DNA of 64,000 bases from Oidiodendron maius Zn (Eukaryota > Ascomycota > Leotiomycetes > Myxotrichaceae): positions 1,190,689 to 1,254,688 of the forward strand of contig KN832882.1 of assembly GCA_000827325.1 (NCBI GenBank). The letters are read 5' to 3'. Every line of letters begins with the position of its first letter. The first letter of the stretch is position 1. The notes below the pieces were generated by a model. The model searched no databases and was not told the origin of the DNA. It was given only the letters and a program-made list of their open reading frames with translations. Position numbers and translations under genes: made by a program. This document shows, piece by piece, positions 1-64,000 of this stretch.

Positions 1-81
1 CACTCTTAAGTTGTCTGTGCGGCCGCTGGAGGTTCCTATCCCATAGTAAGGTTCTGGGCTCTTCGAATTGTTGCTCGGCAT
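1..81 (-). CDS. Possible 5' end of a gene running off the left edge
   Basis: On the minus strand an ATG at 81-79 opens a frame of 27 codons (MPSNNSKSPEPYYGIGTSSG and on) that is still open at position 1. The composition, rich in Ser, Gly, Tyr and Asn, is protein-like but matches no family I recognise. The gene body would lie left of the window. A short chance frame is equally possible. Confidence 0.2.
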   Translation of the reverse strand, partial: MPSNNSKSPEPYYGIGTSSGRTDNLRV

Positions 82-3000
82 CGGTACGTAAGTTCGGCTT
101 TACCCAAGCGAGAGGGTCGTTGCGTTTGCAGGATGGAAAGAGGGCCTCTTCGGATCTCTTTCAGATTACATATGACAGCGGGTCTGGAGGGTGTTAATTT
201 ATTTTTTGTGCATGTTGGATCTGTGCGAGGTGTCTGATGCCTGGCATATATTGAACGCTGTTTAAGTTGCTTGTTACTTGGATGATTTTGTTGGCCGGAG
301 CAACAAACAGTTTCAGATCGATTGATCTATTCCATAATAGAATGATAGAATTATACGCTCTATTTCGTGTTTGGTATACATGTTTTGCTGTTGGTGAGTA
401 GTGAATTGCGCCATGTCTCATGAGTTTCGTGTCCATCATATTCTGTCTTTGTGCTTGTTTTGGGCAGACATCATAACTGGCTTTCTTGCTCTTGGTAATC
501 TTACTATACACATAAAATGTAGGAATTATCAATATTTGTCCTCTATTCAGTGTAAGAGAGCAAGATGAGATAACACGAAGTACGCATTTTCATTCTCAGC
601 CTCAAGTATGAGCCTTGTATTATCTCCTATCTTCTGATACCATTTGCCCATTTTAACCAAAAATGAAACTTTTCATTATCTCTTTTATCTCCTATCCGCA
701 GCCTACCCCTAAGTTATTCATACCGCATGGTAAACAGAGGTGGTTTTGCAATTATTACTTTCTCCATTTTCCATTCTCCCTAGGTATGATAGACACTCTC
801 CTTGCCATCCTATCTGGCCTGTAATTTACTTTACCCAGGGACTCAAGTAAAAATTATTGCTCATGCATAACTTGAGTTTGGGCTATAGCAGCTCCATCTG
901 TCCTTAAACATATCCCCTCCACCAGATTAGGACGATGTCTCGACAATATCTCAGCATCCTGAAGAAGAGGTGCAGGCTTAGCATCTTTCTAGAAGGTTGG
1001 TCCGTTTGTTGATCCAACCTGAAGGGAGCTGATCTCCCGGTGCGAAGTATTCAGTTGCAGATTTGGGTGTGAATCACGACAATTTCACTCATCTCTCTCT
1101 CTGATATTAGACAGTTATTCTTTAAAACAAACTTTGAAGTATTTATTGCAAACAATATTTGAAGTAGAGTTGACGACTTGATTCTTAAAACTAGAGAGGG
1201 AGGAGCTACCCTATATACCCAAGGGTCACATAAGCATCTCATCTGTACCACACAGTGTAGCTTACACTGTCACACTAATCCTAGGCAACATTCAACATTT
1301 ATTTGTAGTTCTACTCTTTAACAACACCTGCTCCTGCTGCACAGTGTAGGGTGAAGAGTACATACTTAAAACGGGGCGGTAACCTTTCTTCATGCCATCC
1401 TGCTATATTCACAGTTTCTAAGTCTCTCCTAAGCTTTATCCTATCTAGCTCTAGGTTGCAAATTTCATGGGTAGTGTAAATTAAGCTACAAAATAAGTCG
1501 GTTTCAGATGCCTCGAATTCCTTAAAAATGCAATCCAAGAGGTGAAATGAAGTGAAATGAAGTGTAATATTGCCTAAAGAAGCACGGCTTCCTGTCTAGG
1601 CCACTTGCTACAATGACAAGGCTCTGGTCTAACTGAATTGCAGTTATCAAATCAATGCAAAAGATCTTCTTGGAGATATATCCTACTTTCTAGATCAAGT
1701 TATCGTGTTTCTTCTCAACAATAACCCGATGCCGAATTATGGAACAAGACTTCTGATGCAAAATATTGCATGCCGTAAAGAGTAAGATCAATCGGCTCTA
1801 CTCATGCTAGAAAATTCTAACAATGTTCCAAGACAAATCTACGAAAAAAAGTACAATAGTTTCACACAACAGCCAATTCTCACGGTCTTCTCATGAATCT
1901 CTTTCCAAGTTTCTACAGCAAGACGCAATGTGTACACCGGCCCACAATCTAGCCTCAACACCTACCTGGTTTAGTATGCGCTGCTGGTCTTTGATGAGGT
2001 TGATCCACGATGACAGCTCACAAATGTATTATATCTTCTTTTGATCTGGGGACACATACCCATTTACGACGAATATCGAAGTCAGACTAAACTATGAGGA
2101 ATAAGGTTAGTTACCAGGCAGTTTTGACCACCCTATGGGCCAAAAAATGGTTGTGAACTTAACGCCTCAACAAACAAAGAAGCCAATTACAAGCGCGTGG
2201 AACCACAACGTCATCGCTTGCCATGTCTACAAGGGAACTGGACCTCGGGCAATACGTAACAGGTGTCAGACTTTTAGTCGCAGAGTCACAGCTGAACAAA
2301 TGTAATTCAAAATTTTCCAGCCACGTTTCCTAGCTCGTAAGACTACTGGGGAATAAACAATCAGCGAAACTACGAGCCATGAAATGAGCAATTTACTCTC
2401 AGAGAAGTACTTCATAAACAAGATGCTATGGAACAAGATGATGAGATGCTCTGCTAATGTCGCCAGCTCTTGAGAGCAAGTTGGACTGACCTCAAAGCGT
2501 TATAGTCTGTTATTTTATAAACATGATTTACAAATGGAAAATTGGATTTTTCTCTTCGGAAAAAATATTAGTAAAGAAATAAATTCAAGGACAACTTATC
2601 TTTATTCAAGTACAGAAATCTTGGGCCGTGATTGAAATTATTGGGGCCTTTATGAACAATTTGACTTATAGTCGATTGTATGGAAATCTCTGCTTCCTAT
2701 TCAAAGACTAGGAATACTGCAAACAGGGTTAAAGATATCTCATTTATAGATCACGCTAAAGATTCTTTCCTAAGAGTCCTGCAAAATATCTTATTTAGAT
2801 AAGATATATGAGTTTCATCCCATCAGTGTGATGTCCTGGTTCATTGGAGGTCGAAATTAGGGGGGTTAAGAATGAGAGGGAGAGGATCACCGTGAGCTGG
2901 AGAATAAAGCTTACCGCAGAACGGACTACATCAAGAATATAGTGATTTGCAATACCTGTATATAAATATGAATAATTTATGTAGGAGTATATATTAAACC

Positions 3001-3209
3001 TGACTTTCTCTGCTAGAAATGGCTAAATGAGCCACTTCAGCCTTGCATTCATTGCATTCACTGCTGCCTGCTTCAGCCTTGTGACCCGACATTCTGCCGA
3101 GAAGCAAGTCGACATTCATCATCAATCTCAACCTCCTCAATCTCACCCACTAATTCCAATCCTCAACGAGGGCCATAGGGACTACCCATGAATTTCTGGT
3201 GTCGCTATA
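82..3209. other. Gene-poor region, about 3.1 kb
   Basis: Only short frames with biased, low-information translations occur here and no domain is recognisable on either strand. The DNA is moderately AT-rich with many TATA/TTAA stretches, most strongly around 2510-3000. A short direct repeat (tgaaatgaag, twice) lies near 1542-1563. The last 250 bp, with pyrimidine-rich runs around 3120-3150, would serve as promoter and 5' leader of rtc5. I see no transposon ends. Confidence 0.5.
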
Positions 3210-5082
3210 ATGGGACAAGGCCAGTCTAACGAAGGCAGGCAAAATGTTACCACAGAACAGCTGAGCCACGAGCTGGTAGCTTCTTCTTCCCCGCGTTCTG
3301 CAGCCTTGAACTAACAACCACTAGGCTCTCAAGTTCGCACAACGTTGTTTCTCCCCCATCGAACTCTACTCCTTCCAAGATGTCTTTAAGTCCCTTGCAG
3401 ATTACCAGGACAACATCGCGTACCTTAAGGAGGACACCATTGTGCGATTTCTCAAAATCCCGGACATTCTGGGGGTGTCCTCGATCATCTTCCAAATGGT
3501 GTCCTACCTGGGTGCCTTCCCATTTGCCAAAGATGCGCCGGCCGTATTGGGTTTCGAACAGATGATAATGGTTATTGTTATAATGACGGAGAGGTACCAG
3601 CGAGTACTGAAGAAGGGTAGCCACGATCGAACGAAGCTGATTTTTCGGAGTCTGGCCGTTTTCGACCGGAAAATGTCTCGACATGAAGCTGCCGAGGTCG
3701 AAGGCACAGAAGCATCAGCTGAAGGATCAAAGGATACGCCAACCTTGAGAAGCCATGTGCCGGGATTTGCAGTTGACGAGGCAATCAATGACGATGAAGA
3801 GGAAGACGACGACGACCTTGCACTTGCTGCGCTTGAATCGCTGGACGCAATTGATGTCTTTAAACATGGCGACGCCCCGATTTCCCAGTCATCAATACCG
3901 TCGGACAATCTTAAGAAGCTGATAATGCTGCTCCTTCTTGCTGCCCCTCTCAGTTCCCAGGAGAGTCTGACGTTACATGCAATGCGGCTTTCTGGGACGC
4001 ATCTCGATGGCCTCCGAAGAACAGCAGACAACATTCTGGCGGCGTTTGTGAACGTGGAAAAGTTTCCTGGAGTCAAGATCCATCAGTTCAGCACCATAAT
4101 ACCCATCTCGCTGCCATTTCTCTTCTGTGGCTTCAATCCACTATTTGAACATTTCCTATTCTCGCAAAACGTCGGGGCTACAAAACATGAAGATGCTTCC
4201 ACCGTGTCTCCTTTAGATCCTAAAGCAGAACAACCCATCCTACCGCAGATTGGAGAGATCATGGACCTCAACATTCTGTCGCAAATCTCGTTCTTCATCC
4301 CAGGCGCGACCCTCTTTCGGCGGCTTAGATTACTCTACTCTGGCGGTGACGCAGGATTCTCTATGGGCAGCTTCGAGACCAGAGTCTTCAACTGGCGCGC
4401 CCCAAGCATCCTTTTAGTCTCTGGGAATCGGATTGCGGACCCTCCGGTCGGTGGCCAGGAACGGGCCTTCTCAGAGACACTTCCCCCAAAGAGATTCCCT
4501 GACAGCAGCAATTCGTCGCGTGTTGTATTCGGCGTTTATCTCAAACAGCCATGGAAGCAGACGCACAAGGAATGTATCGGGGATGCAGACACTCTCCTCT
4601 TCCAACTAGAACCCGTGCATGAAGTTTTCCACGCCTCGACGATCAATACGGACTACATCTCTTTCACCAAACCGCCAATCCCGCATTCCGGTATTGCGGT
4701 TGGCTGCCCTCATCCAAAGGCCAAGCCAACTGCTGGCCTTCCACACCAGGTAATCCTCGGCGCTGTATCTCTGTTGCTCGATTCCTCTTTTGAATTTGGT
4801 GTTTTCACGCACAACCACACGAGCGGTGGAGGGGCATTCCACAGCAGTCAAATGAGGAGAAGGGATTGGCAAGACAGATTCGAGATTGAGAGCTTGGAAG
4901 TCTGGGGCTGTGGCGGCGATGAAGAAGCAGAGCAACAGAGGCAGATGTGGGCATGGGAAGAGAGAGAAGCCGAGGCACGTCGGAGGGTTAACTTGGGCAC
5001 CGGGGATATTGAAGCGGATAGAGCACTGTTGGAAATGGTAGGTTTGGTTGGAGCGAACAGAAGTGGCGGGTCAATGAATTAA
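3210..5082 (+). CDS. rtc5: Rtc5, TLDc-domain protein of the vacuole/V-ATPase system
   Basis: Two exons, 3210-3275 and 3325-5082, with a 49-bp phase-0 intron (GTAGCT..ACTAG), give 607 residues. The ATG at 3210 is chosen because it restores the family's N-terminus (MGQGQS, then a TEQLSHEL stretch) before the conserved ALKFAQRCFSPIEL segment, which an in-frame stop upstream of 3316 keeps out of a single exon. The C-terminal part, roughly residues 345-550, is a TLDc domain: RLLYSGGDAGFSMGSFETRV, the SILLVSG strand and the closing FEIESLEVWGCG. An acidic run (DDEEEDDDD) lies near residue 150. In yeast, Rtc5 is a vacuolar TLDc protein that interacts with V-ATPase and needs N-myristoylation. Gly2 and Ser6 here fit that signal. 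The length suits the fungal family. Confidence 0.9.
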
Positions 5083-5482
5083 TATTATAGACTTGATTAC
5101 TGGACAAATGGAGCTTGGTTTGGTTTGGAAGGGGAGTCTTGGGTATAACGATGATGGATGGAATATTGCTCACCTCCTTTACTTTATTAATACTGCCGCA
5201 GGTTGATACTTGCCATGAAGCATAATGAGATCCTAACGACAGATAGAGTAAACAGTCTTTGTGAGCCACATTGTAGTTTTATGTCGTATTTCATGGCATT
5301 CCAACCTGTTTAGTACTTCTAGTATGGCATCTCCTTACTTACCTACCCAATGGGAATGTCAGCTATCCGCCTTTGCATATGGCCAGGACATGGCCTACCT
5401 GAACCCCGAGACTTTGCGAGACATCCCACCTTGGTCCACCAAAGCTTACATAGACCTCATAAGAAATATAACTGATTCATTT

Positions 5483-5580
5483 TAGCTGCTTCTATCATCT
5501 CAAGGTAATCACATACTAGCTGCTTCTACCATCTCAAGGTGATCACACACCTTTTAGCTGCTTCTACCATCTCCAGGTGA
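5483..5580 (+). repeat. Three tandem-like copies of a ~26-bp motif (tagctgcttctaccatctca)
   Basis: Copies begin at 5483, 5517 and 5555. Each continues with aggtgatcacac or a close variant. The copies differ by single bases, and two further copies occur at 5745 and 5944, so the motif is present five times in about 490 bp upstream of one gene and was not seen elsewhere in the window. Confidence 0.8.
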
Positions 5581-5744
5581 AAAGGTAGCTAGTAAGTCTT
5601 AAGCTATAGTAATAAAGCTAGAAAGTTAGTATTTAAGAGATTTTTATACTTTAAGTAATAGTCTATTATCTAGTTTTACATTTTTATTAGTATATACTAA
5701 TAGTAAGTTACTATAAATATTACTATAAAAACTTACTTATTATA

Positions 5745-6175
5745 AGCTGCTTCTACCATCTCAAGGTGATTACTACACTTCTTTAACTACTTGCTTTATC
5801 TTATAAAGCAATATTTAAATAAGATCTCACTATCTCTCCTCTCCTACTTCACCTTCTCACTTTCTCTCACCCTCATCGCACCTATACAGAAAGAAAAGCA
5901 TTGCTGACCTCTGTCCAGACTCCCACTAATATCTCCCTCTTCTGCTGCATCTACCATCTCAAGGTGATTACTACATCTCTTATCTTAAAGTAATTGTATA
6001 CTCCCACTTCTTTAACTGCTTGCTTTATCTTATAAAGCAAGATTTAAATAAAATCTCACTTTATCTCTCCTATCCCACTTCTTCAACTCACTTCATCTCA
6101 CGAATCCTACACTTCTTACAAGGTTCTATCCCTCTCCTCTCCCACTTCTTTAACTTCTCGCTCTATCTCACGAAC
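5745..6175 (+). repeat. Larger imperfect direct repeat carrying the motif and a hairpin
   Basis: A unit starting with the 26-bp motif, then a cacttctttaact box, an inverted repeat gctttatcttataaagc, an atttaaata box and a CT-rich tail, occurs at 5745-5870 and again at 5944-6110. The inverted repeats lie at 5793-5809 and 6022-6038, 229 bp apart. A third fragment with only the cacttctttaact part lies near 6144-6175, directly before the ATG of the orphan gene. This looks like duplicated promoter DNA. Confidence 0.75.
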
Positions 6176-6196
6176 TCATAACTAACCTCTTACAGA

Positions 6197-7210
6197 ATGG
6201 CCAATTCAGAGAGCGAGTTTAAGAACACTGGAGTCGCTGACCATATAGCACAAGGCGAAAAGAAGCGTGCGATTAGAAATAGTATTCGTAACGCTGCTCT
6301 ATTCGATCCTGATGAGACCTGGATATTCGATTTAAACGAAATCCCAGTTGACCAGAACATCTCAGACTATTGTCTAGGAGCTCTAGAGCTAGCACAAGTC
6401 ATCCAGTGGATCCCTATAAAATTCTTGAAAAGACTCTATCTAGTCTATAAACAGGCTGGAAGGATTAGAGAAGACAGATTTGTTGGCGGTCGCCCTTTCC
6501 TTGATCCATCTGGAATGACAGTTCAGCTTGGAAACAAGTACCTTGATGGTACAGATCTCTCCTTACCACGTGGCATATATAAGATAAATACATTACAGGA
6601 CGCACCTGATTTCAATATGTTACAGGAGAAGATCTTTACAGGAGTTGCGCAGACCTTACTAAAGAAGCGGAAACATCCTGGAGATGCAAAGAAACAATCA
6701 CTCTCTTCAAGACTTAGGAAGCAAGCCGTGGCATATGAGTCCTCTAGCAATACAAGCGATCAAGGCTCGGAAACTTCAGGATATAGTGAACAGAGTGAGG
6801 GTGATGAAGAAGACAGAGAATATCAAAGGAGATATCGTGGGAAGAGATTCAAAGCCTCGCCACCACTACTATTTAAACCGCGGACAAAGATCCAAATTCC
6901 AAGCAGAGAAGAGCTGACAAAAGACTCGGAGGACTGGAAGGCAAAATTTGAGGTGGTACAAATCGAGACTAGAAATCTCAAGCGGAAGAATAAAAATCTT
7001 GAAGCGGGATATAATGATACCTCCCGGATGGTACAGATGTTAGTCCAACGAACTGCAAAGATCGGAACTAGCAGCATTTCAACTACTCTTCAAGAAGCTC
7101 ATACCTGTACAGACAAGCTTGGTCTCTATACTGTAGGCCTTGATGCCTATTATTTAGCATTCTTCCAGAAAACTTTCGAAAAAGAGCTTATGATTATCAA
7201 GGCTAAATAA
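6197..7210 (+). CDS. Orphan coiled-coil protein, unknown function
   Basis: A single exon of 337 codons from the ATG at 6197. No family recognised. The first 160 residues look globular (IRNAALFDPDETWIFDLNEI, LELAQVIQWIPIKFLKRLYL). Then comes a low-complexity Ser/Glu/Lys-rich linker (about 180-215) with basic patches that could be nuclear signals (RKR-type, KRKNK), and a helical, probably coiled-coil stretch at about 250-290. It ends at TAA 7208-7210, after which the same frame stays open for 85 more codons. The repeat-bearing upstream region and the lack of recognisable homologues suggest a lineage-specific, possibly multicopy gene. The protein could be truncated relative to its ancestor. Confidence 0.55.
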   Translation: MANSESEFKNTGVADHIAQGEKKRAIRNSIRNAALFDPDETWIFDLNEIPVDQNISDYCLGALELAQVIQWIPIKFLKRLYLVYKQAGRIREDRFVGGRPFLDPSGMTVQLGNKYLDGTDLSLPRGIYKINTLQDAPDFNMLQEKIFTGVAQTLLKKRKHPGDAKKQSLSSRLRKQAVAYESSSNTSDQGSETSGYSEQSEGDEEDREYQRRYRGKRFKASPPLLFKPRTKIQIPSREELTKDSEDWKAKFEVVQIETRNLKRKNKNLEAGYNDTSRMVQMLVQRTAKIGTSSISTTLQEAHTCTDKLGLYTVGLDAYYLAFFQKTFEKELMIIKAK

Positions 7211-7468
7211 GATATATACTTTCAACTAAATGAAAGCCTTCTTAACCCTGATAGAGATATCGCTTGTAGAGGTAGAGTTGTCTCGGGATTAAAGAATCCT
7301 ACAGGAAAACAACTAGAAGAAGAATACGATGCGGTTCTAAAAGAGCTAGAGGAACGTCACCAGAAGGCAGAAGTTGATGCACAGATTAACAATCTAGAGA
7401 AGCAGAAGAAACTTAAGGAGATAGGAGAAGAAGAAGCAGAAGGAGAAGAAGAAGGAGGAGAAGAATAA
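7211..7468 (+). other. In-frame open continuation after the stop of the orphan gene
   Basis: Directly after the TAA, the same frame reads 85 sense codons before the next stop (TAA 7466-7468). The translation is protein-like: NESLLNPDRDIACRGRVVSG, then a strongly charged Glu/Lys helix (EEEYDAVLKELEERHQKAEV) and an acidic tail rich in Glu and Gly. It continues the coiled-coil character of the main frame. I infer that the ancestral protein ran to 7465 and that the TAA is a later change, or that the stop is read through or spliced around. Confidence 0.6.
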
Positions 7469-8047
7469 GAAACTATAGACAAGAGAGCCGAGAACTCGTC
7501 TATAAACTTTTGGCATCTTACAGATCTTCCTTAGGTATACTAATGGATACTGGAGAAGTGGATAAAGTATCAGGGATAAAAGGGCTTAGCGGGCCAGGCC
7601 AGGCCAAACTTACTAGAGATGACTGCTAGGTCTCATATTTATTAATACAGCGATTTTTTTTCATGGTGTTATTTCTAGCATCGTACTTCTCTGTGAGGCC
7701 AAGTGCGATCTGCCATAAGGACATGAAATAGTGATGATTAGGCAAGTAGAGCCAAGGCACGGAGGCATGTTGGCGACTCGGTGACCAAAAGGGTAAGGGT
7801 GCATACAGATCTGTCTGGTTGATGTCGAGAAATCGCTCAAAAATCCTCACTACATCTCTAGTCTTTTTCGATAAGTAGAACGTAAGAACTCCATCAAACT
7901 CGCAAGCTATCCTAGTCTTTATCGATGAGCTCTTTAGCGACTTTATTATCATTATTCTCAAGATTTCTACCATACAAGCCATAGCTCTATTTGCTTAGGA
8001 TACTGCCACATCCACAAGCTGAGAGACTCATAGATATTCATAATACA
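7469..8047. other. Intergenic, no feature recognised
   Basis: A minus-strand frame at 7626-7982 has a composition I cannot distinguish from chance. The final 60 bp are the leader of the hydrolase gene at 8048. Confidence 0.4.
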
Positions 8048-9001
8048 ATGGCCACATCATCACCACCCCCACCTTCCACTCTCGTCAACATCGGCACTCA
8101 CAATCTCTGCCTCTACACCCGCGGTCCATCTCCTGCCAGTTCCAAGTCCCCAGTTGTCCTACTCGTCCCAGGCCTCGGAACGAGCACCCTAGTCTGGGCT
8201 GGTGTGATACGACTCCTCCCTTCAATACGGGTGTACTCCTACGACCGTTCCGGGTATAGGAAATCCGAGCAATCCCCCCTTCCTCCTACTGCAGAGAATA
8301 TCGCTCTGGAGCTTTCCCTCCTGATAAAGAATGCTCACATAGAAAACCCCTTAATCCTTGTCGTGGCATCTTGGGGCGGGGTCATCGCACGGGAATTTAT
8401 CGCGCGGACTGGGAACGGGCCCCATATTGCGGGCTTGGTACTCGTCGATGCGAACCATGAACGTACACTGCAAGTCCTGGACTGGACAAATACGGATCTC
8501 CGAGCGGTTTTTACAGGCATAGATTCGTTAGATGCGATGGGGTTGAGGAGTGAGCATAAACTCACGCCGCAAGAATGGCAGGCGTATGAGATCGATGAAG
8601 CTACGGAGAAGCATCAATTGCAAGAGGCGAAGGAGGGGGAAGAGTATCCACCGAGTTTTGAAACCTTAAGGAGGAAAAATTTGAGGGCGAGAGAGCAGCC
8701 GTTGTTCGGAGACAAGCCTGTGTTCGTGATTATGGGGTTAACAGCGAGGGATTGGGAAGGTCAGTATAGAGTTGGTGTGGAGAAGGGAAATGGCACGGAA
8801 GAGCAGAGGAGAGTGGCGAGGGAGATGATCGATACGGCGAATGACAAGAATGAGATTCTTCAGAAGGAGCATTTGGCTCTCTCCACAAGGGGAAAGTTCG
8901 TGCTTGCGAAGAAGAGTGGGCATTTTGTCCAGCTGACTGAGCCGGAAATTGTTGCTGATGGAGTGGGATGGATTCTTCAAGAGTTATCACATTCTACTTA
9001 G
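8048..9001 (+). CDS. Alpha/beta hydrolase, unknown substrate
   Basis: A single exon of 317 residues. The frame is open upstream to 7991, but the first ATG is at 8048 and precedes the first family-like strand (LVNIGTHNLCLYTRG). Alpha/beta-hydrolase landmarks appear in order: an oxyanion-type loop LLVPGLGTSTLVW, the YDRSGYRKS segment, a nucleophile elbow VVASWGG with Ser108, the VLVDANHE strand and a C-terminal GHFVQL with His292. The elbow lacks the usual first Gly (VASWG instead of GxSxG). No signal peptide is visible, so it is probably cytosolic. It resembles uncharacterised fungal hydrolases of the proline-iminopeptidase/haloperoxidase type. Substrate unknown. Confidence 0.8.
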   Translation: MATSSPPPPSTLVNIGTHNLCLYTRGPSPASSKSPVVLLVPGLGTSTLVWAGVIRLLPSIRVYSYDRSGYRKSEQSPLPPTAENIALELSLLIKNAHIENPLILVVASWGGVIAREFIARTGNGPHIAGLVLVDANHERTLQVLDWTNTDLRAVFTGIDSLDAMGLRSEHKLTPQEWQAYEIDEATEKHQLQEAKEGEEYPPSFETLRRKNLRAREQPLFGDKPVFVIMGLTARDWEGQYRVGVEKGNGTEEQRRVAREMIDTANDKNEILQKEHLALSTRGKFVLAKKSGHFVQLTEPEIVADGVGWILQELSHST

Positions 9002-9333
9002 GAGATATAGATAAAGTAGACGTATGTCATTCTCCTAATGAGTTTGCGTACTAACTAAATGTATCATATTAGCATCTACGTTATCCTATGTGAAGTTTGA
9101 TACCAGATAATAGCTGCCCATAAGCGTAAGTGAAGAGGCGATTTGAAAAACTCAGCGATGTGCATATCATGGTATTGGTACGCAAGGGTTGTTTCATGAA
9201 TTTCCTCGAAATGCAGATACAATATACATACTATATGAAGGTTGCAATTTGGTTCCTCCAATACCGTATAGTACACCTTTAACGCCTGTGACTCCAAGGA
9301 AATGCCATGTGTGGTAAGCCATATGTCGGCTGC
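9002..9333. other. Convergent intergenic region
   Basis: It lies between the 3' ends of the hydrolase (plus) and rcf1 (minus). Only 3' untranslated DNA is expected and nothing else was recognised. Confidence 0.4.
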
Positions 9334-10011
9334 CTATTTTTTGTTTCCCCATATCATTCCCTGTATTGAACCCATTATGCCCTTCTTTTCATTCTCAGAA
9401 GTCGAATTCGCAACCCCCAATTGCATCTCGGCCGGATCTTCCTTCCAATCTTCCTCCACCAGCCTCTTTGAGTTATCCTTAACCTTCTGCTTAGCCGTCT
9501 CCATTGTTTGGCTGGGCGTCGTTCCTCGTCTCCTCGCCTCTCTCATAGCACGTAACTCCCTCTCCTCCTCATCTCTCGCCTCGAGTTCCCTCACCCATGC
9601 ATCTCTCTTCTCTTGCGCATTGCGATCGGCCACAGCCTTATCAAACTCCTTCCTCTTCTGCCGATCTGTCTGCCAGTATACACTCCCAGCCACCATCGCA
9701 AGAACTGTAAAGCCTTGGGCGTAGACACGAGCTCGGAACATGCGGTTCGTGCGCTCACGGTCCCCAGCACGCATAGAGCGCGTCGCACCGATGAGAGCTG
9801 CGCATGTCAAGGCTACTCCTAGGGGAACCAAGGGCTCTTCTTTTAGTCGTCGGAGGATCTTTTGCCAGCGGTTTTCCTCGTAGAAATCGCTGTGCCCAGA
9901 ATCGTTAGAGCGGGTCACGCGAGATTTATTTTTTAATTAAAACCGGACAAGGGAGGGATGGGACACGTACGAGTTGCCATCGAACGACGAGGGGAGGGGC
10001 CGGCCAGACAT
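9334..10011 (-). CDS. rcf1: Rcf1, respiratory supercomplex factor 1 (HIG1 domain)
   Basis: Two exons on the minus strand, 10011-9971 and 9889-9334, with an 81-bp intron (GTACGT..CACAG), give 198 residues. Exon 1 encodes [14 protein letters not shown] and joins [20 protein letters not shown], the conserved HIG1 start. Two membrane helices follow ([18 protein letters not shown] and [19 protein letters not shown]) with the short charged loop typical of HIG1 proteins, then a long charged C-terminal helix as in fungal Rcf1. The protein sits in the mitochondrial inner membrane and supports cytochrome bc1-oxidase supercomplexes. It is transcribed divergently from ilv1. Confidence 0.93.
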
Positions 10012-10235
10012 TCTGATTGTATGCTTGATCAATTCAGATGGTCTTGTGAGGTCTTCGAGACTTTCCATAAAGCGATCCTCTTTCGGCCGAAGGTAAGGTA
10101 ATTGGAGCCGATAAGGGTTAATATTTATCCGATCGGAAAAATATCCATGCACATTAGGCTGATTGCGGGAGTCATCGGTGGTCAGAACCCCGCCACGAAA
10201 TATCTCTTAAACAAAAATATTCATAATATTGGAAG
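10012..10235. promoter_or_regulatory. Shared divergent promoter of rcf1 and ilv1
   Basis: Only 224 bp separate the two start codons. It contains two perfect 10-bp palindromes built on CGG triplets, TTCGGCCGAA at 10082-10091 and TCCGATCGGA at 10128-10137, of the kind bound by fungal Zn2Cys6 factors. A near match to the Gcn4/CpcA site (GGAGTCA against TGAGTCA) lies near 10169-10175. Regulation by these is inferred, not shown. Confidence 0.45.
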
Positions 10236-12065
10236 ATGGAGAATGGAGTTGTGGTCAATAACGTTCACAGCAGCGTTAGCAGCATCAAAGAGAATGTTGT
10301 TGACAGCCGGCCCAGAACACCCAGTCTCAATGTCAATTCCCTATCCCTAACTGAATATTCCACGAACCCTTCACCGCCGTCCTCGACGCCAAAACCAAAT
10401 GTACGGAGCATCGTGCCGGAAGATTTTATGCTCCCTAATGGATATCCAGATGTATGTCTAATCAATTGTTCAAAGAATGAAGCTTACAAGTCTAGTACCT
10501 CCGACTTATCCTCACCTCCCGCGTGTACGAAGTTGTCGAAGAAACCCCTTTGACTCCTGCCGTAAATCTGAGCAATCGATTAGAATGTCGGGTCTTGCTG
10601 AAGAGAGAGGATCTGCAGCCTGTATTCAGCTTCAAGCTGAGGGGTGCGTATAACAAGATGGCACATTTAGATCCCAAAGTGAGCTGGAAAGGCGTCGTTG
10701 CATGCTCTGCTGGTAGGATTTTCTCTTCTCTGTGGGAAGGCTGCTAATATTAGATAAGGAAACCATGCGCAAGGAGTGGCATACTCTGCACGAAAACTGA
10801 AAATTCCGGCTACCATTGTGATGCCCGAGGGTACGCCTAGCATCAAGCATCTCAATGTGTCGCGGTTGGGTGGATCGGTTGTGCTGCATGGCGCTGATTT
10901 TGACGCTGCCAAGGAGGAGTGTGCTCGGCTGGAGAAGCTTCATGGATTGTCGAACATCGCGCCTTTTGATGATCCATATGTGATTGCTGGACAGGGCACA
11001 ATTGGCATGGAACTGTTGCGGCAGACCAACATCCAAAAATTGGAGGCAATATTCTGTTGCATTGGTGGAGGGGGTCTAATTGCTGGCATTGGAGTTTACG
11101 TTAAGCGTATCGCCCCGCATGTGAAGATCATCGGAGTTGAGACATACGATGCCAATGCCATGGTGCAGTCGCTGGCAGAAGGCAAGAGAGTGGTATTGAA
11201 GGAAGTTGGCCTCTTTGCCGATGGTGCCGCCGTCAAGAACGTTGGCGAGGAGACGTTCAGAATATGTCAAGAAGTGGTGGACGATGTCATCCAAGTAACG
11301 ACAGATGAAACATGTGCTGCGATAAAGGATGTATTTGAGGATACACGTTCTATTGTTGAGCCCGCAGGCGCTCTCGCCCTGGCCGGCCTCAAGAAATACG
11401 TCGCTGCTAACCCCTCGGCCGATACATCACGGGCTCTCGTTGCCATTGCTTCAGGGGCAAACATGAACTTTGACCGTCTAAGATTCGTAGCTGAACGAGC
11501 CGCACTCGGTGAGAAGAAGGAAGCCCTCATTAGCGTCAGCATTCCCGAGAAGCCAGGGGCATTCTCGGAACTCATCAAAGTTGTCCTCCCGCACGCAGTC
11601 ACAGAATTCTCTTATCGATATGCCACAGATGCCATGGCAAATGTTCTCATTGGTATCTCGCTCACATCTCCTGCCTTCCAACGAGAGGACGAGCTGGCAT
11701 CGCTCCTCTCGCGTCTCGCAGCCCAAGGCATGAACGCCACCGATCTCTCCGGTGACGAGCTCGCCAAGTCCCACATACGCTACTTAGTCGGAGGACGGTC
11801 CAGCGTTCCCAACGAGAGATTGTATATGTTCAACTTCCCCGAGCGACCTGGGGCGCTGGAGAAGTTCCTGACAACGCTGCGGCCGCGGTTCAACATCAGC
11901 CTCTTCCAATACCGAAATGCTGGAGGTGATATTGGTAAGGCAGTGGCGGGAATTATGTGCCCGGATAGTGAGCTGGCGGAACTGGAGATCTTCTTGGGAA
12001 AGATTGGGTATGGGTGGGTGGATTGCACGAAGAGCGATGTTTTCAAAATGTTCTTGAGATCTTGA
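10236..12065 (+). CDS. ilv1: Threonine ammonia-lyase (threonine deaminase), mitochondrial
   Basis: Three exons, 10236-10451, 10496-10712 and 10759-12065, with introns of 44 and 46 bp, give 579 residues. It converts L-threonine to 2-oxobutanoate, the committed step to isoleucine, in mitochondria and with PLP. The fold-type II core shows [11 protein letters not shown] with the Schiff-base Lys119, the GNHAQGVA loop formed exactly across intron 2, and the phosphate-binding GGGGLIAG from residue 247. Two ACT-like regulatory units follow ([18 protein letters not shown] and [18 protein letters not shown]), the sites of isoleucine and valine control in the family. The Ser-rich N-terminus is a plausible targeting sequence. 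Confidence 0.96.
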
Positions 12066-12586
12066 GATTATACAAAGAGGTTTTGAAAGTTTGAAGAACA
12101 AAACGCTGATTTGGTTAGCTAGGAGTTACTGGGGATATTCTCCACGGATAGAGAAATTCATATAGATTCTTAGATATTTCTGAAATGGCAGTAGTAAATA
12201 TCTGCGTTCTCGAAAGCGGCATTTCGCTAGGCACGATCTCATATGCACAATGCCTGGAAGAAGGCTATTCGGAATTAAAGCACGAAAAAGGGGCCATCCC
12301 CATTTTGATGCTCATCCTTTTGGAATTTAGTTTTTCTCCCCAAAAATTAATAAATAATATACTAATCGCCAGGCACTCTTGCACGGGTTCGCTCGTTTAT
12401 CATCTTTCTCTTATGGGAGTTTGAAGGTGTATCGACTTATTATTGCCTTATATACAAGGCTAAAAATATTTGTATCAAAATTGACACTCTTTAAACCCTC
12501 CAAGGAATCAACATCACGAACCGCAATTCGAAGTGCAACACACACACCTCCATCCTTTTCACGCTCTTCGGGAGAGAGGAAGAGAG
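12066..12586. other. Intergenic region between ilv1 and the bL36m gene
   Basis: It contains the ilv1 3' flank and the bL36m leader. Two frames (12185-12424 and 12379-12810) are open, but their translations show no family and the second overlaps bL36m in another frame. The DNA is AT-rich around 12330-12365. Confidence 0.4.
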
Positions 12587-13080
12587 ATGATGTCATCAAC
12601 AACTCTCCTGCGCACAGCGCGGGTACTGTTCCCATCCGTCCGACAGTCGGCGCCCAAGACGAGTCAAAGATGTTATTCCGCCCTGACGGCGCAGACAGGA
12701 ATTGCAGCGCGAAGACCAATGTTGGTTACAGGATCGAGAGAGGCTCAGAAGGGAATTGCAGAGCAGGTGAGAGGGATGAAAGTCCGGAGTTCAGTGAAGA
12801 AGCTGTGTGAGGGCTGCAAGGTACGTTTTGCTGTTCTTTGGAGTAGGTATCTTGCAGATGTATTCGAGAGGCAGTGGCGCTGTATTTTGCCCATTGTATA
12901 GGTGCTTGGCGTGAAGGATATGGGGCAATGTTGGAGTGTGGCATATCTGTGGAGAGTATATCTTGGACAGAGACTGATTCTTCACAGAGTGTTAGGAGAA
13001 AGGGCGGGAAAACGGGGAAGGGGCACGTATATATCATTTGCTCTCTGAACCCGAAGCATAAACAACGACAAGGGAAGTGA
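12587..13080 (+). CDS. rtc6: Mitochondrial large-subunit ribosomal protein bL36m (Rtc6 type)
   Basis: Two exons, 12587-12820 and 12988-13080, with a 167-bp phase-0 intron (GTACGT..CACAG), give 108 residues. The mature domain begins at MKVRSSVKKLCEGCK and continues across the intron as SVRRKGGKTGKGHVYIICSL and NPKHKQRQGK. The CxxC...C...H zinc ligands of bL36 are all present and are split between the exons. The 65 residues before it are Arg/Ser/Thr-rich and lack acidic residues at first (MMSSTTLLRTARVLFPS), as expected for a mitochondrial presequence. Two adjacent ATGs (12587 and 12590) could both serve. Confidence 0.93.
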
Positions 13081-13948
13081 ATGGATTTCAGCAATGGGTG
13101 ATATTTAGAGTGGGAGCTGAATTGGAGTAGGTTGAGTGATGGACGAATTTGTACATTATATGTGCATGGGACGGCGTTATGGCATATCCACGACACTCTA
13201 AGGGGAAGGAAGCAGGAATAGAAGCTGTTTATACAGGCTGCAGGTGATATAGATGCCGCAATATTAAGAGACGGGCAAAGTTTGATATTACAGTCCCTGA
13301 ATCAACCTCTCCATATTCTCCCATTGTGTTTTGCCTGTCGATACTAGATATCGAATCTGTGTCTGTAATTCTATGCATCAGTCCATACCCCATATATTCG
13401 AAAGCCAACTGCATATGCCAAACATACCAGATCATCGATGTTCTTATTTCGTTTGAACTCGTCCCTCGCAAAGTTGAGTGTCTCTGTTCTCGTCCTCACG
13501 TCTGGGATCTTGCGACACCCACGCACGATAGTCCGCCATAGGGAAAGCACCTTCCCGCGTTGTATGAACTATTCGCAGATACCCCATGTTAGTAGTTGCA
13601 TATTTCCATGAGCTCGAATCGTTGGGGAAAGGACCAGTACATGATCTAAGCTCACGGTTTTGCCAAGCCTGCTTGGAGGTTTACCGGCAGGTGTGTAACC
13701 GCGGGTCAATTGGAACGCCCATGGTCGAAGCAAGTGCATCGAGCATGGTATTGTGCTGTTGGAGGTGGATGGAGGGAGAACAGTGGAGACTGTTTCGTGA
13801 CCCGGTGACAAAATTGAAGCTCAAAATCGCGGAGCGGAATCCCGCCCCGCTGTCGCGTGGTATTTACCCAGCCAAGATATTTTACCTTCCGACGCGTTAT
13901 TTCTTGCAATACAGCACAAAAAATTACATTACAGCTTTAGGGATAAAG
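13081..13948. other. Intergenic, no feature recognised
   Basis: Several short frames overlap here on both strands without family resemblance. The frame that contains the nat4 start is open upstream to 13586, but the extra residues do not look like the family, so I treat them as leader. Confidence 0.4.
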
Positions 13949-14766
13949 ATGGAAAAGGACGGTATCGAGGCTGCAAATGAGAAGGGCCTGGAGGCGTTTA
14001 TGGAGGAGTATCTACCCCCAAGGTACTTACCGCCGTTCTCAACACCGTGACATAGGCCACGAGATTCGTCTGGAATGTAATCCACTGACATATTACTCTC
14101 TGCTAGAGAGCAATGGGGATCATGGACTCATCCTAAAACAGGAGACCAATACGAAGTTGCATTATCCGCAGCTTCCGGTCTCTCTGACGCAGATTTCGAG
14201 GCGTGCTTTCAGCTGATCGAGCTCACCAGTGCCGAAGATTACAAGCAGTCGAAAGCGGGCTGGAAACCCTCGGCAAAGAGGAGGGAGATGAAGCTGCTTG
14301 ACCTGAAGTACTTCCTCGTGAAGCGCGGTAGCCAGACCGAGGGATTCGTATCCTTCATGCCGACGCACGAGGACGGATATCCTGTCATATATTGCTACGA
14401 GATCCATCTTGCTACAACCTTGCGTGGGTAAGCGGCCCCTTTGCAATCTTCGAGACTGGTCGTATTTTATTTCTTCTGTTTCCTCTGTTTACGCTTTGTT
14501 CTCCTCCTCCAATAGCGTTTCATGGGACTGACATTAACAGCACCGGGTTGGCTGGTGCTTTAATGCGACTGCTGGAGAGCGTTGGTCGCCGTATCCCTGA
14601 GACCACCAAAATGATGTTGACCTGCTTCACGGGTAATCAGCGTGCAGCCCAATTTTACGCCAAGCTGGGCTATTCCGAGGACGAGTTCTCGCCCAAACCC
14701 CGAGTCCTCCGCAACGGCACGCGAGTGGAATCCGAATATGTTATCCTCAGCAAGTCTTTGTCATAG
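13949..14766 (+). CDS. nat4: Nat4-type N-alpha-acetyltransferase of histones H4 and H2A
   Basis: Three exons, 13949-14022, 14107-14427 and 14541-14766, with introns of 84 and 113 bp, give 206 residues. Nat4/NAA40 acetylates the N-terminal Ser of histones H4 and H2A. The GNAT fold is clear: the entry WTHPKTGDQYEVALSAASGL, the helix DFEACFQLIELTSAEDYKQS, the GFVSFMPTHEDGYPVIYCYE strands, the acetyl-CoA loop LRGTGLAGAL created by splicing intron 2, and the C-terminal MLTCFTGNQRAAQFYAKLGY. The start at 13949 gives a short helix ending in FMEEYLPPR before the catalytic domain, as in homologues. Confidence 0.92.
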
Positions 14767-15511
14767 CGCATAATGACGGCTCGCAACTTGTGCTGAGCGG
14801 CTTGTTCTGTATGACTGACGATCTGGACCCGCCCCGAACCACTGAAGGGCGTCGCTCACGCTCTAAATTAAGACTCGCGCGGTGTTTCGCTTATTATCAC
14901 CCCATGTTTCCAACAGGCACAGTTCTCAGCTCAGGAAAATCTCTCAAACGCCTCGTAATCTGCTGAGGGACTTGGCCAAGACTAGACGTTCTCCTCTCCA
15001 ACAGGAGATACAGTTCACGGCGCGTCACCAGCTTCTCATTCTGGGCGCTCGTCATGAGATCCAGCAATACCGGCACGGTAAGGCTGACAATGTCTCTAGG
15101 ATGCATGATGGCTCTTGCACACGGGATAAACAACTAGTGCGACCAGGGATCCCTACTCCAAATAGCTTCATAGGTCAGAAAGTTCATGTGAATCCCAACG
15201 AGATTATTGGTCTTACAGCTCTCCAGTCAATCCAAGAGCATTCACCGTAACACAGCCCCTTACCTGCTACAGCTAAAACTCGTGGGCGCCTGCTACTGGA
15301 CTCTCTGCCGTTGGGGCTGGCCCGTAAGACGTCCTGCGACCTTGCCGATCTAACGAAATTACTCTGTTGCTTTGCTGCCCTGTATATAGGCCATATTTCC
15401 CTTGCCGTCAGATATGTTGTTTTATTTTGGGCGTCTATTTGTCTTGATTCCTCTTACTTTCCCCTTTGCTAAACCTTTATCTCTCCATCAAGAAGAATAG
15501 AAACATCCAAA
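14767..15511. other. Intergenic region with an unexplained minus-strand frame
   Basis: A minus-strand frame at 15133-14897 (78 codons) has a protein-like translation (HPRDIVSLTVPVLLDLMTSA, then EKLVTRRELYLLLERR and QVPQQITRRLRDFP). I cannot name a family, and no convincing start or neighbouring exon was found, so it may be a gene fragment or chance. The last 80 bp before 15512 are CT-rich leader of the PLAC8 gene. Confidence 0.35.
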
Positions 15512-16246
15512 ATGTCTGAAATCCAAGAGCAAGCCCCCATCGAGACCAAGCAGGCTATCACTGAGGCACCTGCTTCCCAGGCCCAGCCTGTTGCTCAACC
15601 ACAACAGCGTCCTGATGGTTTTCTGGCCCAGCACAGGGTCGAGACCGGCAGCAATGAGTGGAAGGATGGGCTACTGGATTGCTTTAGCAATGCTCCTGAC
15701 AACCTCTGTATGTGTACCTCAATATCTCTGATAGATGCCAAGGTGATGGACTCGCGCTAATATTTATGCCCATTTGCAGGCCTGAAGGGATTCTGCTGCC
15801 CTTGCTTCGTCTACGGCAAGACCCAGGCTCGTCTCCGTGATCCCGAGATGAAGGACTACGAGAGATTCAACACCGACTGCCTGATGTTTGTCGGCGCCAA
15901 CTACTGCGGTCTTTCCTGGCTGTATGTCCTACCCTCAAATTTATTAGCCAACTTCAAATTCTGTTATAGTTTGACCATTTATGTCTTTTTATTTAAATGT
16001 TCATTTCATTTCAAAATACTTTAACTAACCCATTCTTACCACAGCTTCCCCTTCTTCCGCCGCACCGACATTCGCACCATGTATGACATCCGCGGAAACG
16101 TCCTGGGCGACTGCGGTAGTGCCTTCTGCTGCCTGCCCTGCACGCTTATTCAGAACGAGAAGGAGGTCATCCACCGCCAGACTCTGCCTACCACCGACAA
16201 GGCTGGCTACCAAGCCGTGGCGGATATGAACGCCGGACAGCAGTAA
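15512..16246 (+). CDS. PLAC8-family cysteine-rich membrane protein
   Basis: Three exons, 15512-15707, 15780-15921 and 16045-16246, with introns of 72 and 123 bp, give 179 residues. After a Gln/Ala/Pro-rich N-terminus, the PLAC8 domain runs from WKDGLLDCFSNAPDNLCLKG through FCCPCFVYGKTQARL and GDCGSAFCCLPCTLIQNEKEV, with the family's clustered cysteines and hydrophobic stretches. The second (SWLFPFFRR) is completed only by splicing. PLAC8 proteins include fungal and plant FWL/PCR proteins linked to metal transport or cell number. The role here is unknown. Membrane association is likely. Confidence 0.9.
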
Positions 16247-16564
16247 ACTGTATACCCTGGCTTTCATATACGCGTAAGGCCGCCATGACCTCGTCGGGTG
16301 TTTTGATAGAGGAGAGGGGAACTCCTGCTTTGTTTGCGATGATACCTAACAGTTTCTATTTCCTCGAGGTGGTTAATAATGCGATGGGATTTGTCCTGTC
16401 TGGAAGTCATACAATCTCTATATTTCTTTTGTATAATTGCTCCTCTACCAGAGAAATTGAGTGCGTGGTACTCTATAAGCGCTTATATAGGATACAAATG
16501 TACGAGTTGAGCAGAACCAACGTGCAGTGAACTTGTTTTGTATTATGGCTATTCAATTGCTCTT
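16247..16564. other. Convergent intergenic region
   Basis: It separates the PLAC8 gene (plus) from the rhamnosidase gene (minus) and would hold both 3' untranslated regions. Nothing else was recognised. Confidence 0.4.
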
Positions 16565-19201
16565 CTACGAGTCAAAAGGTTCCTTAATTGCCGGGATTGG
16601 CCACTCCGGAGCTATATATGGGATCTCAAAGTGGAAACTTCCGCTTCCAACAGAGTTCACCGTCTCCTGCCCTGGCAACTTGATCAATGCAGACGTGTTC
16701 GGTGGAACCACCGCATCCATGATAAACTTGCCATCCTCAATCCTCCATGAGTTTTCAACCCTCCCATGAGGACTATCAAAAACAGCTTTTGCGGATGTGA
16801 TCGTCCCTCCAGGTACAGGCATGAAGGAAATTTCCCTCCATCCTGGTTTGGCCGGGCATATCCCAGCAACTGTTGCATGCAGCCAAGCTCCTACGCTCCC
16901 GAGTGCATAGTGATTGAAGCTTGTCATGCTCCCTGGGTTGATGCTTCCATCAGGCAGCATACTATCCCAACGTTCCCACATCGTCGTTGCTCCCATGGTT
17001 ATTGGATATAGCCAGCTTGGACATTCCTCACATAACAGCATTTGGTACGCGAGTTGCGCCAGGCCAGACTGAGAGAGCGCGGGGCAGATTAGAGGTGTGC
17101 CAGCGAAGCCGGTGCCAATTTTGAAGTTCGAGGTTCGGACCAAAACACCCAGACGCTTGGCTGCCGCAGCAGTTTCCTCAGGTGTTCTGAAGAGAGAGAA
17201 GGCAATAGCAAGAGAGATGGATGTCATTGTATCTGGGGCAAGGCGACCGGAGGGTGTGATATATTGCCGTTGAAATTCTTCCTGCAACTTTCTAGCTTCG
17301 GAAGCGAAATGGCATGCATCATCTTGATGATCAAGAATTTCCGATGTCCGGGCGATAACCTTCGTGATCTGGACTAGATATGCATTGGCCACAAGGTGTG
17401 GATCGGTCTTCCCATCCGCTGGGTGGGAAGGAGGAGCATATGGGTCGAGCCAATCCCCCAATTGGTATGTATCAGAAGACCATAAACCATTTGATCCTCG
17501 AGGAATGCCTTTTTCAATCCATGCCTTCATGCTTCGATACTGATCCTGCAAGATCTTTCGATCCCCATAGGTCAGGTACAAATCGTTCGGGGTGATGACA
17601 GCCACGTCTCCCCACGCTGCTTGAGCTCTGGGAAATTCCTCGCCGATGATGTTCGGGCAAACTAAAGGCACTACATTATCACAGTCATTGATTTGTTCCG
17701 CAGCGACGTCTCGAAGCCATCCAGAAAGCATGCCGCTCGTATTATATAAGAAGCTGGCTGTGGGTGCGAAGATCTGGATGTCACCTGTCCAGCCGAGACG
17801 CTCGTCTCGTTGAGGGCAGTCAGTTGGAATACTGACGAAGTTGCCTTTCATTCCCCATCGTATATTCTCGTGGAGCTGATTTACTTTGACATTCGAACAC
17901 TCGAACCAGCCCGTTCGCTCCATATCAGTGTGGACGACGATAGCTTCAATCGCACTGGACTCTGGTTCGCCGGTTTCCGATGGCCACCCGTCAACTTGAA
18001 CATAACGAAAACCGTGAAACGTAAATTTGGGTTCCCATTCTAGAAGCTCGCCGGAGAGGATTATTGAGTCGGTTGCTTTGCAATTTCGGAGCGGACGTGT
18101 TGCGCATTCTCCATTCTCCAGTACTTCGGTGTGTGTGAAAATAATTTTCTGGGCCTTCGGTCCAGAAACTCGAACTCGAAGCCATCCCACAAGATTCTGT
18201 CCAAAGTCGACAATAACTTTGCCAGTGGGACTCTTGAAAATGTTTCTTGGCGGGAGACTCTGGACTCTCCTAACGGGTGGGGCTGTTGATGCTACTATCT
18301 GGGCTTTTGGGAACGCTGACTCCTCGACGGACGACAACTGTTCATCGACGAGATTCGGTAAGGACCATTCCTTCTTTTGCAAAGTGGCATCATATACTTC
18401 ACCATCATATATTTCTGATGAAATAACTGGTCCGGTGCCAGAGTGCCAAGAGCTATCAGAGTTGATGGTCAAAGTATTCCCGTCTACAAGCAGGATTTCA
18501 AGCTGAGCCAACAGAGCCATCCGGTCTCCATAGATATCTCGCCGACCGCCATTGAAACCTAATCTTGTACAGAACCATCCTTCGCCAACCTCCACGCCGA
18601 TGGCATTCTCACCTTCCACCAGATGCTGTGTGACATCGAAAGTCTGGTAGTTCAGGTGATGGTTGTAGCTGGTCCACCCAGGCGCCAATACATGGTCGCC
18701 AACTCGAGTACCATTGATATGAGCTTCGTAGAGACCCTGCGATGTAATGTACAGGCGACCTTTCTGTACTTTCGCAGTGACCTTGAACGGTTTCCGAAAT
18801 AGCACAGGCTTAAGAGATCCGTTTGGAGCGAACAATTTGGGGGCAGCAATGAACTTTGCTGTCCAGTTCTCATGACTATACAAGCCGGTTTCAACTGTCT
18901 TTGGCTCCGACCAAGCTGTTAATATGCCATCAGGCCCCTTGGCTCTCACTCGGACGCTTGCACTCTCTCGAGGAAGGAGTGGAGATGTTGGCCATGGCAC
19001 TAGCACGGATTCATGGGAGACTGCCTGAAATAACAACGGGTTGACAGGATCAACTGAGGGCCGCACAATCTCGATATCATATGAGGCCTGAGTCCAGTTT
19101 TGGTCTTCACCAGCGAACCTCCATGATATTCTAGGTGCTGGCTCTCCGATACCAAGCGCCTCTCGATGATGCTCGAATGTGACGGGGAGGATCTGGACCA
19201 T
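16565..19201 (-). CDS. GH78 alpha-L-rhamnosidase
   Basis: A single minus-strand exon of 878 residues, starting at the ATG at 19201. It cleaves terminal alpha-L-rhamnose from glycosides or pectin. The order of domains fits GH78: an N-terminal beta-sandwich (LGIGEPAPRISWRF, QASYDIEI), the carbohydrate-binding module with LYITSQGLYEAHINGTRVGD and LAPGWTSYNHHLNYQTFDVT, then the (alpha/alpha)6 barrel with SIPTDCPQRDERLGWTGDIQ, where the acidic DERLGW..D group is catalytic in the family, QLGDWLDPYAPP, and GSMTSFNHYALGSVGAWLH, and a C-terminal sandwich. No signal peptide is visible, so the enzyme may be intracellular and act on imported rhamnosides. A GGCTAA motif, the core of XlnR-type sites, lies at 19374-19379 upstream of the start. 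Confidence 0.93.
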   Translation of the reverse strand: MVQILPVTFEHHREALGIGEPAPRISWRFAGEDQNWTQASYDIEIVRPSVDPVNPLLFQAVSHESVLVPWPTSPLLPRESASVRVRAKGPDGILTAWSEPKTVETGLYSHENWTAKFIAAPKLFAPNGSLKPVLFRKPFKVTAKVQKGRLYITSQGLYEAHINGTRVGDHVLAPGWTSYNHHLNYQTFDVTQHLVEGENAIGVEVGEGWFCTRLGFNGGRRDIYGDRMALLAQLEILLVDGNTLTINSDSSWHSGTGPVISSEIYDGEVYDATLQKKEWSLPNLVDEQLSSVEESAFPKAQIVASTAPPVRRVQSLPPRNIFKSPTGKVIVDFGQNLVGWLRVRVSGPKAQKIIFTHTEVLENGECATRPLRNCKATDSIILSGELLEWEPKFTFHGFRYVQVDGWPSETGEPESSAIEAIVVHTDMERTGWFECSNVKVNQLHENIRWGMKGNFVSIPTDCPQRDERLGWTGDIQIFAPTASFLYNTSGMLSGWLRDVAAEQINDCDNVVPLVCPNIIGEEFPRAQAAWGDVAVITPNDLYLTYGDRKILQDQYRSMKAWIEKGIPRGSNGLWSSDTYQLGDWLDPYAPPSHPADGKTDPHLVANAYLVQITKVIARTSEILDHQDDACHFASEARKLQEEFQRQYITPSGRLAPDTMTSISLAIAFSLFRTPEETAAAAKRLGVLVRTSNFKIGTGFAGTPLICPALSQSGLAQLAYQMLLCEECPSWLYPITMGATTMWERWDSMLPDGSINPGSMTSFNHYALGSVGAWLHATVAGICPAKPGWREISFMPVPGGTITSAKAVFDSPHGRVENSWRIEDGKFIMDAVVPPNTSALIKLPGQETVNSVGSGSFHFEIPYIAPEWPIPAIKEPFDS

Positions 19202-19654
19202 CTTGGCTCTGGAGAGATATCACAAAAGTTATAATTCTAGAAGAGGAATACAGAACATCCTTTTACAAGTGGATATATGGCTGGTTAGACAAAGCGGAGA
19301 GAGACTCGGCTGGTTTTAACCCGAACCACTAGGCTGGATGGTGGCCTGAGTTCTTGTAGCCGAATTATAACGCGGCTAATAAGGACTTCCTTATTAATGC
19401 ATGAGAAGGGCACAGTTTAGATCCGATCTTATCTAAAAGAATGATGAGCCCCTGTCATGGGGTATATTTTGTGTGGAAGACGAGTTGACACAAACTGGCC
19501 GAGAAGTTGCTGAGAGTCTCTCCTGTGCACGTGGAAGCGAAGATCACGTTGCCGAGGTTTCTTGTGCCGGAACTCCATCCTCCTGAGTAGATTGCGTTCA
19601 GATATTAGACTGTCGTGAAACCACATCTCCAGCTCCCCAGATTCCCAGTTCAAG
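19202..19654. promoter_or_regulatory. Divergent promoter of the rhamnosidase and the split-start hydrolase
   Basis: This 453-bp region separates the GH78 start (19201, minus) from the hydrolase start (19655, plus). A GGCTAA motif is present at 19374-19379. No coding signal was found. Confidence 0.35.
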
Positions 19655-21135
19655 ATGTAAGTGGCACGGATATCCATTTTGAAGGCATGAAATTTAGTAT
19701 CTCACGTGAAACCTAGGGCCGGACAACCAACCGTGGCCAAGATCGTGGCCCATCCGACATATCCAGACACCATCTTCCAGCTTACGCCGACCAAAAGCGG
19801 CAAGCTGGCTGTTGCTGCTAAACGTGGCGGGCCATTCAACATTGACTGGGAGGTACATGGCACAGGCGATATCAAGGTCATCGTATGTATCTACTCCCTC
19901 ATTACCTCTTCGTCGCTCAAGAATCCATATGGAAACGATGAGTGCTGTCACGTGATATATACGCGTACTAGAAAGCTCTCGGTGTCTTAAGGGTAACTGT
20001 AGACTCATTCAGAGATGTTATTCGTAGTGTTCTCCACATTGTTTAATTATCATTTAGGATATAGGAGTTTGCAAAAAGGCTGATGGCTGACCAATATACA
20101 GTGGATCATGGGCTTGGGTGCTGTCAAGGCAAGACCCCTTATGACCCTAAAAGTACCTGGATAGCTAAACTTCGAAGACTGCATGGCAAAGACAAACCCT
20201 AAGATTCGGTCATGAAGAGGGAGACAAACATTCTGTTCTCGTCTTCGATAATCGAGGTATATCCTTGGCAACCACCAGATTGCTCTAGCATTATGCTAAT
20301 GCATTCTCCAAGGCATGGGAGACTCTGACACACCATTGTTGCGCTATACAACCAGTGAAATGGCAAAAGATGTCATCGAGTTGGTTGACCATCTAGGCTG
20401 GACAGGCGAGCGCGAACTCCACATTGTAGGAGTCAGCATGGGCGGAATGATATCTCAAGAACTCGTGCGTACCCTCCCCTTTATCCATGGTCAACCGCCC
20501 CATTAAACATCCATACTCAGGGCTACCTAATCCCCAAACGCATCTGCTCCCTCAACCTCCTCTCCACAGCCGCCGCCATCGAGAACACTACCTCGTACTA
20601 CCAGAACCTGCGTACACGCATCAACATGTTCATTCCCAAATCCATGGACCGCTCCGTCACCGACGCTTCGCGCATGATGTTCTCCGATTCCTGGCTCGTT
20701 AGCAAAGACACTTCTCCCGTGCCACAGCCGGGTACTCCAGGTGTCCTGTTCCCGGCAAAGGGCAAGTACGGGATGTTCGAGACCAATTACCAGCGCTTCG
20801 CTGCGCAGGAGATCAACAAGCGGCTCGACCCCAAGCGCTTCGCGAAGAAAGGCTTCATGCTGCAGGCCATCGCGGCAGGGTGGCATCATAAATCTGCAGC
20901 ACAGTTGAAGGAGATCGGGGATAATGTTGGGAGGGAAAGAATATTCGTGTTGCATGGCACGGCAGATAATATGATTTCCGTCCCGCATGGGCGCAAGCTG
21001 ATTGAGATGCTGCAGCCCGGGACTGCGGTTATTAAGGAGGGTGTGGGGCATGTGTTCATGTTAGAGGATACGTATTGGCATAATGATATGATTGCAGAGC
21101 AGATAGAGAAGACGAGGAAGTTAGGGCTGAAGTAG
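19655..21135 (+). CDS. Alpha/beta hydrolase with an intron inside its start codon
   Basis: Proposed exons are 19655-19656, 19717-19882, 20102-20128, 20178-20256, 20313-20464 and 20521-21135, giving 346 residues. The open frame of the first long exon has no ATG, and a stop lies at 19688. A consensus donor (GTAAGT at 19657) and an acceptor (CCTAG, ending 19716) join AT to G and make ATGGCC in good context. The 27-bp exon encodes WIMGLGAVK. Intron 3 begins with GC (20129-20177). The fold shows WEVHGTGDIKVI, VFDNRGMGDSD, the nucleophile VGVSMGGM (Ser133), an Asp in LHGTADNMISVPHG and a His in GVGHVFM. The family is widespread in fungi and uncharacterised. Intron 2 is 219 bp. Confidence 0.8.
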
Positions 21136-21359
21136 AAAGGGATACATAGTATGGGACTGTAGAAGTCGTAGATGATTTGCATTTTTTTGCTTTAACGGGG
21201 TTTTCTCTTTGGCGCACATTGCAGCTTGTCTTATATAGCACACTAATTATTGCTTTCTTCCAACGCTTGTCAAGAGATGATAGAGACTTTACCATGCCGA
21301 TTTTCCATGATCTCATGCAGTGTTTTTCTGTGCTCCCACAATGCGCTTACGTCTTTCAC

Positions 21360-23153
21360 CTATAGCATCACAACACCAATTCCACTGCATCCTTTCTCGT
21401 CCACTTCGTTCCTATGATTAACACCACCCGCGATAGGATTCGCCTTATAGTTGTACAAGTAGTAGTGTAGCTGACCGTCTCCGGCACCAAACCTCTGCTG
21501 TTCGAGGAACAGTGCGTTGTCCAGGAGGGTTAGGGCATTGAAAACGTCGAATTTAAACTTCTTGGCAAGGATGAGGGCGTCGTTAACCAGGGCATTCAGG
21601 CGCTCCTTCAGCGCAGCGCGGTCGTCAGCCTGCAACGCGACATTGGTTGCGTAGTAGAAGAGGTAGGCTGCGCGGATGGAGGTGTGCTTGGAATTTATGA
21701 CAGAGGATTCGATGAGATAGAAGGAGAAGAAGTCGGTTATTTCTTTTGTCGTTGCGTCCTGACATTGTTAGGAATGGATTTTAATCTTCTGGCTAGCAAG
21801 TGAGGCTTACTTCAACAACATATGTCCAGATGACTTGGTCACTAGGATCAGCCTCTTTAGGTAGTAACCAGTGCACGACTTCCTCTCTCGTGTACATAGG
21901 TGCCATATCGAATTTCTCCAAGTACGACCTAAGCAGGTTGAGAACGCCATCCACATCCTTCGCTTCCATCGGTCGTAGCCCCTTCGTAGATGTATGGTCG
22001 GGAAGTTTGTACTTCATGATCTGGTATTGAGGCTTGCTCCCGCGTGGGAGAGGGCTAAAACCAACGTCGTTGAGCTTCTGCCAATCGATCGATCTATGAT
22101 AATATCTGGTTGTGCTAACAGGTGTCGGCAGTACAATGCCAGCAGTATAGATTGCCTGCCAGACTTCTCGGATGTAGCATCGTCGAGTGATCTCTTTGAT
22201 GAGGACCGGAGTTAGACGCTTCGACCGGAGTTTCTTATGTACGCAGAGAAAGTTGACTTCAGATGCGTGCAGGACCTTCGTACGGACTCGTAGTTCGAAA
22301 GGGACGGCAGAGATGAAGGCTACGAGCTTGCGGGAGGCGCTGGCTCGAACGCCAACATGCCATTCCTTAGTCCATCCTGGAGATTGGAGAGCCCTAGGCC
22401 AGTTAGTTGTGACAATTACACAGTTTTGGACGCATACCATCTAAGAAACGGTTTCGAGTAGTTGAATCTGAACATCGACTCATTGTCCTCAACGTAATGT
22501 CCATACAGTAGATCAAATACCTCTTGAAGCTCCTCGTCGTTGGTGAGATCCATAGTAACCCACTCAAATCCGTCCACAAGTGGTCCTGGATCCTTGGGTA
22601 CATCCTCTAGAGCAATGATCTTGAATGGTCCCTCTTCGATTGCTCCCTTTTCTCCAAAATTCGGAACCGGTTGTGTCTGCCAGAACTTGTACGATCCCAT
22701 GTCTTTGACATTCTTCCCCTTCGCTGCCAACCCAGTCATGATATCCTCGAGGCTCAACTTTTTCAGCGCATCTGTTGCCTGTTGCGTGGTAATGTCTCCA
22801 TCAACGACGCCGAGCTGTTGGGCCAGCGCGGGGTTCATCTTCAGCAACTCGGAAACTTGCGCATGGCTGAGACCACCAACAGCCTTGGATATCTCGTCCT
22901 TTGAAGGACCTGCTGAAGACTCGCCTTTCTCCAAATGTAGGAGATTTTTTATCCGCTTCTTCTTCGATTTCTTCTTCTTGGACGTCGCGCTGCTCGAAGC
23001 CGTCGCGCCGTCTGCGGGGACCTCATCGCCGTCCTCTTCTTCACTTTCAGGCTCCGCTTGGGGGTCGGATGAAGCAGCTTTAGACTCGGCGATGGCCTCT
23101 GCTGCAACCTTCTGCACTCTAGCAGGATCATCAATCTTGGATTCGTCAGCCAT
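21360..23153 (-). CDS. nmt1: Glycylpeptide N-myristoyltransferase
   Basis: Three minus-strand exons, 23153-22438, 22393-21811 and 21758-21360, with introns of 44 and 52 bp, give 565 residues. The start at 23153 ([20 protein letters not shown]) is the first ATG that gives the usual acidic N-terminus. A Lys-rich patch (KKKKSKKKR) near residue 60 is typical for ribosome association. The catalytic core shows [52 protein letters not shown] formed across intron 1, [40 protein letters not shown], and [11 protein letters not shown] with a C-terminal VVML. It transfers myristate from myristoyl-CoA to N-terminal Gly. The N-terminal region is somewhat extended and Ala/Ser/Glu-rich. Confidence 0.96.
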
Positions 23154-23496
23154 TGTTGCTGTCGAAGACTTGCAAGAGATGTGGCATGAACTTTTGGCGG
23201 GGTTGTCGGTGTTTCGGTGGGATCCCAAGACAACGGTTAAAGTAGGTCACGTGAACAAACTCTTCAATAACTTCAGAAAAGTGGTACCAATTTTTGGCAA
23301 TAAATACTTTATCTTTGGAATGTACCAAAGACGTTAATTACTCAGGAGATCGATTCTATATAATGTGAAGCGTGCTCTAATATTAGAGGTTGGAAGAGTT
23401 GCAACATGCGTTTGCTGATATAGGAATTTGCGGCTATTTATCGCGATACTTGGGGTATTCTGGCCCTAATAATGCCTAGGCTATATAATGCACAAA
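23154..23496. other. Intergenic region between two minus-strand genes
   Basis: It contains the 3' flank of the ABHD12-like gene and the NMT promoter. An RGTCACGTGA-type E-box (GGTCACGTGAAC, 23244-23255) sits about 90 bp upstream of the NMT start, a plausible basic helix-loop-helix site. Confidence 0.35.
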
Positions 23497-24942
23497 TCAA
23501 ACAGAGGCAAAAGCCTTACCATTAAGCTCAAATGCTTTGAGAACAGCTAAGGAAACTTGGTTGTATGTCAAAACCAGGCTGTGATCTATGAAGAGTCAGC
23601 AATTTATCTAGCAAAACCCGAAGAACGAAGCGATTACATCCATAAGGCACAATATCTTGCCTAATAATCTTATCAGTGCTATCAGAATTAGATCGCACAG
23701 TTCTAATGAATGCACCATCGCCTATATCTATAGTATTCTTCTGCTTAATCTCTTCCAGTTGAGGTATGTCCAGCCCTCCATCTACAGTCGCATTTATAGC
23801 AGCATCAAACAGTTCATCTGCATGATGTGGTAGAATCTCTGGATCATTCAAAGAGTGCACGATGAAAAGCCTCACCCGCTTACTCACTCGAACAAAATTC
23901 GCAATTCGCTCGGTGGACGACCACGTATCGCGGAGCCTTGTTTTGAAATATTGCAGGACTGGAGGGAATATCCGCAGAGGAAACAGCCACCCGACGAGAC
24001 AGAACTCAGAAAGAAGATTCTGCAAGCGGGCGAAGCCAGAAAGCAAGATAGTGCCAGCGAATTCAATGCCCTGCACAGCGAAATGCTCGACCACAGCTGC
24101 TGTGACAGCAGTTCCAAGGCTGTGGCCTAGGATAACGATACGGTCAGGTGAGACCTGGGCTACTTCCATGGCCCAGTTGACGGCCGCGATGCCATCGATG
24201 ATAAGTCCCTCCTCGGTTGGAGAGCCAGAGGAGAATCCGAAACCTCTGTAGTCGATGGCTAGTATGTGGGTATTAAAAGTACCACTATTAGATAGTACGC
24301 GGTAGGAGTCGCTTCTCCAGCCTTGAGCGACATTTCCCGCGTTCTACATTGGTTAGTGTGCCATGGTCTGATCAAGAGATTTGGGACATACGCCGTGAAC
24401 TGATACCACGTTAGTAGAAACTCGCGCTAAGGTTAGAGGGCAGGGACATTGCTTACAACTTATAATTAGTCGAGATTCTGGATCATCTCTCAAAAGCTCG
24501 AAGCCCTTCACCCTTGTGATGTCTTCTGTACAGCCTGACTGCTGCTGTAGAATCTCAAACTCATGCTTGCTGTAGAGAGATAGTGGTATTATGTGCCAGG
24601 AATGTATAGCTTCATGATCCGGCGTGGTGAAAGTGAAAGGGGTAACTTGATTTTCTAAGGAGGCTATCAGTAAGGGCGCGGAGAGGCCATTTCAGGGTCT
24701 GACTTGCGAATCCGAACTGCTCTGGCTTATTGGCGTTCGCCCACCACGTCGGCCACTGCGCTCTGTGCAGATACAATACACTAGAGACAATGAGCATAGA
24801 TGAATTCAAGGCAGAGAGTGATATAATCTTACTGTCGTTGCAGCCATGGGATTGCCAAGGCCACCAAAGAAACAGCATATAAGGAGATGCCGAGGAGCAG
24901 CCTTCGTGATACCAACATGACGATGGCGGCCAGATTGATCAT
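23497..24942 (-). CDS. ABHD12-like membrane-anchored alpha/beta hydrolase with an 8-nt microexon
   Basis: Six minus-strand exons give 395 residues: 24942-24833, 24780-24704, 24654-24457, 24399-24392, 24343-23638 and 23585-23497. Introns are 48-57 bp. The N-terminus (MINLAAIVMLVSRRLLLGIS and on) is a membrane anchor. FGFAKNQVTPFTFTTPDHEA and SFHGNAGNVAQGW follow. The second is built from exon 3, the 8-nt exon and exon 5. LAIDYRGFGFSSGSPTEEG, the nucleophile GHSLG and the late Asp in HSLNDPEI are present. The last intron (GTAATC..CATAG) restores PYGYHSLVLTYNQVSLAVLK with the catalytic His. Without splicing the frame ends without it. ABHD12-type enzymes hydrolyse (lyso)lipids. The substrate here is inferred. 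Confidence 0.85.
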
Positions 24943-25466
24943 TCTGGGAAAGAGAGAGGGCCTCTGGCATGAAGGTTTAGAACTCGCAAAGGTCTAATAT
25001 AACAAAACACTGAAAACAAGGTAACAGAGTCTTAAATCTGTAGCTTCGTTTCGTTTTGATCTTCGTGCTTTTGATGGGTTTCGGGTGCCTCCGTGCATTT
25101 CCGAAGCAGGCTCTCGCTGGAGAGGGTCGCAACTCGCTAGATAACGAAGACCACAACTAGATTTCAACTCGCAGTTTTCGACTTATTAATGCATCTGTCT
25201 CTCACTCAAGCCGTTCTGTCTGATATGTGACAGCCTGGACCTCGCGGTTGATTCTGAAGTGGCAGCCTCGCTTCCTTAGGACAAGGCTCGCTTGATCTCC
25301 GGCGCCTCGCTCGTCCATTATCCATCCATCCATCCAGAGTCCTTCCCTCTCAAAGCTTCACACTTCCGCATCTTCCATTCGGCCCCAACCACCACTACTA
25401 CACGTGTCCGCCTCAGCCATCTCTCCGACCGGCGAGACTGTCTACAGAAAGATATCTATCGCGGCA
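24943..25466. promoter_or_regulatory. Divergent promoter of the ABHD12-like gene and swc3
   Basis: The 524 bp between the two start codons hold no coding signal. A short (CATC)4 run occurs at about 25321-25336 and CT-rich leader sequence precedes swc3. Confidence 0.35.
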
Positions 25467-27315
25467 ATGGAGAGAAAGAGGAAATTGCCAGCGAGAGCTG
25501 CACGCGTGGAGGGAGTTAGCAAGAAACGGACCTCGACGCCCCCAGAGTCTCAGAATCAACCATCACCGACGCCTGCTCCAGCCCCAATTGTTGAGGAGCC
25601 TCTGCCACGATCGATAAGTGCAGGCAAACCGCTGCCGACGCTGGACGCTCCTCAGCCAGAAGATCTGCCTGCAAAAGAATACCAATCTGTCTCTGAAAGG
25701 TCTGTCCTTCCCATATCCGACACCTCACTTCGCGATGTCTCCCCGTGCAGATTCCCAGAGCTAACCCTTTTGTTGCAGTGGAGTACTGGTAGAATCACTA
25801 CGTCGATCTCGAGCGAAATGGCTCAGCGAAGGCATATTCGAGAAATACTGGACGAAGCCAACGGCAAAGAATAAGGGCCTGCCTGAACTGGCAAATAATC
25901 CACCGAAGGATTCGATGGCGAAGCTGGGTACATGTACCATCACGGTTGAACCGCACATCTTCGAGGCCCAAATGTGGGCAATAAAAGACCCCACACCGCG
26001 AGCAACAGCCCCTCCACCTCCTCAGCAACAAACTATGTATCGCCCTATTATTCAGTATGGTCCGCCCAATGGCGTGATGCCTCCTCCACGACTTCCTCCC
26101 AACCAAGCACCTCCACCGCAGCAGATGCACCAAGCTCCTCCCAGGCCACAAGATACCCCGATGGCGAATGCACATCCTCCCCACGCAATACATCAATCTC
26201 CCTACGCACCAATACCCAACCCGAATCTCCACTCTGCTCCAAATCCTCCACCCACCAACCCCTCGCCTGCAGACTCAGCCAAGCGCACCGACCCAGTAAT
26301 TCAAATGCTTGCAGAGCAAGCTGCCACAGATCCAGATCTGAAAGCGCTCATGAAGACTGTAGCTAATGGTGAGGCCTCGCCTGACCAACTGAAGCAGTTC
26401 CAATCACATATCGACCAGCTCACTCGACTCCACAAACAACGTCAAGCCGCTGCTGAACGCAAAGCCGAAGCTGCTCCTCAACATAACGGCCACGTAAAAC
26501 CGACTTACACAAACCCTCCTCCCAATGATAGTGTACAACAAGGAGGCGGGCTAGGAGCTCAGCAGCATAGTGCTCCGCCACATAGTGTAGCAAACGGCCA
26601 CATGCATCCATCTCCAAGTCCTACTACTGCCCATGGGCAGATGTCTCCGACCAGCCTCACGCCGTCACAAGGACCTCTGGCAGGTCCTGTACCACACGGG
26701 CATGCTCCTTCCCCGCACTACCAGTCACATCCTCAGCCTCAGGCACTCCGATCGAAGGGACCGGTACCTTCTACCAAACCTGACATAACCGGAGTCGTAT
26801 TTGAATTCACGGGTGGCTCTGGAGATCGTTTTCTATTCCCAAAATTCAGTATTCTGGAGTACCTACCGCAAGGCCAAGTTATTGCATCATTCCTCATCGT
26901 CAGGAAAGGTAGTGCCAGCGACTCACCAGCGTATGATCCAGAGTTGGATTACTACCAGCCGATCACCATCCGACTATACGCTCATCAAGGCCGGCAGTTA
27001 GACGCCTTGCAAAAGGTCGTTGCTCCGCCAGACGAGGTTCGAAGATATATGGATGATATTATGGACAACATGACGAGGGCAGAGTATGTACTCCTCGCCA
27101 TGCGTCTACCCAGAGACGAACCAACATCCACAGCAAAGGAGCCGAAAGAGCCTAAGGATGCAGAACCCAACAAGACTATCCGCATGGACGACCAAGTGCT
27201 CTGGACAACGACGAACCCCACACAAGCGCCTGTACCGGTGCAAGCGGCACCCAGGCTACTCACTGAAGAGGAGAAATACAAGTCTTTCATCTCGACAGTC
27301 ACCCAAAAGGTTTGA
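25467..27315 (+). CDS. swc3: Swc3, subunit of the SWR1 chromatin-remodelling complex
   Basis: Two exons, 25467-25699 and 25779-27315, with a 79-bp intron (GTCTGT..TTGCAG), give 589 residues. SWR1 exchanges H2A for H2A.Z. The N-terminus MERKRKLPARAARVEG, the PLPTLDAPQPEDLPAKEYQS segment and, across the intron, SGVLVESLRRSRAKWLSEGI with FEKYWTKPTAKNKG match filamentous-fungal Swc3. DSMAKLGTCTITVEPHIFEA closes the conserved part. The middle (about residues 160-360) is Pro/Gln/His-rich low complexity. A second ordered block (TGVVFEFTGGSGDRFLFPKF, RYMDDIMDNMTRAEYVLLAM) lies towards the C-terminus. The start at 25467 is chosen over the open frame upstream because MERKRK is the family start. Confidence 0.85.
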
Positions 27316-27695
27316 AGCCCGTTATTTTAATTTGGCTCATCTGGCGGCGGCGTATGGGCTACTGTGTTAATGGAAATGGCTAATACAAAATCAAAAATGG
27401 AGCGGGTTGATTTGCGAGGTTATACCAGGGTCAGCGATGGGAAATTGGACGGAGGTGGCTCTAGAGAGCAATCGATGTATATCTAGATACGAACTTAATG
27501 GAAGTCTCCTGCGAGGGACGGTGTTCTATGATGAAATGACTTCAAGTGTAGAACAGTGCATGATGGACTACGTCGTTTGTTGTATTCCAGTTATGGCGGA
27601 CATTTTTTCTGTATGACGCCTATCAGATGCTATATACAACGAATTGTAAAGTGCCTCAAGATCTCCGAATCCAATCAAAGATCTCGATCAGGTCA
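27316..27695. other. Convergent intergenic region
   Basis: It holds the 3' flanks of swc3 (plus) and the acid phosphatase gene (minus). Short frames here carry no recognisable product. Confidence 0.4.
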
Positions 27696-29321
27696 TCAGA
27701 TAGTCGTCGTCGAGTCTGCGCAAGGGATTGGCCCGTCCTGAAAATTCAGTGAGGTGGTGGTATTGTACTTCCACCAGAAGTCAAGATACTGCGGATATGT
27801 CTTCGGCACATCACAGGTCTTAATATAATCCGGCATATCCTTCCGGAGCGTGCTCATGTACACGTCCAGCGGGCACGAGTACCCGGGCCCGGACTGGTTG
27901 GTCTGGAAAGGGATGACGGCCTCGTTCACGATGAGACGGACATGCACACCAGCGGGCGCAGTGGTGGTGGCATTGCAAGTCAAGCGTTCGATTGTGAAGT
28001 GTCCGGATTGGGGAACGATGTTACCTGTGGACCATGGGTTTGGAAATGGGATGCTATCGAGGGGAAGGTCTTCTACCGGGTTGAAGTGGCCGAGAAGGCC
28101 GATGATGGGAGTTATGTTGGTATCGTGAGCGCTTGAGCCATATGTGTCAGTCATCGTGAGAGCGTAAGGAACTGGATGGGGTGGCTTACAAGTTGAAGAA
28201 TATTGTTCCGGAAGATGGACCTTCACTAAGAAGAGTCAAGGAGGCGTTGACATAAACGGCACCAACTGCATTCATGTTCGTGTCACCAGGACTGCAGCGT
28301 TCACATGTTAGTTATATTCATGATTATTTCAAGGTAATGGAACTTATTACCCTGAGCAGTAATAGTATTGCAAGTCTTGGGTATACCCATAGGCTACCCA
28401 CTCGTCGAGCGTGAAGGCGTTTATCCAATCGGAGAAAGGGCGTACGTTGAGCTCGAAGGCCGCCATCTCTATTCTTTATATCAGCACGGAAAAGTAATAA
28501 GGCAAATATGATTACAGTTAGTAAGACAGGAACATACGCATCAAGTTGTACACATCCGTGGCGTTAATATCGAGACCCGGGTTTTGGGAGTTGAGTCGAG
28601 CTGCGGCAACATAGAACTGAGGCATCAGATTGGTCAAATCACCACACGTCTTCTGGTCCTTATCTTTATCACAAGTCGGGGTGAGACTATTAGCTCCTTG
28701 AGTCTCCGATTCCGAGATGATGTTGATTGCTGCATTGGTAGAGTAGTTGTACGCAAAGAAGCCCTCACCAAAGGATCGGGCTGACTCAATCACACGCTCA
28801 TAGCCACTTGTGAAGATGGGCACAATGGATTTGCCATCCCAGAGATTTCTGTAGCGTGCTCTGTACTCGGTACCATGGGTGTGAGTGCTGAGCAGGCCAG
28901 CGTAAGCTCCGCTGAAGCTCTCTTGACCGGAAAGGCAGTAGTCAGAGAGGTAGGAGGTCCAAGTGTTCAGAAAGGTCAGACCCCCTCTGAATTCGGTAAT
29001 GTTAGAGGAGTAAATTTTATCCAATGATGTTAACATGTCTGAACGTGGGCCTGGATCTGGATAACGTTCGCCGTGCCTGTGGATCATAATGACTTGATCT
29101 ACTGCACAGCCCGTAGGGGTATCTCGCTCAATACCATATGAAACACCCTGCGACCAAGGGCCGTTTCCTCCGTAGTGCTTGAGCACACTAAATCCGTCAT
29201 TGAACTCCTGAGAGAACTGCTTGGCGGAGTAAGACCGTGGGTTGGCAGCCTGATACGTAAATGCCGAGACGGGTAGGGCTGCGGCAAGGACTGCCCCTGT
29301 AATGCTCTGACCACGAACCAT
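27696..29321 (-). CDS. Secreted histidine acid phosphatase / phytase
   Basis: Four minus-strand exons, 29321-28538, 28468-28351, 28291-28190 and 28131-27696, with introns of 69, 59 and 58 bp, give 479 residues. A signal peptide (MVRGQSITGAVLAAALPVSA) precedes the mature enzyme. The catalytic IHRHGERYP motif carries the phospho-accepting His83. The proton-donor motif AHDTNITP is formed only when intron 3 is removed (NF joined to AHDTN). Multiple Cys and N-glycosylation sites (NIT, NYS, NAT, NTT) fit secretion. The family (GH-independent branch 2 histidine phosphatases) releases phosphate from phosphomonoesters including phytate. Substrate range is not readable from the sequence. The longer frame upstream of 29321 lacks a signal peptide and was not used. 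Confidence 0.92.
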
Positions 29322-30814
29322 GATTGATGTTGACCGGAGTAAAGAATGAATGATAGTATGTGCAATTGAGAAAATCTTCACTCTCGCGTTACTCAACTTC
29401 CGGTGTTCTCTGCAGATCCTGCCTACCGACTCCAGACATCGTCGCCTCTTGATATCACTTTCTTCTCCATTGTCACTTACTAAGGACTTACGCGTTCTGC
29501 ATCCGAATACAACCAAAGTTATGGAGAACTCATATGTCTTCCCCGCCGTTATTAATTCCTTCATAAGCGACTAGAGCCCACGTGCTTGGAGGGTTGATGC
29601 TCAATTGCTTCGAATTTCTGTGTTGGGGGGGCTTGACATGATATTATTTCGATGTAATTCCCTCACCCACTCTTTGCTGATATTGCCTGAGTCCTGGATT
29701 CCCACGTGCTGCAACATTCGCACTGTTCCTCCCTGTGACCGATCATTCCTCAGATTCATTCAATTATGCTGTGGAGATTCTGTCAAGCTTGCACCACTAA
29801 CACAAGGTTCGACTTTGGTTCTCAGGGGTCTCCAAACAGACCCTCTTATCGGACAAGTAATATGCAACCTTTACATTTGCACTTTTATTTTGCAGCATAT
29901 GACAGTAGTCATCATAATCTGTGTAGGCTAACCCTCCTCGGCATTGTATTCATTGGGACAATTCTTCTGCAGCAGTATGAGATTAGGTTTATTCTCCTGA
30001 CTCTTCTGCTTACTGTTCGATGAAAATACCTTCTTATTGGTTCTCTGCTCCCCTTAATTGTTTGTAGATAAATACACGTAGGTTGTATCTTTTGTGATTC
30101 GGGCTTTCATGCATCGCAAGTGTTGACCCGATTTAAATGGCATTATCCCGGAAGGCTCTGGCAACATAATCGATACACAACCGAATTTTAAATGCCTTGG
30201 ATGCCCGACAAGGGAAAATACTCTTTTGTCTTTTGCGGTACTAGCGACTTTCTAGTTCCGAGCGACAAGAAGTGAGCAGTAGACGGTCGGTATATCCGTG
30301 ATAGTAGTCGTCTGGGGCGTGAGGGATAATTTATAGAACTGAGGGCCAAGACACCAGGATTTTGTTAACCAGGCGCCGAATCTGCAAGGCACCGTCAGCA
30401 AGAATATGCTGACTACTGACTGATTCTCGCTGCAATACTACGTTAGGTTGCACTAAACGACCGCCATTGAGCGCTCTACCATCCTGCATGGTTGTGGCGT
30501 ACTGCTGCCAAGAAACGCATTTTCTACTTTCGTCTTAATGCCAAATACTTGCATCTGATTAACGCCAGGCTATTCAGACGACAATCTCGTCGACGCTCGA
30601 TCCATTACACCACATGACTAGCCCCGCTGCAATTCGTGTGAATCCATGTAAATATCTTCGTAGGTAGCGCCAACTGTTTATGGCGATCATATGCGCGCTT
30701 TAAAGTAGATAATGAAATTCTATAAAGTCTCTACGGTCGCTTTAGAGATGCCTGTTCTAAAGATTGAGCATTTTCCTCTCTAACCCAAAGCCACACAAGT
30801 TCCAACTTCTCGTT
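29322..30814. other. Gene-free region, 1.5 kb
   Basis: It is the divergent spacer between the phosphatase and beta-lactamase-like genes. Translations of short frames (for example 29605-29931) show no family. One tRNA-like A-box segment on the minus strand at 30594-30621 is described separately. Confidence 0.4.
30594..30621 (-). other. tRNA-like A-box segment without a B box
   Basis: Read on the minus strand, this stretch contains tgtggtgtaatggatcgagc, close to the D-arm of Arg or Glu tRNAs (TGGCGTAATGGATAGCGC type). A GTCTGA-like anticodon-stem remnant follows, but no GGTTCGANTCC B box or matching acceptor stem is present. It is best seen as a tRNA relic or chance. Confidence 0.25.
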
Positions 30815-32287
30815 ATGCCATTCTCTACTGCAGCCGCAAAACTTGAAGTCGGTTCAATCAGCGACACAATCAAGCGTAGGTAAACCTTGCTATTTTGCGC
30901 AGTGCTATTTTCATGTGAATCTTGAATAACTCTTTAATTTAAATGCATAGAACAAGCAGATGCAATTGTCAATGCCACAGTCCCATTGATCACACCGTTA
31001 TTGAATTTCCTCGTACTTACGAGAGATGGCGATGTTCTCTACCAAGCTACTGCTGGCACGAGGCAATTAGGATCCCTAGAACCTCTGAGATTCAATGATG
31101 TAAGTTTTGGCCCCTCGCCATCATGACATGCATAGTTTTCAATGCCGTTTTTATCCTCACTTGGTCAAATGGGCTGATTTCCTCTTTAGATATTCTGGCT
31201 TGCCTCGCATACTAAAATTCTGGGGGTGATGTCGATGTTGAAGTGCATCGATATGGGACTTATTAGTATCAATGATAGTGTCTTAACTCACTTGCCTGAC
31301 CTGGCCCAGGAGCAAGTGTAAGTCATACACTTTCATGTAGCTTAAGAGTCTTTTATAATAGAGCATAGTCGAACGGACCCTAACGATCCGAATTCGCCTA
31401 CACGACCGCGAGTAGGCGATATCACTGTCCGAAACCTCCTTACACTTACCAGCGGAACTGCATATCCAGTCGTTGACTTCCTTGCTACACTAAACCCGAC
31501 AGAGATCGTTTTAGATCCAAAGCCATTCTTTCCTAGCAATGCAAGTGTCTACCAGGGCTCCCACGCTGCTGACCCAAATCTAATCTGGCGCTACGGGGCC
31601 GAAGTCGACTGGCTCGGTTTACTTGTTGAGAAGATTAGCGGGATAAGCCTTGGAAACTTTATCCAGACTCATATTTTGACTCCAGCTGGTGTCCCTCCGA
31701 GTGATTTTACATTCACTCTCGATGCGGAGCAGACCGCAAGATGCGTCGGTCAACATGTAAGGGTAAATGATACATTGGTGGTGCCAAGACCTCCAATCTA
31801 CAACCATGCAAACATCCAATTCGAAAGTGCTGGAGCTGGAGGCTTCGGCACTATCAATGCTCTTGGGCAGGCGCTGTTACCGATTATCAACGGTGGAAGA
31901 CACCCGAAAACTGGAAAGCAAATTCTTAGCCCCTCAATCGTCAAGAAAATGCTTCAGCCTCAGTTATCTGAGATTGAACTCAACAATGGCCTGAACCAAC
32001 CATCTCAAGCATCTAAGGATGGTGGAGTTTTGTTCCCCGGTGTCCCTAAGCAGTGGGGCCTCGGTGCCTTGCTCTTCCCAGAGGGATTCGCTCACACTGG
32101 TCGCGGAGATGGAACGTTAGCATGGGCTGGTTTCACGAATGTCAACTGGCACTGTGATAATGAGAAGGGTGTCGTGATATTGGCCTGGAGCCAGCTGATT
32201 CCTCAAGACGATCCTGTCTTCAATAACAATACTCGCTATCCTATTGAGAAGATCGTCTACGATGCAATCGGAAACAACTACTTTTAA
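30815..32287 (+). CDS. Beta-lactamase-like serine hydrolase (EstB/LovD superfamily)
   Basis: Four exons, 30815-30875, 30951-31099, 31190-31317 and 31369-32287, with introns of 75, 90 and 51 bp, give 418 residues. Serine beta-lactamase/transpeptidase fold landmarks are in order: FWLASHTKILG with the SxxK nucleophile (Ser76, Lys79), the second motif Tyr in IWRYGAEVDW (Tyr188), and HTGRGDG (His355) in place of KTG. The first donor is taken as GTAGGT at 30876 because it alone keeps frame with the QADAIVNATVPLITPLLNFL helix. No signal peptide is seen. Fungal members are esterases or acyltransferases, some in polyketide pathways, and the substrate here is unknown. It lies in tandem with the next hydrolase, 305 bp apart. 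Confidence 0.88.
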
Positions 32288-32592
32288 GGAAAGCACTTGT
32301 GCAAATTGAAGGAAGGGTGTGGCCTGTAGGCACATTTCACTAAGCAAAAGCTATACCTGTTCTAAACCGAGCTAGATAATAAAGTCCTAGTTTCTATTCT
32401 GACAGAATAGTCTTGATAAATGACCGACTACTCTTTTTGAAGGTTGGTGAGACTTACGTCAGATTGTTCAAATGTCATCATCATGAGCGGGGCATATTAA
32501 CTGGATTTAAATCTCACTGACACGTTTTTTCTTCAATTGTGACCAGAAAATATTTTCGCTCTTGAATTTTACCTGCAGAATAATAGTACAGA
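32288..32592. other. Intergenic region between two tandem hydrolase genes
   Basis: A 305-bp spacer with AT-rich DNA. It would hold the terminator of one gene and the promoter of the next. Confidence 0.4.
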
Positions 32593-33560
32593 ATGGCAGA
32601 TCGAACAGATATTGAGTTTAAATCCTATGAAGGGTTGACGCTACGGGGTTGGTTCTACCCAAACAAGTCTCAGGAGCGGGTCCCTGTGATTGTTATGAGC
32701 CACGGAGTATGCTTTACAACTATCTTGAAATCTCTGCTTGCAGTCTGTTAACATACTTGATTAAATAGCTCGGGGGTCTGAAGGAGCATTTCTTAGATGA
32801 CTTTGCGGCACGATTTCAGGCTGAAGGCTTCGCCGTTCTTCTGTATGACAATCGTTGCTGGGGTGCTAGTGATGGGTTGCCACGGCAAGAAACCGACCCA
32901 TGGAAGCAGGTTGAGGATATCCACGCAGCAGTCAGCCATTCTATGACTTTGCCCGATATCGACCCAGATCGTGTGGTGATCTGGGGGTCCAGCTACTCAG
33001 GTGGCAATTGCATGATTGCGGCAGCAATTGATCCGCGCGTGAAAGCTGTGATATCTCAGGTTCCTTTCACAAGTGGAGGAGCATTTTATAGTCATTTCCC
33101 CAAGGAGCTGATTGACAGCCTGTATGCTAATCGAGTTTACGGTGCGCTGCCGGAATATGCTCGTCTCTTTGCGGAAACCCTGGAAGAAGTTAAAACCGAC
33201 GGTGCTAGGCTGCTTCTGGGCACCGAGGAATCCGCCCTTTACTACCAAGAAGTATCTAAGAGGAAGCTTGCACCAGGCGTGGAATGGAAGAATGAAGTTA
33301 CTCTGCAAACCATCTACCACCTGATTAAACACGAACCAGGCAACTTCATCCACCGAATTGCGCCGCGGCCCCTCCTAGTGGTTATTGGTTTGAAGGATTC
33401 TGTTCTTCCAGCTGCACTAGTAAAGGCAGTATATGCCAAAGCTGGAGAAGGAAAGGAAGTGCTGGAGCTTGATTGTGGGCACTTTGATGCGTACCACGGG
33501 GAGGTATTTGAGATAAATATCAAGACGCAGATTGAGTTCTTAAAAAAGCATATGTTGTGA
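32593..33560 (+). CDS. Alpha/beta hydrolase of the fungal polyketide-transferase-like family
   Basis: Two exons, 32593-32706 and 32769-33560, with a 62-bp phase-0 intron (GTATGC..AATAG), give 301 residues. Landmarks are VPVIVMSHGLGGLKEHFLDD formed across the intron, LLYDNRCWGASDGLPRQETD, the nucleophile elbow VIWGSSYSGGN (Ser113 in a GxSxS context rather than GxSxG), Asp in LLVVIGLKDSVLP, and His in LDCGHFDAYHG. This pattern (DGLPR.E.DP..Q..D) is that of the group containing the fumagillin polyketide transferase and many uncharacterised hydrolases. No signal peptide. Its adjacency to the beta-lactamase-like gene could mean shared function, but no synthase gene lies near. Confidence 0.85.
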
Positions 33561-33760
33561 AGCTTCCATTAGAAAGGCACATAGTTCAAAATAGGTTATA
33601 TATGACAGCATCTACTCGTTACTTATTCTTCTTTCAGATATAGTCCGGCCAAATCCGCAAATGCAGGTACCAATTATGATATTCACATCCCCGCCCAATC
33701 TATCTAGTGAGTCTAATGTACCTCAGAGAGCCAAAAATGGTACTTAATTCTCGCATATTC

Positions 33761-34702
33761 TCATGCCACTTTGACAGCTTGGTCTTCATATATGGCCCAC
33801 CACTTCCCAATTAGTTCACAGTAAAAGCTTGCATATGCAGATTCATCCACAGGTGCCACCCCCTTCAAATCCCATGGCTTAGCCTTCCCGATAAAATGTA
33901 CCACTGTCAATTTCTCCATATAGTGCTTCATTGCCGGCATGTACAACCTGTATGTTCTGTACAACTCCACATTATACATAAAACTCAGTCTAGAAAAGTC
34001 TTTGAAATATATGTTCAAAAGTCCCTGGTCTCCACCGTCAAATGATATCCCTTGAACCGCAAGGCCTAGAAGCTGCTTGTATATATTTACACTTGGCTCG
34101 AGGACCATCACCCCGCTGTTGAAGCAGTCTGGAAACCCGATTTCCGGTGCGGCGGCAAAAGGCCCGGCGATATCGAACAGCTCATCTGGTGCACGTAGAG
34201 GGAGGGTGTCGGCATCGAGATAGACGATTTTCCGGAACTGGGTTTGGTGCCAGAGGGCGATTTTGGTGAAGGTTGCTAGTAGATCCGGGCGACCCATCAT
34301 ATTAAGTTCAGTAAGGTTGTCGTTGGTCAGTTTCTTGACATCTATCAAGTAGTCAAAGTGTTGCTGCAAATAGAGGTAGTTAGACGATGTCAGGGAAAGG
34401 ATCTCGCACTGGAAGACATACCTCCAGCGCTAGGATTGTATCTTTTGAGATGGATGTAAGCACTGCCAACACAGCCAACTTCCTTTTCGCTCCATGCTTC
34501 TTCAGAGAACGGGCGACAACGAGTGCGCCTGGAGAAGATCAGCAATTAAATGCACTGTGGTTGCCTTGATACTTAGTACCTGGCAGATAGGCATCGTTGA
34601 GAATAAGCTTAATGTTAGGTTAATGCATATGTACTAAAACAACTGGTTGGCATTCCATACTGTACAGTACACCTCTTCTCCGCTTGCAGTTGTGCTTGGC
34701 AT
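33761..34702 (-). CDS. GT8 glycosyltransferase, minimal glycogenin-like protein
   Basis: Four minus-strand exons, 34702-34661, 34607-34580, 34528-34422 and 34363-33761, with introns of 53, 51 and 58 bp, give 259 residues. Exon 2 is only 28 nt. The spliced N-terminus reads MPSTTASGEEVYCTLILNDA, then YLPGALVVARSLKKHG, the GT8 nucleotide-sugar pocket. The DxD motif (YLDADTLPL), NSGVMVLEPS, GGDQGLLNIYF and the HFIGKAKPW end are all present. Members transfer a hexose from a UDP-sugar, and true glycogenins self-glucosylate a Tyr and carry a C-terminal glycogen-synthase-binding tail. That tail is missing here, so an alternative acceptor is possible. The gene converges with the preceding hydrolase (200 bp). 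Confidence 0.88.
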
Positions 34703-36242
34703 ATTCTTGAACTCTCGCGAGTAGTCTGAGCTGCAAAACCCTCACAAATAGGATGGAAATTGAACACTTTCTGAATTTAATATAATAAATAGATTTAAAG
34801 GGAGCAAGTATGTCGAGATTCTACGACGACTATTTTGCCCAGAGCTTCCGGTCACGTAAGCTGTCAGCCCAGCACCGACTGCTTGTCTGTAGGATTACAT
34901 GGGGGCATGATCCATTCCAAAGCCTTGTAGACCGTCAAGATCAGTTGAGCTCCGGAGATAGCTAGTGGTAGGAGATTTATCAGCAGAGACCCTAAATATA
35001 GGACCTAATCACCGGCGGGTTACGACTTCTGATAAGGATCTGGTGAATGGGCACAAAGAGCCAAGGATCGGAGGTTGAAGATGGCCCCTCTCTCTGACGG
35101 AACGTCAGCACGCCAATCCTACAGGGCGGTTGGCGTATCCACTTACCCAAGATTAGGGGGACCCTTGAACTAACACTTTCCTGTATGAGGTATTTTCATC
35201 AAGCAGCGATATTTGGAGGAAGATCTACAGTCCTTCGTTATAACCTGTTTGCAATAGCGCGGAGGCCTCATGGAGGGTAACCCGTATGGTCAAATGGTTA
35301 GAAACGAGTATATTTGCCGAAATGGATCGATGTTGAGTTGCAATGGGAAATGTGGAGCCAGCAACTACACTGGACGGAGATAATGTAGGTGGGGAAGCGA
35401 CGTCCTCTGCTAGCTACTTCCAAGCGCTGTTGATTCCCAATCTGCCTTTCCAAACGACCCTATTTCCTGCACCCTGAGATTGTCTCGAGGCCGTGTGCAT
35501 TATAATCCTTGCCCTCCAACGTTTGCATTCGCTCCTAGGATTAGGAGGTTACGGGCGAATGCGATGTGAGAAGGGGATGTAAGAGCCACGATCCTTATTC
35601 CGAATGCATCCTAGAGTTGGAACTTTCTTGTTCTTACGACTGATTCGCTCCTAGTTTTTCTGGGATGGAATCGTAGTGTTGATTTAAACTTGAAACACCT
35701 AAGCTAGCATGCCCCTAGTTGTTGTTGATTGGGTATCTTTCAAGGCTGATAGTCTACGGTACTCCTGGTTCGATTCAAAACGCCAAGATCGACAACGCGA
35801 TCCAAACCTCTAACTTAATGTAATCTGAGGAAGATGTGGGGTACTGGTGGGGTGGGATACTTGGCTGGACTTAATAACTTAGATCCTTAAGGAAGTGGAT
35901 AAGGCGTTAGGTAGATTAAATCTTAGTTATAGGAGGCTAAAGGGGATAAATTTCCCTAAAAATCGCTTTATAATAGTTCTAGAAGGCTTAGTATCAATAT
36001 TGGTATATTTTAGGGCTGCAGCCTCCTCTCTCTATATAGTATATAGTTGATATTTGTAAAGGTCATGTTTGTTGTTGCCTTAGACGATGAATTGATACAT
36101 CGGTCACGACAGAGGAAGAACAGTCACTGATAGATTTCAGGGTAGTAATCTACTTGTACCTTTAGATCGCTTCAAGAAATGAGATACCGTTTCCAGGTGT
36201 TGAGTAGCGGAGATGAATTCTGCTTAGTGAGTTCATGGCAGC
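34703..36242. other. Gene-free region, 1.5 kb
   Basis: No frame longer than about 60 codons occurs. Around 35290 there is a segment like a tRNA D-arm (tatggtcaaatggttagaaa) and at 35768 a B-box-like ggttcgattca, but they are 480 bp apart and do not form one tRNA. The 3' part (35860-36060) is AT-rich. Confidence 0.4.
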
Positions 36243-36965
36243 ATGTCGCTAAGGCTACACCGCATTGAGAGTGGGGAGTTAGCGATGCAGCGAGGGCAGA
36301 TCACGACGTCAGCCCTCCTCTTCATGTCGACTACGATAGTCCCAATGCACCAACTCAAGAGAGGGCTAAGGCAATTTCGATATCTCAAAGGACCGCGAGC
36401 TTTTAGCTCGATAATAAGCACGAAGCTTCGACAACGCGCCATTGTCTCATCGTTTATCTGTAAACCTGCACAATCTCCAGGGGGGCTCACATTTGCCCTT
36501 TTCAAGCGCAGTAAGGACGTTACGACATATCCGTAAGTAATCAATGCCATAATAGTGCCATTCTGAACAAATATATTTGCTCTTTATATAACATATGATC
36601 ATTGAGATGGAGTGAAAAGGATGCTGATGACATGCAGTGGAAAATGGGCCGTCTGCTCCGGTTCAATTGAAGCCAGTGATTCTTCTCCAGAGAGTGCTGC
36701 TCAGCGCGAAATCTCAGAAGAGACTGGTCTATCCGTACCTGAGGATATCTATTTACTTCGCCGTGGAAACCCATTTTCACTGGTCGATGAGGGGTTGAAA
36801 ACCGAATGGACCATCTATCCATTTGCTTGGGAATTGAAGCCTCGCGCAAAGTCGATTAAACTTGGTTGGGAGCATACTGAAGTACAGTTTGTGAAGCCAG
36901 CTGAACTCGACAAGCACGACCATGTTCCCCTGTTGGAACTTGGAATGAAGAGAGTACTTGATTAG
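36243..36965 (+). CDS. NUDIX hydrolase
   Basis: Two exons, 36243-36532 and 36638-36965, with a 105-bp intron (GTAAGT..ATGCAG), give 205 residues. After an N-terminal extension rich in Arg, Ser and Met, the fold begins at [20 protein letters not shown] and [28 protein letters not shown] follows across the intron, then REISEETGL, the core of the NUDIX box. The Glu normally eight residues before the Arg is replaced, with Asp one position earlier, a variant found in this fungal subfamily. Downstream ATGs at 36324 could be the true start, giving 178 residues, and the N-terminal extension may instead be a mitochondrial presequence. Substrate not predictable. Confidence 0.82.
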
Positions 36966-38170
36966 CGATGAGACAGAGGCGGAATTGTGAGAGCTGAAGA
37001 GCGATCATGAGAGAGAATCCTATTAAAACTAGGTTTTTTAAACGAATATATTTTACTTCTATTTTCTAATTATAAGTTTCTTAACTAAGGCTTAATATAA
37101 TTGATAATAGATTTCTACATAAAGTTTTTAGAAGGGAATATATAGGTTCAAATTATAATGGGTTAATTATAAAATCAGAATGCCACATGAAATCTAGGCC
37201 CTCCAAGAGTTCGTTGCTTGATAGGACAACTCACCTTCAAGGATTACATTTAGAATTCAGATTCGGACCGAGCACCCACGAGCAACAATTACCTTTTTAT
37301 TGTGCCACCTTATTGTTTGTGATAAAGGTGTTCTACTCATTAGGAATTAAAAAGGAATTATTTATTGAGCATGCATTTTATCTAATTTCTCAAAACGAGA
37401 GGTTCACTTCTTCGTTGAAGAAATCCACTCCGCGGGTTTAGATATCATTAAGTGGTCTAGCGAGTCGTGATTTAGTATGAGTTCCGTTCCTGGGGCAAAG
37501 GCTCATCGTTTTCTAAACCCATATAGCCCATAAGATATAGTAGACTCTACCACCAGTTTAACTGCCTTTCCACGCCTAGTAATAGTGAACACTTTAGGGG
37601 GCGTTTCCATTCCGTTGGAGGCCAACTACATACAGCGCCTTCCAGCCAGGAGATATTTCACCTCCGTCATTTATCCGCAGAGTTTAAGAACAAAATCCGG
37701 GAGAGTAGTCTATGGAAAGTAATGCAGAAAAAAAGAAGGAGAAAGAGAAGAAGCTGAAGAGTAGGTCCCCCGATCCGAAAATTTCCAATTCAATTCCTGG
37801 TCCTAAAAGACTTATATGTAACAAGTGTTTCCAATCGTGAATCTTTGAACTATAGATAATATAATACCTCAGAACCAAGTGGAAGATAGCGAAATAATAA
37901 AATGGAACTGTTCAGGAGAAGAGGAACTGTAATAAGTCTTGGTCGTCTCGCTGTCACGTATTCCTGTTCCCCGAGGATATATATAAACTTGGAAATCGAT
38001 AGTTTATGAATAGAACCTGCCAGATGGATCAGAATCTCATAATTAAGAAATGAGTAATAAAATCAATGCTAAGAAGTACTGTATTGTACATGCAAGAATA
38101 AAAGTTGAGAGTGCCTCTTATGCTAAATTTGTCTATATATATTAGGTCCATTTCTCCAACTATGCAGCTC
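36966..38170. other. AT-rich gene-free region, 1.2 kb
   Basis: The part at 37030-37170 is strongly AT-rich with TTAA/TATA runs, which could reflect old repeat-induced point mutation or relaxed drift. Short frames at 37187-37441 (plus) and 38029-38238 (minus) have no recognisable product. Confidence 0.4.
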
Positions 38171-40072
38171 TCAACTAAACATATTCCACAAGTTAAACAG
38201 CCCAGAGGTCCTCGATCCTCTCCACCTTCGCCACGCAACTAGCGCACCTATCACAACTGGACTCGCCAGTACAATTGCTAGCGCTATCACTAACTTCCTC
38301 CCTTGCTTCTCGCTCCTCCTAATCACCTCGCTATACCTTTCATTCCCGAAACTCACTCGGGCGTACTTAGTTTGCCAGCCCAGGCTCGGAACATAGACGC
38401 TCAGCTTCTCCTCCAACCACTTTCGCGCGCGGTACGTGGGAGCCACGACGGAGGCGCGCATCTCGGTGTAGTTCTGAAGCGAGAGATCATTGATCGCGTG
38501 TGCATCCGTTGTCCTCGTCTCGGAGTATGCAGCCAGTGCTTTCGCTCGCTGATCAGCTCGCGTGTAGGGATTGGATGAGGAGGCATCATATGCATCGAGG
38601 AAGGAGAAGAGGACACGGACGTCCTCGAGCCCGGCGTTCATGCCTTGTCCGTAGAAAGGTACCATGGCGTGAGCGGCATCACCGACGATGACGGCCGTGG
38701 AGGAGAAGTGGTGGGGACTGCATTTAATGGATATTAATGGGAGGTGAGGATTGTGCGTGAAGGAGGAGATTAGAGAAGAGGGGCTGATGAAGGATGTCAC
38801 GCCTGGGAAATGCGTGTCGAAGAAGGAGGGGAGGGAGTGCGGGTCGGATTCGAGGATGGAGAAGTGCGAGGAAGGAAGGAAGAGGGTGCATGTGAAGGAG
38901 CCCTCCTGACAGCTTCTGTTAGTAAAGAGGAGAGAGTGGGGAAGATTGTACTAACATGGTTGGGGATTGCGATAAACATGAACTCATGCCCGGGCCAAAT
39001 GTGCAGATGGTGAGGGGAGATAGCAAATCGTGATTCCGGGTCATCTTTGCTTTCAACCTTGGCTGGAATCGTGAACTCGCACCACAATGTGTCGATGTAC
39101 TCCTGTTTGTAATCCATGCGGGTGTACTTCATCATGTGATATCTTGTTGCGGAATGGGCTCCGTCTGCTCCGATGATGAAGTCAAATGTGATTTCGATCT
39201 CCTTGTCTCGAGACTGAAGAGTTTTCTCTTTGGCTCCGGCGACTTCAAACCAGGCCCTCTTCCTCCCCAAATCGGCGCCAGTGAGCTTGTGGTTGAAGAA
39301 GAGCTTCACATTCGACATGGACTCGAGCTCGTCCAGAAGGACTTTGTTAAAACCTCCTCTATTTGTTGCATAATTTGTCTATAAGAGGGTAAGAACAGTA
39401 GATAGGTTAAGAGGGAGATAGATTACTCTGCCATGAATATCATAGTCTTGAGGCTGCTGATAGATCTCTCCGGTTGCGGACTTGCCATGAATCATTCGAC
39501 CTCTCATGGGGAGGGTTTCGCTTTTGACTTTCCCTAAGAGATCAGGACTACCCGAGGCCTTAATAGAATTGATGCCTCTTTCTGAGAGGGACAAGCTGAT
39601 TGATTTCGTGAAGTTGAGAGGAAGAGTAGAGGGAAGCCGGAGATCTGGGCCATGAGTCAGAGGAGGTAAAAGGCAAACATCGCTCTCCGGATGTGAAGAT
39701 GTGAAAGGAAGAATGAAATGGCATAGCATATATAGTATTTAAAATACTCTACAAAACTCATTACTATACCAGCAAAATAGTATGTTTCATTTGCTGTAAA
39801 AGTTCTGTCGAGTCATTGTCCGGTGTTTGGGGTTGCCCGCAACCCGTGAGAGCTTCAGTTGGAAATCTAGAGATAGAATGCGCTCTCCAACTTGAAAATC
39901 TTGGCGATAACATCTCATCATATAGAACAACAGGTATCATGAATTCGCACGTACCACTTCGCAACTCATAAACCTCGACATCATGGCCTCGCTGCGCCGC
40001 ATATAGTGCTGCGAGAGCCCCGACTGGCCCGGCCCCCACCACAACTGTCTTCTGTTTACTGGCTTCGGTCAT
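38171..40072 (-). CDS. bna4: Kynurenine 3-monooxygenase
   Basis: Four minus-strand exons, 40072-39955, 39644-39427, 39378-38956 and 38905-38171, give 497 residues. Intron 1 is 310 bp, the others are 48 and 50 bp. It hydroxylates L-kynurenine with FAD and NADPH in the de novo NAD+ pathway at the mitochondrial outer membrane. The FAD-binding [40 protein letters not shown] formed across intron 1, LSERG and [14 protein letters not shown] are seen. The second FAD motif is [20 protein letters not shown], and C-terminal [20 protein letters not shown] precedes a membrane anchor ([20 protein letters not shown]). It is divergent from map1, 328 bp apart. Confidence 0.93.
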
Positions 40073-40400
40073 ATCGTGAGGTGTTCGAGGCGCGTCTCTG
40101 TAAATATATAAGAGTTCACGATTTCAGCCCTCAAGAAGCACAGCTAAACCCTCTTTTATATGATTACGAAGTCAAATTGGTCAAACCGTTTAAAAACGTG
40201 ATCTAAACCCAATCTTTTGCCGGCTCGGCCCACGCGGCTGACAAAATTCCTCTTTGACTCGTTTGCGGCGCCGTACAATTTGCTCGCCTTCCCCCACATA
40301 CATTCCGCATCACCACCGCAGCCTCACCAGTCAAAATTTCACTCAGAGCACTACTGCTCGACCCAAGTCTTCTTCAATATCTTTTCTTACTCCAGTCACC
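40073..40400. promoter_or_regulatory. Shared divergent promoter of bna4 and map1
   Basis: The 328 bp between the start codons must hold both promoters. No obvious TATA box or factor site was identified. The map1 side is pyrimidine-rich around 40330-40395. Confidence 0.4.
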
Positions 40401-41849
40401 ATGGGGTCCCAGGCGGCACCCGGCCGCAAGTGCATGGGCGATGACTGCGACAACGATGCGGGGAGCCTCCAGTGTCCGACGTGCTTGAAGCTGGGAATCA
40501 AAGACAGCTATTTCTGCTCCCAAGATTGCTTCAAGAGAAATTGGGTGAGTGCGAACATCTCTAGTCGCTGCACCCATACTCCAGCTGGCATATACGACCA
40601 TGCAACTACGATATATCGCTCTTTTGTCTTCTCGTATTCACCAGCTAACATCCCATAGAGCACGCATAAGGCCCTACATAAATCAAAGGGTAACTTCCTC
40701 CAAAATCTCATTGCCCCTAAGGTCATCTCTGAACCGGATCCAGATACTGGACTCTACAACCCCTTCCCGACCTTCCCCTTCACCGGCCCCCTACGCCCCG
40801 TCTACCCACTCTCGCCACGCAGAACCGTTCCCAAGTCGATAAAATACCCCGACTATGCACTTGATGGCATACCGAAGAGCGAGAGGACGTTTGGTGTTCG
40901 AAATAAGATCGAGATTCTAGACAAGAAGGGCCAGGAGGGCATGCGCAAGGTCTGTCGGCTGGCCCGAGAAGTCTTGGATATCGCAGCTGCAGCCGCCAAG
41001 CCTGGTGTAACAACAGATTATATAGATGAGATTGTGCACAAGGCGTGCATAGAGAGAGATGTGAGTCAAGAATATACTCCTGAAGGGGCTACAACTAACG
41101 ATTGCAGTCCTACCCCTCGCCACTTAACTACGTCCACTTCCCGAAATCAGTCTGTACGTCGGTCAACGAGGTCATTTGCCATGGCATCCCAGATCAGAGG
41201 GTACTAGTAGACGGCGACATCCTCAACATCGATGTCACTTTATACCATGGAGGCTACCATGGCGATCTCAACGAAACTTACTACATTGGCGAGAAAGCAC
41301 GAAACGATCCAGACTCTGTGCGAGTGGTTGAAGCAGCTCGAGATAGTTTGGAAGAGGCTATTAAGTCAGTAAAGCCAGGTGCGCTATTCAGGAACTACGG
41401 CAATATTATAGAAAAGGTGGCCAAAGAAAGGGGTTGTGGCGTCGTCAAGACGTACTGCGGCCACGGCATCAACAGCTTATTCCACTGCGCGCCGAACGTT
41501 CCGCACTACGCCAAGAACAAGGCTGTCGGTGAGGCAAAAGAAGGCATGTGCTTCACCATCGAGCCTATGATCACGCTGGGCACACATAGGGACAAGACGT
41601 GGCCTGATGACTGGACCAGTGCCACGCAAGACGGGAAGAGGACTGCGCAATTTGGTAGGTTCCTTTGCAGCAAAAATTGAATTGCGTGTACTGATGATTT
41701 TGGCAGAACATACTCTTTTGGTAACGGCAGATGGGGTAGAGATCCTGACAGCACGAAAAGCTGATTCTCCTGGCGGTGCTGTGCCAATACCTGTAACGGA
41801 AAGCAATGGGGAGACGAAAGAGAGTACGGAAGTGGCGGTAGCAGCTTGA
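40401..41849 (+). CDS. map1: Methionine aminopeptidase 1
   Basis: Five exons, 40401-40544, 40659-40689, 40744-41060, 41108-41654 and 41707-41849, give 393 residues. Introns are 114, 54, 47 and 52 bp. It removes the initiator Met from nascent chains. The N-terminal zinc-finger ([18 protein letters not shown] with [17 protein letters not shown]) typical of type 1 eukaryotic enzymes links it to the ribosome. The pita-bread domain shows [20 protein letters not shown] with two metal Asp, the metal His in [14 protein letters not shown], a Glu in FTIEPM and the last Glu in QFEHTLLV, formed across the final intron. Intron 2 (40690-40743) is a multiple of three with no stop, so its retention would add 18 residues. 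Splicing gives [12 protein letters not shown], like homologues. Confidence 0.93.
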
Positions 41850-42458
41850 GGGGGTAAACTGACCAATATTTGGAGGATGATCCATGATGTTCAGGAATAT
41901 AACAAGTTGTCCATCTCAACACTATGCGTTAATGCAAAAATGTATATGTGTTCTTTCCAGCGATATGTGCAAAAAGGAAAAAAAATACTGTCCCTCGTCG
42001 TGTCGATGATCAGCCTGATGTTTTGGCCGCCTAGAGCCCCTGACATGTGACAAGATAAGCGAGCCAATGACAACCTACAGCCACACATCCAAGCTTCGAG
42101 GGGATTTCCATCACCACAAGCTGTTGCTGTTAACGAGCCTCAACCTCCCATCCAGACCCCGTTGATCCCTTCGTCAACAGCCTTCCCACCCACCCTGCGA
42201 CCACTCCACGAGCGCCTTGTTGCCTCGCATTCCATATCTCTCCATCGCCCTCTCCTCCCCTCACTTATCTCGCTGTCCCTGTTCCTGCGACCACCCGGCG
42301 CCGAGAAAACCAACTTCGCATCCACAAACAAAATCAAGCTTCAGCGCTTGCAGATACGAGTCTGCGGCCAAATCTGCGCACGCACTCGCCCTCGAATAAA
42401 TAAAGCACAGACTATACTAAGAGAGCCCAAGGTCCTAGAGACTTAATCGTTGCCCAAG
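41850..42458. other. Intergenic region and 5' leader of erv14
   Basis: It contains pyrimidine-rich promoter DNA (42130-42300) and the leader. A plus-strand frame (42162-42446) is Pro/Arg/Ser-rich in a CT-rich context and I treat it as non-coding. Confidence 0.4.
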
Positions 42459-43254
42459 ATGATGTCCGGCGAGGCCTGGTTGTTTCTGTTGTCGGTGCTG
42501 ATAAATGCCGTCAACCTGTTCCTACAGGTCTTCTTCACCATCATGTACAGCGATCTGGAGTGGTATGTTTTATATACCCGCTGCTCCCACTCTTATCCCC
42601 TCTGCTCTTACCCGCTCTGGGATGGACCGAGGCATACGTGCCATTCTTTGCAATTCCGGAGAGGCTGGGCTGAGGCGTTTTCTGCGATAATGATTGCTGA
42701 TGATGATATTGTAGTGACTACATCAACCCCATTGACCTGTGCAACCGCCTTAATACATACATCATCCCCGAGGCGGGAGTCCACGCTTTCCTAACACTTT
42801 TGTTCCTGATTAATGGATACTGGTTGGCGCTGGTGCTCAACTTGCCTCTCTTGGCATTCAACGTGAAGAAGTACGTTCGCCCTGGCTTTGTGCTGAGAGG
42901 TCTTCTGGAATCCTTCTTGCCTTCCTTGGATAGTAATGGTCAGAGATTTCAGAGCTTACTAACTCAAAAACAGGGTTGTTGACAACGCACATCTCCTTGA
43001 CGCCACTGAGATCTTCCGAAAATTAAATGTGCATAAGAAGGTATGATACTTCTGTCAAGCATGTCGTTAATTTAGGGGGCATTTTACTGATTGTGCGCTC
43101 TAGGAATCATTTATTAAACTTGGTTTCCACCTCGTCATGTTCTTCTTCTACCTATACTCGATGATAGTCGGTTAGTACTCCCCTAGAAATTTTATCTCAA
43201 AAGGCCACCACTGATCTTCCTCTAGCTCTTATCCGAGATGAGTCAATTGTTTAG
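42459..43254 (+). CDS. erv14: Erv14, cornichon-family ER cargo receptor
   Basis: Five exons, 42459-42562, 42715-42870, 42974-43040, 43104-43170 and 43226-43254, give 140 residues. Introns are 152, 103, 63 and 55 bp. Erv14 selects transmembrane cargo for COPII vesicles. Three hydrophobic segments appear (WLFLLSVLINAVNLFLQVFF, VHAFLTLLFLINGYWLALVL, KLGFHLVMFFFYLYSMIVAL). The cytosolic YINPIDLCNRLN and the cornichon motif IFRKLNVHKKE are both present, and every exon join restores conserved sequence. The last exon encodes only LIRDESIV. Two adjacent ATGs (42459 and 42462) exist, the first matching fungal MMSGEAW. Confidence 0.95.
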
Positions 43255-43762
43255 TACGGCTAATGTGAACCTCAGCCGGGCTGCGGTGGGACGTTATTGA
43301 AAGAGTGTGGTACGATGGGGGGCAAGGTGAGGTGTATAAAAACAAATGACAGATAATACGCACTTGTGGAAATCTCGAGCGAAACGATTAGATGGCTGTG
43401 ATGGGTGGAATGTGGAAATTAAGGAGTCGCGTGCTTTTCTCATCTTCATGAGCCGGGGCATGAATCCGTTCCGAGGGCTTTCCCTATCGGGGCCGCGCAT
43501 GGATAGATACCTGAAATTCTGATAGCAGCGTGCATGCGAGTTGGAATTTCATAATGCTAAATCTCGTTCCTTATCTTTGCCGGTCAGGCTTTAAAATCTT
43601 CCTTTGGCATCCACGCTGCACTCGAGGCGATGTCATAGGCGTAACGTCAATGCCTAAGGCTTCAATACTAGCGCGAGGCTGCCATATATTTTGGAGACTT
43701 TGTGATTTGCAGTTCTACCACAACTATCAAGTCGCTCTCCATATTCAACATTCTCACCCAGG
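43255..43762. other. Intergenic, no feature recognised
   Basis: It holds the erv14 3' flank and the prp17 promoter. A minus-strand frame of 68 codons at 43294-43500 has no family signal. Confidence 0.4.
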
Positions 43763-45343
43763 ATGTCGGACTTCGGCGCCTACCCGCCTAATATGGCACC
43801 CCAGAACGCGCTGATTGTGCGGCAAGCCGAAGGTCCCGATCATGCTGTCGTCCCTTACACAGCAGAGGATCTATCGCGGCCGGCCCATGGCCCCGCGAAT
43901 CCATTCAAGGACGAGAAGATGTCAATGAAGCGCAAGACGGTGCCGACAGGCTATGCCGAAGAGATGTTCCTCAGCGAATACACGTTCCGGACGCAGCACC
44001 GGGCGGTGGAGCGCGGCGTGGAGAAGAAGTATCAGGGAGGTGCAGCGGCCAAGGAGGAGGCTGCGCGGATACGGGCGAAGAGGCAGAAGAAAGGAGATGC
44101 AACGGTTGTGGATGGTGAGGGGGCGTATGTAGGCCCGTGGGCCAAGTATAAGAGTGAAGAGTATGAGGAAGTTGGGGAAGATGAGGAGTTGATTAGTGGG
44201 GAGGAGTATGAGGAGGTTGAAGAAGATGAGGAAGTGATTGAGAGTGGTGCGGTGGTACCAGCTTTGCCAGAATCGGTGGCGAAGAGGAAAGAGGCGGAGG
44301 AGATGGGCGAGGAGACGTCGGTTTTTGAGGGGAGCGAGCAGTACGATTATCAGGGCCGGACGTACATGCATGTCCCGCAGGATCTGGATATTGACCTGAG
44401 GAAGGAGGTCGGCAGCACGAAGAATTATGTGCCGAAGAAGCTGGTGCATACGTGGAAGGGCCACACGAAGCCTGTTATTGGAGTGAGGTTCTTCCCCGGG
44501 TCGGGACACCTCATGCTCTCTGGCAGTGCAGATACGACGGTCAAGATATGGGATGTGTACCATCAAAAGGAGTTATTGCGAACATACTCGGGCCATAATA
44601 AGGCGCTCTCGGATATCACGTTTAGCCCGTCTGGGAAGCAGTTCCTATCTGCGAGTTATGATCGGATGATCAAGCTGTGGGATACGGAGACCGGGAAGTG
44701 CGTCAACCGATTCACGACGGGCAAGACGCCGCATGTTATCCGATTCAATCCGTCTGCTGAGCACTCGAACGAGTTCCTGGCTGGCATGTCGGATAAGAAG
44801 ATTATCCAGTTCGACTTACGCACGCGGGAGATTGTGCAGGAGTACGACCACCACCTGGCGGCGATCAACACCATCACGTTCGTCGACGAGAACCGGCGCT
44901 TCATGACTACCTCTGATGATAAGTCACTACGGGCCTGGGATTACAATATCCCCGTACCCATCAAGTATATTGCGGAGCCGCATATGTACCCCATGACGCG
45001 CGCTTCGGCGCATCCCTCAGGGAAATACGTCGCATATCAGTCCAGCGACAACAATATTTTCGTGTACGGCGCGACGGACAAGTTTCGGCAGAACCGGAAG
45101 AAGGCATTCAAGGGCCACAACAACGCTGGGTATGCGATTGATGTGGCGTGCTCGCCGGACGGGCAGTTTGTGGCGAGCGGGGACAGTGGCGGGTATGTGT
45201 GCTTCTGGGACTGGAAGACGTGCAAGATGTGGCATAAGATGCAGGCAAGTGACGGGGCAGTGACCTGCGTGGAGTGGCACCCACAAGAGAGCTCGAAGGT
45301 GGCGACAGCGGGGCTGGATGGGGCGGTGAAGTATTGGGATTAG
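43763..45343 (+). CDS. prp17: Prp17/Cdc40, WD40 pre-mRNA splicing factor
   Basis: A single exon of 526 residues, which is unusual in a window where most genes are split. The protein acts in the second step of splicing. The N-terminal part, from PRP17-typical PANPFKDEKMSMKRKTVPTG and EEMFLSEYTFRTQHRAVERG to PWAKYKSEEYEEVGEDEEL, is acidic and disordered. The IDLRKEVGSTKNYVPKKLVH stretch leads into seven WD40 repeats: WKGHTKPVIGVRFFPGSGHL, YSGHNKALSDITFSPSGKQF and so on to the last VAWHPQE-like ECVEWHPQES and AGLDGAVKYWD. Length and order fit the family. Confidence 0.94.
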   Translation: MSDFGAYPPNMAPQNALIVRQAEGPDHAVVPYTAEDLSRPAHGPANPFKDEKMSMKRKTVPTGYAEEMFLSEYTFRTQHRAVERGVEKKYQGGAAAKEEAARIRAKRQKKGDATVVDGEGAYVGPWAKYKSEEYEEVGEDEELISGEEYEEVEEDEEVIESGAVVPALPESVAKRKEAEEMGEETSVFEGSEQYDYQGRTYMHVPQDLDIDLRKEVGSTKNYVPKKLVHTWKGHTKPVIGVRFFPGSGHLMLSGSADTTVKIWDVYHQKELLRTYSGHNKALSDITFSPSGKQFLSASYDRMIKLWDTETGKCVNRFTTGKTPHVIRFNPSAEHSNEFLAGMSDKKIIQFDLRTREIVQEYDHHLAAINTITFVDENRRFMTTSDDKSLRAWDYNIPVPIKYIAEPHMYPMTRASAHPSGKYVAYQSSDNNIFVYGATDKFRQNRKKAFKGHNNAGYAIDVACSPDGQFVASGDSGGYVCFWDWKTCKMWHKMQASDGAVTCVEWHPQESSKVATAGLDGAVKYWD

Positions 45344-45437
45344 GGGTCAGAGTGTGGGGGATTGACATTTCATAAGGGATGGAGTTGGGAGTTGGGAGTC
45401 GTAGATGCGAAGGGCATCATACAACCCCTTCTTTGAT

Positions 45438-45464
45438 TGTTCTACCTGTTAAACAGGTAGAACA
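45438..45464. repeat. Near-perfect 27-bp inverted repeat downstream of prp17
   Basis: Arms of 13 bp (tgttctacctgtt and its complement) flank a single A. It sits 95 bp after the prp17 stop, so it would form a strong hairpin in the 3' untranslated RNA or a cruciform in DNA. Confidence 0.8.
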
Positions 45465-46480
45465 TGCGATGCATCGAGCGGTAGAATAGACTAATTAACA
45501 CAAAACTGTCTGTATAACACAGTGCTCTAAAATCACAGGTCGCAGCTTTCGGATATTCAAAATGTGCAATGCTCCGCCTCGAATTGGAAGGTTGGAAGTG
45601 GAGACGTTAATCCTCAGCCTTAGAGCTCCAGATGCCAGGGTTCTCCTATCACGAAAATAACAAAACACGTGACCATCCTATTCCGCGATATCCAATCTTT
45701 TTTCTCCGTTTGTCACTTCTGACATTGGACTCGTAATGTCTTGCGTTGCAACACCATCCCGCTGCCGCCCTCTACATTGCATGCGCAACACTGTCGACCT
45801 GTGGCGAGGTGGTGTGTCGTGGAACGGGCGCCCGAGAACCCGCGCATCTGTGTCATTCGCGCTCCTTTATACTCTGGCGCACCGACTTGTATCACCCTCT
45901 TGCCGCACACCCAAGGTGAAACCCGGAAGAGGGCTAGACCACCCTGGCACAGCGGCTGCTGTAGTGAGAAGCACCACCGTGTCCTTGCTTCTTGGGCGGC
46001 AGTTGTGACGATTGGGGGTATGTGCTCAAGCGAGCACAGCCCCCGTAGGATCCGGATGGCCCCGAGATAGAAGTGGAACCAAGTTTTTATTTACGAGAGG
46101 ATACTTATGGAATGAGAGAATATATGTCAGATTTAAATGCCCAATTATGATATAGATAATACAAGACTGTCAGAGCATACAAAGATATATCGCAGTTGTG
46201 GCGCTTGTATAAAGTTGCCGCGTCATAATGTACATCATCGTGGTTTAGGTAAGCAGGACCCTACTTTACACCAGTTTACGCGGAAAAACCCTGACAGGAA
46301 ACAGGAGAAGGAGGAGACGAGACAGAGACGAAGAAGGATTTCCACCCTGACATCACTCGTTTATTTATCTGGCGCCAAGACCCTGCGTTTGGCTCTTGGC
46401 ATTTCTTCTTCTTCTTCTACCATCTTAACTTTACTCTACTGCATATTCAACCCTCCTCATCTGTAACTAGGGATTTGGAT

Positions 46481-46570
46481 ATCCTCACTCTACTCACTCT
46501 TCCTCCTTTCTTTCTTCTTTCTTACTTTCTTTCCTCTTTCTTGCTTTCCTTCCTCTTCTCTTTCTCCCTG
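46481..46570 (+). promoter_or_regulatory. Long CT tract before the protease start
   Basis: About 90 bp of almost pure pyrimidine on the plus strand (ctttctttcttctttc repeats) end 42 bp before the ATG at 46613. Such tracts are common at strong fungal core promoters and in 5' leaders. Confidence 0.6.
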
Positions 46571-46612
46571 GCTGCTCCCTAAGACCGAACACAACACTCC
46601 ATTCCTCTCACC

Positions 46613-48283
46613 ATGGCTCCCCTCGCCGCCCTTCTTCTCCTCTCCTCCTCCCTCCTCTCGACGGCTGCGGCTACTGACGGCACGCTGCTCTGGAATATCA
46701 ACAAGAACACTGCCAATGAAGCTGCACAACTCAAGAACCGCGGCCTCGGTCTCAGACGGCGATCCGGGGGAACACTCTCTGTCAGCCTGGGCAATGCAGA
46801 GCAGGCTGGCCTGTACTTTGCTAACATCTCAATTGGCACGCCCCCCCAGGATTTAAGTGTACAGATCGACACTGGCAGCTCCGATGTCTGGGTGCCCAGC
46901 GTGCAGGCTGCGATGTGCAATGACGCTTCGCTTGGCGGATGCGCGGGTGGTGCTTGTGAGTTTATGAGATCTCTCTGTTATCACATGGTAGATGAATGCT
47001 AATATAAAATACTCCAGTCAACCAATCGCAATCCTCGTCCTTTGTTGTCGTCGAGCAGAACCAGTTCAATATCTCCTACGTCGACGGGACCGGTTCCTCC
47101 GGCGACTACTTCGAAGATACCTTCACTATTGGAGGTGGCAGCATTAAGAACTTTGAGATGGGCCTGGCCCTAGATACATCTATTGGCGTGGGCATCATGG
47201 GAATTGGATATAATATCTCCGAGGCGAATGTTGACACGGGCAATGGCACGATATACCCGAATCTACCATTCGCAATGGCCGACGCTGGGCTAATCAATGC
47301 TAATGCGTACAGTCTGTGGTTAAACGATCTCGGTATGTACAATTCGAAAGTCGATAGAGACAATGCTAATCGGTGCAGATGCAACAACTGGCTCCATCCT
47401 CTTCGGCGGCATCGACACAAAGAAGTATACAGGCGACCTCATCGCCGTCGAAGTCTACGCCACCGAAGGCCGCCAAGTAACATCCTTTACTGTAGCATTC
47501 ACCTCCCTATCTGCAACCTCCTCGTCTGGCTCTGACCAGCTCACGCCATCCGGCTATGCTCAAGCCGCGGTCCTCGATTCCGGCACCACCATCACCCTCC
47601 TCCCTAACGATGTCATCGATGCCGTCTTCGCCGAGCTGGGCGCCTCCGTGTCTGAAAAGCTCGGCGTAACCGTCGTGCCCTGCAGTCTTGCAAACAACCC
47701 CGGCACTTTGAACTATGGCTTCGGCGGCTCCGGAGGCCCGACCATTAAAGTTGCCATGTCCCAACTCGTCACCCCCCTCGGCTTCTCATCAGGCGAGGAT
47801 TCGACCAATTCCAAGGGCGAAACATTGTGCGAACTCGGTATCCAAGCCGCAGGCACCCTCCCCGTGCTCTTTGGCGACACCTTCTTACGCAGCGCATACG
47901 TCGTCTACGATCTCGATAACAACCAAATCGCTCTAGCCCAAACAGATTTTAACTCCACCGACTCCAACATCGTCCCCTTCGCCTCCATGGGCGCCCCCAT
48001 CCCCTCCGCCACGCTTGCGAGTAACGAGCTTGCAGTGACAGCCACTGGCACTGGTATCCCGCGCATTACAGCTGCTACAGGCACGGACGTAGGCACTGTG
48101 ACATATAACCCCACGGCGGGGTACAGTGCTGCAAGCGGCTTCCAGAGCACGCAGACTGCAACTAGCGGGAAGAAGAGTGCCGCCCCACCAGTCCCGGAGC
48201 CATTCGGAGGCGTGGCGACGTTGGTAATGGGATTGATGAGCGTGGGTGTGCTGCTTGGTATGGGAGGGTTTGCGTGGCTGTAA
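46613..48283 (+). CDS. GPI-type aspartic protease (yapsin/OpsB-like)
   Basis: Three exons, 46613-46955, 47018-47332 and 47379-48283, with introns of 62 and 46 bp, give 520 residues. A signal peptide ([20 protein letters not shown]) and a propeptide ending in [11 protein letters not shown], a dibasic site, precede the catalytic domain. The two aspartates are in [13 protein letters not shown] (Asp86) and [13 protein letters not shown] (Asp286). [20 protein letters not shown] is the conserved C-lobe end. A Ser/Thr-rich spacer then leads to a hydrophobic tail ([20 protein letters not shown]) that fits a GPI signal. The protease is probably anchored at the plasma membrane or wall. Confidence 0.92.
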
Positions 48284-48924
48284 TAAATTACCGGTACCTT
48301 ACCTACATTGTTGAGCGAGGTACGATGCGGGATGGCATAGAACCCGAAAAGAAACGAAAAGAAAATATATAATAAGTTTACGATAGGTATAAGGATATTA
48401 CCTCTACGGATGGAGAGAGGGTTATAGAGCCTTGACTACCCGAAAGGAAAGCCAAGCAGAAATGAGCACGCATCGAATAGGATGTCTTGAGAATTGGTAG
48501 CATGAGGCGTTGGATCTGGTGGATTTCGGCGTCTGGGATATGTGTTGATAGAGTAGAGGATGAGATCTAGGGAATACATTTCCATGTATAAAAGATCGGC
48601 AGATCTCTGAATAAATTTCTTTGTGAGATATAGAGAGAGTGCTTTGGCTGAGGTGTTTATTCTCCGTTGTACTGAATCCATGGTATATAGATCGGTATGG
48701 TAAAGGCTACTAAACAGAGATGGTACTGTGAAGTTGCGAAGTTCCGTTTCCAGTCATACTACTCAAAGCAGCGGGGTTGTCATTAAGTTTTAAGATAATG
48801 TCATACTTTGGAGCTTAACTATGATATCATAACAGTTTCATGCTATTGCTCATGCTCATGATCATCACACTTTTAATACGTCCTTTAGCGCTGCCTTTTC
48901 TTCTAATATTAATACATTCCACTC
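48284..48924. other. Convergent intergenic region
   Basis: It holds the 3' flanks of the protease (plus) and of the ZZ/EF-hand gene (minus). No coding signal. Confidence 0.4.
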
Positions 48925-51900
48925 CTAAGGTAAGCAAAACTCCACCCAGCTGCCCAAATAATCCATCTGGTTTCCTCGTCCATCCTCAATCTGTCTGTGC
49001 ACGACGTCCACGAATTCCGCGACGTTCAAGCGCGCCCACCCTCCGCGAACCCGCATCTGTGCTTCAGCGCGGTCGAGTGACCACAGGCGGTAGAGGTGCG
49101 AGGCGGGAAGGGGCGGAGAGGATGAGGCGGGTTGAGGGTTTGGTTTGTTGTGAGGGTGAAGATTTGAGGGTTGCGATGGGTTGGGGATCGAGGGGGATGA
49201 GGAAGGTGAGGGGATGGTGGAGAGCGGGGTGAAGCCTATGCTAGGTTGGAATGGGGCGGAAGGAGTGCTTTGTGCTGGAGGAAGGAGGTCTGGGAAGGGA
49301 GTAATTGTGGGGTCGAGGCGGATTGGTGATGGTTGATGGTGAAGAGAGAGATCGCCTGGGGAATTTGGCCGGAATTGAGGAAGCGTCGGATCCCTCCATT
49401 CTTCTTCCTCTTGTGTATTCTCATTCCCTGGGGATTGGGAGCCGGGATGGGAGTCCGAGTGCTGCACTCTGCGAGGGGATATTAATGATAGCAAGTCAGT
49501 CGATGAATCAAGTCGCTGCGTGGACGAATCCTGTGGCGGCGAACTGAGCAGCGTGTTCAGCGTGTTGGTGATATCCTGCTCGATAGATAACTGACCCGGC
49601 GAAGGAAGCCCTTGTGACTCGGTGCTATCGCCTCCTTCCCCATCATCAACCCCAAACCCTGAGGCTGCCAGCAACTCCTCCAATGGTCTCTCACGCAGCT
49701 GCTCGACCTCGACGAGCTCTGGCAGTCTGCCCCACGTAGCGGTATTCCCCCCACCCTCCGTGAACTGCCTGTCCTCTTCCTTCCTCGCCTCGTCATCTGC
49801 CTCCTTCTCCGTCGCCCACTTCTCGAATTCAGGGGTCGCGTATAGGTGCTTGTACTTCTCCCTATCCGCTTTTGTGGCAGCAGCAAGAACAGCAAAATCC
49901 TCTTTCTCTTTGAAGAATGGATCCAAGAGCTCATTAAATGCCTGCTGCGTCACCTGGTACAATATCTCTTTCCCAGCATCCCTCTCAGCATCGGGAATCT
50001 CTATCCCGCCCCAACGTTCAGGGACACTCCTTGACGACGTGGATGGATTGGACCTTGTATCGAAATCGTCCACTTCCTCTGCAAAACGCACTTTAGACGA
50101 TGACCTCGAGTGTGCCCTAGGTCGAGGTGGGGTCTTGGAACTCTCTCCTCTGCTTCCAGCCAGCACGTCGTCTTCCTCCTTCCAATCCGCAGGAGGCATA
50201 GCGCCCTCTTCTTCATCTGTGTAGAACTGCCTCTTCCTCCACCTCTCGTAGATCTCCCTATTCGCTCGCTCTCGCTGGACCGCATGCTCGATCACCGCAG
50301 GACGACTCGATCGCGCCAGGCTTGAGATGGTAGATCCTGGCCCGTCAACAGCCTCCGCATCCTCTTCTGTGACATTGATGAATCGCGGGGGCCAGTTCTC
50401 GTCATTCTCCATACTATCATCAGAGTCGCTCGATGTGTCACCATGGTCGTGGTCTGGCTGGGCCTCTCCTGAATTCGGATGCCCATTATGCTCCCCTGAC
50501 GCATTTCCCGCGTTATCACTCCGGTTAAGGTTTCTGAGCACCGCTGGGAGCTGTTCTACAGACACTGGAGGATTCAATATAGCATCCCAATATCCCCTCC
50601 TCTCGCGGGGTCTGCTCGAGGTCCGACTTTGGAAGTTCCTGAAGACATCCTCTCGGTTTCCAGTGTCGTCTGAGCTCTCGTTGATCACATCCTTCCCGTC
50701 AGTTATTTCCATGTCTCCGTTCGGCATGAGGGTCTTACCCTCACCCGTCCGTGGGTCTGGAGCCGCAGGGAATCGTCCATCGTTGCCGAAAGCACTGCTA
50801 AGAGGCTGTCTGCTCGTGATCAGGCGGTGCGCGTCTACACTGCTCATCTGCTGTTCGTCCATGCTCTCCATCAGGTCTCGGTGCATCTGTCGGTATAATA
50901 CATAGTACGAGCGGAACATCCGCAGAAAGTCCTTCCGCTCAACATACCCATCTCCATCAATATCATAGACCTCGAAGATCTTGGCCCATTTGTCTTTCTT
51001 TTTTCGGTGTGCCAATCCATGCAGGAATTCTGGGAAGCTGATTAGGTCGTCTCTGTTTGTGTCGTAGAATGCAAACATCCTGTCGAAGATGAGGCTCGGA
51101 GCGGAGTGCTTATAACTTCCAGAGGGAACCAGACACCGCTCGAATGTCTTCCTATCCATAGCCAGATTGATGCCATCTGGGTCCTCCCTCCATTCCGTAT
51201 TCGCCATGTATGTCCATTGCTCCCAGTAAGCATCTAGCTCCGGCCTCTCAAATCCCGTCTCCCTATTAAGCTTCACGATCAACGATTTCTGTAGTGGTCT
51301 AAATGTTGAGTCTGGGTCTCCCGTGTACCAAACCGGCTGCATATGCCTCGGCCCAGATGATGGCGCTGGCACCTTTATTTTATAGAAAATGTGTGTCTTA
51401 TAGTGCAGGCCCTGCGACTCGCACCCTTCGCACAGGTCATAGTCGGCGCAATTTGCACAGCGGTACCGGATGCCTCTGATGGGTACCACGCCGCACGAAT
51501 TGCACTCACATCCCCTGTGCACGTATGCATTGCGCCGAGTCGCCTCCTCAGAGACGCGGAAGAGGAGCTGCACGATATTCTGCCCAGTGCGCTGCTGCTG
51601 CGGGAGACTGTCCCAGTTATAGTCTTCTTGGAAGGCTTGATCATCCACAACCGTCTCTCCATCTGCTAGTGGTCGTGCGACTATCTCTGCATCTTCATCG
51701 GGGACCGGTGTATCCTCTACGAAGAGCGATGGCTCATCATCATGGGTATTTCGTCGTGACCGGCGGTGGACCGCGTTGCTCCGGTGCAAGCCAGTGACTG
51801 GAGCTGCTGATTCCGCCGGGTCTGGAATGCCGCTCTGTAGATAGTAGATGCCACAGGCGGCTGCAACGACGGTGAGGATGATGATGGGGGCTCTAGCCCG

Positions 51901-51936
51901 CACAAGGGAGCTCGAGGCTGCGGATGAGGCTGACAT
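48925..51936 (-). CDS. Membrane protein with ZZ zinc finger and paired EF-hands
   Basis: A single minus-strand exon of 1003 residues. A membrane anchor lies at about residues 16-33 (PIIILTVVAAACGIYYL). A ZZ zinc finger follows at about 140-190 (CECNSCGVVPIRGIRYRCAN, then CADYDLCEGC and HIFYKIKV), with the expected Cys pairs and His. Two EF-hands follow (FAFYDTNRDDLISFPEFLHG and IFEVYDIDGDGYVERKDFL), with calcium-type loops. The second half is Ser/Pro/Asp-rich and probably disordered, with short ordered patches (QQAFNELLDPFFKEKEDFAV, LWSLDRAEAQMRVRGGWARL). This combination recurs in uncharacterised fungal proteins and suggests calcium-dependent scaffolding at a membrane. Function not known. 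Confidence 0.85.
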   Translation of the reverse strand: MSASSAASSSLVRARAPIIILTVVAAACGIYYLQSGIPDPAESAAPVTGLHRSNAVHRRSRRNTHDDEPSLFVEDTPVPDEDAEIVARPLADGETVVDDQAFQEDYNWDSLPQQQRTGQNIVQLLFRVSEEATRRNAYVHRGCECNSCGVVPIRGIRYRCANCADYDLCEGCESQGLHYKTHIFYKIKVPAPSSGPRHMQPVWYTGDPDSTFRPLQKSLIVKLNRETGFERPELDAYWEQWTYMANTEWREDPDGINLAMDRKTFERCLVPSGSYKHSAPSLIFDRMFAFYDTNRDDLISFPEFLHGLAHRKKKDKWAKIFEVYDIDGDGYVERKDFLRMFRSYYVLYRQMHRDLMESMDEQQMSSVDAHRLITSRQPLSSAFGNDGRFPAAPDPRTGEGKTLMPNGDMEITDGKDVINESSDDTGNREDVFRNFQSRTSSRPRERRGYWDAILNPPVSVEQLPAVLRNLNRSDNAGNASGEHNGHPNSGEAQPDHDHGDTSSDSDDSMENDENWPPRFINVTEEDAEAVDGPGSTISSLARSSRPAVIEHAVQRERANREIYERWRKRQFYTDEEEGAMPPADWKEEDDVLAGSRGESSKTPPRPRAHSRSSSKVRFAEEVDDFDTRSNPSTSSRSVPERWGGIEIPDAERDAGKEILYQVTQQAFNELLDPFFKEKEDFAVLAAATKADREKYKHLYATPEFEKWATEKEADDEARKEEDRQFTEGGGNTATWGRLPELVEVEQLRERPLEELLAASGFGVDDGEGGDSTESQGLPSPGQLSIEQDITNTLNTLLSSPPQDSSTQRLDSSTDLLSLISPRRVQHSDSHPGSQSPGNENTQEEEEWRDPTLPQFRPNSPGDLSLHHQPSPIRLDPTITPFPDLLPPAQSTPSAPFQPSIGFTPLSTIPSPSSSPSIPNPSQPSNLHPHNKPNPQPASSSPPLPASHLYRLWSLDRAEAQMRVRGGWARLNVAEFVDVVHRQIEDGRGNQMDYLGSWVEFCLP

Positions 51937-53129
51937 GAGGAGCTGCTGTCGTGTGCTCAGTCAGGAGTGGGGAATTTTGGAGATGCGCATGTGGTTGGGA
52001 TACTCATCGCCGAATCTTCGTATGTGTATTAAATGGACAAGTTGTGGTCGATGTAGCTGTTCACGTCATGGTTGACGAAAAAGCTTATGAGGTTGAAGCA
52101 GTGGCGAGAGAACAGCTTTCTCGCCAACGAACTTCAGCCTTCTCTAGGCCCGGGTATATTATCCAGAGCCTCACTGCACAGACGCATTCTGCACTCCCTT
52201 ACTGGCAGATTCCCTACTGTGGCTTGCGATGCTCTCTCTCCATAGAGTTGCGCAAACAATTCACGGAGGCCTATTACTTACTATACTAAGCCGAGCAAGT
52301 GCTGAGGTACGTCTATCAAAAGACTATAGCCTAGCTGCCCATCTCCCACCACTCTCGGGATAAAGACAAGAGCGACGACCGAGATGCAGTCTTGACTGCA
52401 TGTCAAGATAGCCTAGAGCTCTCGCATGCATGGCGGGTATCCAATAATACGCAGTTGTCTCTTACGATACCCATTGAATTTTTTGTTATCGCCATGCTAC
52501 ACTGTATCACACGCTCCGTTCCAGCCGATATCATTGTGTTATCTAGTCGTTTAACTCTCGTAGAATATCGGCCTGCACGGGTAAAATTCTCACAACTCCC
52601 AAAGTCTCTCATAAGATCCCGATTACCGGGGCCTTGAGGGGTTCCTAGGAACTGGTTGCGGGCTGTGTCCACCTGCCTCTGGGCGTTAGACCCTACAATC
52701 CAATTTTGCGGGGTATGGCTTTATCCGCACAGCTTCATTCCAAGCTTCTTACACAAGGAAGCTATGCTGCTCAGGACAAAGATGGGATCTTGGCGATCCA
52801 GGCCCACTTTCAGCGACGTAACGTTGCGGAAAGCGTGGTCCCTGGGGTTTTGGAGTCTTGAGCAACGGATTTCAGTCCTGTCGTTTGTCAATGGCTTCCA
52901 TCTGTCTCGGTATCTGTCTACGGCCTCTCAGGTGCCACGCCCGAGCATGACGGAGATGTATCATGCTCCATATGCATGGTCGGGTTGATGCTAAGAATGG
53001 CCCGATAAACCCGGAAGTGCGATATCCTTAAATTAGGGACGTCTTTTTCGAAGGGACAGACAATATATACATCTTATTACATCTTCAACTCGAGATATGA
53101 CAAGCCTGTTGTCGGAATCTTAACACATC
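51937..53129. other. Intergenic region, 1.2 kb
   Basis: It lies between two divergent genes. Short frames (51951-52289, 52392-52637, 52656-52988) show no family. The GH35 promoter would lie at its right end. Confidence 0.4.
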
Positions 53130-54992
53130 ATGCGCTTCTCTTTATTAGCAGCAATCGCTGCTTTAATTGGGAACTCGACCCTCGTTGCTGCCAATCCGTC
53201 ATTTGGCTGGAATAACGACACCTTCCTTCTCAATGGAGAGCCATATCGCATCATTGGAGGGCAGATGGATGCCCAGCGCATACCGTATCAATATTGGTAT
53301 GACCGTCTATACAAGGCACGGACAATGGGTCTGAACACCATCTTCACCTATATTTTCTGGGACCAACTCGAGCCTACTCCAGGGAAGTGGGACTTCTCCG
53401 GCCGGAACAATATCGCAGAATACTTACGGCTTGCCCAGGAAGTCGGCCTGAATGTTGTGCTCAGAGCCGGGCCGTATGTCTGCGGAGAGCATGAATGGGG
53501 AGGTTTCCCGGCGTGGCTGAATGAAGTGCCGGGCATGGTTGTACGATCTAACAATGCCCCATTCCTGGACGCCTCGCGATCGTATCTTCAGCGCCTCGCC
53601 GCCGAGCTTAAACCTCTCCTGGTCATGAATGGCGGCCCCATTCTCATGGCCCAGATCGAGAACGAGTATGGGTCATACGGATCAGACCACAATTATATGG
53701 CTGCACTGCGAGATATGTTCCAGGACTACTTTGGACTTCCACTCTATACTAATGACGGTGGCGGCGAATCCTATCTTCTTGGAGGGCAGATCCACGGTGC
53801 TCTTGCAGAGACAGACGGCGACCCAGCAACAGGTTTCGCGGCAAGAGACAAGTATGTCACGGACCCAACCAGTCTTGGCCCGCAACTTGATGGTGAGTAC
53901 TATATAACGTGGCTAGATTTATGGGCCAGCAATAGCACGTACCAAACGGATGTGGGATCCCAATCCGCAATTCAGTCAATCCAAAGTGACTTGAAGTGGA
54001 CTCTTGACAACAACGGATCCATCAGCTTTTATATGTTCCATGGAGGAACTAACTGGGGCTTCCAAGCTGGAGCAGACTGGGCGAATGCCTTGACTCCAGT
54101 AACCACCAGCTATGATTACGGTGCTCCTCTTGACGAGAGCGGTCGGACGACTGACATTTATAACGCCTTAAAGGAGACAATCACTGCCTGGGCAGGTTCA
54201 AAAAATCTGCCCTCCCTTGCAGCGCAGGCGCCTCCCGTCAAGGTGGCCCCGATTGCACTCAACCCCACCACATCCATGTTCGATGCTCTTCCCAAGCCAG
54301 TTCGTGCTGCTACTCCGATGAATATGGAAGCTCTTGGACAGTCTTATGGTTATACACTATATCGCCATACAGTCGGGTCTGCTGTCGATGGTGTCCTCAC
54401 CCCAGGAGACGCACCCCGGGACCGTGTCATCGTCTACGTAAACGAGAAGCGTGTTGGTGTTATCGACAACAGCTACGAATACCCATCGACAGTAACCCTC
54501 TCCTTGGAGTCTAACGATGTCTTAGACATCTTGGTCGAGAATCAGGGCCGAGTGAACTACGGCCCAAGAATTCCCGATCAGCGGAAGGGCATCATTGGGA
54601 ACGTTACCGTTGGTGGGACTGTGCTATCAGAATGGGAGATGTTCCCCCTGGGCTTCGACCAGCCGCCCAGCTCCAGCGGGAAAGTTGACATTTCCGACCT
54701 TGCGCATTCCGGACCAATCTTCTACAGCGGCACATTCGACGTCGACACCGTCGGGGACACATTCCTTGAACTCCCTGGCTGGATAAAAGGCGTCGTCTGG
54801 GTCAATGGTGAGAATCTGGGGCGATATTGGATCGTTGGTCCGCAGCAGACTCTCTATCTCCCAGGTTGCTATTTACAGAAGACGAAGAATAAGATTACCG
54901 TGCTAGCTCTCGAGCCGAGTGACATGCAGGGTGTGGTTCAGGGAATCACGACGAGAAACTGGGGCAATAATCCTGATCCTGATCTATCTTGA
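53130..54992 (+). CDS. GH35 beta-galactosidase, short form
   Basis: A single exon of 620 residues. A signal peptide (MRFSLLAAIAALIGNSTLVA) precedes GH35 landmarks: YRIIGGQMDAQRIPYQYWYD, FTYIFWDQLEP, VLRAGPYVCGEHEWGGFPAW, the acid/base Glu179 in QIENEYGSYG, the nucleophile Glu256 in DGEYYITWLDLW, and FYMFHGGTNWGFQAGA. It removes terminal beta-galactose. The familiar fungal LacA-type GH35 enzymes are about 1000 residues with extra beta domains. This one, with only a jelly-roll tail (about 450-610, ending WVNGENLGRYWIVGPQQTLY and LPGCYL), has the length and motifs of plant/animal/bacterial forms. It is followed 1.3 kb downstream by a GH27 alpha-galactosidase. Confidence 0.93.
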   Translation: MRFSLLAAIAALIGNSTLVAANPSFGWNNDTFLLNGEPYRIIGGQMDAQRIPYQYWYDRLYKARTMGLNTIFTYIFWDQLEPTPGKWDFSGRNNIAEYLRLAQEVGLNVVLRAGPYVCGEHEWGGFPAWLNEVPGMVVRSNNAPFLDASRSYLQRLAAELKPLLVMNGGPILMAQIENEYGSYGSDHNYMAALRDMFQDYFGLPLYTNDGGGESYLLGGQIHGALAETDGDPATGFAARDKYVTDPTSLGPQLDGEYYITWLDLWASNSTYQTDVGSQSAIQSIQSDLKWTLDNNGSISFYMFHGGTNWGFQAGADWANALTPVTTSYDYGAPLDESGRTTDIYNALKETITAWAGSKNLPSLAAQAPPVKVAPIALNPTTSMFDALPKPVRAATPMNMEALGQSYGYTLYRHTVGSAVDGVLTPGDAPRDRVIVYVNEKRVGVIDNSYEYPSTVTLSLESNDVLDILVENQGRVNYGPRIPDQRKGIIGNVTVGGTVLSEWEMFPLGFDQPPSSSGKVDISDLAHSGPIFYSGTFDVDTVGDTFLELPGWIKGVVWVNGENLGRYWIVGPQQTLYLPGCYLQKTKNKITVLALEPSDMQGVVQGITTRNWGNNPDPDLS

Positions 54993-56278
54993 AAAGGGAT
55001 TTTATATGAATACCGACCTTCTAGTATAATTATAAAGTGAATATGGGTCTATTAAGTAGGAAAGTAGATTAAAATCAATGTTTAATATTCCAATACCCTA
55101 TGTCTCGCAGGCTTTGAAATATAGTTGGAATTGATTGGGCCTTGCTGCAGACATTGCAATGTGCAGTGACCGTACCACTGAATGGTTGTTTATTATTACT
55201 TGGCAATATTTAGGGCATGTTATTCTATCAGTAAAATTTCCTTCTAGCATCACATCGTGCTTACGCCCTCAGTGCAACATCTCTCGTGACGTACTGCAAC
55301 TCTGCCACTTTCGTGTCCAAAGTTGTAATCTCTTACCCATCAATATCACTTCCCAGCACGCACGGCTCATGTCTCCTCGTATAGAATTTAGACAGGCCCA
55401 CCTATCTCTCAGCAATCCTCGTGCTTTCGTCCAAACTACAGTCGATCTCAACATGTCAACTTCTCATCGAAGATCCAGCCCGGCTATCGCTCAGGGGTGG
55501 GGCCATATTGGGACTAGGGCCGGAATTGACCCAACATCGTTGTTGAAAGTCCATCTTTCTATGCGAAAATACAGACAACAAGAACGCCATAAAAAGACTA
55601 TGTTGTACGGGTGGGAGGTGATATTTCCATATCTGGATTCATCGTCGTTACTTTCCAGCACGGATTGCTCTAGAGGCTGTCCAACACAACGATATTCCAC
55701 TGCCCCACGACATCGGACATGGCATGGCGGGAAGAGAGTGAGTGATCTACATCCTGCCTCTGTAGAATAGGAAGGACGAAAGCCACCTGCAGCCATTGAC
55801 ATCTCCATCGGGTCGTCGGCTACACATGGCATACTGCAGCGACCCGAGGTATCATGCCCTGTGCCATGGTTATCGAGCTGCCCCGGAACTTTGTTGTCTT
55901 TGCCTTACGTACCTCAAAGGCAGCCTCCAATCGGGTCCATAGGAGAGATACGGGCTGGTTAGGAGAAGAACAGTGTAGGCGGCAGATCTGCCGAAAAAGC
56001 AAAGGCGATTGGCAAGAGACTCGCAACGTTACTTGACTCCCCTAAATCTCTAAGGATATGCGGATTGGTGGTTGTCACGTTCCAATTTTGTGCTGGATAT
56101 AATAGTGGGGATCTCGAATGCTGGAACGCTGAGCTTCAGTAGATCTAGGCATCCTGAAGCACGTTGGGAGTGATGATAGTGGAGGATAAGTAATATATAT
56201 CTCTCTGTTTTAGGGCCGTTATACTGGCGGGTATTGCTCATCATTTTCTCAGCGGTCATCCAATCTACTTCAATCAGG
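54993..56278. other. Intergenic region, 1.3 kb
   Basis: A 211-codon plus-strand frame (55135-55770) lacks a recognisable family, has a frequent-Ser/His/Arg random look and no credible partner exon. I treat it as non-coding. The right end is the GH27 promoter. Confidence 0.4.
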
Positions 56279-57865
56279 ATGCTCACACAAAAGACCATGT
56301 TGACGCTGGCCACTGCTGCGGCAGTCAATGCCTCCAGAGCTCTGATGCCCACGCCTCCTATGGGCTTCAACAATTGGGCCCGTTTCGAGTGTGACCTCAA
56401 TCAGACGCTCTTTACCGAGACTGCTAACGCCATGGTATCTAAAGGCCTCTTGGCTGCCGGCTATGACCGAGTCAACATCGACGACTGTTGGCCGTTGCAC
56501 GAGCGTGCTGCAAATGGTTCTCTGCAGTGGGATCCGGTCAAATTCCCTGACGGACTGATCTGGCTTGGACAATATCTCAAGGAACGCAACTTGAAGTTTG
56601 GCATCTATTCTGATGCGGGCACCAGCACATGTGGTGGCTATCCTGGGTCTCTTGGCTATGAGGACATTGACTCTGCCACCTTTGCATCCTGGGGAATTGA
56701 CTATCTCAAGCTGGATGGATGCTATGTGGATGCCCAGACCGGTCTCACTACTGAACAGACCTACCAGAAGATCTACAGCTACTGGCACAGCGTGCTGTCC
56801 AACATGGAACAGCCCTTGATCTTCAGCGAGTCCGCTCCGGCCTACTTCTGCGGCGAGTCCAATCTCACGGACTGGTATAGTGTCATGGACTGGGTCCCCA
56901 GCTATGGAGAACTTGCACGCCACTCGGACGATATCGCAGTCTTCGACCAGAGCGACCCATGGGGCAGCATCATGGACAACTATGGTTTTGAAATCCTGCT
57001 GGCTCGCTACCAGTCCCCTGGATACTTTAATGATCCCGATTTCCTCATTGTTGACCACGCCAACCTTACGCTGGATGAGAAGAAATCCCACTTTGCTCTG
57101 TGGTGCTCGTTCTCTGCTCCCCTGATTATCAGCGCCTACATTCCCGACCTGACCGACAACGAGATCGCTTACCTCACTAACCAGGACCTACTTTCCATTG
57201 ATCAGGATGCCCTGGGTCTCCAGGCCACTTTGGTTAGCCAGGACGCCACCTTCGACGTCCTGACCAAGACCCTCTCCAACGGTGACCGCCTCCTCACTGT
57301 CCTCAACAAAGGCTCTTCCACAGCAACTCTCACCATCCCAGCCGTACGGATGGGATACCCCGCCGTTTCCACCGCTAACTTCTACGGTCAAGATCTCTGG
57401 ACTGGAACTCAGTTCCTCGCTGTCGACTCTGTAAACGCCAACAACGTCCCTCCGCACGGCACTGCTGTCTTCCGCATCTCCAGCAGTCAACCAATCACGC
57501 CCACAGGCCAAATCTTCAACACCGCATCGCTACACTGCCTGACGCTCTCCGGCACCAGCGTCGCTTGGACGCCCTGCGCCGGCGCCGACGGACAAGTCTG
57601 GCAGGTCACAGAGTCGCGCACGATCCGCAGCATCGCAAATCTGACGAGTTGCTTGGTAGGTAATGGAAAGGGAAAAGTCACGGTAAAGGCATGCAATGAT
57701 AATGCGAAGAATCAGAAGTGGAGCTATGCTATTACCGGAAATGTCGTGAACCAGGCTGCTACACTCTGTCTACAAGAGGGAAGCGATGGGGAGGTCCTGT
57801 TGGCAGCGTGCCAGGCCGAGGCGAACGATCAGGTGTTTGAGCTGCCGAGTGGAAGTCTTTCGTGA
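56279..57865 (+). CDS. GH27 alpha-galactosidase with ricin-type lectin tail
   Basis: A single exon of 528 residues from the ATG at 56279. The frame is open upstream but has no earlier ATG. A signal-type N-terminus (MLTQKTMLTLATAAAVNASR) precedes the GH27 core: PTPPMGFNNWARFECDLNQT, YDRVNIDDCWPLHERA, FGIYSDAGTSTCGGYPGSLG, the nucleophile Asp146 in IDYLKLDGCY, the acid Asp in ARHSDDI (217/218) and CSFSAPLIISAYI. From about residue 400 a beta-trefoil lectin domain follows with QxW-type ends (DGQVWQV, NQKWSY, NDQVFEL), as in AglA-type fungal enzymes. It cleaves alpha-1,6-galactose from raffinose-type sugars, galactomannan or pectin side chains. Confidence 0.95.
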   Translation: MLTQKTMLTLATAAAVNASRALMPTPPMGFNNWARFECDLNQTLFTETANAMVSKGLLAAGYDRVNIDDCWPLHERAANGSLQWDPVKFPDGLIWLGQYLKERNLKFGIYSDAGTSTCGGYPGSLGYEDIDSATFASWGIDYLKLDGCYVDAQTGLTTEQTYQKIYSYWHSVLSNMEQPLIFSESAPAYFCGESNLTDWYSVMDWVPSYGELARHSDDIAVFDQSDPWGSIMDNYGFEILLARYQSPGYFNDPDFLIVDHANLTLDEKKSHFALWCSFSAPLIISAYIPDLTDNEIAYLTNQDLLSIDQDALGLQATLVSQDATFDVLTKTLSNGDRLLTVLNKGSSTATLTIPAVRMGYPAVSTANFYGQDLWTGTQFLAVDSVNANNVPPHGTAVFRISSSQPITPTGQIFNTASLHCLTLSGTSVAWTPCAGADGQVWQVTESRTIRSIANLTSCLVGNGKGKVTVKACNDNAKNQKWSYAITGNVVNQAATLCLQEGSDGEVLLAACQAEANDQVFELPSGSLS

Positions 57866-59096
57866 ATAATGGTGCAGGGGAGTAGGAGGAGGAAGAAAGC
57901 TTTGACATTTCTGCGGCCTAGGAAAAGATAGGGGTAGGGAATGATTGAGCAGGATTTTTGATATAGGTATATTGCAGCTAGCTAATAATTCAGCCAATGA
58001 TATCATCAAAGTACAATATGAAGTATTAAAGCGGATACTGAAAAATTAAGTGGTTCTTTGAAATAATTCATGATGGCAAGTATTTCTTGCCTAGTAATAA
58101 GAATCGTAAGCTTATGGGCCATTCAGAATTGAAAGAAAATAAATAATAGAGAATATACAGCGTTTAGATACCTACAGTTAACAATAAACATAAGACATTC
58201 AATTTACTCCTGGCTTGAATATGGCAGCAGTTTGGAGATGAAAAGAGACGCAGTACTATAATTGAACTCGAGGTACAAGTTACGGTGCATGCTTGAATTT
58301 GGAAGTTAAAGAAAAGCTGCGTTAAGATAATAATATGCTCTTTTATGACTCTATTGGATTGGTCAGTATACGACCAGTAGTCCCGCATTAGAATATCTGT
58401 ATAGTAGCCTTCTCGTAGGGTTCTTGCTAAGACCATTGCAACTCTAGGTAGTAGAATATGGTTAGAGTAGAATACAGTGCCCAGCGACGGTTAGGGCTAA
58501 GTTAACCTAGGCAAACAATGAAAAGCTTACCGGGATAGTTATCCACTTTGCATTCCAGAACTAACGGGGATTCAAACAATGCTTCTGATAATATTTCAAT
58601 GGTCTTTGCGTATGACATTTTTTCCTATTTTACCTTCGAAAAATATATAGCCAGAAATTTGTTCCGCGGGTTCAAAAAGGATATAGCGCAATTGTGTATT
58701 CCTTGAAATGTAGCGTGTTTTGTACTTGATCTACACAAGGATGCCAGAGGAGGGGGGGGGGGGGTTCTGTGAACTAAGTTCCTTTATATATTTTGGTGCT
58801 TAGTGTATACCTGTGATAATTAACTTAATAGATCAAGCGACACAAATTTTCTAAAGCTGTTCTTTTAAAATTTTATGTCCAAAACATTAGTGCTACCAAA
58901 TAAATAAAAGTTTGAAAATTTGTTCTAAACGAAAGCGCGATAATGTTTATATCACACGTTATACTGGCCCAAGTTTAATATAATGAATATTTGACAGGCC
59001 CCAGCATAGGACTTTCTATATTCTTTAACTAAGTTGTATTCCTAAGGCTCTGAGTTTCCATGATGATAAATTGGACACCGTTGACACCTTGGATCA
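57866..59096. other. AT-rich intergenic region with a G homopolymer
   Basis: Nothing coding was found. The DNA is AT-rich, and a run of 13 G lies at 58752-58764, conspicuous in this context. Its length may vary between isolates or be inexact in the assembly. Confidence 0.5.
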
Positions 59097-59938
59097 CTAC
59101 GGCAGCGTTTCAAAAACGATACTGTCGATAATTGCAGGTACGAACTGCGCACTGAATGGCTTTTGTGTCAATGCTTCTGCTGTTACTTCAAGGAACAAGT
59201 ACGGGGTATTGTTAGCGTTGTCCACTGTAAGAGCATATGGGCCAAGGCCATCCGTAGCTGGGTCGAAGTTATAAGTTTGGGTGAAGTCGAAATTCCCAAA
59301 ATCCGAAATTAAAGCTTGGATAGTGATGACTAGATTGCCAGCGGCTGCTTCTGCGAGCTTCAAAATTGCACAGCTACTTTAGCTTCGATGTATTCTCAAC
59401 GAGATATGATAAGATTAAAACTGGAACCCACTTGGTTTTCTGAGAGATTTAGACCTATGGTAAAAGATGTACCATTGATGAAAGTGCTGTCCGTAAGGAT
59501 CTGGAAGAAGAAGTCGCCTGTGTCAGAGTAGAGAACGTTTGGCGGCGAGCTTGCGAAGCCAAATGGAGACGCTTGGCCTGCTTCGTTTGCGGATGAAGCA
59601 CATTCTGCGGTCTGGGTCGTATTTAGAACAATACTGTCTGGCGTTACGGATGTGATTGAAACGCCCTAAATTGTGCTTGTTAGTAATATGGAGGATAATA
59701 TTACGGTGAAGGGAGGCTACTTTATAAACATCTGGCTTAGCGGTGCCGCAAGACTGCTCATTTGAGACGTCAATATCATCGAACTGATTTTACTTTAGTT
59801 ATCTTGGGTTACAATTGATTGTAAAAATCATTAATTTGTGGCAATTGGCGATCTTACGTCGAGAACAAGCTGGGTTGTCCCTTGAGCCTGGGCAAGGGCC
59901 GAGAGCAAGAGCAACGCTAGACTATAACTAGAGAACAT
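59097..59938 (-). CDS. Orphan secreted protein
   Basis: Four minus-strand exons, 59938-59858, 59783-59721, 59665-59432 and 59357-59097, all joined in phase 0 with introns of 74, 55 and 74 bp, give 212 residues. A clear signal peptide (MFSSYSLALLLLSALAQAQG) is followed by a mature protein with two cysteines early (EQSCGTAKPD, TAECASSANE). A beta-rich body follows with repeated Ser/Thr/Asn/Asp stretches (GVSITSVTPDSIVLN, FFFQILTDSTFINGTSFTIG, ITIQALISDFGNFDF). It ends VPAIIDSIVFETLP. I recognise no family. A small secreted cell-wall or effector-like protein is likely, with function unknown. It is flanked on both sides by gene-poor AT-rich DNA. Confidence 0.7.
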
Positions 59939-62900
59939 AGCTAGATGCTTCGAAAATGTCAAATTTTGATGTAAAGATCATAAAGAAGCTGTATAAGCTC
60001 GTTCAGTTAAAGTGAGTTATATATTTGTACAAAATTTTATCAATGAGTGAAGTTCATTAGCTGTCATCAATGCTGTTTGTAGATGTTAGTACCATGGTTC
60101 TCGGCCTAATATACAGGTCCTCAGCTTATTACCCCGAAAACTACTACCTACTGTACTAAGTAAAGATGACATCACGTGCTAACCTCTTGTGAACCATTTG
60201 CCTAGTTTGGAAGTCAAAGTTGATTGAGTAGGCATGTAAACTAGTAGTTGGCGCATTTGAAGCGTCATATTGCCCTCCATTAGAAACAAAGTAAATTTTA
60301 GCTTCTTGGCCTTGTGTCATGCCATTGTGGTTCCTGAATTAGGTAGTCTTCTTTGTCTTCTTTGGCACTTCTATTTCCTATATATTACTGTGCTATGCAG
60401 AGTAGAGCAGTCGGCTGTCTACAAGAGGAAGTTAGGCACGATTTTCGTGGATTTTCGTGACACTAATCGAGATGTGCCTTCAGCGACCCCAAAAATAGCA
60501 TGGCTCAATCACGCACAAATGTAAATGGCTTAAATTGCAAGTCTGGATATGCATAGCGGCCGGCTAGCGCTTTGTTTCGCTCTGCACGTAGTGAGACAGG
60601 AGGACGACGCCCACATAGTCACGAGGCCTTTCTTTAGCAAAGTCGATATCAGCACCAGCTTAAAGCTAACCATCACTCCAAGTCAGCGGATAACTTCGTA
60701 TGCATGCCTATGCATGCCTATCAAATATTTGCTAAGATCCTTCTCTCTTAACATCCCTTGAATTTTATTGGCCAAAATTAGAACGCAATAGCCCAAGTAT
60801 ATAAGAAGTGGTAGATTATCTTACAGCAAAGAAAGCTCATTTAGGACGCCCTATTGCCCTTCCAACAATGCTGCTAGATATGCCTGTGGTTCACTATACT
60901 GCCCACCGATGAGAACTAGAAAGCCCACTTTTATCCTTGAAACACAACTTGGTATAACTCGCGATGCTCGCAGGACAGATGGTTGGGACGGGGGATGCGA
61001 CCTATTTCGCGAGTCTACGAAGCGCTGCAACGTTGTATACACTGGCCGTTTATATCTCGAGCGAAGGTTACAGCTTGCCAGTGGACTCAGTAAATTTCGC
61101 TCGGTTGCTTGAGCCGTTGTAGCGAAGAAAACATCTTGTCAGACGAGCAGACCTCAAAGCTCCGAGGCATGTCGAGAACGATGGAGGAGAGCATTCAAAA
61201 TAACGGAACATTTGTCGAAATTCAGCTTCAACATATTCTCTGCCTCCATAAATGGTGCCAAGCGCTTATAATAGTGGCGAAATAACAATCTCTGCTCTGT
61301 AGCACCAATTAGACTAAACAGCGGGAAGATATACGCTGTAGTGGCTCAGAAAGACAGCTGAGTCAACCTTCGGATTGGAAAGCCGCAAAGAGAGACAACT
61401 CTTCCATGACTGCACTTGCCGTGCTTGGGATTGATCTCCTACCCGAAACACTCCTTTTGACGCAAAGATTGCCGTTTCATTGACGTATGGGAATTGAAAG
61501 GCTTCTTGGCATGATAGTCCATGTTTAGTATGTCTATGTTCGACTTTTTTTTTCAGCAGCCGACCATGGGCCAAGAATTTTACCTAGCTTTTGGATGTAC
61601 TGGGTTGTTGCTGGCTACATACACTGCATCTAAACTTAAAGATACAATTCATTGTCGAAATTGATCTGGAGCTGAAGGCGCTGCAGTACATTACTATAAA
61701 CATTGCCCGCCCTGACTTAACTTCAGTACAGCCTCCCAGCTTTCAAGGTACAGCTTGGTATAAGGGTGCGCATAAAGCCGATGTCACAGCTTGCTGTATG
61801 TAAAACTAGCTTATGCAAAATTAAAAATATCAACGATGCTATTTATTCGAATAAAAAGCCACACAAAGGGCGTCGGCTTGTGAGAAAACTAAATTCAACA
61901 GGTAGGTGACTTATTATAAAGTAGCTTACTATTAATTCGGAGATGAGAATTCAAACAATGGATACTTAAAGTGCACATTTGCTATTCAGTTGTTGATGCG
62001 TTTTTATCTTCGGAGATACCGCCCTAAATGAATCTTCACATGATGTCGGAAGAGATCAAGGCTCTCGTCCAACCACAAAGTCCTTAATCTTATGCCATTG
62101 GCGGAACATTATAACCCTTGGCTAAGATCAAAACACCTTACGTCAAGTCCGACAGGCAATCATGACAGGGTCCATCGGGCCAATGTTCCGAACATCATCG
62201 ACTGCTCAAACCTCGTCTGTCGCAAGGTCGTCTGGAACCCCTGAATTGCCAAGCGAGGATGTCTGAGCACGACCCACGCGCCAGACATGGCTTGACAGGG
62301 AATGCGAGAATTCTTTGGCGGAGGGTTAAGCAGTGTTTACTGAAAGAAATTTTTTATAGGAGCCATGTTTCTATACTGTTTCTAGGCGTCAGGTCTCTTA
62401 TTACGCAATATAGCTCAAACCTATAGCTAGGGATGTAGGGATAGAGCGAGGCGCTTGCGCGTGGCCCGTTGACCACATCTCAAGCACCGCTCGTTTCCAA
62501 TGTCGTATTCTGATGTACGCCCTGATTCACCACTCCTTGGCCTCGTCCTCAATCCTGAAATGACAGCTGCCTACACCGCGACTGGCTTGACAAGCCGAGG
62601 TGTTCAGATACCCTCGATGGGGCAACACGAGATGAGACGTCTATTGTGCCTGGGCCTCGGTGGCTCTTCACCCGTGGCCGTGAAATGATTACGATCATGC
62701 TATCGAAGCGGTTGGCTGATATGAGCCAAAGGCAGTTCGTCCCATGTCTGAGGGGTCTCTAGGTATGATCTACAGTACAGCCGGTGCTTTGATGAGGGGA
62801 TGTACGTGACCCATGCTCTGATGAGCAGGCAGTAAACGCATTGCTAAGAGTATATATACTAAGATTGTTTCCCCCTCTGCTTGATTTATCGTCCCATATC

Positions 62901-63084
62901 TTCGTCTCATATCTCCAGACAGGTTCTCTTGATTTCTTTCTTCGTTCGTTTCTAGTTCTGTGAACTGTACATTCTCTACATTCATTTCTCCACTTTTACA
63001 GTGCATATCCACTCTTTTGGCTATCCAGGCGGTGCCTTTTACGAACGTTGAAATTCAAATCCTCGTACTTTCAAATCCTCCAAG
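59939..63084. other. Gene-poor region, 3.1 kb
   Basis: Only short frames occur. Those at 60909-61112, 61314-61574 and 62500-62688 have no recognisable product and no signals for joining into a gene. A short direct repeat tatgcatgcc occurs twice around 60700-60720. The last 250 bp (with tatatatac at 62850-62858) would be the promoter of the next gene. Confidence 0.4.
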
Positions 63085-64000
63085 ATGTTCTCTCAAGCTA
63101 TCCTCCTCTCGGCCCTTGTGGCCACAACTCAGGCTCGGTACGGTGATGAAATTCATGTCAACACGGCGAGGCTGATGAAAATAGGTTCGATCAAGAACAA
63201 GTCCCAATTCCAGCCATCCAAGCTCTGAGCAACTTTGGACAGTCGGGTCAAGCTGCCACTCTTGCTGGTTCAAGCATCGGCACCCTCCTTGCGGCGGCAG
63301 ATCCATGTGCGAAGGTATGTGTCATTGGTTGCAATCCTTCCTACTATACTGATGAACTTCCAGCTTAAACAGGCAGACCTGATCGTCTCTGAACTTGGAA
63401 CTGATCCTCAGGTCATCTCTGCTGCGATAGGTCTCGTGGCTGCCGAGCAGAACTTCAACCCTTTTGTCGTCAGCATTCCCACTATCTGCAATGACCCCAC
63501 CCTTCCAACCACAGTGGCGCTCCGAGGTGTCGTTCCTCTGGTTGATCCCGCTGTTGGAGACTCGGATGTCGAAAATGCCAACTCGGCCACTTCAAAGAAG
63601 TCTCCTTTCTCCAATGATGGATTGAGCGTTGCTCAAGTCATGGTTGCTCAAGGCTTCTCCAATTTCACTCTAAGCACTGGTGGTTCAGCATCTTCTGGAG
63701 CAGCATCAGGAGCAGCTCCCGCGGCTGCCAGTTCTGCTGTTGCGGTTGCTGCATCAGACCCACCCACTACCTTGGTGACACAAGCAGCATCTCCATGCGT
63801 TCAAACCGTAACGGTCACTACAACATCTTCATGCATTGGAACCGTAACGGTCACTGCAGCAGCAGCAGCAGATACATCTGTTGCTGCCGTCGCTTCCTCC
63901 GCCGCAGCCGATACCACTACAGCCGCCGCAGTAGCCGCCACATCCGCTGACGCTGCTTCCTCAACATCTGGAGCCGTCGCTGCCGGATCAGACGGAGCGG
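63085..64000 (+). CDS. Secreted Ser/Ala/Thr-rich protein, 3' end outside the window
   Basis: Exons 63085-63137, 63185-63314 and 63364 onward, open to the window edge. Introns are 47 and 49 bp. A signal peptide (MFSQAILLSALVATTQAR) is followed by FDQEQVPIPAIQALSNFGQS, LLAAADPCAK, SELGTDPQVISAAIGLVAAE and QNFNPFVVSIPTICNDPTLP, then LRGVVPLVDPAVGD. This is a conserved fungal secreted domain of unknown role that I have seen annotated as effector-like. The rest is low complexity: Ser/Ala/Thr runs and a 36-bp tandem repeat (63790-63825 and 63826-63861, VQTVTVTTTSS type) suggest an O-glycosylated wall-spanning region, perhaps GPI-anchored beyond the edge. The third exon could start at 63364 or 63373. 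Confidence 0.75.

Follow-up and report, generated by a model that had tools for sequence, protein, structure and literature searches.

A spliceosomal intron very probably interrupts the start codon of an alpha/beta-hydrolase gene in Oidiodendron maius

The hydrolase locus

The window analysed here is the whole 64-kb stretch of the Oidiodendron maius Zn genome (45.9 Mb in 58 contigs) to which all positions refer. The gene of interest lies on its plus strand, and the full model has six exons and encodes 346 residues. Pfam places the product among the alpha/beta hydrolases (PF00561, 54.3 bits with a cut-off of 25.8; PF12697, 51.5 bits with a cut-off of 26.3), and exon 5 contains GVSMGGM, which we take to be a nucleophile-elbow-like motif. 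The nearest named relative is from Mollisia scopiformis (Leotiomycetes), with 72% identity. An alpha-L-rhamnosidase-like gene (16568-19201, minus strand, five rhamnosidase-type Pfam domains) is divergent from the hydrolase gene, and the two have a common 5' intergenic region of about 450 bases. On the other side an N-myristoyltransferase gene (21796-22440, minus strand, Pfam NMT and NMT_C) is convergent with it; the ORFs at 21360-21767 and 22416-23246 are probably part of that gene. The features of the hydrolase gene are as follows.

19655..19656, plus strand: coding part of exon 1, the AT of the very probable split start codon (sequence, first-exon model scoring)
19655..19660, plus strand: ATG-TAA start-stop, in unspliced RNA only (translation of the unspliced sequence, ...QFKM*VARI...)
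19657..19716, plus strand: intron 1, very probable, 60 nt, phase 2 within codon 1 (GTAAGT donor, TAG acceptor, branch-like CTCAC, Arg for Met in relatives)
19717..19882, plus strand: exon 2, the G of the start codon and residues 2-56 (gene model, homologues, P0001)
19883..20101, plus strand: intron 2, 219 nt, GTATGT...CAG (gene model; absent from P0001)
20102..20128, plus strand: exon 3 (gene model, P0001)
20129..20177, plus strand: intron 3, 49 nt, GC-AG type with a GCAAGA donor (gene model; P0001 lacks it exactly as modelled)
20178..20256, plus strand: exon 4 (gene model, P0001)
20257..20312, plus strand: intron 4, 56 nt (gene model, P0001)
20313..20464, plus strand: exon 5, containing GVSMGGM (gene model, P0001)
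20465..20520, plus strand: intron 5, 56 nt (gene model, P0001)
20521..21135, plus strand: exon 6 with the stop codon (gene model, P0001)

P0001, a protein of 340 residues, is the only near-identical spliced sequence found, and its source tag, lgn, presumably stands for assembled sequencing reads. It is identical to the model from residue 8 onward and continuous over introns 2-5, reproducing all four exactly. When it was used as the query against solved structures, distant relatives alone were returned, with esterases the best. Its first Met stands for a genomic GTG at codon 7. Since it begins there, P0001 neither shows the splicing of intron 1 nor excludes its retention, and it was rejected as proof of that splicing. 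A paralogue search in the same genome gave four matches at the hydrolase gene itself and, at other loci, two weak ones with E about 6e-4, so it offers no paralogue for comparison.

A start codon very probably assembled from two exons

Where does translation of the hydrolase begin? The open frame of exon 2 is closed on its upstream side by a TGA at 19688-19690 and has no ATG before exon 2, so that a conserved N-terminus stands without any contiguous in-frame ATG. On the plus strand, 19655-19662 reads ATGTAAGT, and GGCCGGACAACC lies directly 3' of the TAG ending at 19716; the intron borders are CAAGAT/GTAAGT...ACCTAG/GGCCGG, and a branch-like CTCAC is found 12 nt from the acceptor end. When 19657-19716 is excised, AT meets G and the sequence becomes ATG GCC GGA CAA CCA. 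The positions of donor and acceptor thus put the exon junction within the mature ATG, as in a start codon disrupted by a spliceosomal intron. On these points the sequence agrees with the initial annotation, which had described the frame without an ATG and its upstream stop, the GTAAGT donor and TAG acceptor that yield ATGGCC, and the ATG followed by TAA in unspliced RNA. We are confident that a 60-nt spliceosomal intron interrupts the start codon (AT/G, phase 2) of this gene. Its removal in vivo we infer from the sequence together with the homologous N-termini described below. Splicing would join AU to G into an initiator AUG, flanked by A at -3 and G at +4, and the product would be a 346-residue protein starting MAGQPTVAKIVAHP.

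The motif ATGTAAGT occurs 2 times in the 64-kb window while 1.59 occurrences are expected by chance, and so on its own it proves nothing. The other occurrence, at 31098-31189, resembles a donor as well, that of an unremarkable internal intron with its TTTAG end at 31189. The probability of a chance ATGTAAGT within the roughly 76 possible donor positions for the acceptor at 19716 is about 0.0009, and ATGT has a single occurrence in 19204-19716, from the neighbouring gene to the acceptor. First-exon models were also enumerated. They could use GT donors or any of four GC donors, an acceptor within 19660-19745 and an intron of 41-450 nt, and were scored with untrained splice consensus weights. The split start has the top score, 12.1, among 20 distinct models (21 rows, one duplicated).

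N-termini of homologues

The initial annotation held that the split start gives a sensible N-terminus, and two kinds of homologue, mature and unspliced, back this at the protein level. In the mature ones, MAGQPTVAKIVAHP is matched with Met at the same place by MEGRPSVQQVLDHP (P0003), MEARPTVAEVLAHP (P0012) and MDTRPKAKDILENP (P0014). A homologue search lists 120 matches, 81 of them NCBI-sourced. Among the matches listed, a Met 4-13 residues before the codon-7 anchor starts 56 of these 81; the remaining ones are longer or otherwise placed (20), short (4) or without the anchor (1).

The second kind is made up of ORFs translated without splicing. Note that AG/G, when unspliced, must give Arg, so Arg would be read in place of Met. 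A further search, whose query was exon 2 plus the first residues of intron 2, matched ten short ORFs, which run into intron 2 and are thus unspliced there. Five of them reach codon 1 and, read by hand, all five have Arg at Met1 (LRAGQP, LRAGRP, TRTSNP, SRAARP and TRDKPP, against MAGQP in the model); the other five begin at codon 7. The clearest single case comes from the pair P0208 and P0065, the latter from Nemania serpens (Xylariales, Sordariomycetes). The unspliced ORF P0208 agrees with the annotated protein P0065 at all 48 of the 48 anchored exon-2 residues, and in the PTANNFPS before them, but has Arg where P0065 has Met1. The comparison of the intron position in close homologues, which the initial annotation had called for, thus finds Arg for Met in 5 of 5 hand-read close relatives and in P0208, at the protein level.

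A profile search gave 186 matches, of which 120 are listed. Five of these 120 are NCBI-sourced and were left out, and another four lacked the anchor; each other ORF that was long enough was paired automatically with the best-scoring mature N-terminus among 57, at a score threshold of 17. Among the matches listed, 46 ORFs reached this score, and in 38 the place of Met1 is not the first letter of the ORF. Arg stands there in 19 of the 38, compared with 12 of the 185 residues that occupy positions -6 to -1 (Fisher P about 1e-9, a value that ignores kinship and, as the sequences are related, is only a guide). The remaining 19 of the 38, again among the matches listed, are not Arg. Automated pairing misplaces two of the five hand-read Arg ORFs, giving Pro for P0124 and Met for P0125, and for P0132 it lands on an internal Met. 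Several other pairings, such as P0152 and P0154, look mis-registered, whereas P0166, P0171, P0172 and P0181 appear to carry genuine extensions rich in lysine. For 8 further ORFs (P0125, P0144, P0150, P0182, P0196, P0202, P0209 and P0221) the place of Met1 is the ORF's own first Met, and in P0144, P0150, P0182, P0209 and P0221 the start codon looks contiguous. More distant ORFs, for example P0201 and P0212-P0214, start M-A-P-[LM]-T.

The relatives were compared as protein only, and their Arg codon would by this reasoning be AGG, that is AG/G across the acceptor. None of the 19 residues before Arg is K, E, Q, M or W, which points weakly to a YAG acceptor (P about 0.07). A scan of viral contigs for the relatives' DNA found no relative.

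Traces of the split are also seen in annotated proteins. Arg occupies the place of Met1 in P0021 (Lachnellula, Leotiomycetes), P0061, P0082 and P0203 (Xylaria), which seem to misread the start; P0021, P0061 and P0082 belong to the 20 longer or otherwise placed proteins. P0139 (Blumeria, labelled partial) lacks exactly the Met of P0015. In P0005, P0011, P0016, P0018 and P0019, likewise from those 20, the Met is at its place behind an upstream extension, which would be expected if the predictor could not place a split start. The place of Met1 is Leu in P0054 and P0115, both Xylariaceae, and Ile in P0007. P0007 and P0020 are annotated as fusions with an upstream GNAT acetyltransferase, possibly gene-model artefacts of the split start codon. 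A split start would help explain the 20 longer or otherwise placed and the 4 short proteins among the 81 NCBI-sourced relatives listed, and it is for gene annotation that the case matters in practice.

How old is the interruption? At the protein level the same interruption is found in relatives, and it appears to be common to Leotiomycetes and Xylariales. Judged from these proteins it is widespread and not universal, given the contiguous-looking Met ORFs, the extensions and the Leu and Ile cases. The intron looks old, with carriers among the Leotiomycetes and among some Sordariomycetes at least, and other lineages apparently lacking it. The split start may also have been gained independently in Xylariales. 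The hydrolase gene is a well-supported case of a start codon that exists only after splicing, with an interruption seemingly common to two fungal classes.

The start-stop in unspliced RNA

The initial annotation went on to regard splicing as an on/off switch for the enzyme. In unspliced RNA a ribosome would meet AUG and at once UAA, the next ORF, of 9 codons, would begin at 19687, and no in-frame AUG would follow before codon 59. The retained form, with its AUG-UAA and the TGA at 19688, is unable to encode the full protein, and since AUG is followed by a stop, retention of intron 1 would be non-productive here. Is this a sign of regulation? The switch is not supported. AT followed by GTAAGT gives AUG-UAA, and AT followed by GTGAGT gives AUG-UGA. 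Any such consensus donor placed after AT brings the start-stop with it as an automatic by-product. Passages of a study of Yarrowia lipolytica likewise note that GTGAGT and GTAAGT donors in phase 2 create an in-frame stop whatever the intron length (PMC2911113, Genome Biol. 2010). Many early introns, if retained, leave a copy without the full protein, and one with an in-frame stop would have the same consequence.

A regulated switch, in which the cell would silence the enzyme by retaining intron 1 and halting ribosomes at the AUG-UAA, possibly with stalling or nonsense-mediated decay, is unlikely. In its favour, AUG-UAA is present in the unspliced RNA, the split position seems conserved, and the codon-7 start of P0001 would be consistent with a transcript that kept intron 1. 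According to excerpts of PMC11915504, AUGUAA in the 5' UTR of Arabidopsis NIP5;1 stalls ribosomes and mediates boron-dependent mRNA decay. NIP5;1 shares the same six bases with the hydrolase, but there they lie in the 5' UTR and here they occur in unspliced RNA only. Against regulation, the start-stop is automatic for any AT/GTRAGT, the donor hexamer of intron 1 is the consensus and not a weakened form, and 197 of 200 shuffled sequences fold better than the RNA around intron 1 (z = +1.72), so there is no sign of a structured element. We hold similarly doubtful the idea that the split start goes back to the common ancestor of Leotiomycetes and Sordariomycetes and has persisted because it serves as a putative gate, with only spliced mRNA having a usable AUG. 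If gating were true, retained transcripts would be shut off at codon 1, splicing efficiency would set the enzyme level, and any AT/GTRAGT start intron would be such a fail-safe. Are start-codon introns kept by chance, or as a translation gate? The hydrolase gene provides a clean system for this question.

Other ways to begin the protein

The start codon might instead lie on another upstream exon, for example one with the ATG at 19457 that is joined to the acceptor at 19716 from a donor at 19471 or 19462. Such models can be drawn on paper, with scores of 10.3 and 9.8 against 12.1 for the split start, and when upstream-ATG exons were enumerated all scored lower. Their donors are weaker (GTGTGG, GTATAT), their introns measure 246 or 255 nt, and Met would fall upstream of its place in homologues with the same N-terminal length, so we consider them very improbable. 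Translation without splicing of intron 1, from a non-AUG codon or an internal Met such as the GTG at codon 7, is the least credible choice: P0001 and five unspliced ORFs (P0123, P0127-P0130) are called from codon 7, but these calls look like the choices of a prokaryote-style ORF caller, annotated homologues have further upstream residues ending in Met, and downstream of exon 1 the earliest in-frame AUG is at codon 59.

Comparison with known start-codon introns

Initiation codons split by introns are of a kind already known, and the hydrolase gene adds a new and apparently old case. The initial annotation called them rare. Passages of PMC1626468 (BMC Genomics 2006) agree, in that introns disrupting the start codon occur and are relatively rare; excerpts of PMC2911113 report 47 Yarrowia lipolytica genes whose first coding exon is one base long, the A, so the arrangement is not exceptional. 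As these excerpts describe them, the Yarrowia genes and the hydrolase gene alike have an intron inside the initiation codon of a nuclear gene, but the split is A/TG (phase 1) in the former and AT/G (phase 2) in the latter. Yarrowia belongs to Saccharomycotina, a different subphylum from that of the fungus studied here, and, unlike the Yarrowia case as far as those excerpts describe it, the hydrolase family seems to keep its split across two classes. The 'start codon introns' of PMC1626468 resemble intron 1 in being first introns at the start codon; in the passages at hand their peak class follows immediately on ATG (phase 0, position 2), while the hydrolase intron lies inside it. Among the literature matches listed for intron-split start codons, PMC1626468 alone was judged direct; PMC2911113 came from a search on intron retention, and further reports may exist. 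The phrase 'split start codon' also appears in an excerpt of a preprint on ribozyme design (PMC12363958).

One last observation concerns the names of homologues. Six of them among the matches listed (P0009, P0031, P0075, P0098, P0175 and P0194) are called glycylpeptide N-tetradecanoyltransferase, and a Pfam scan of P0098 found no NMT domain in it. This suggests that the neighbourhood is conserved and that the names were mis-transferred.
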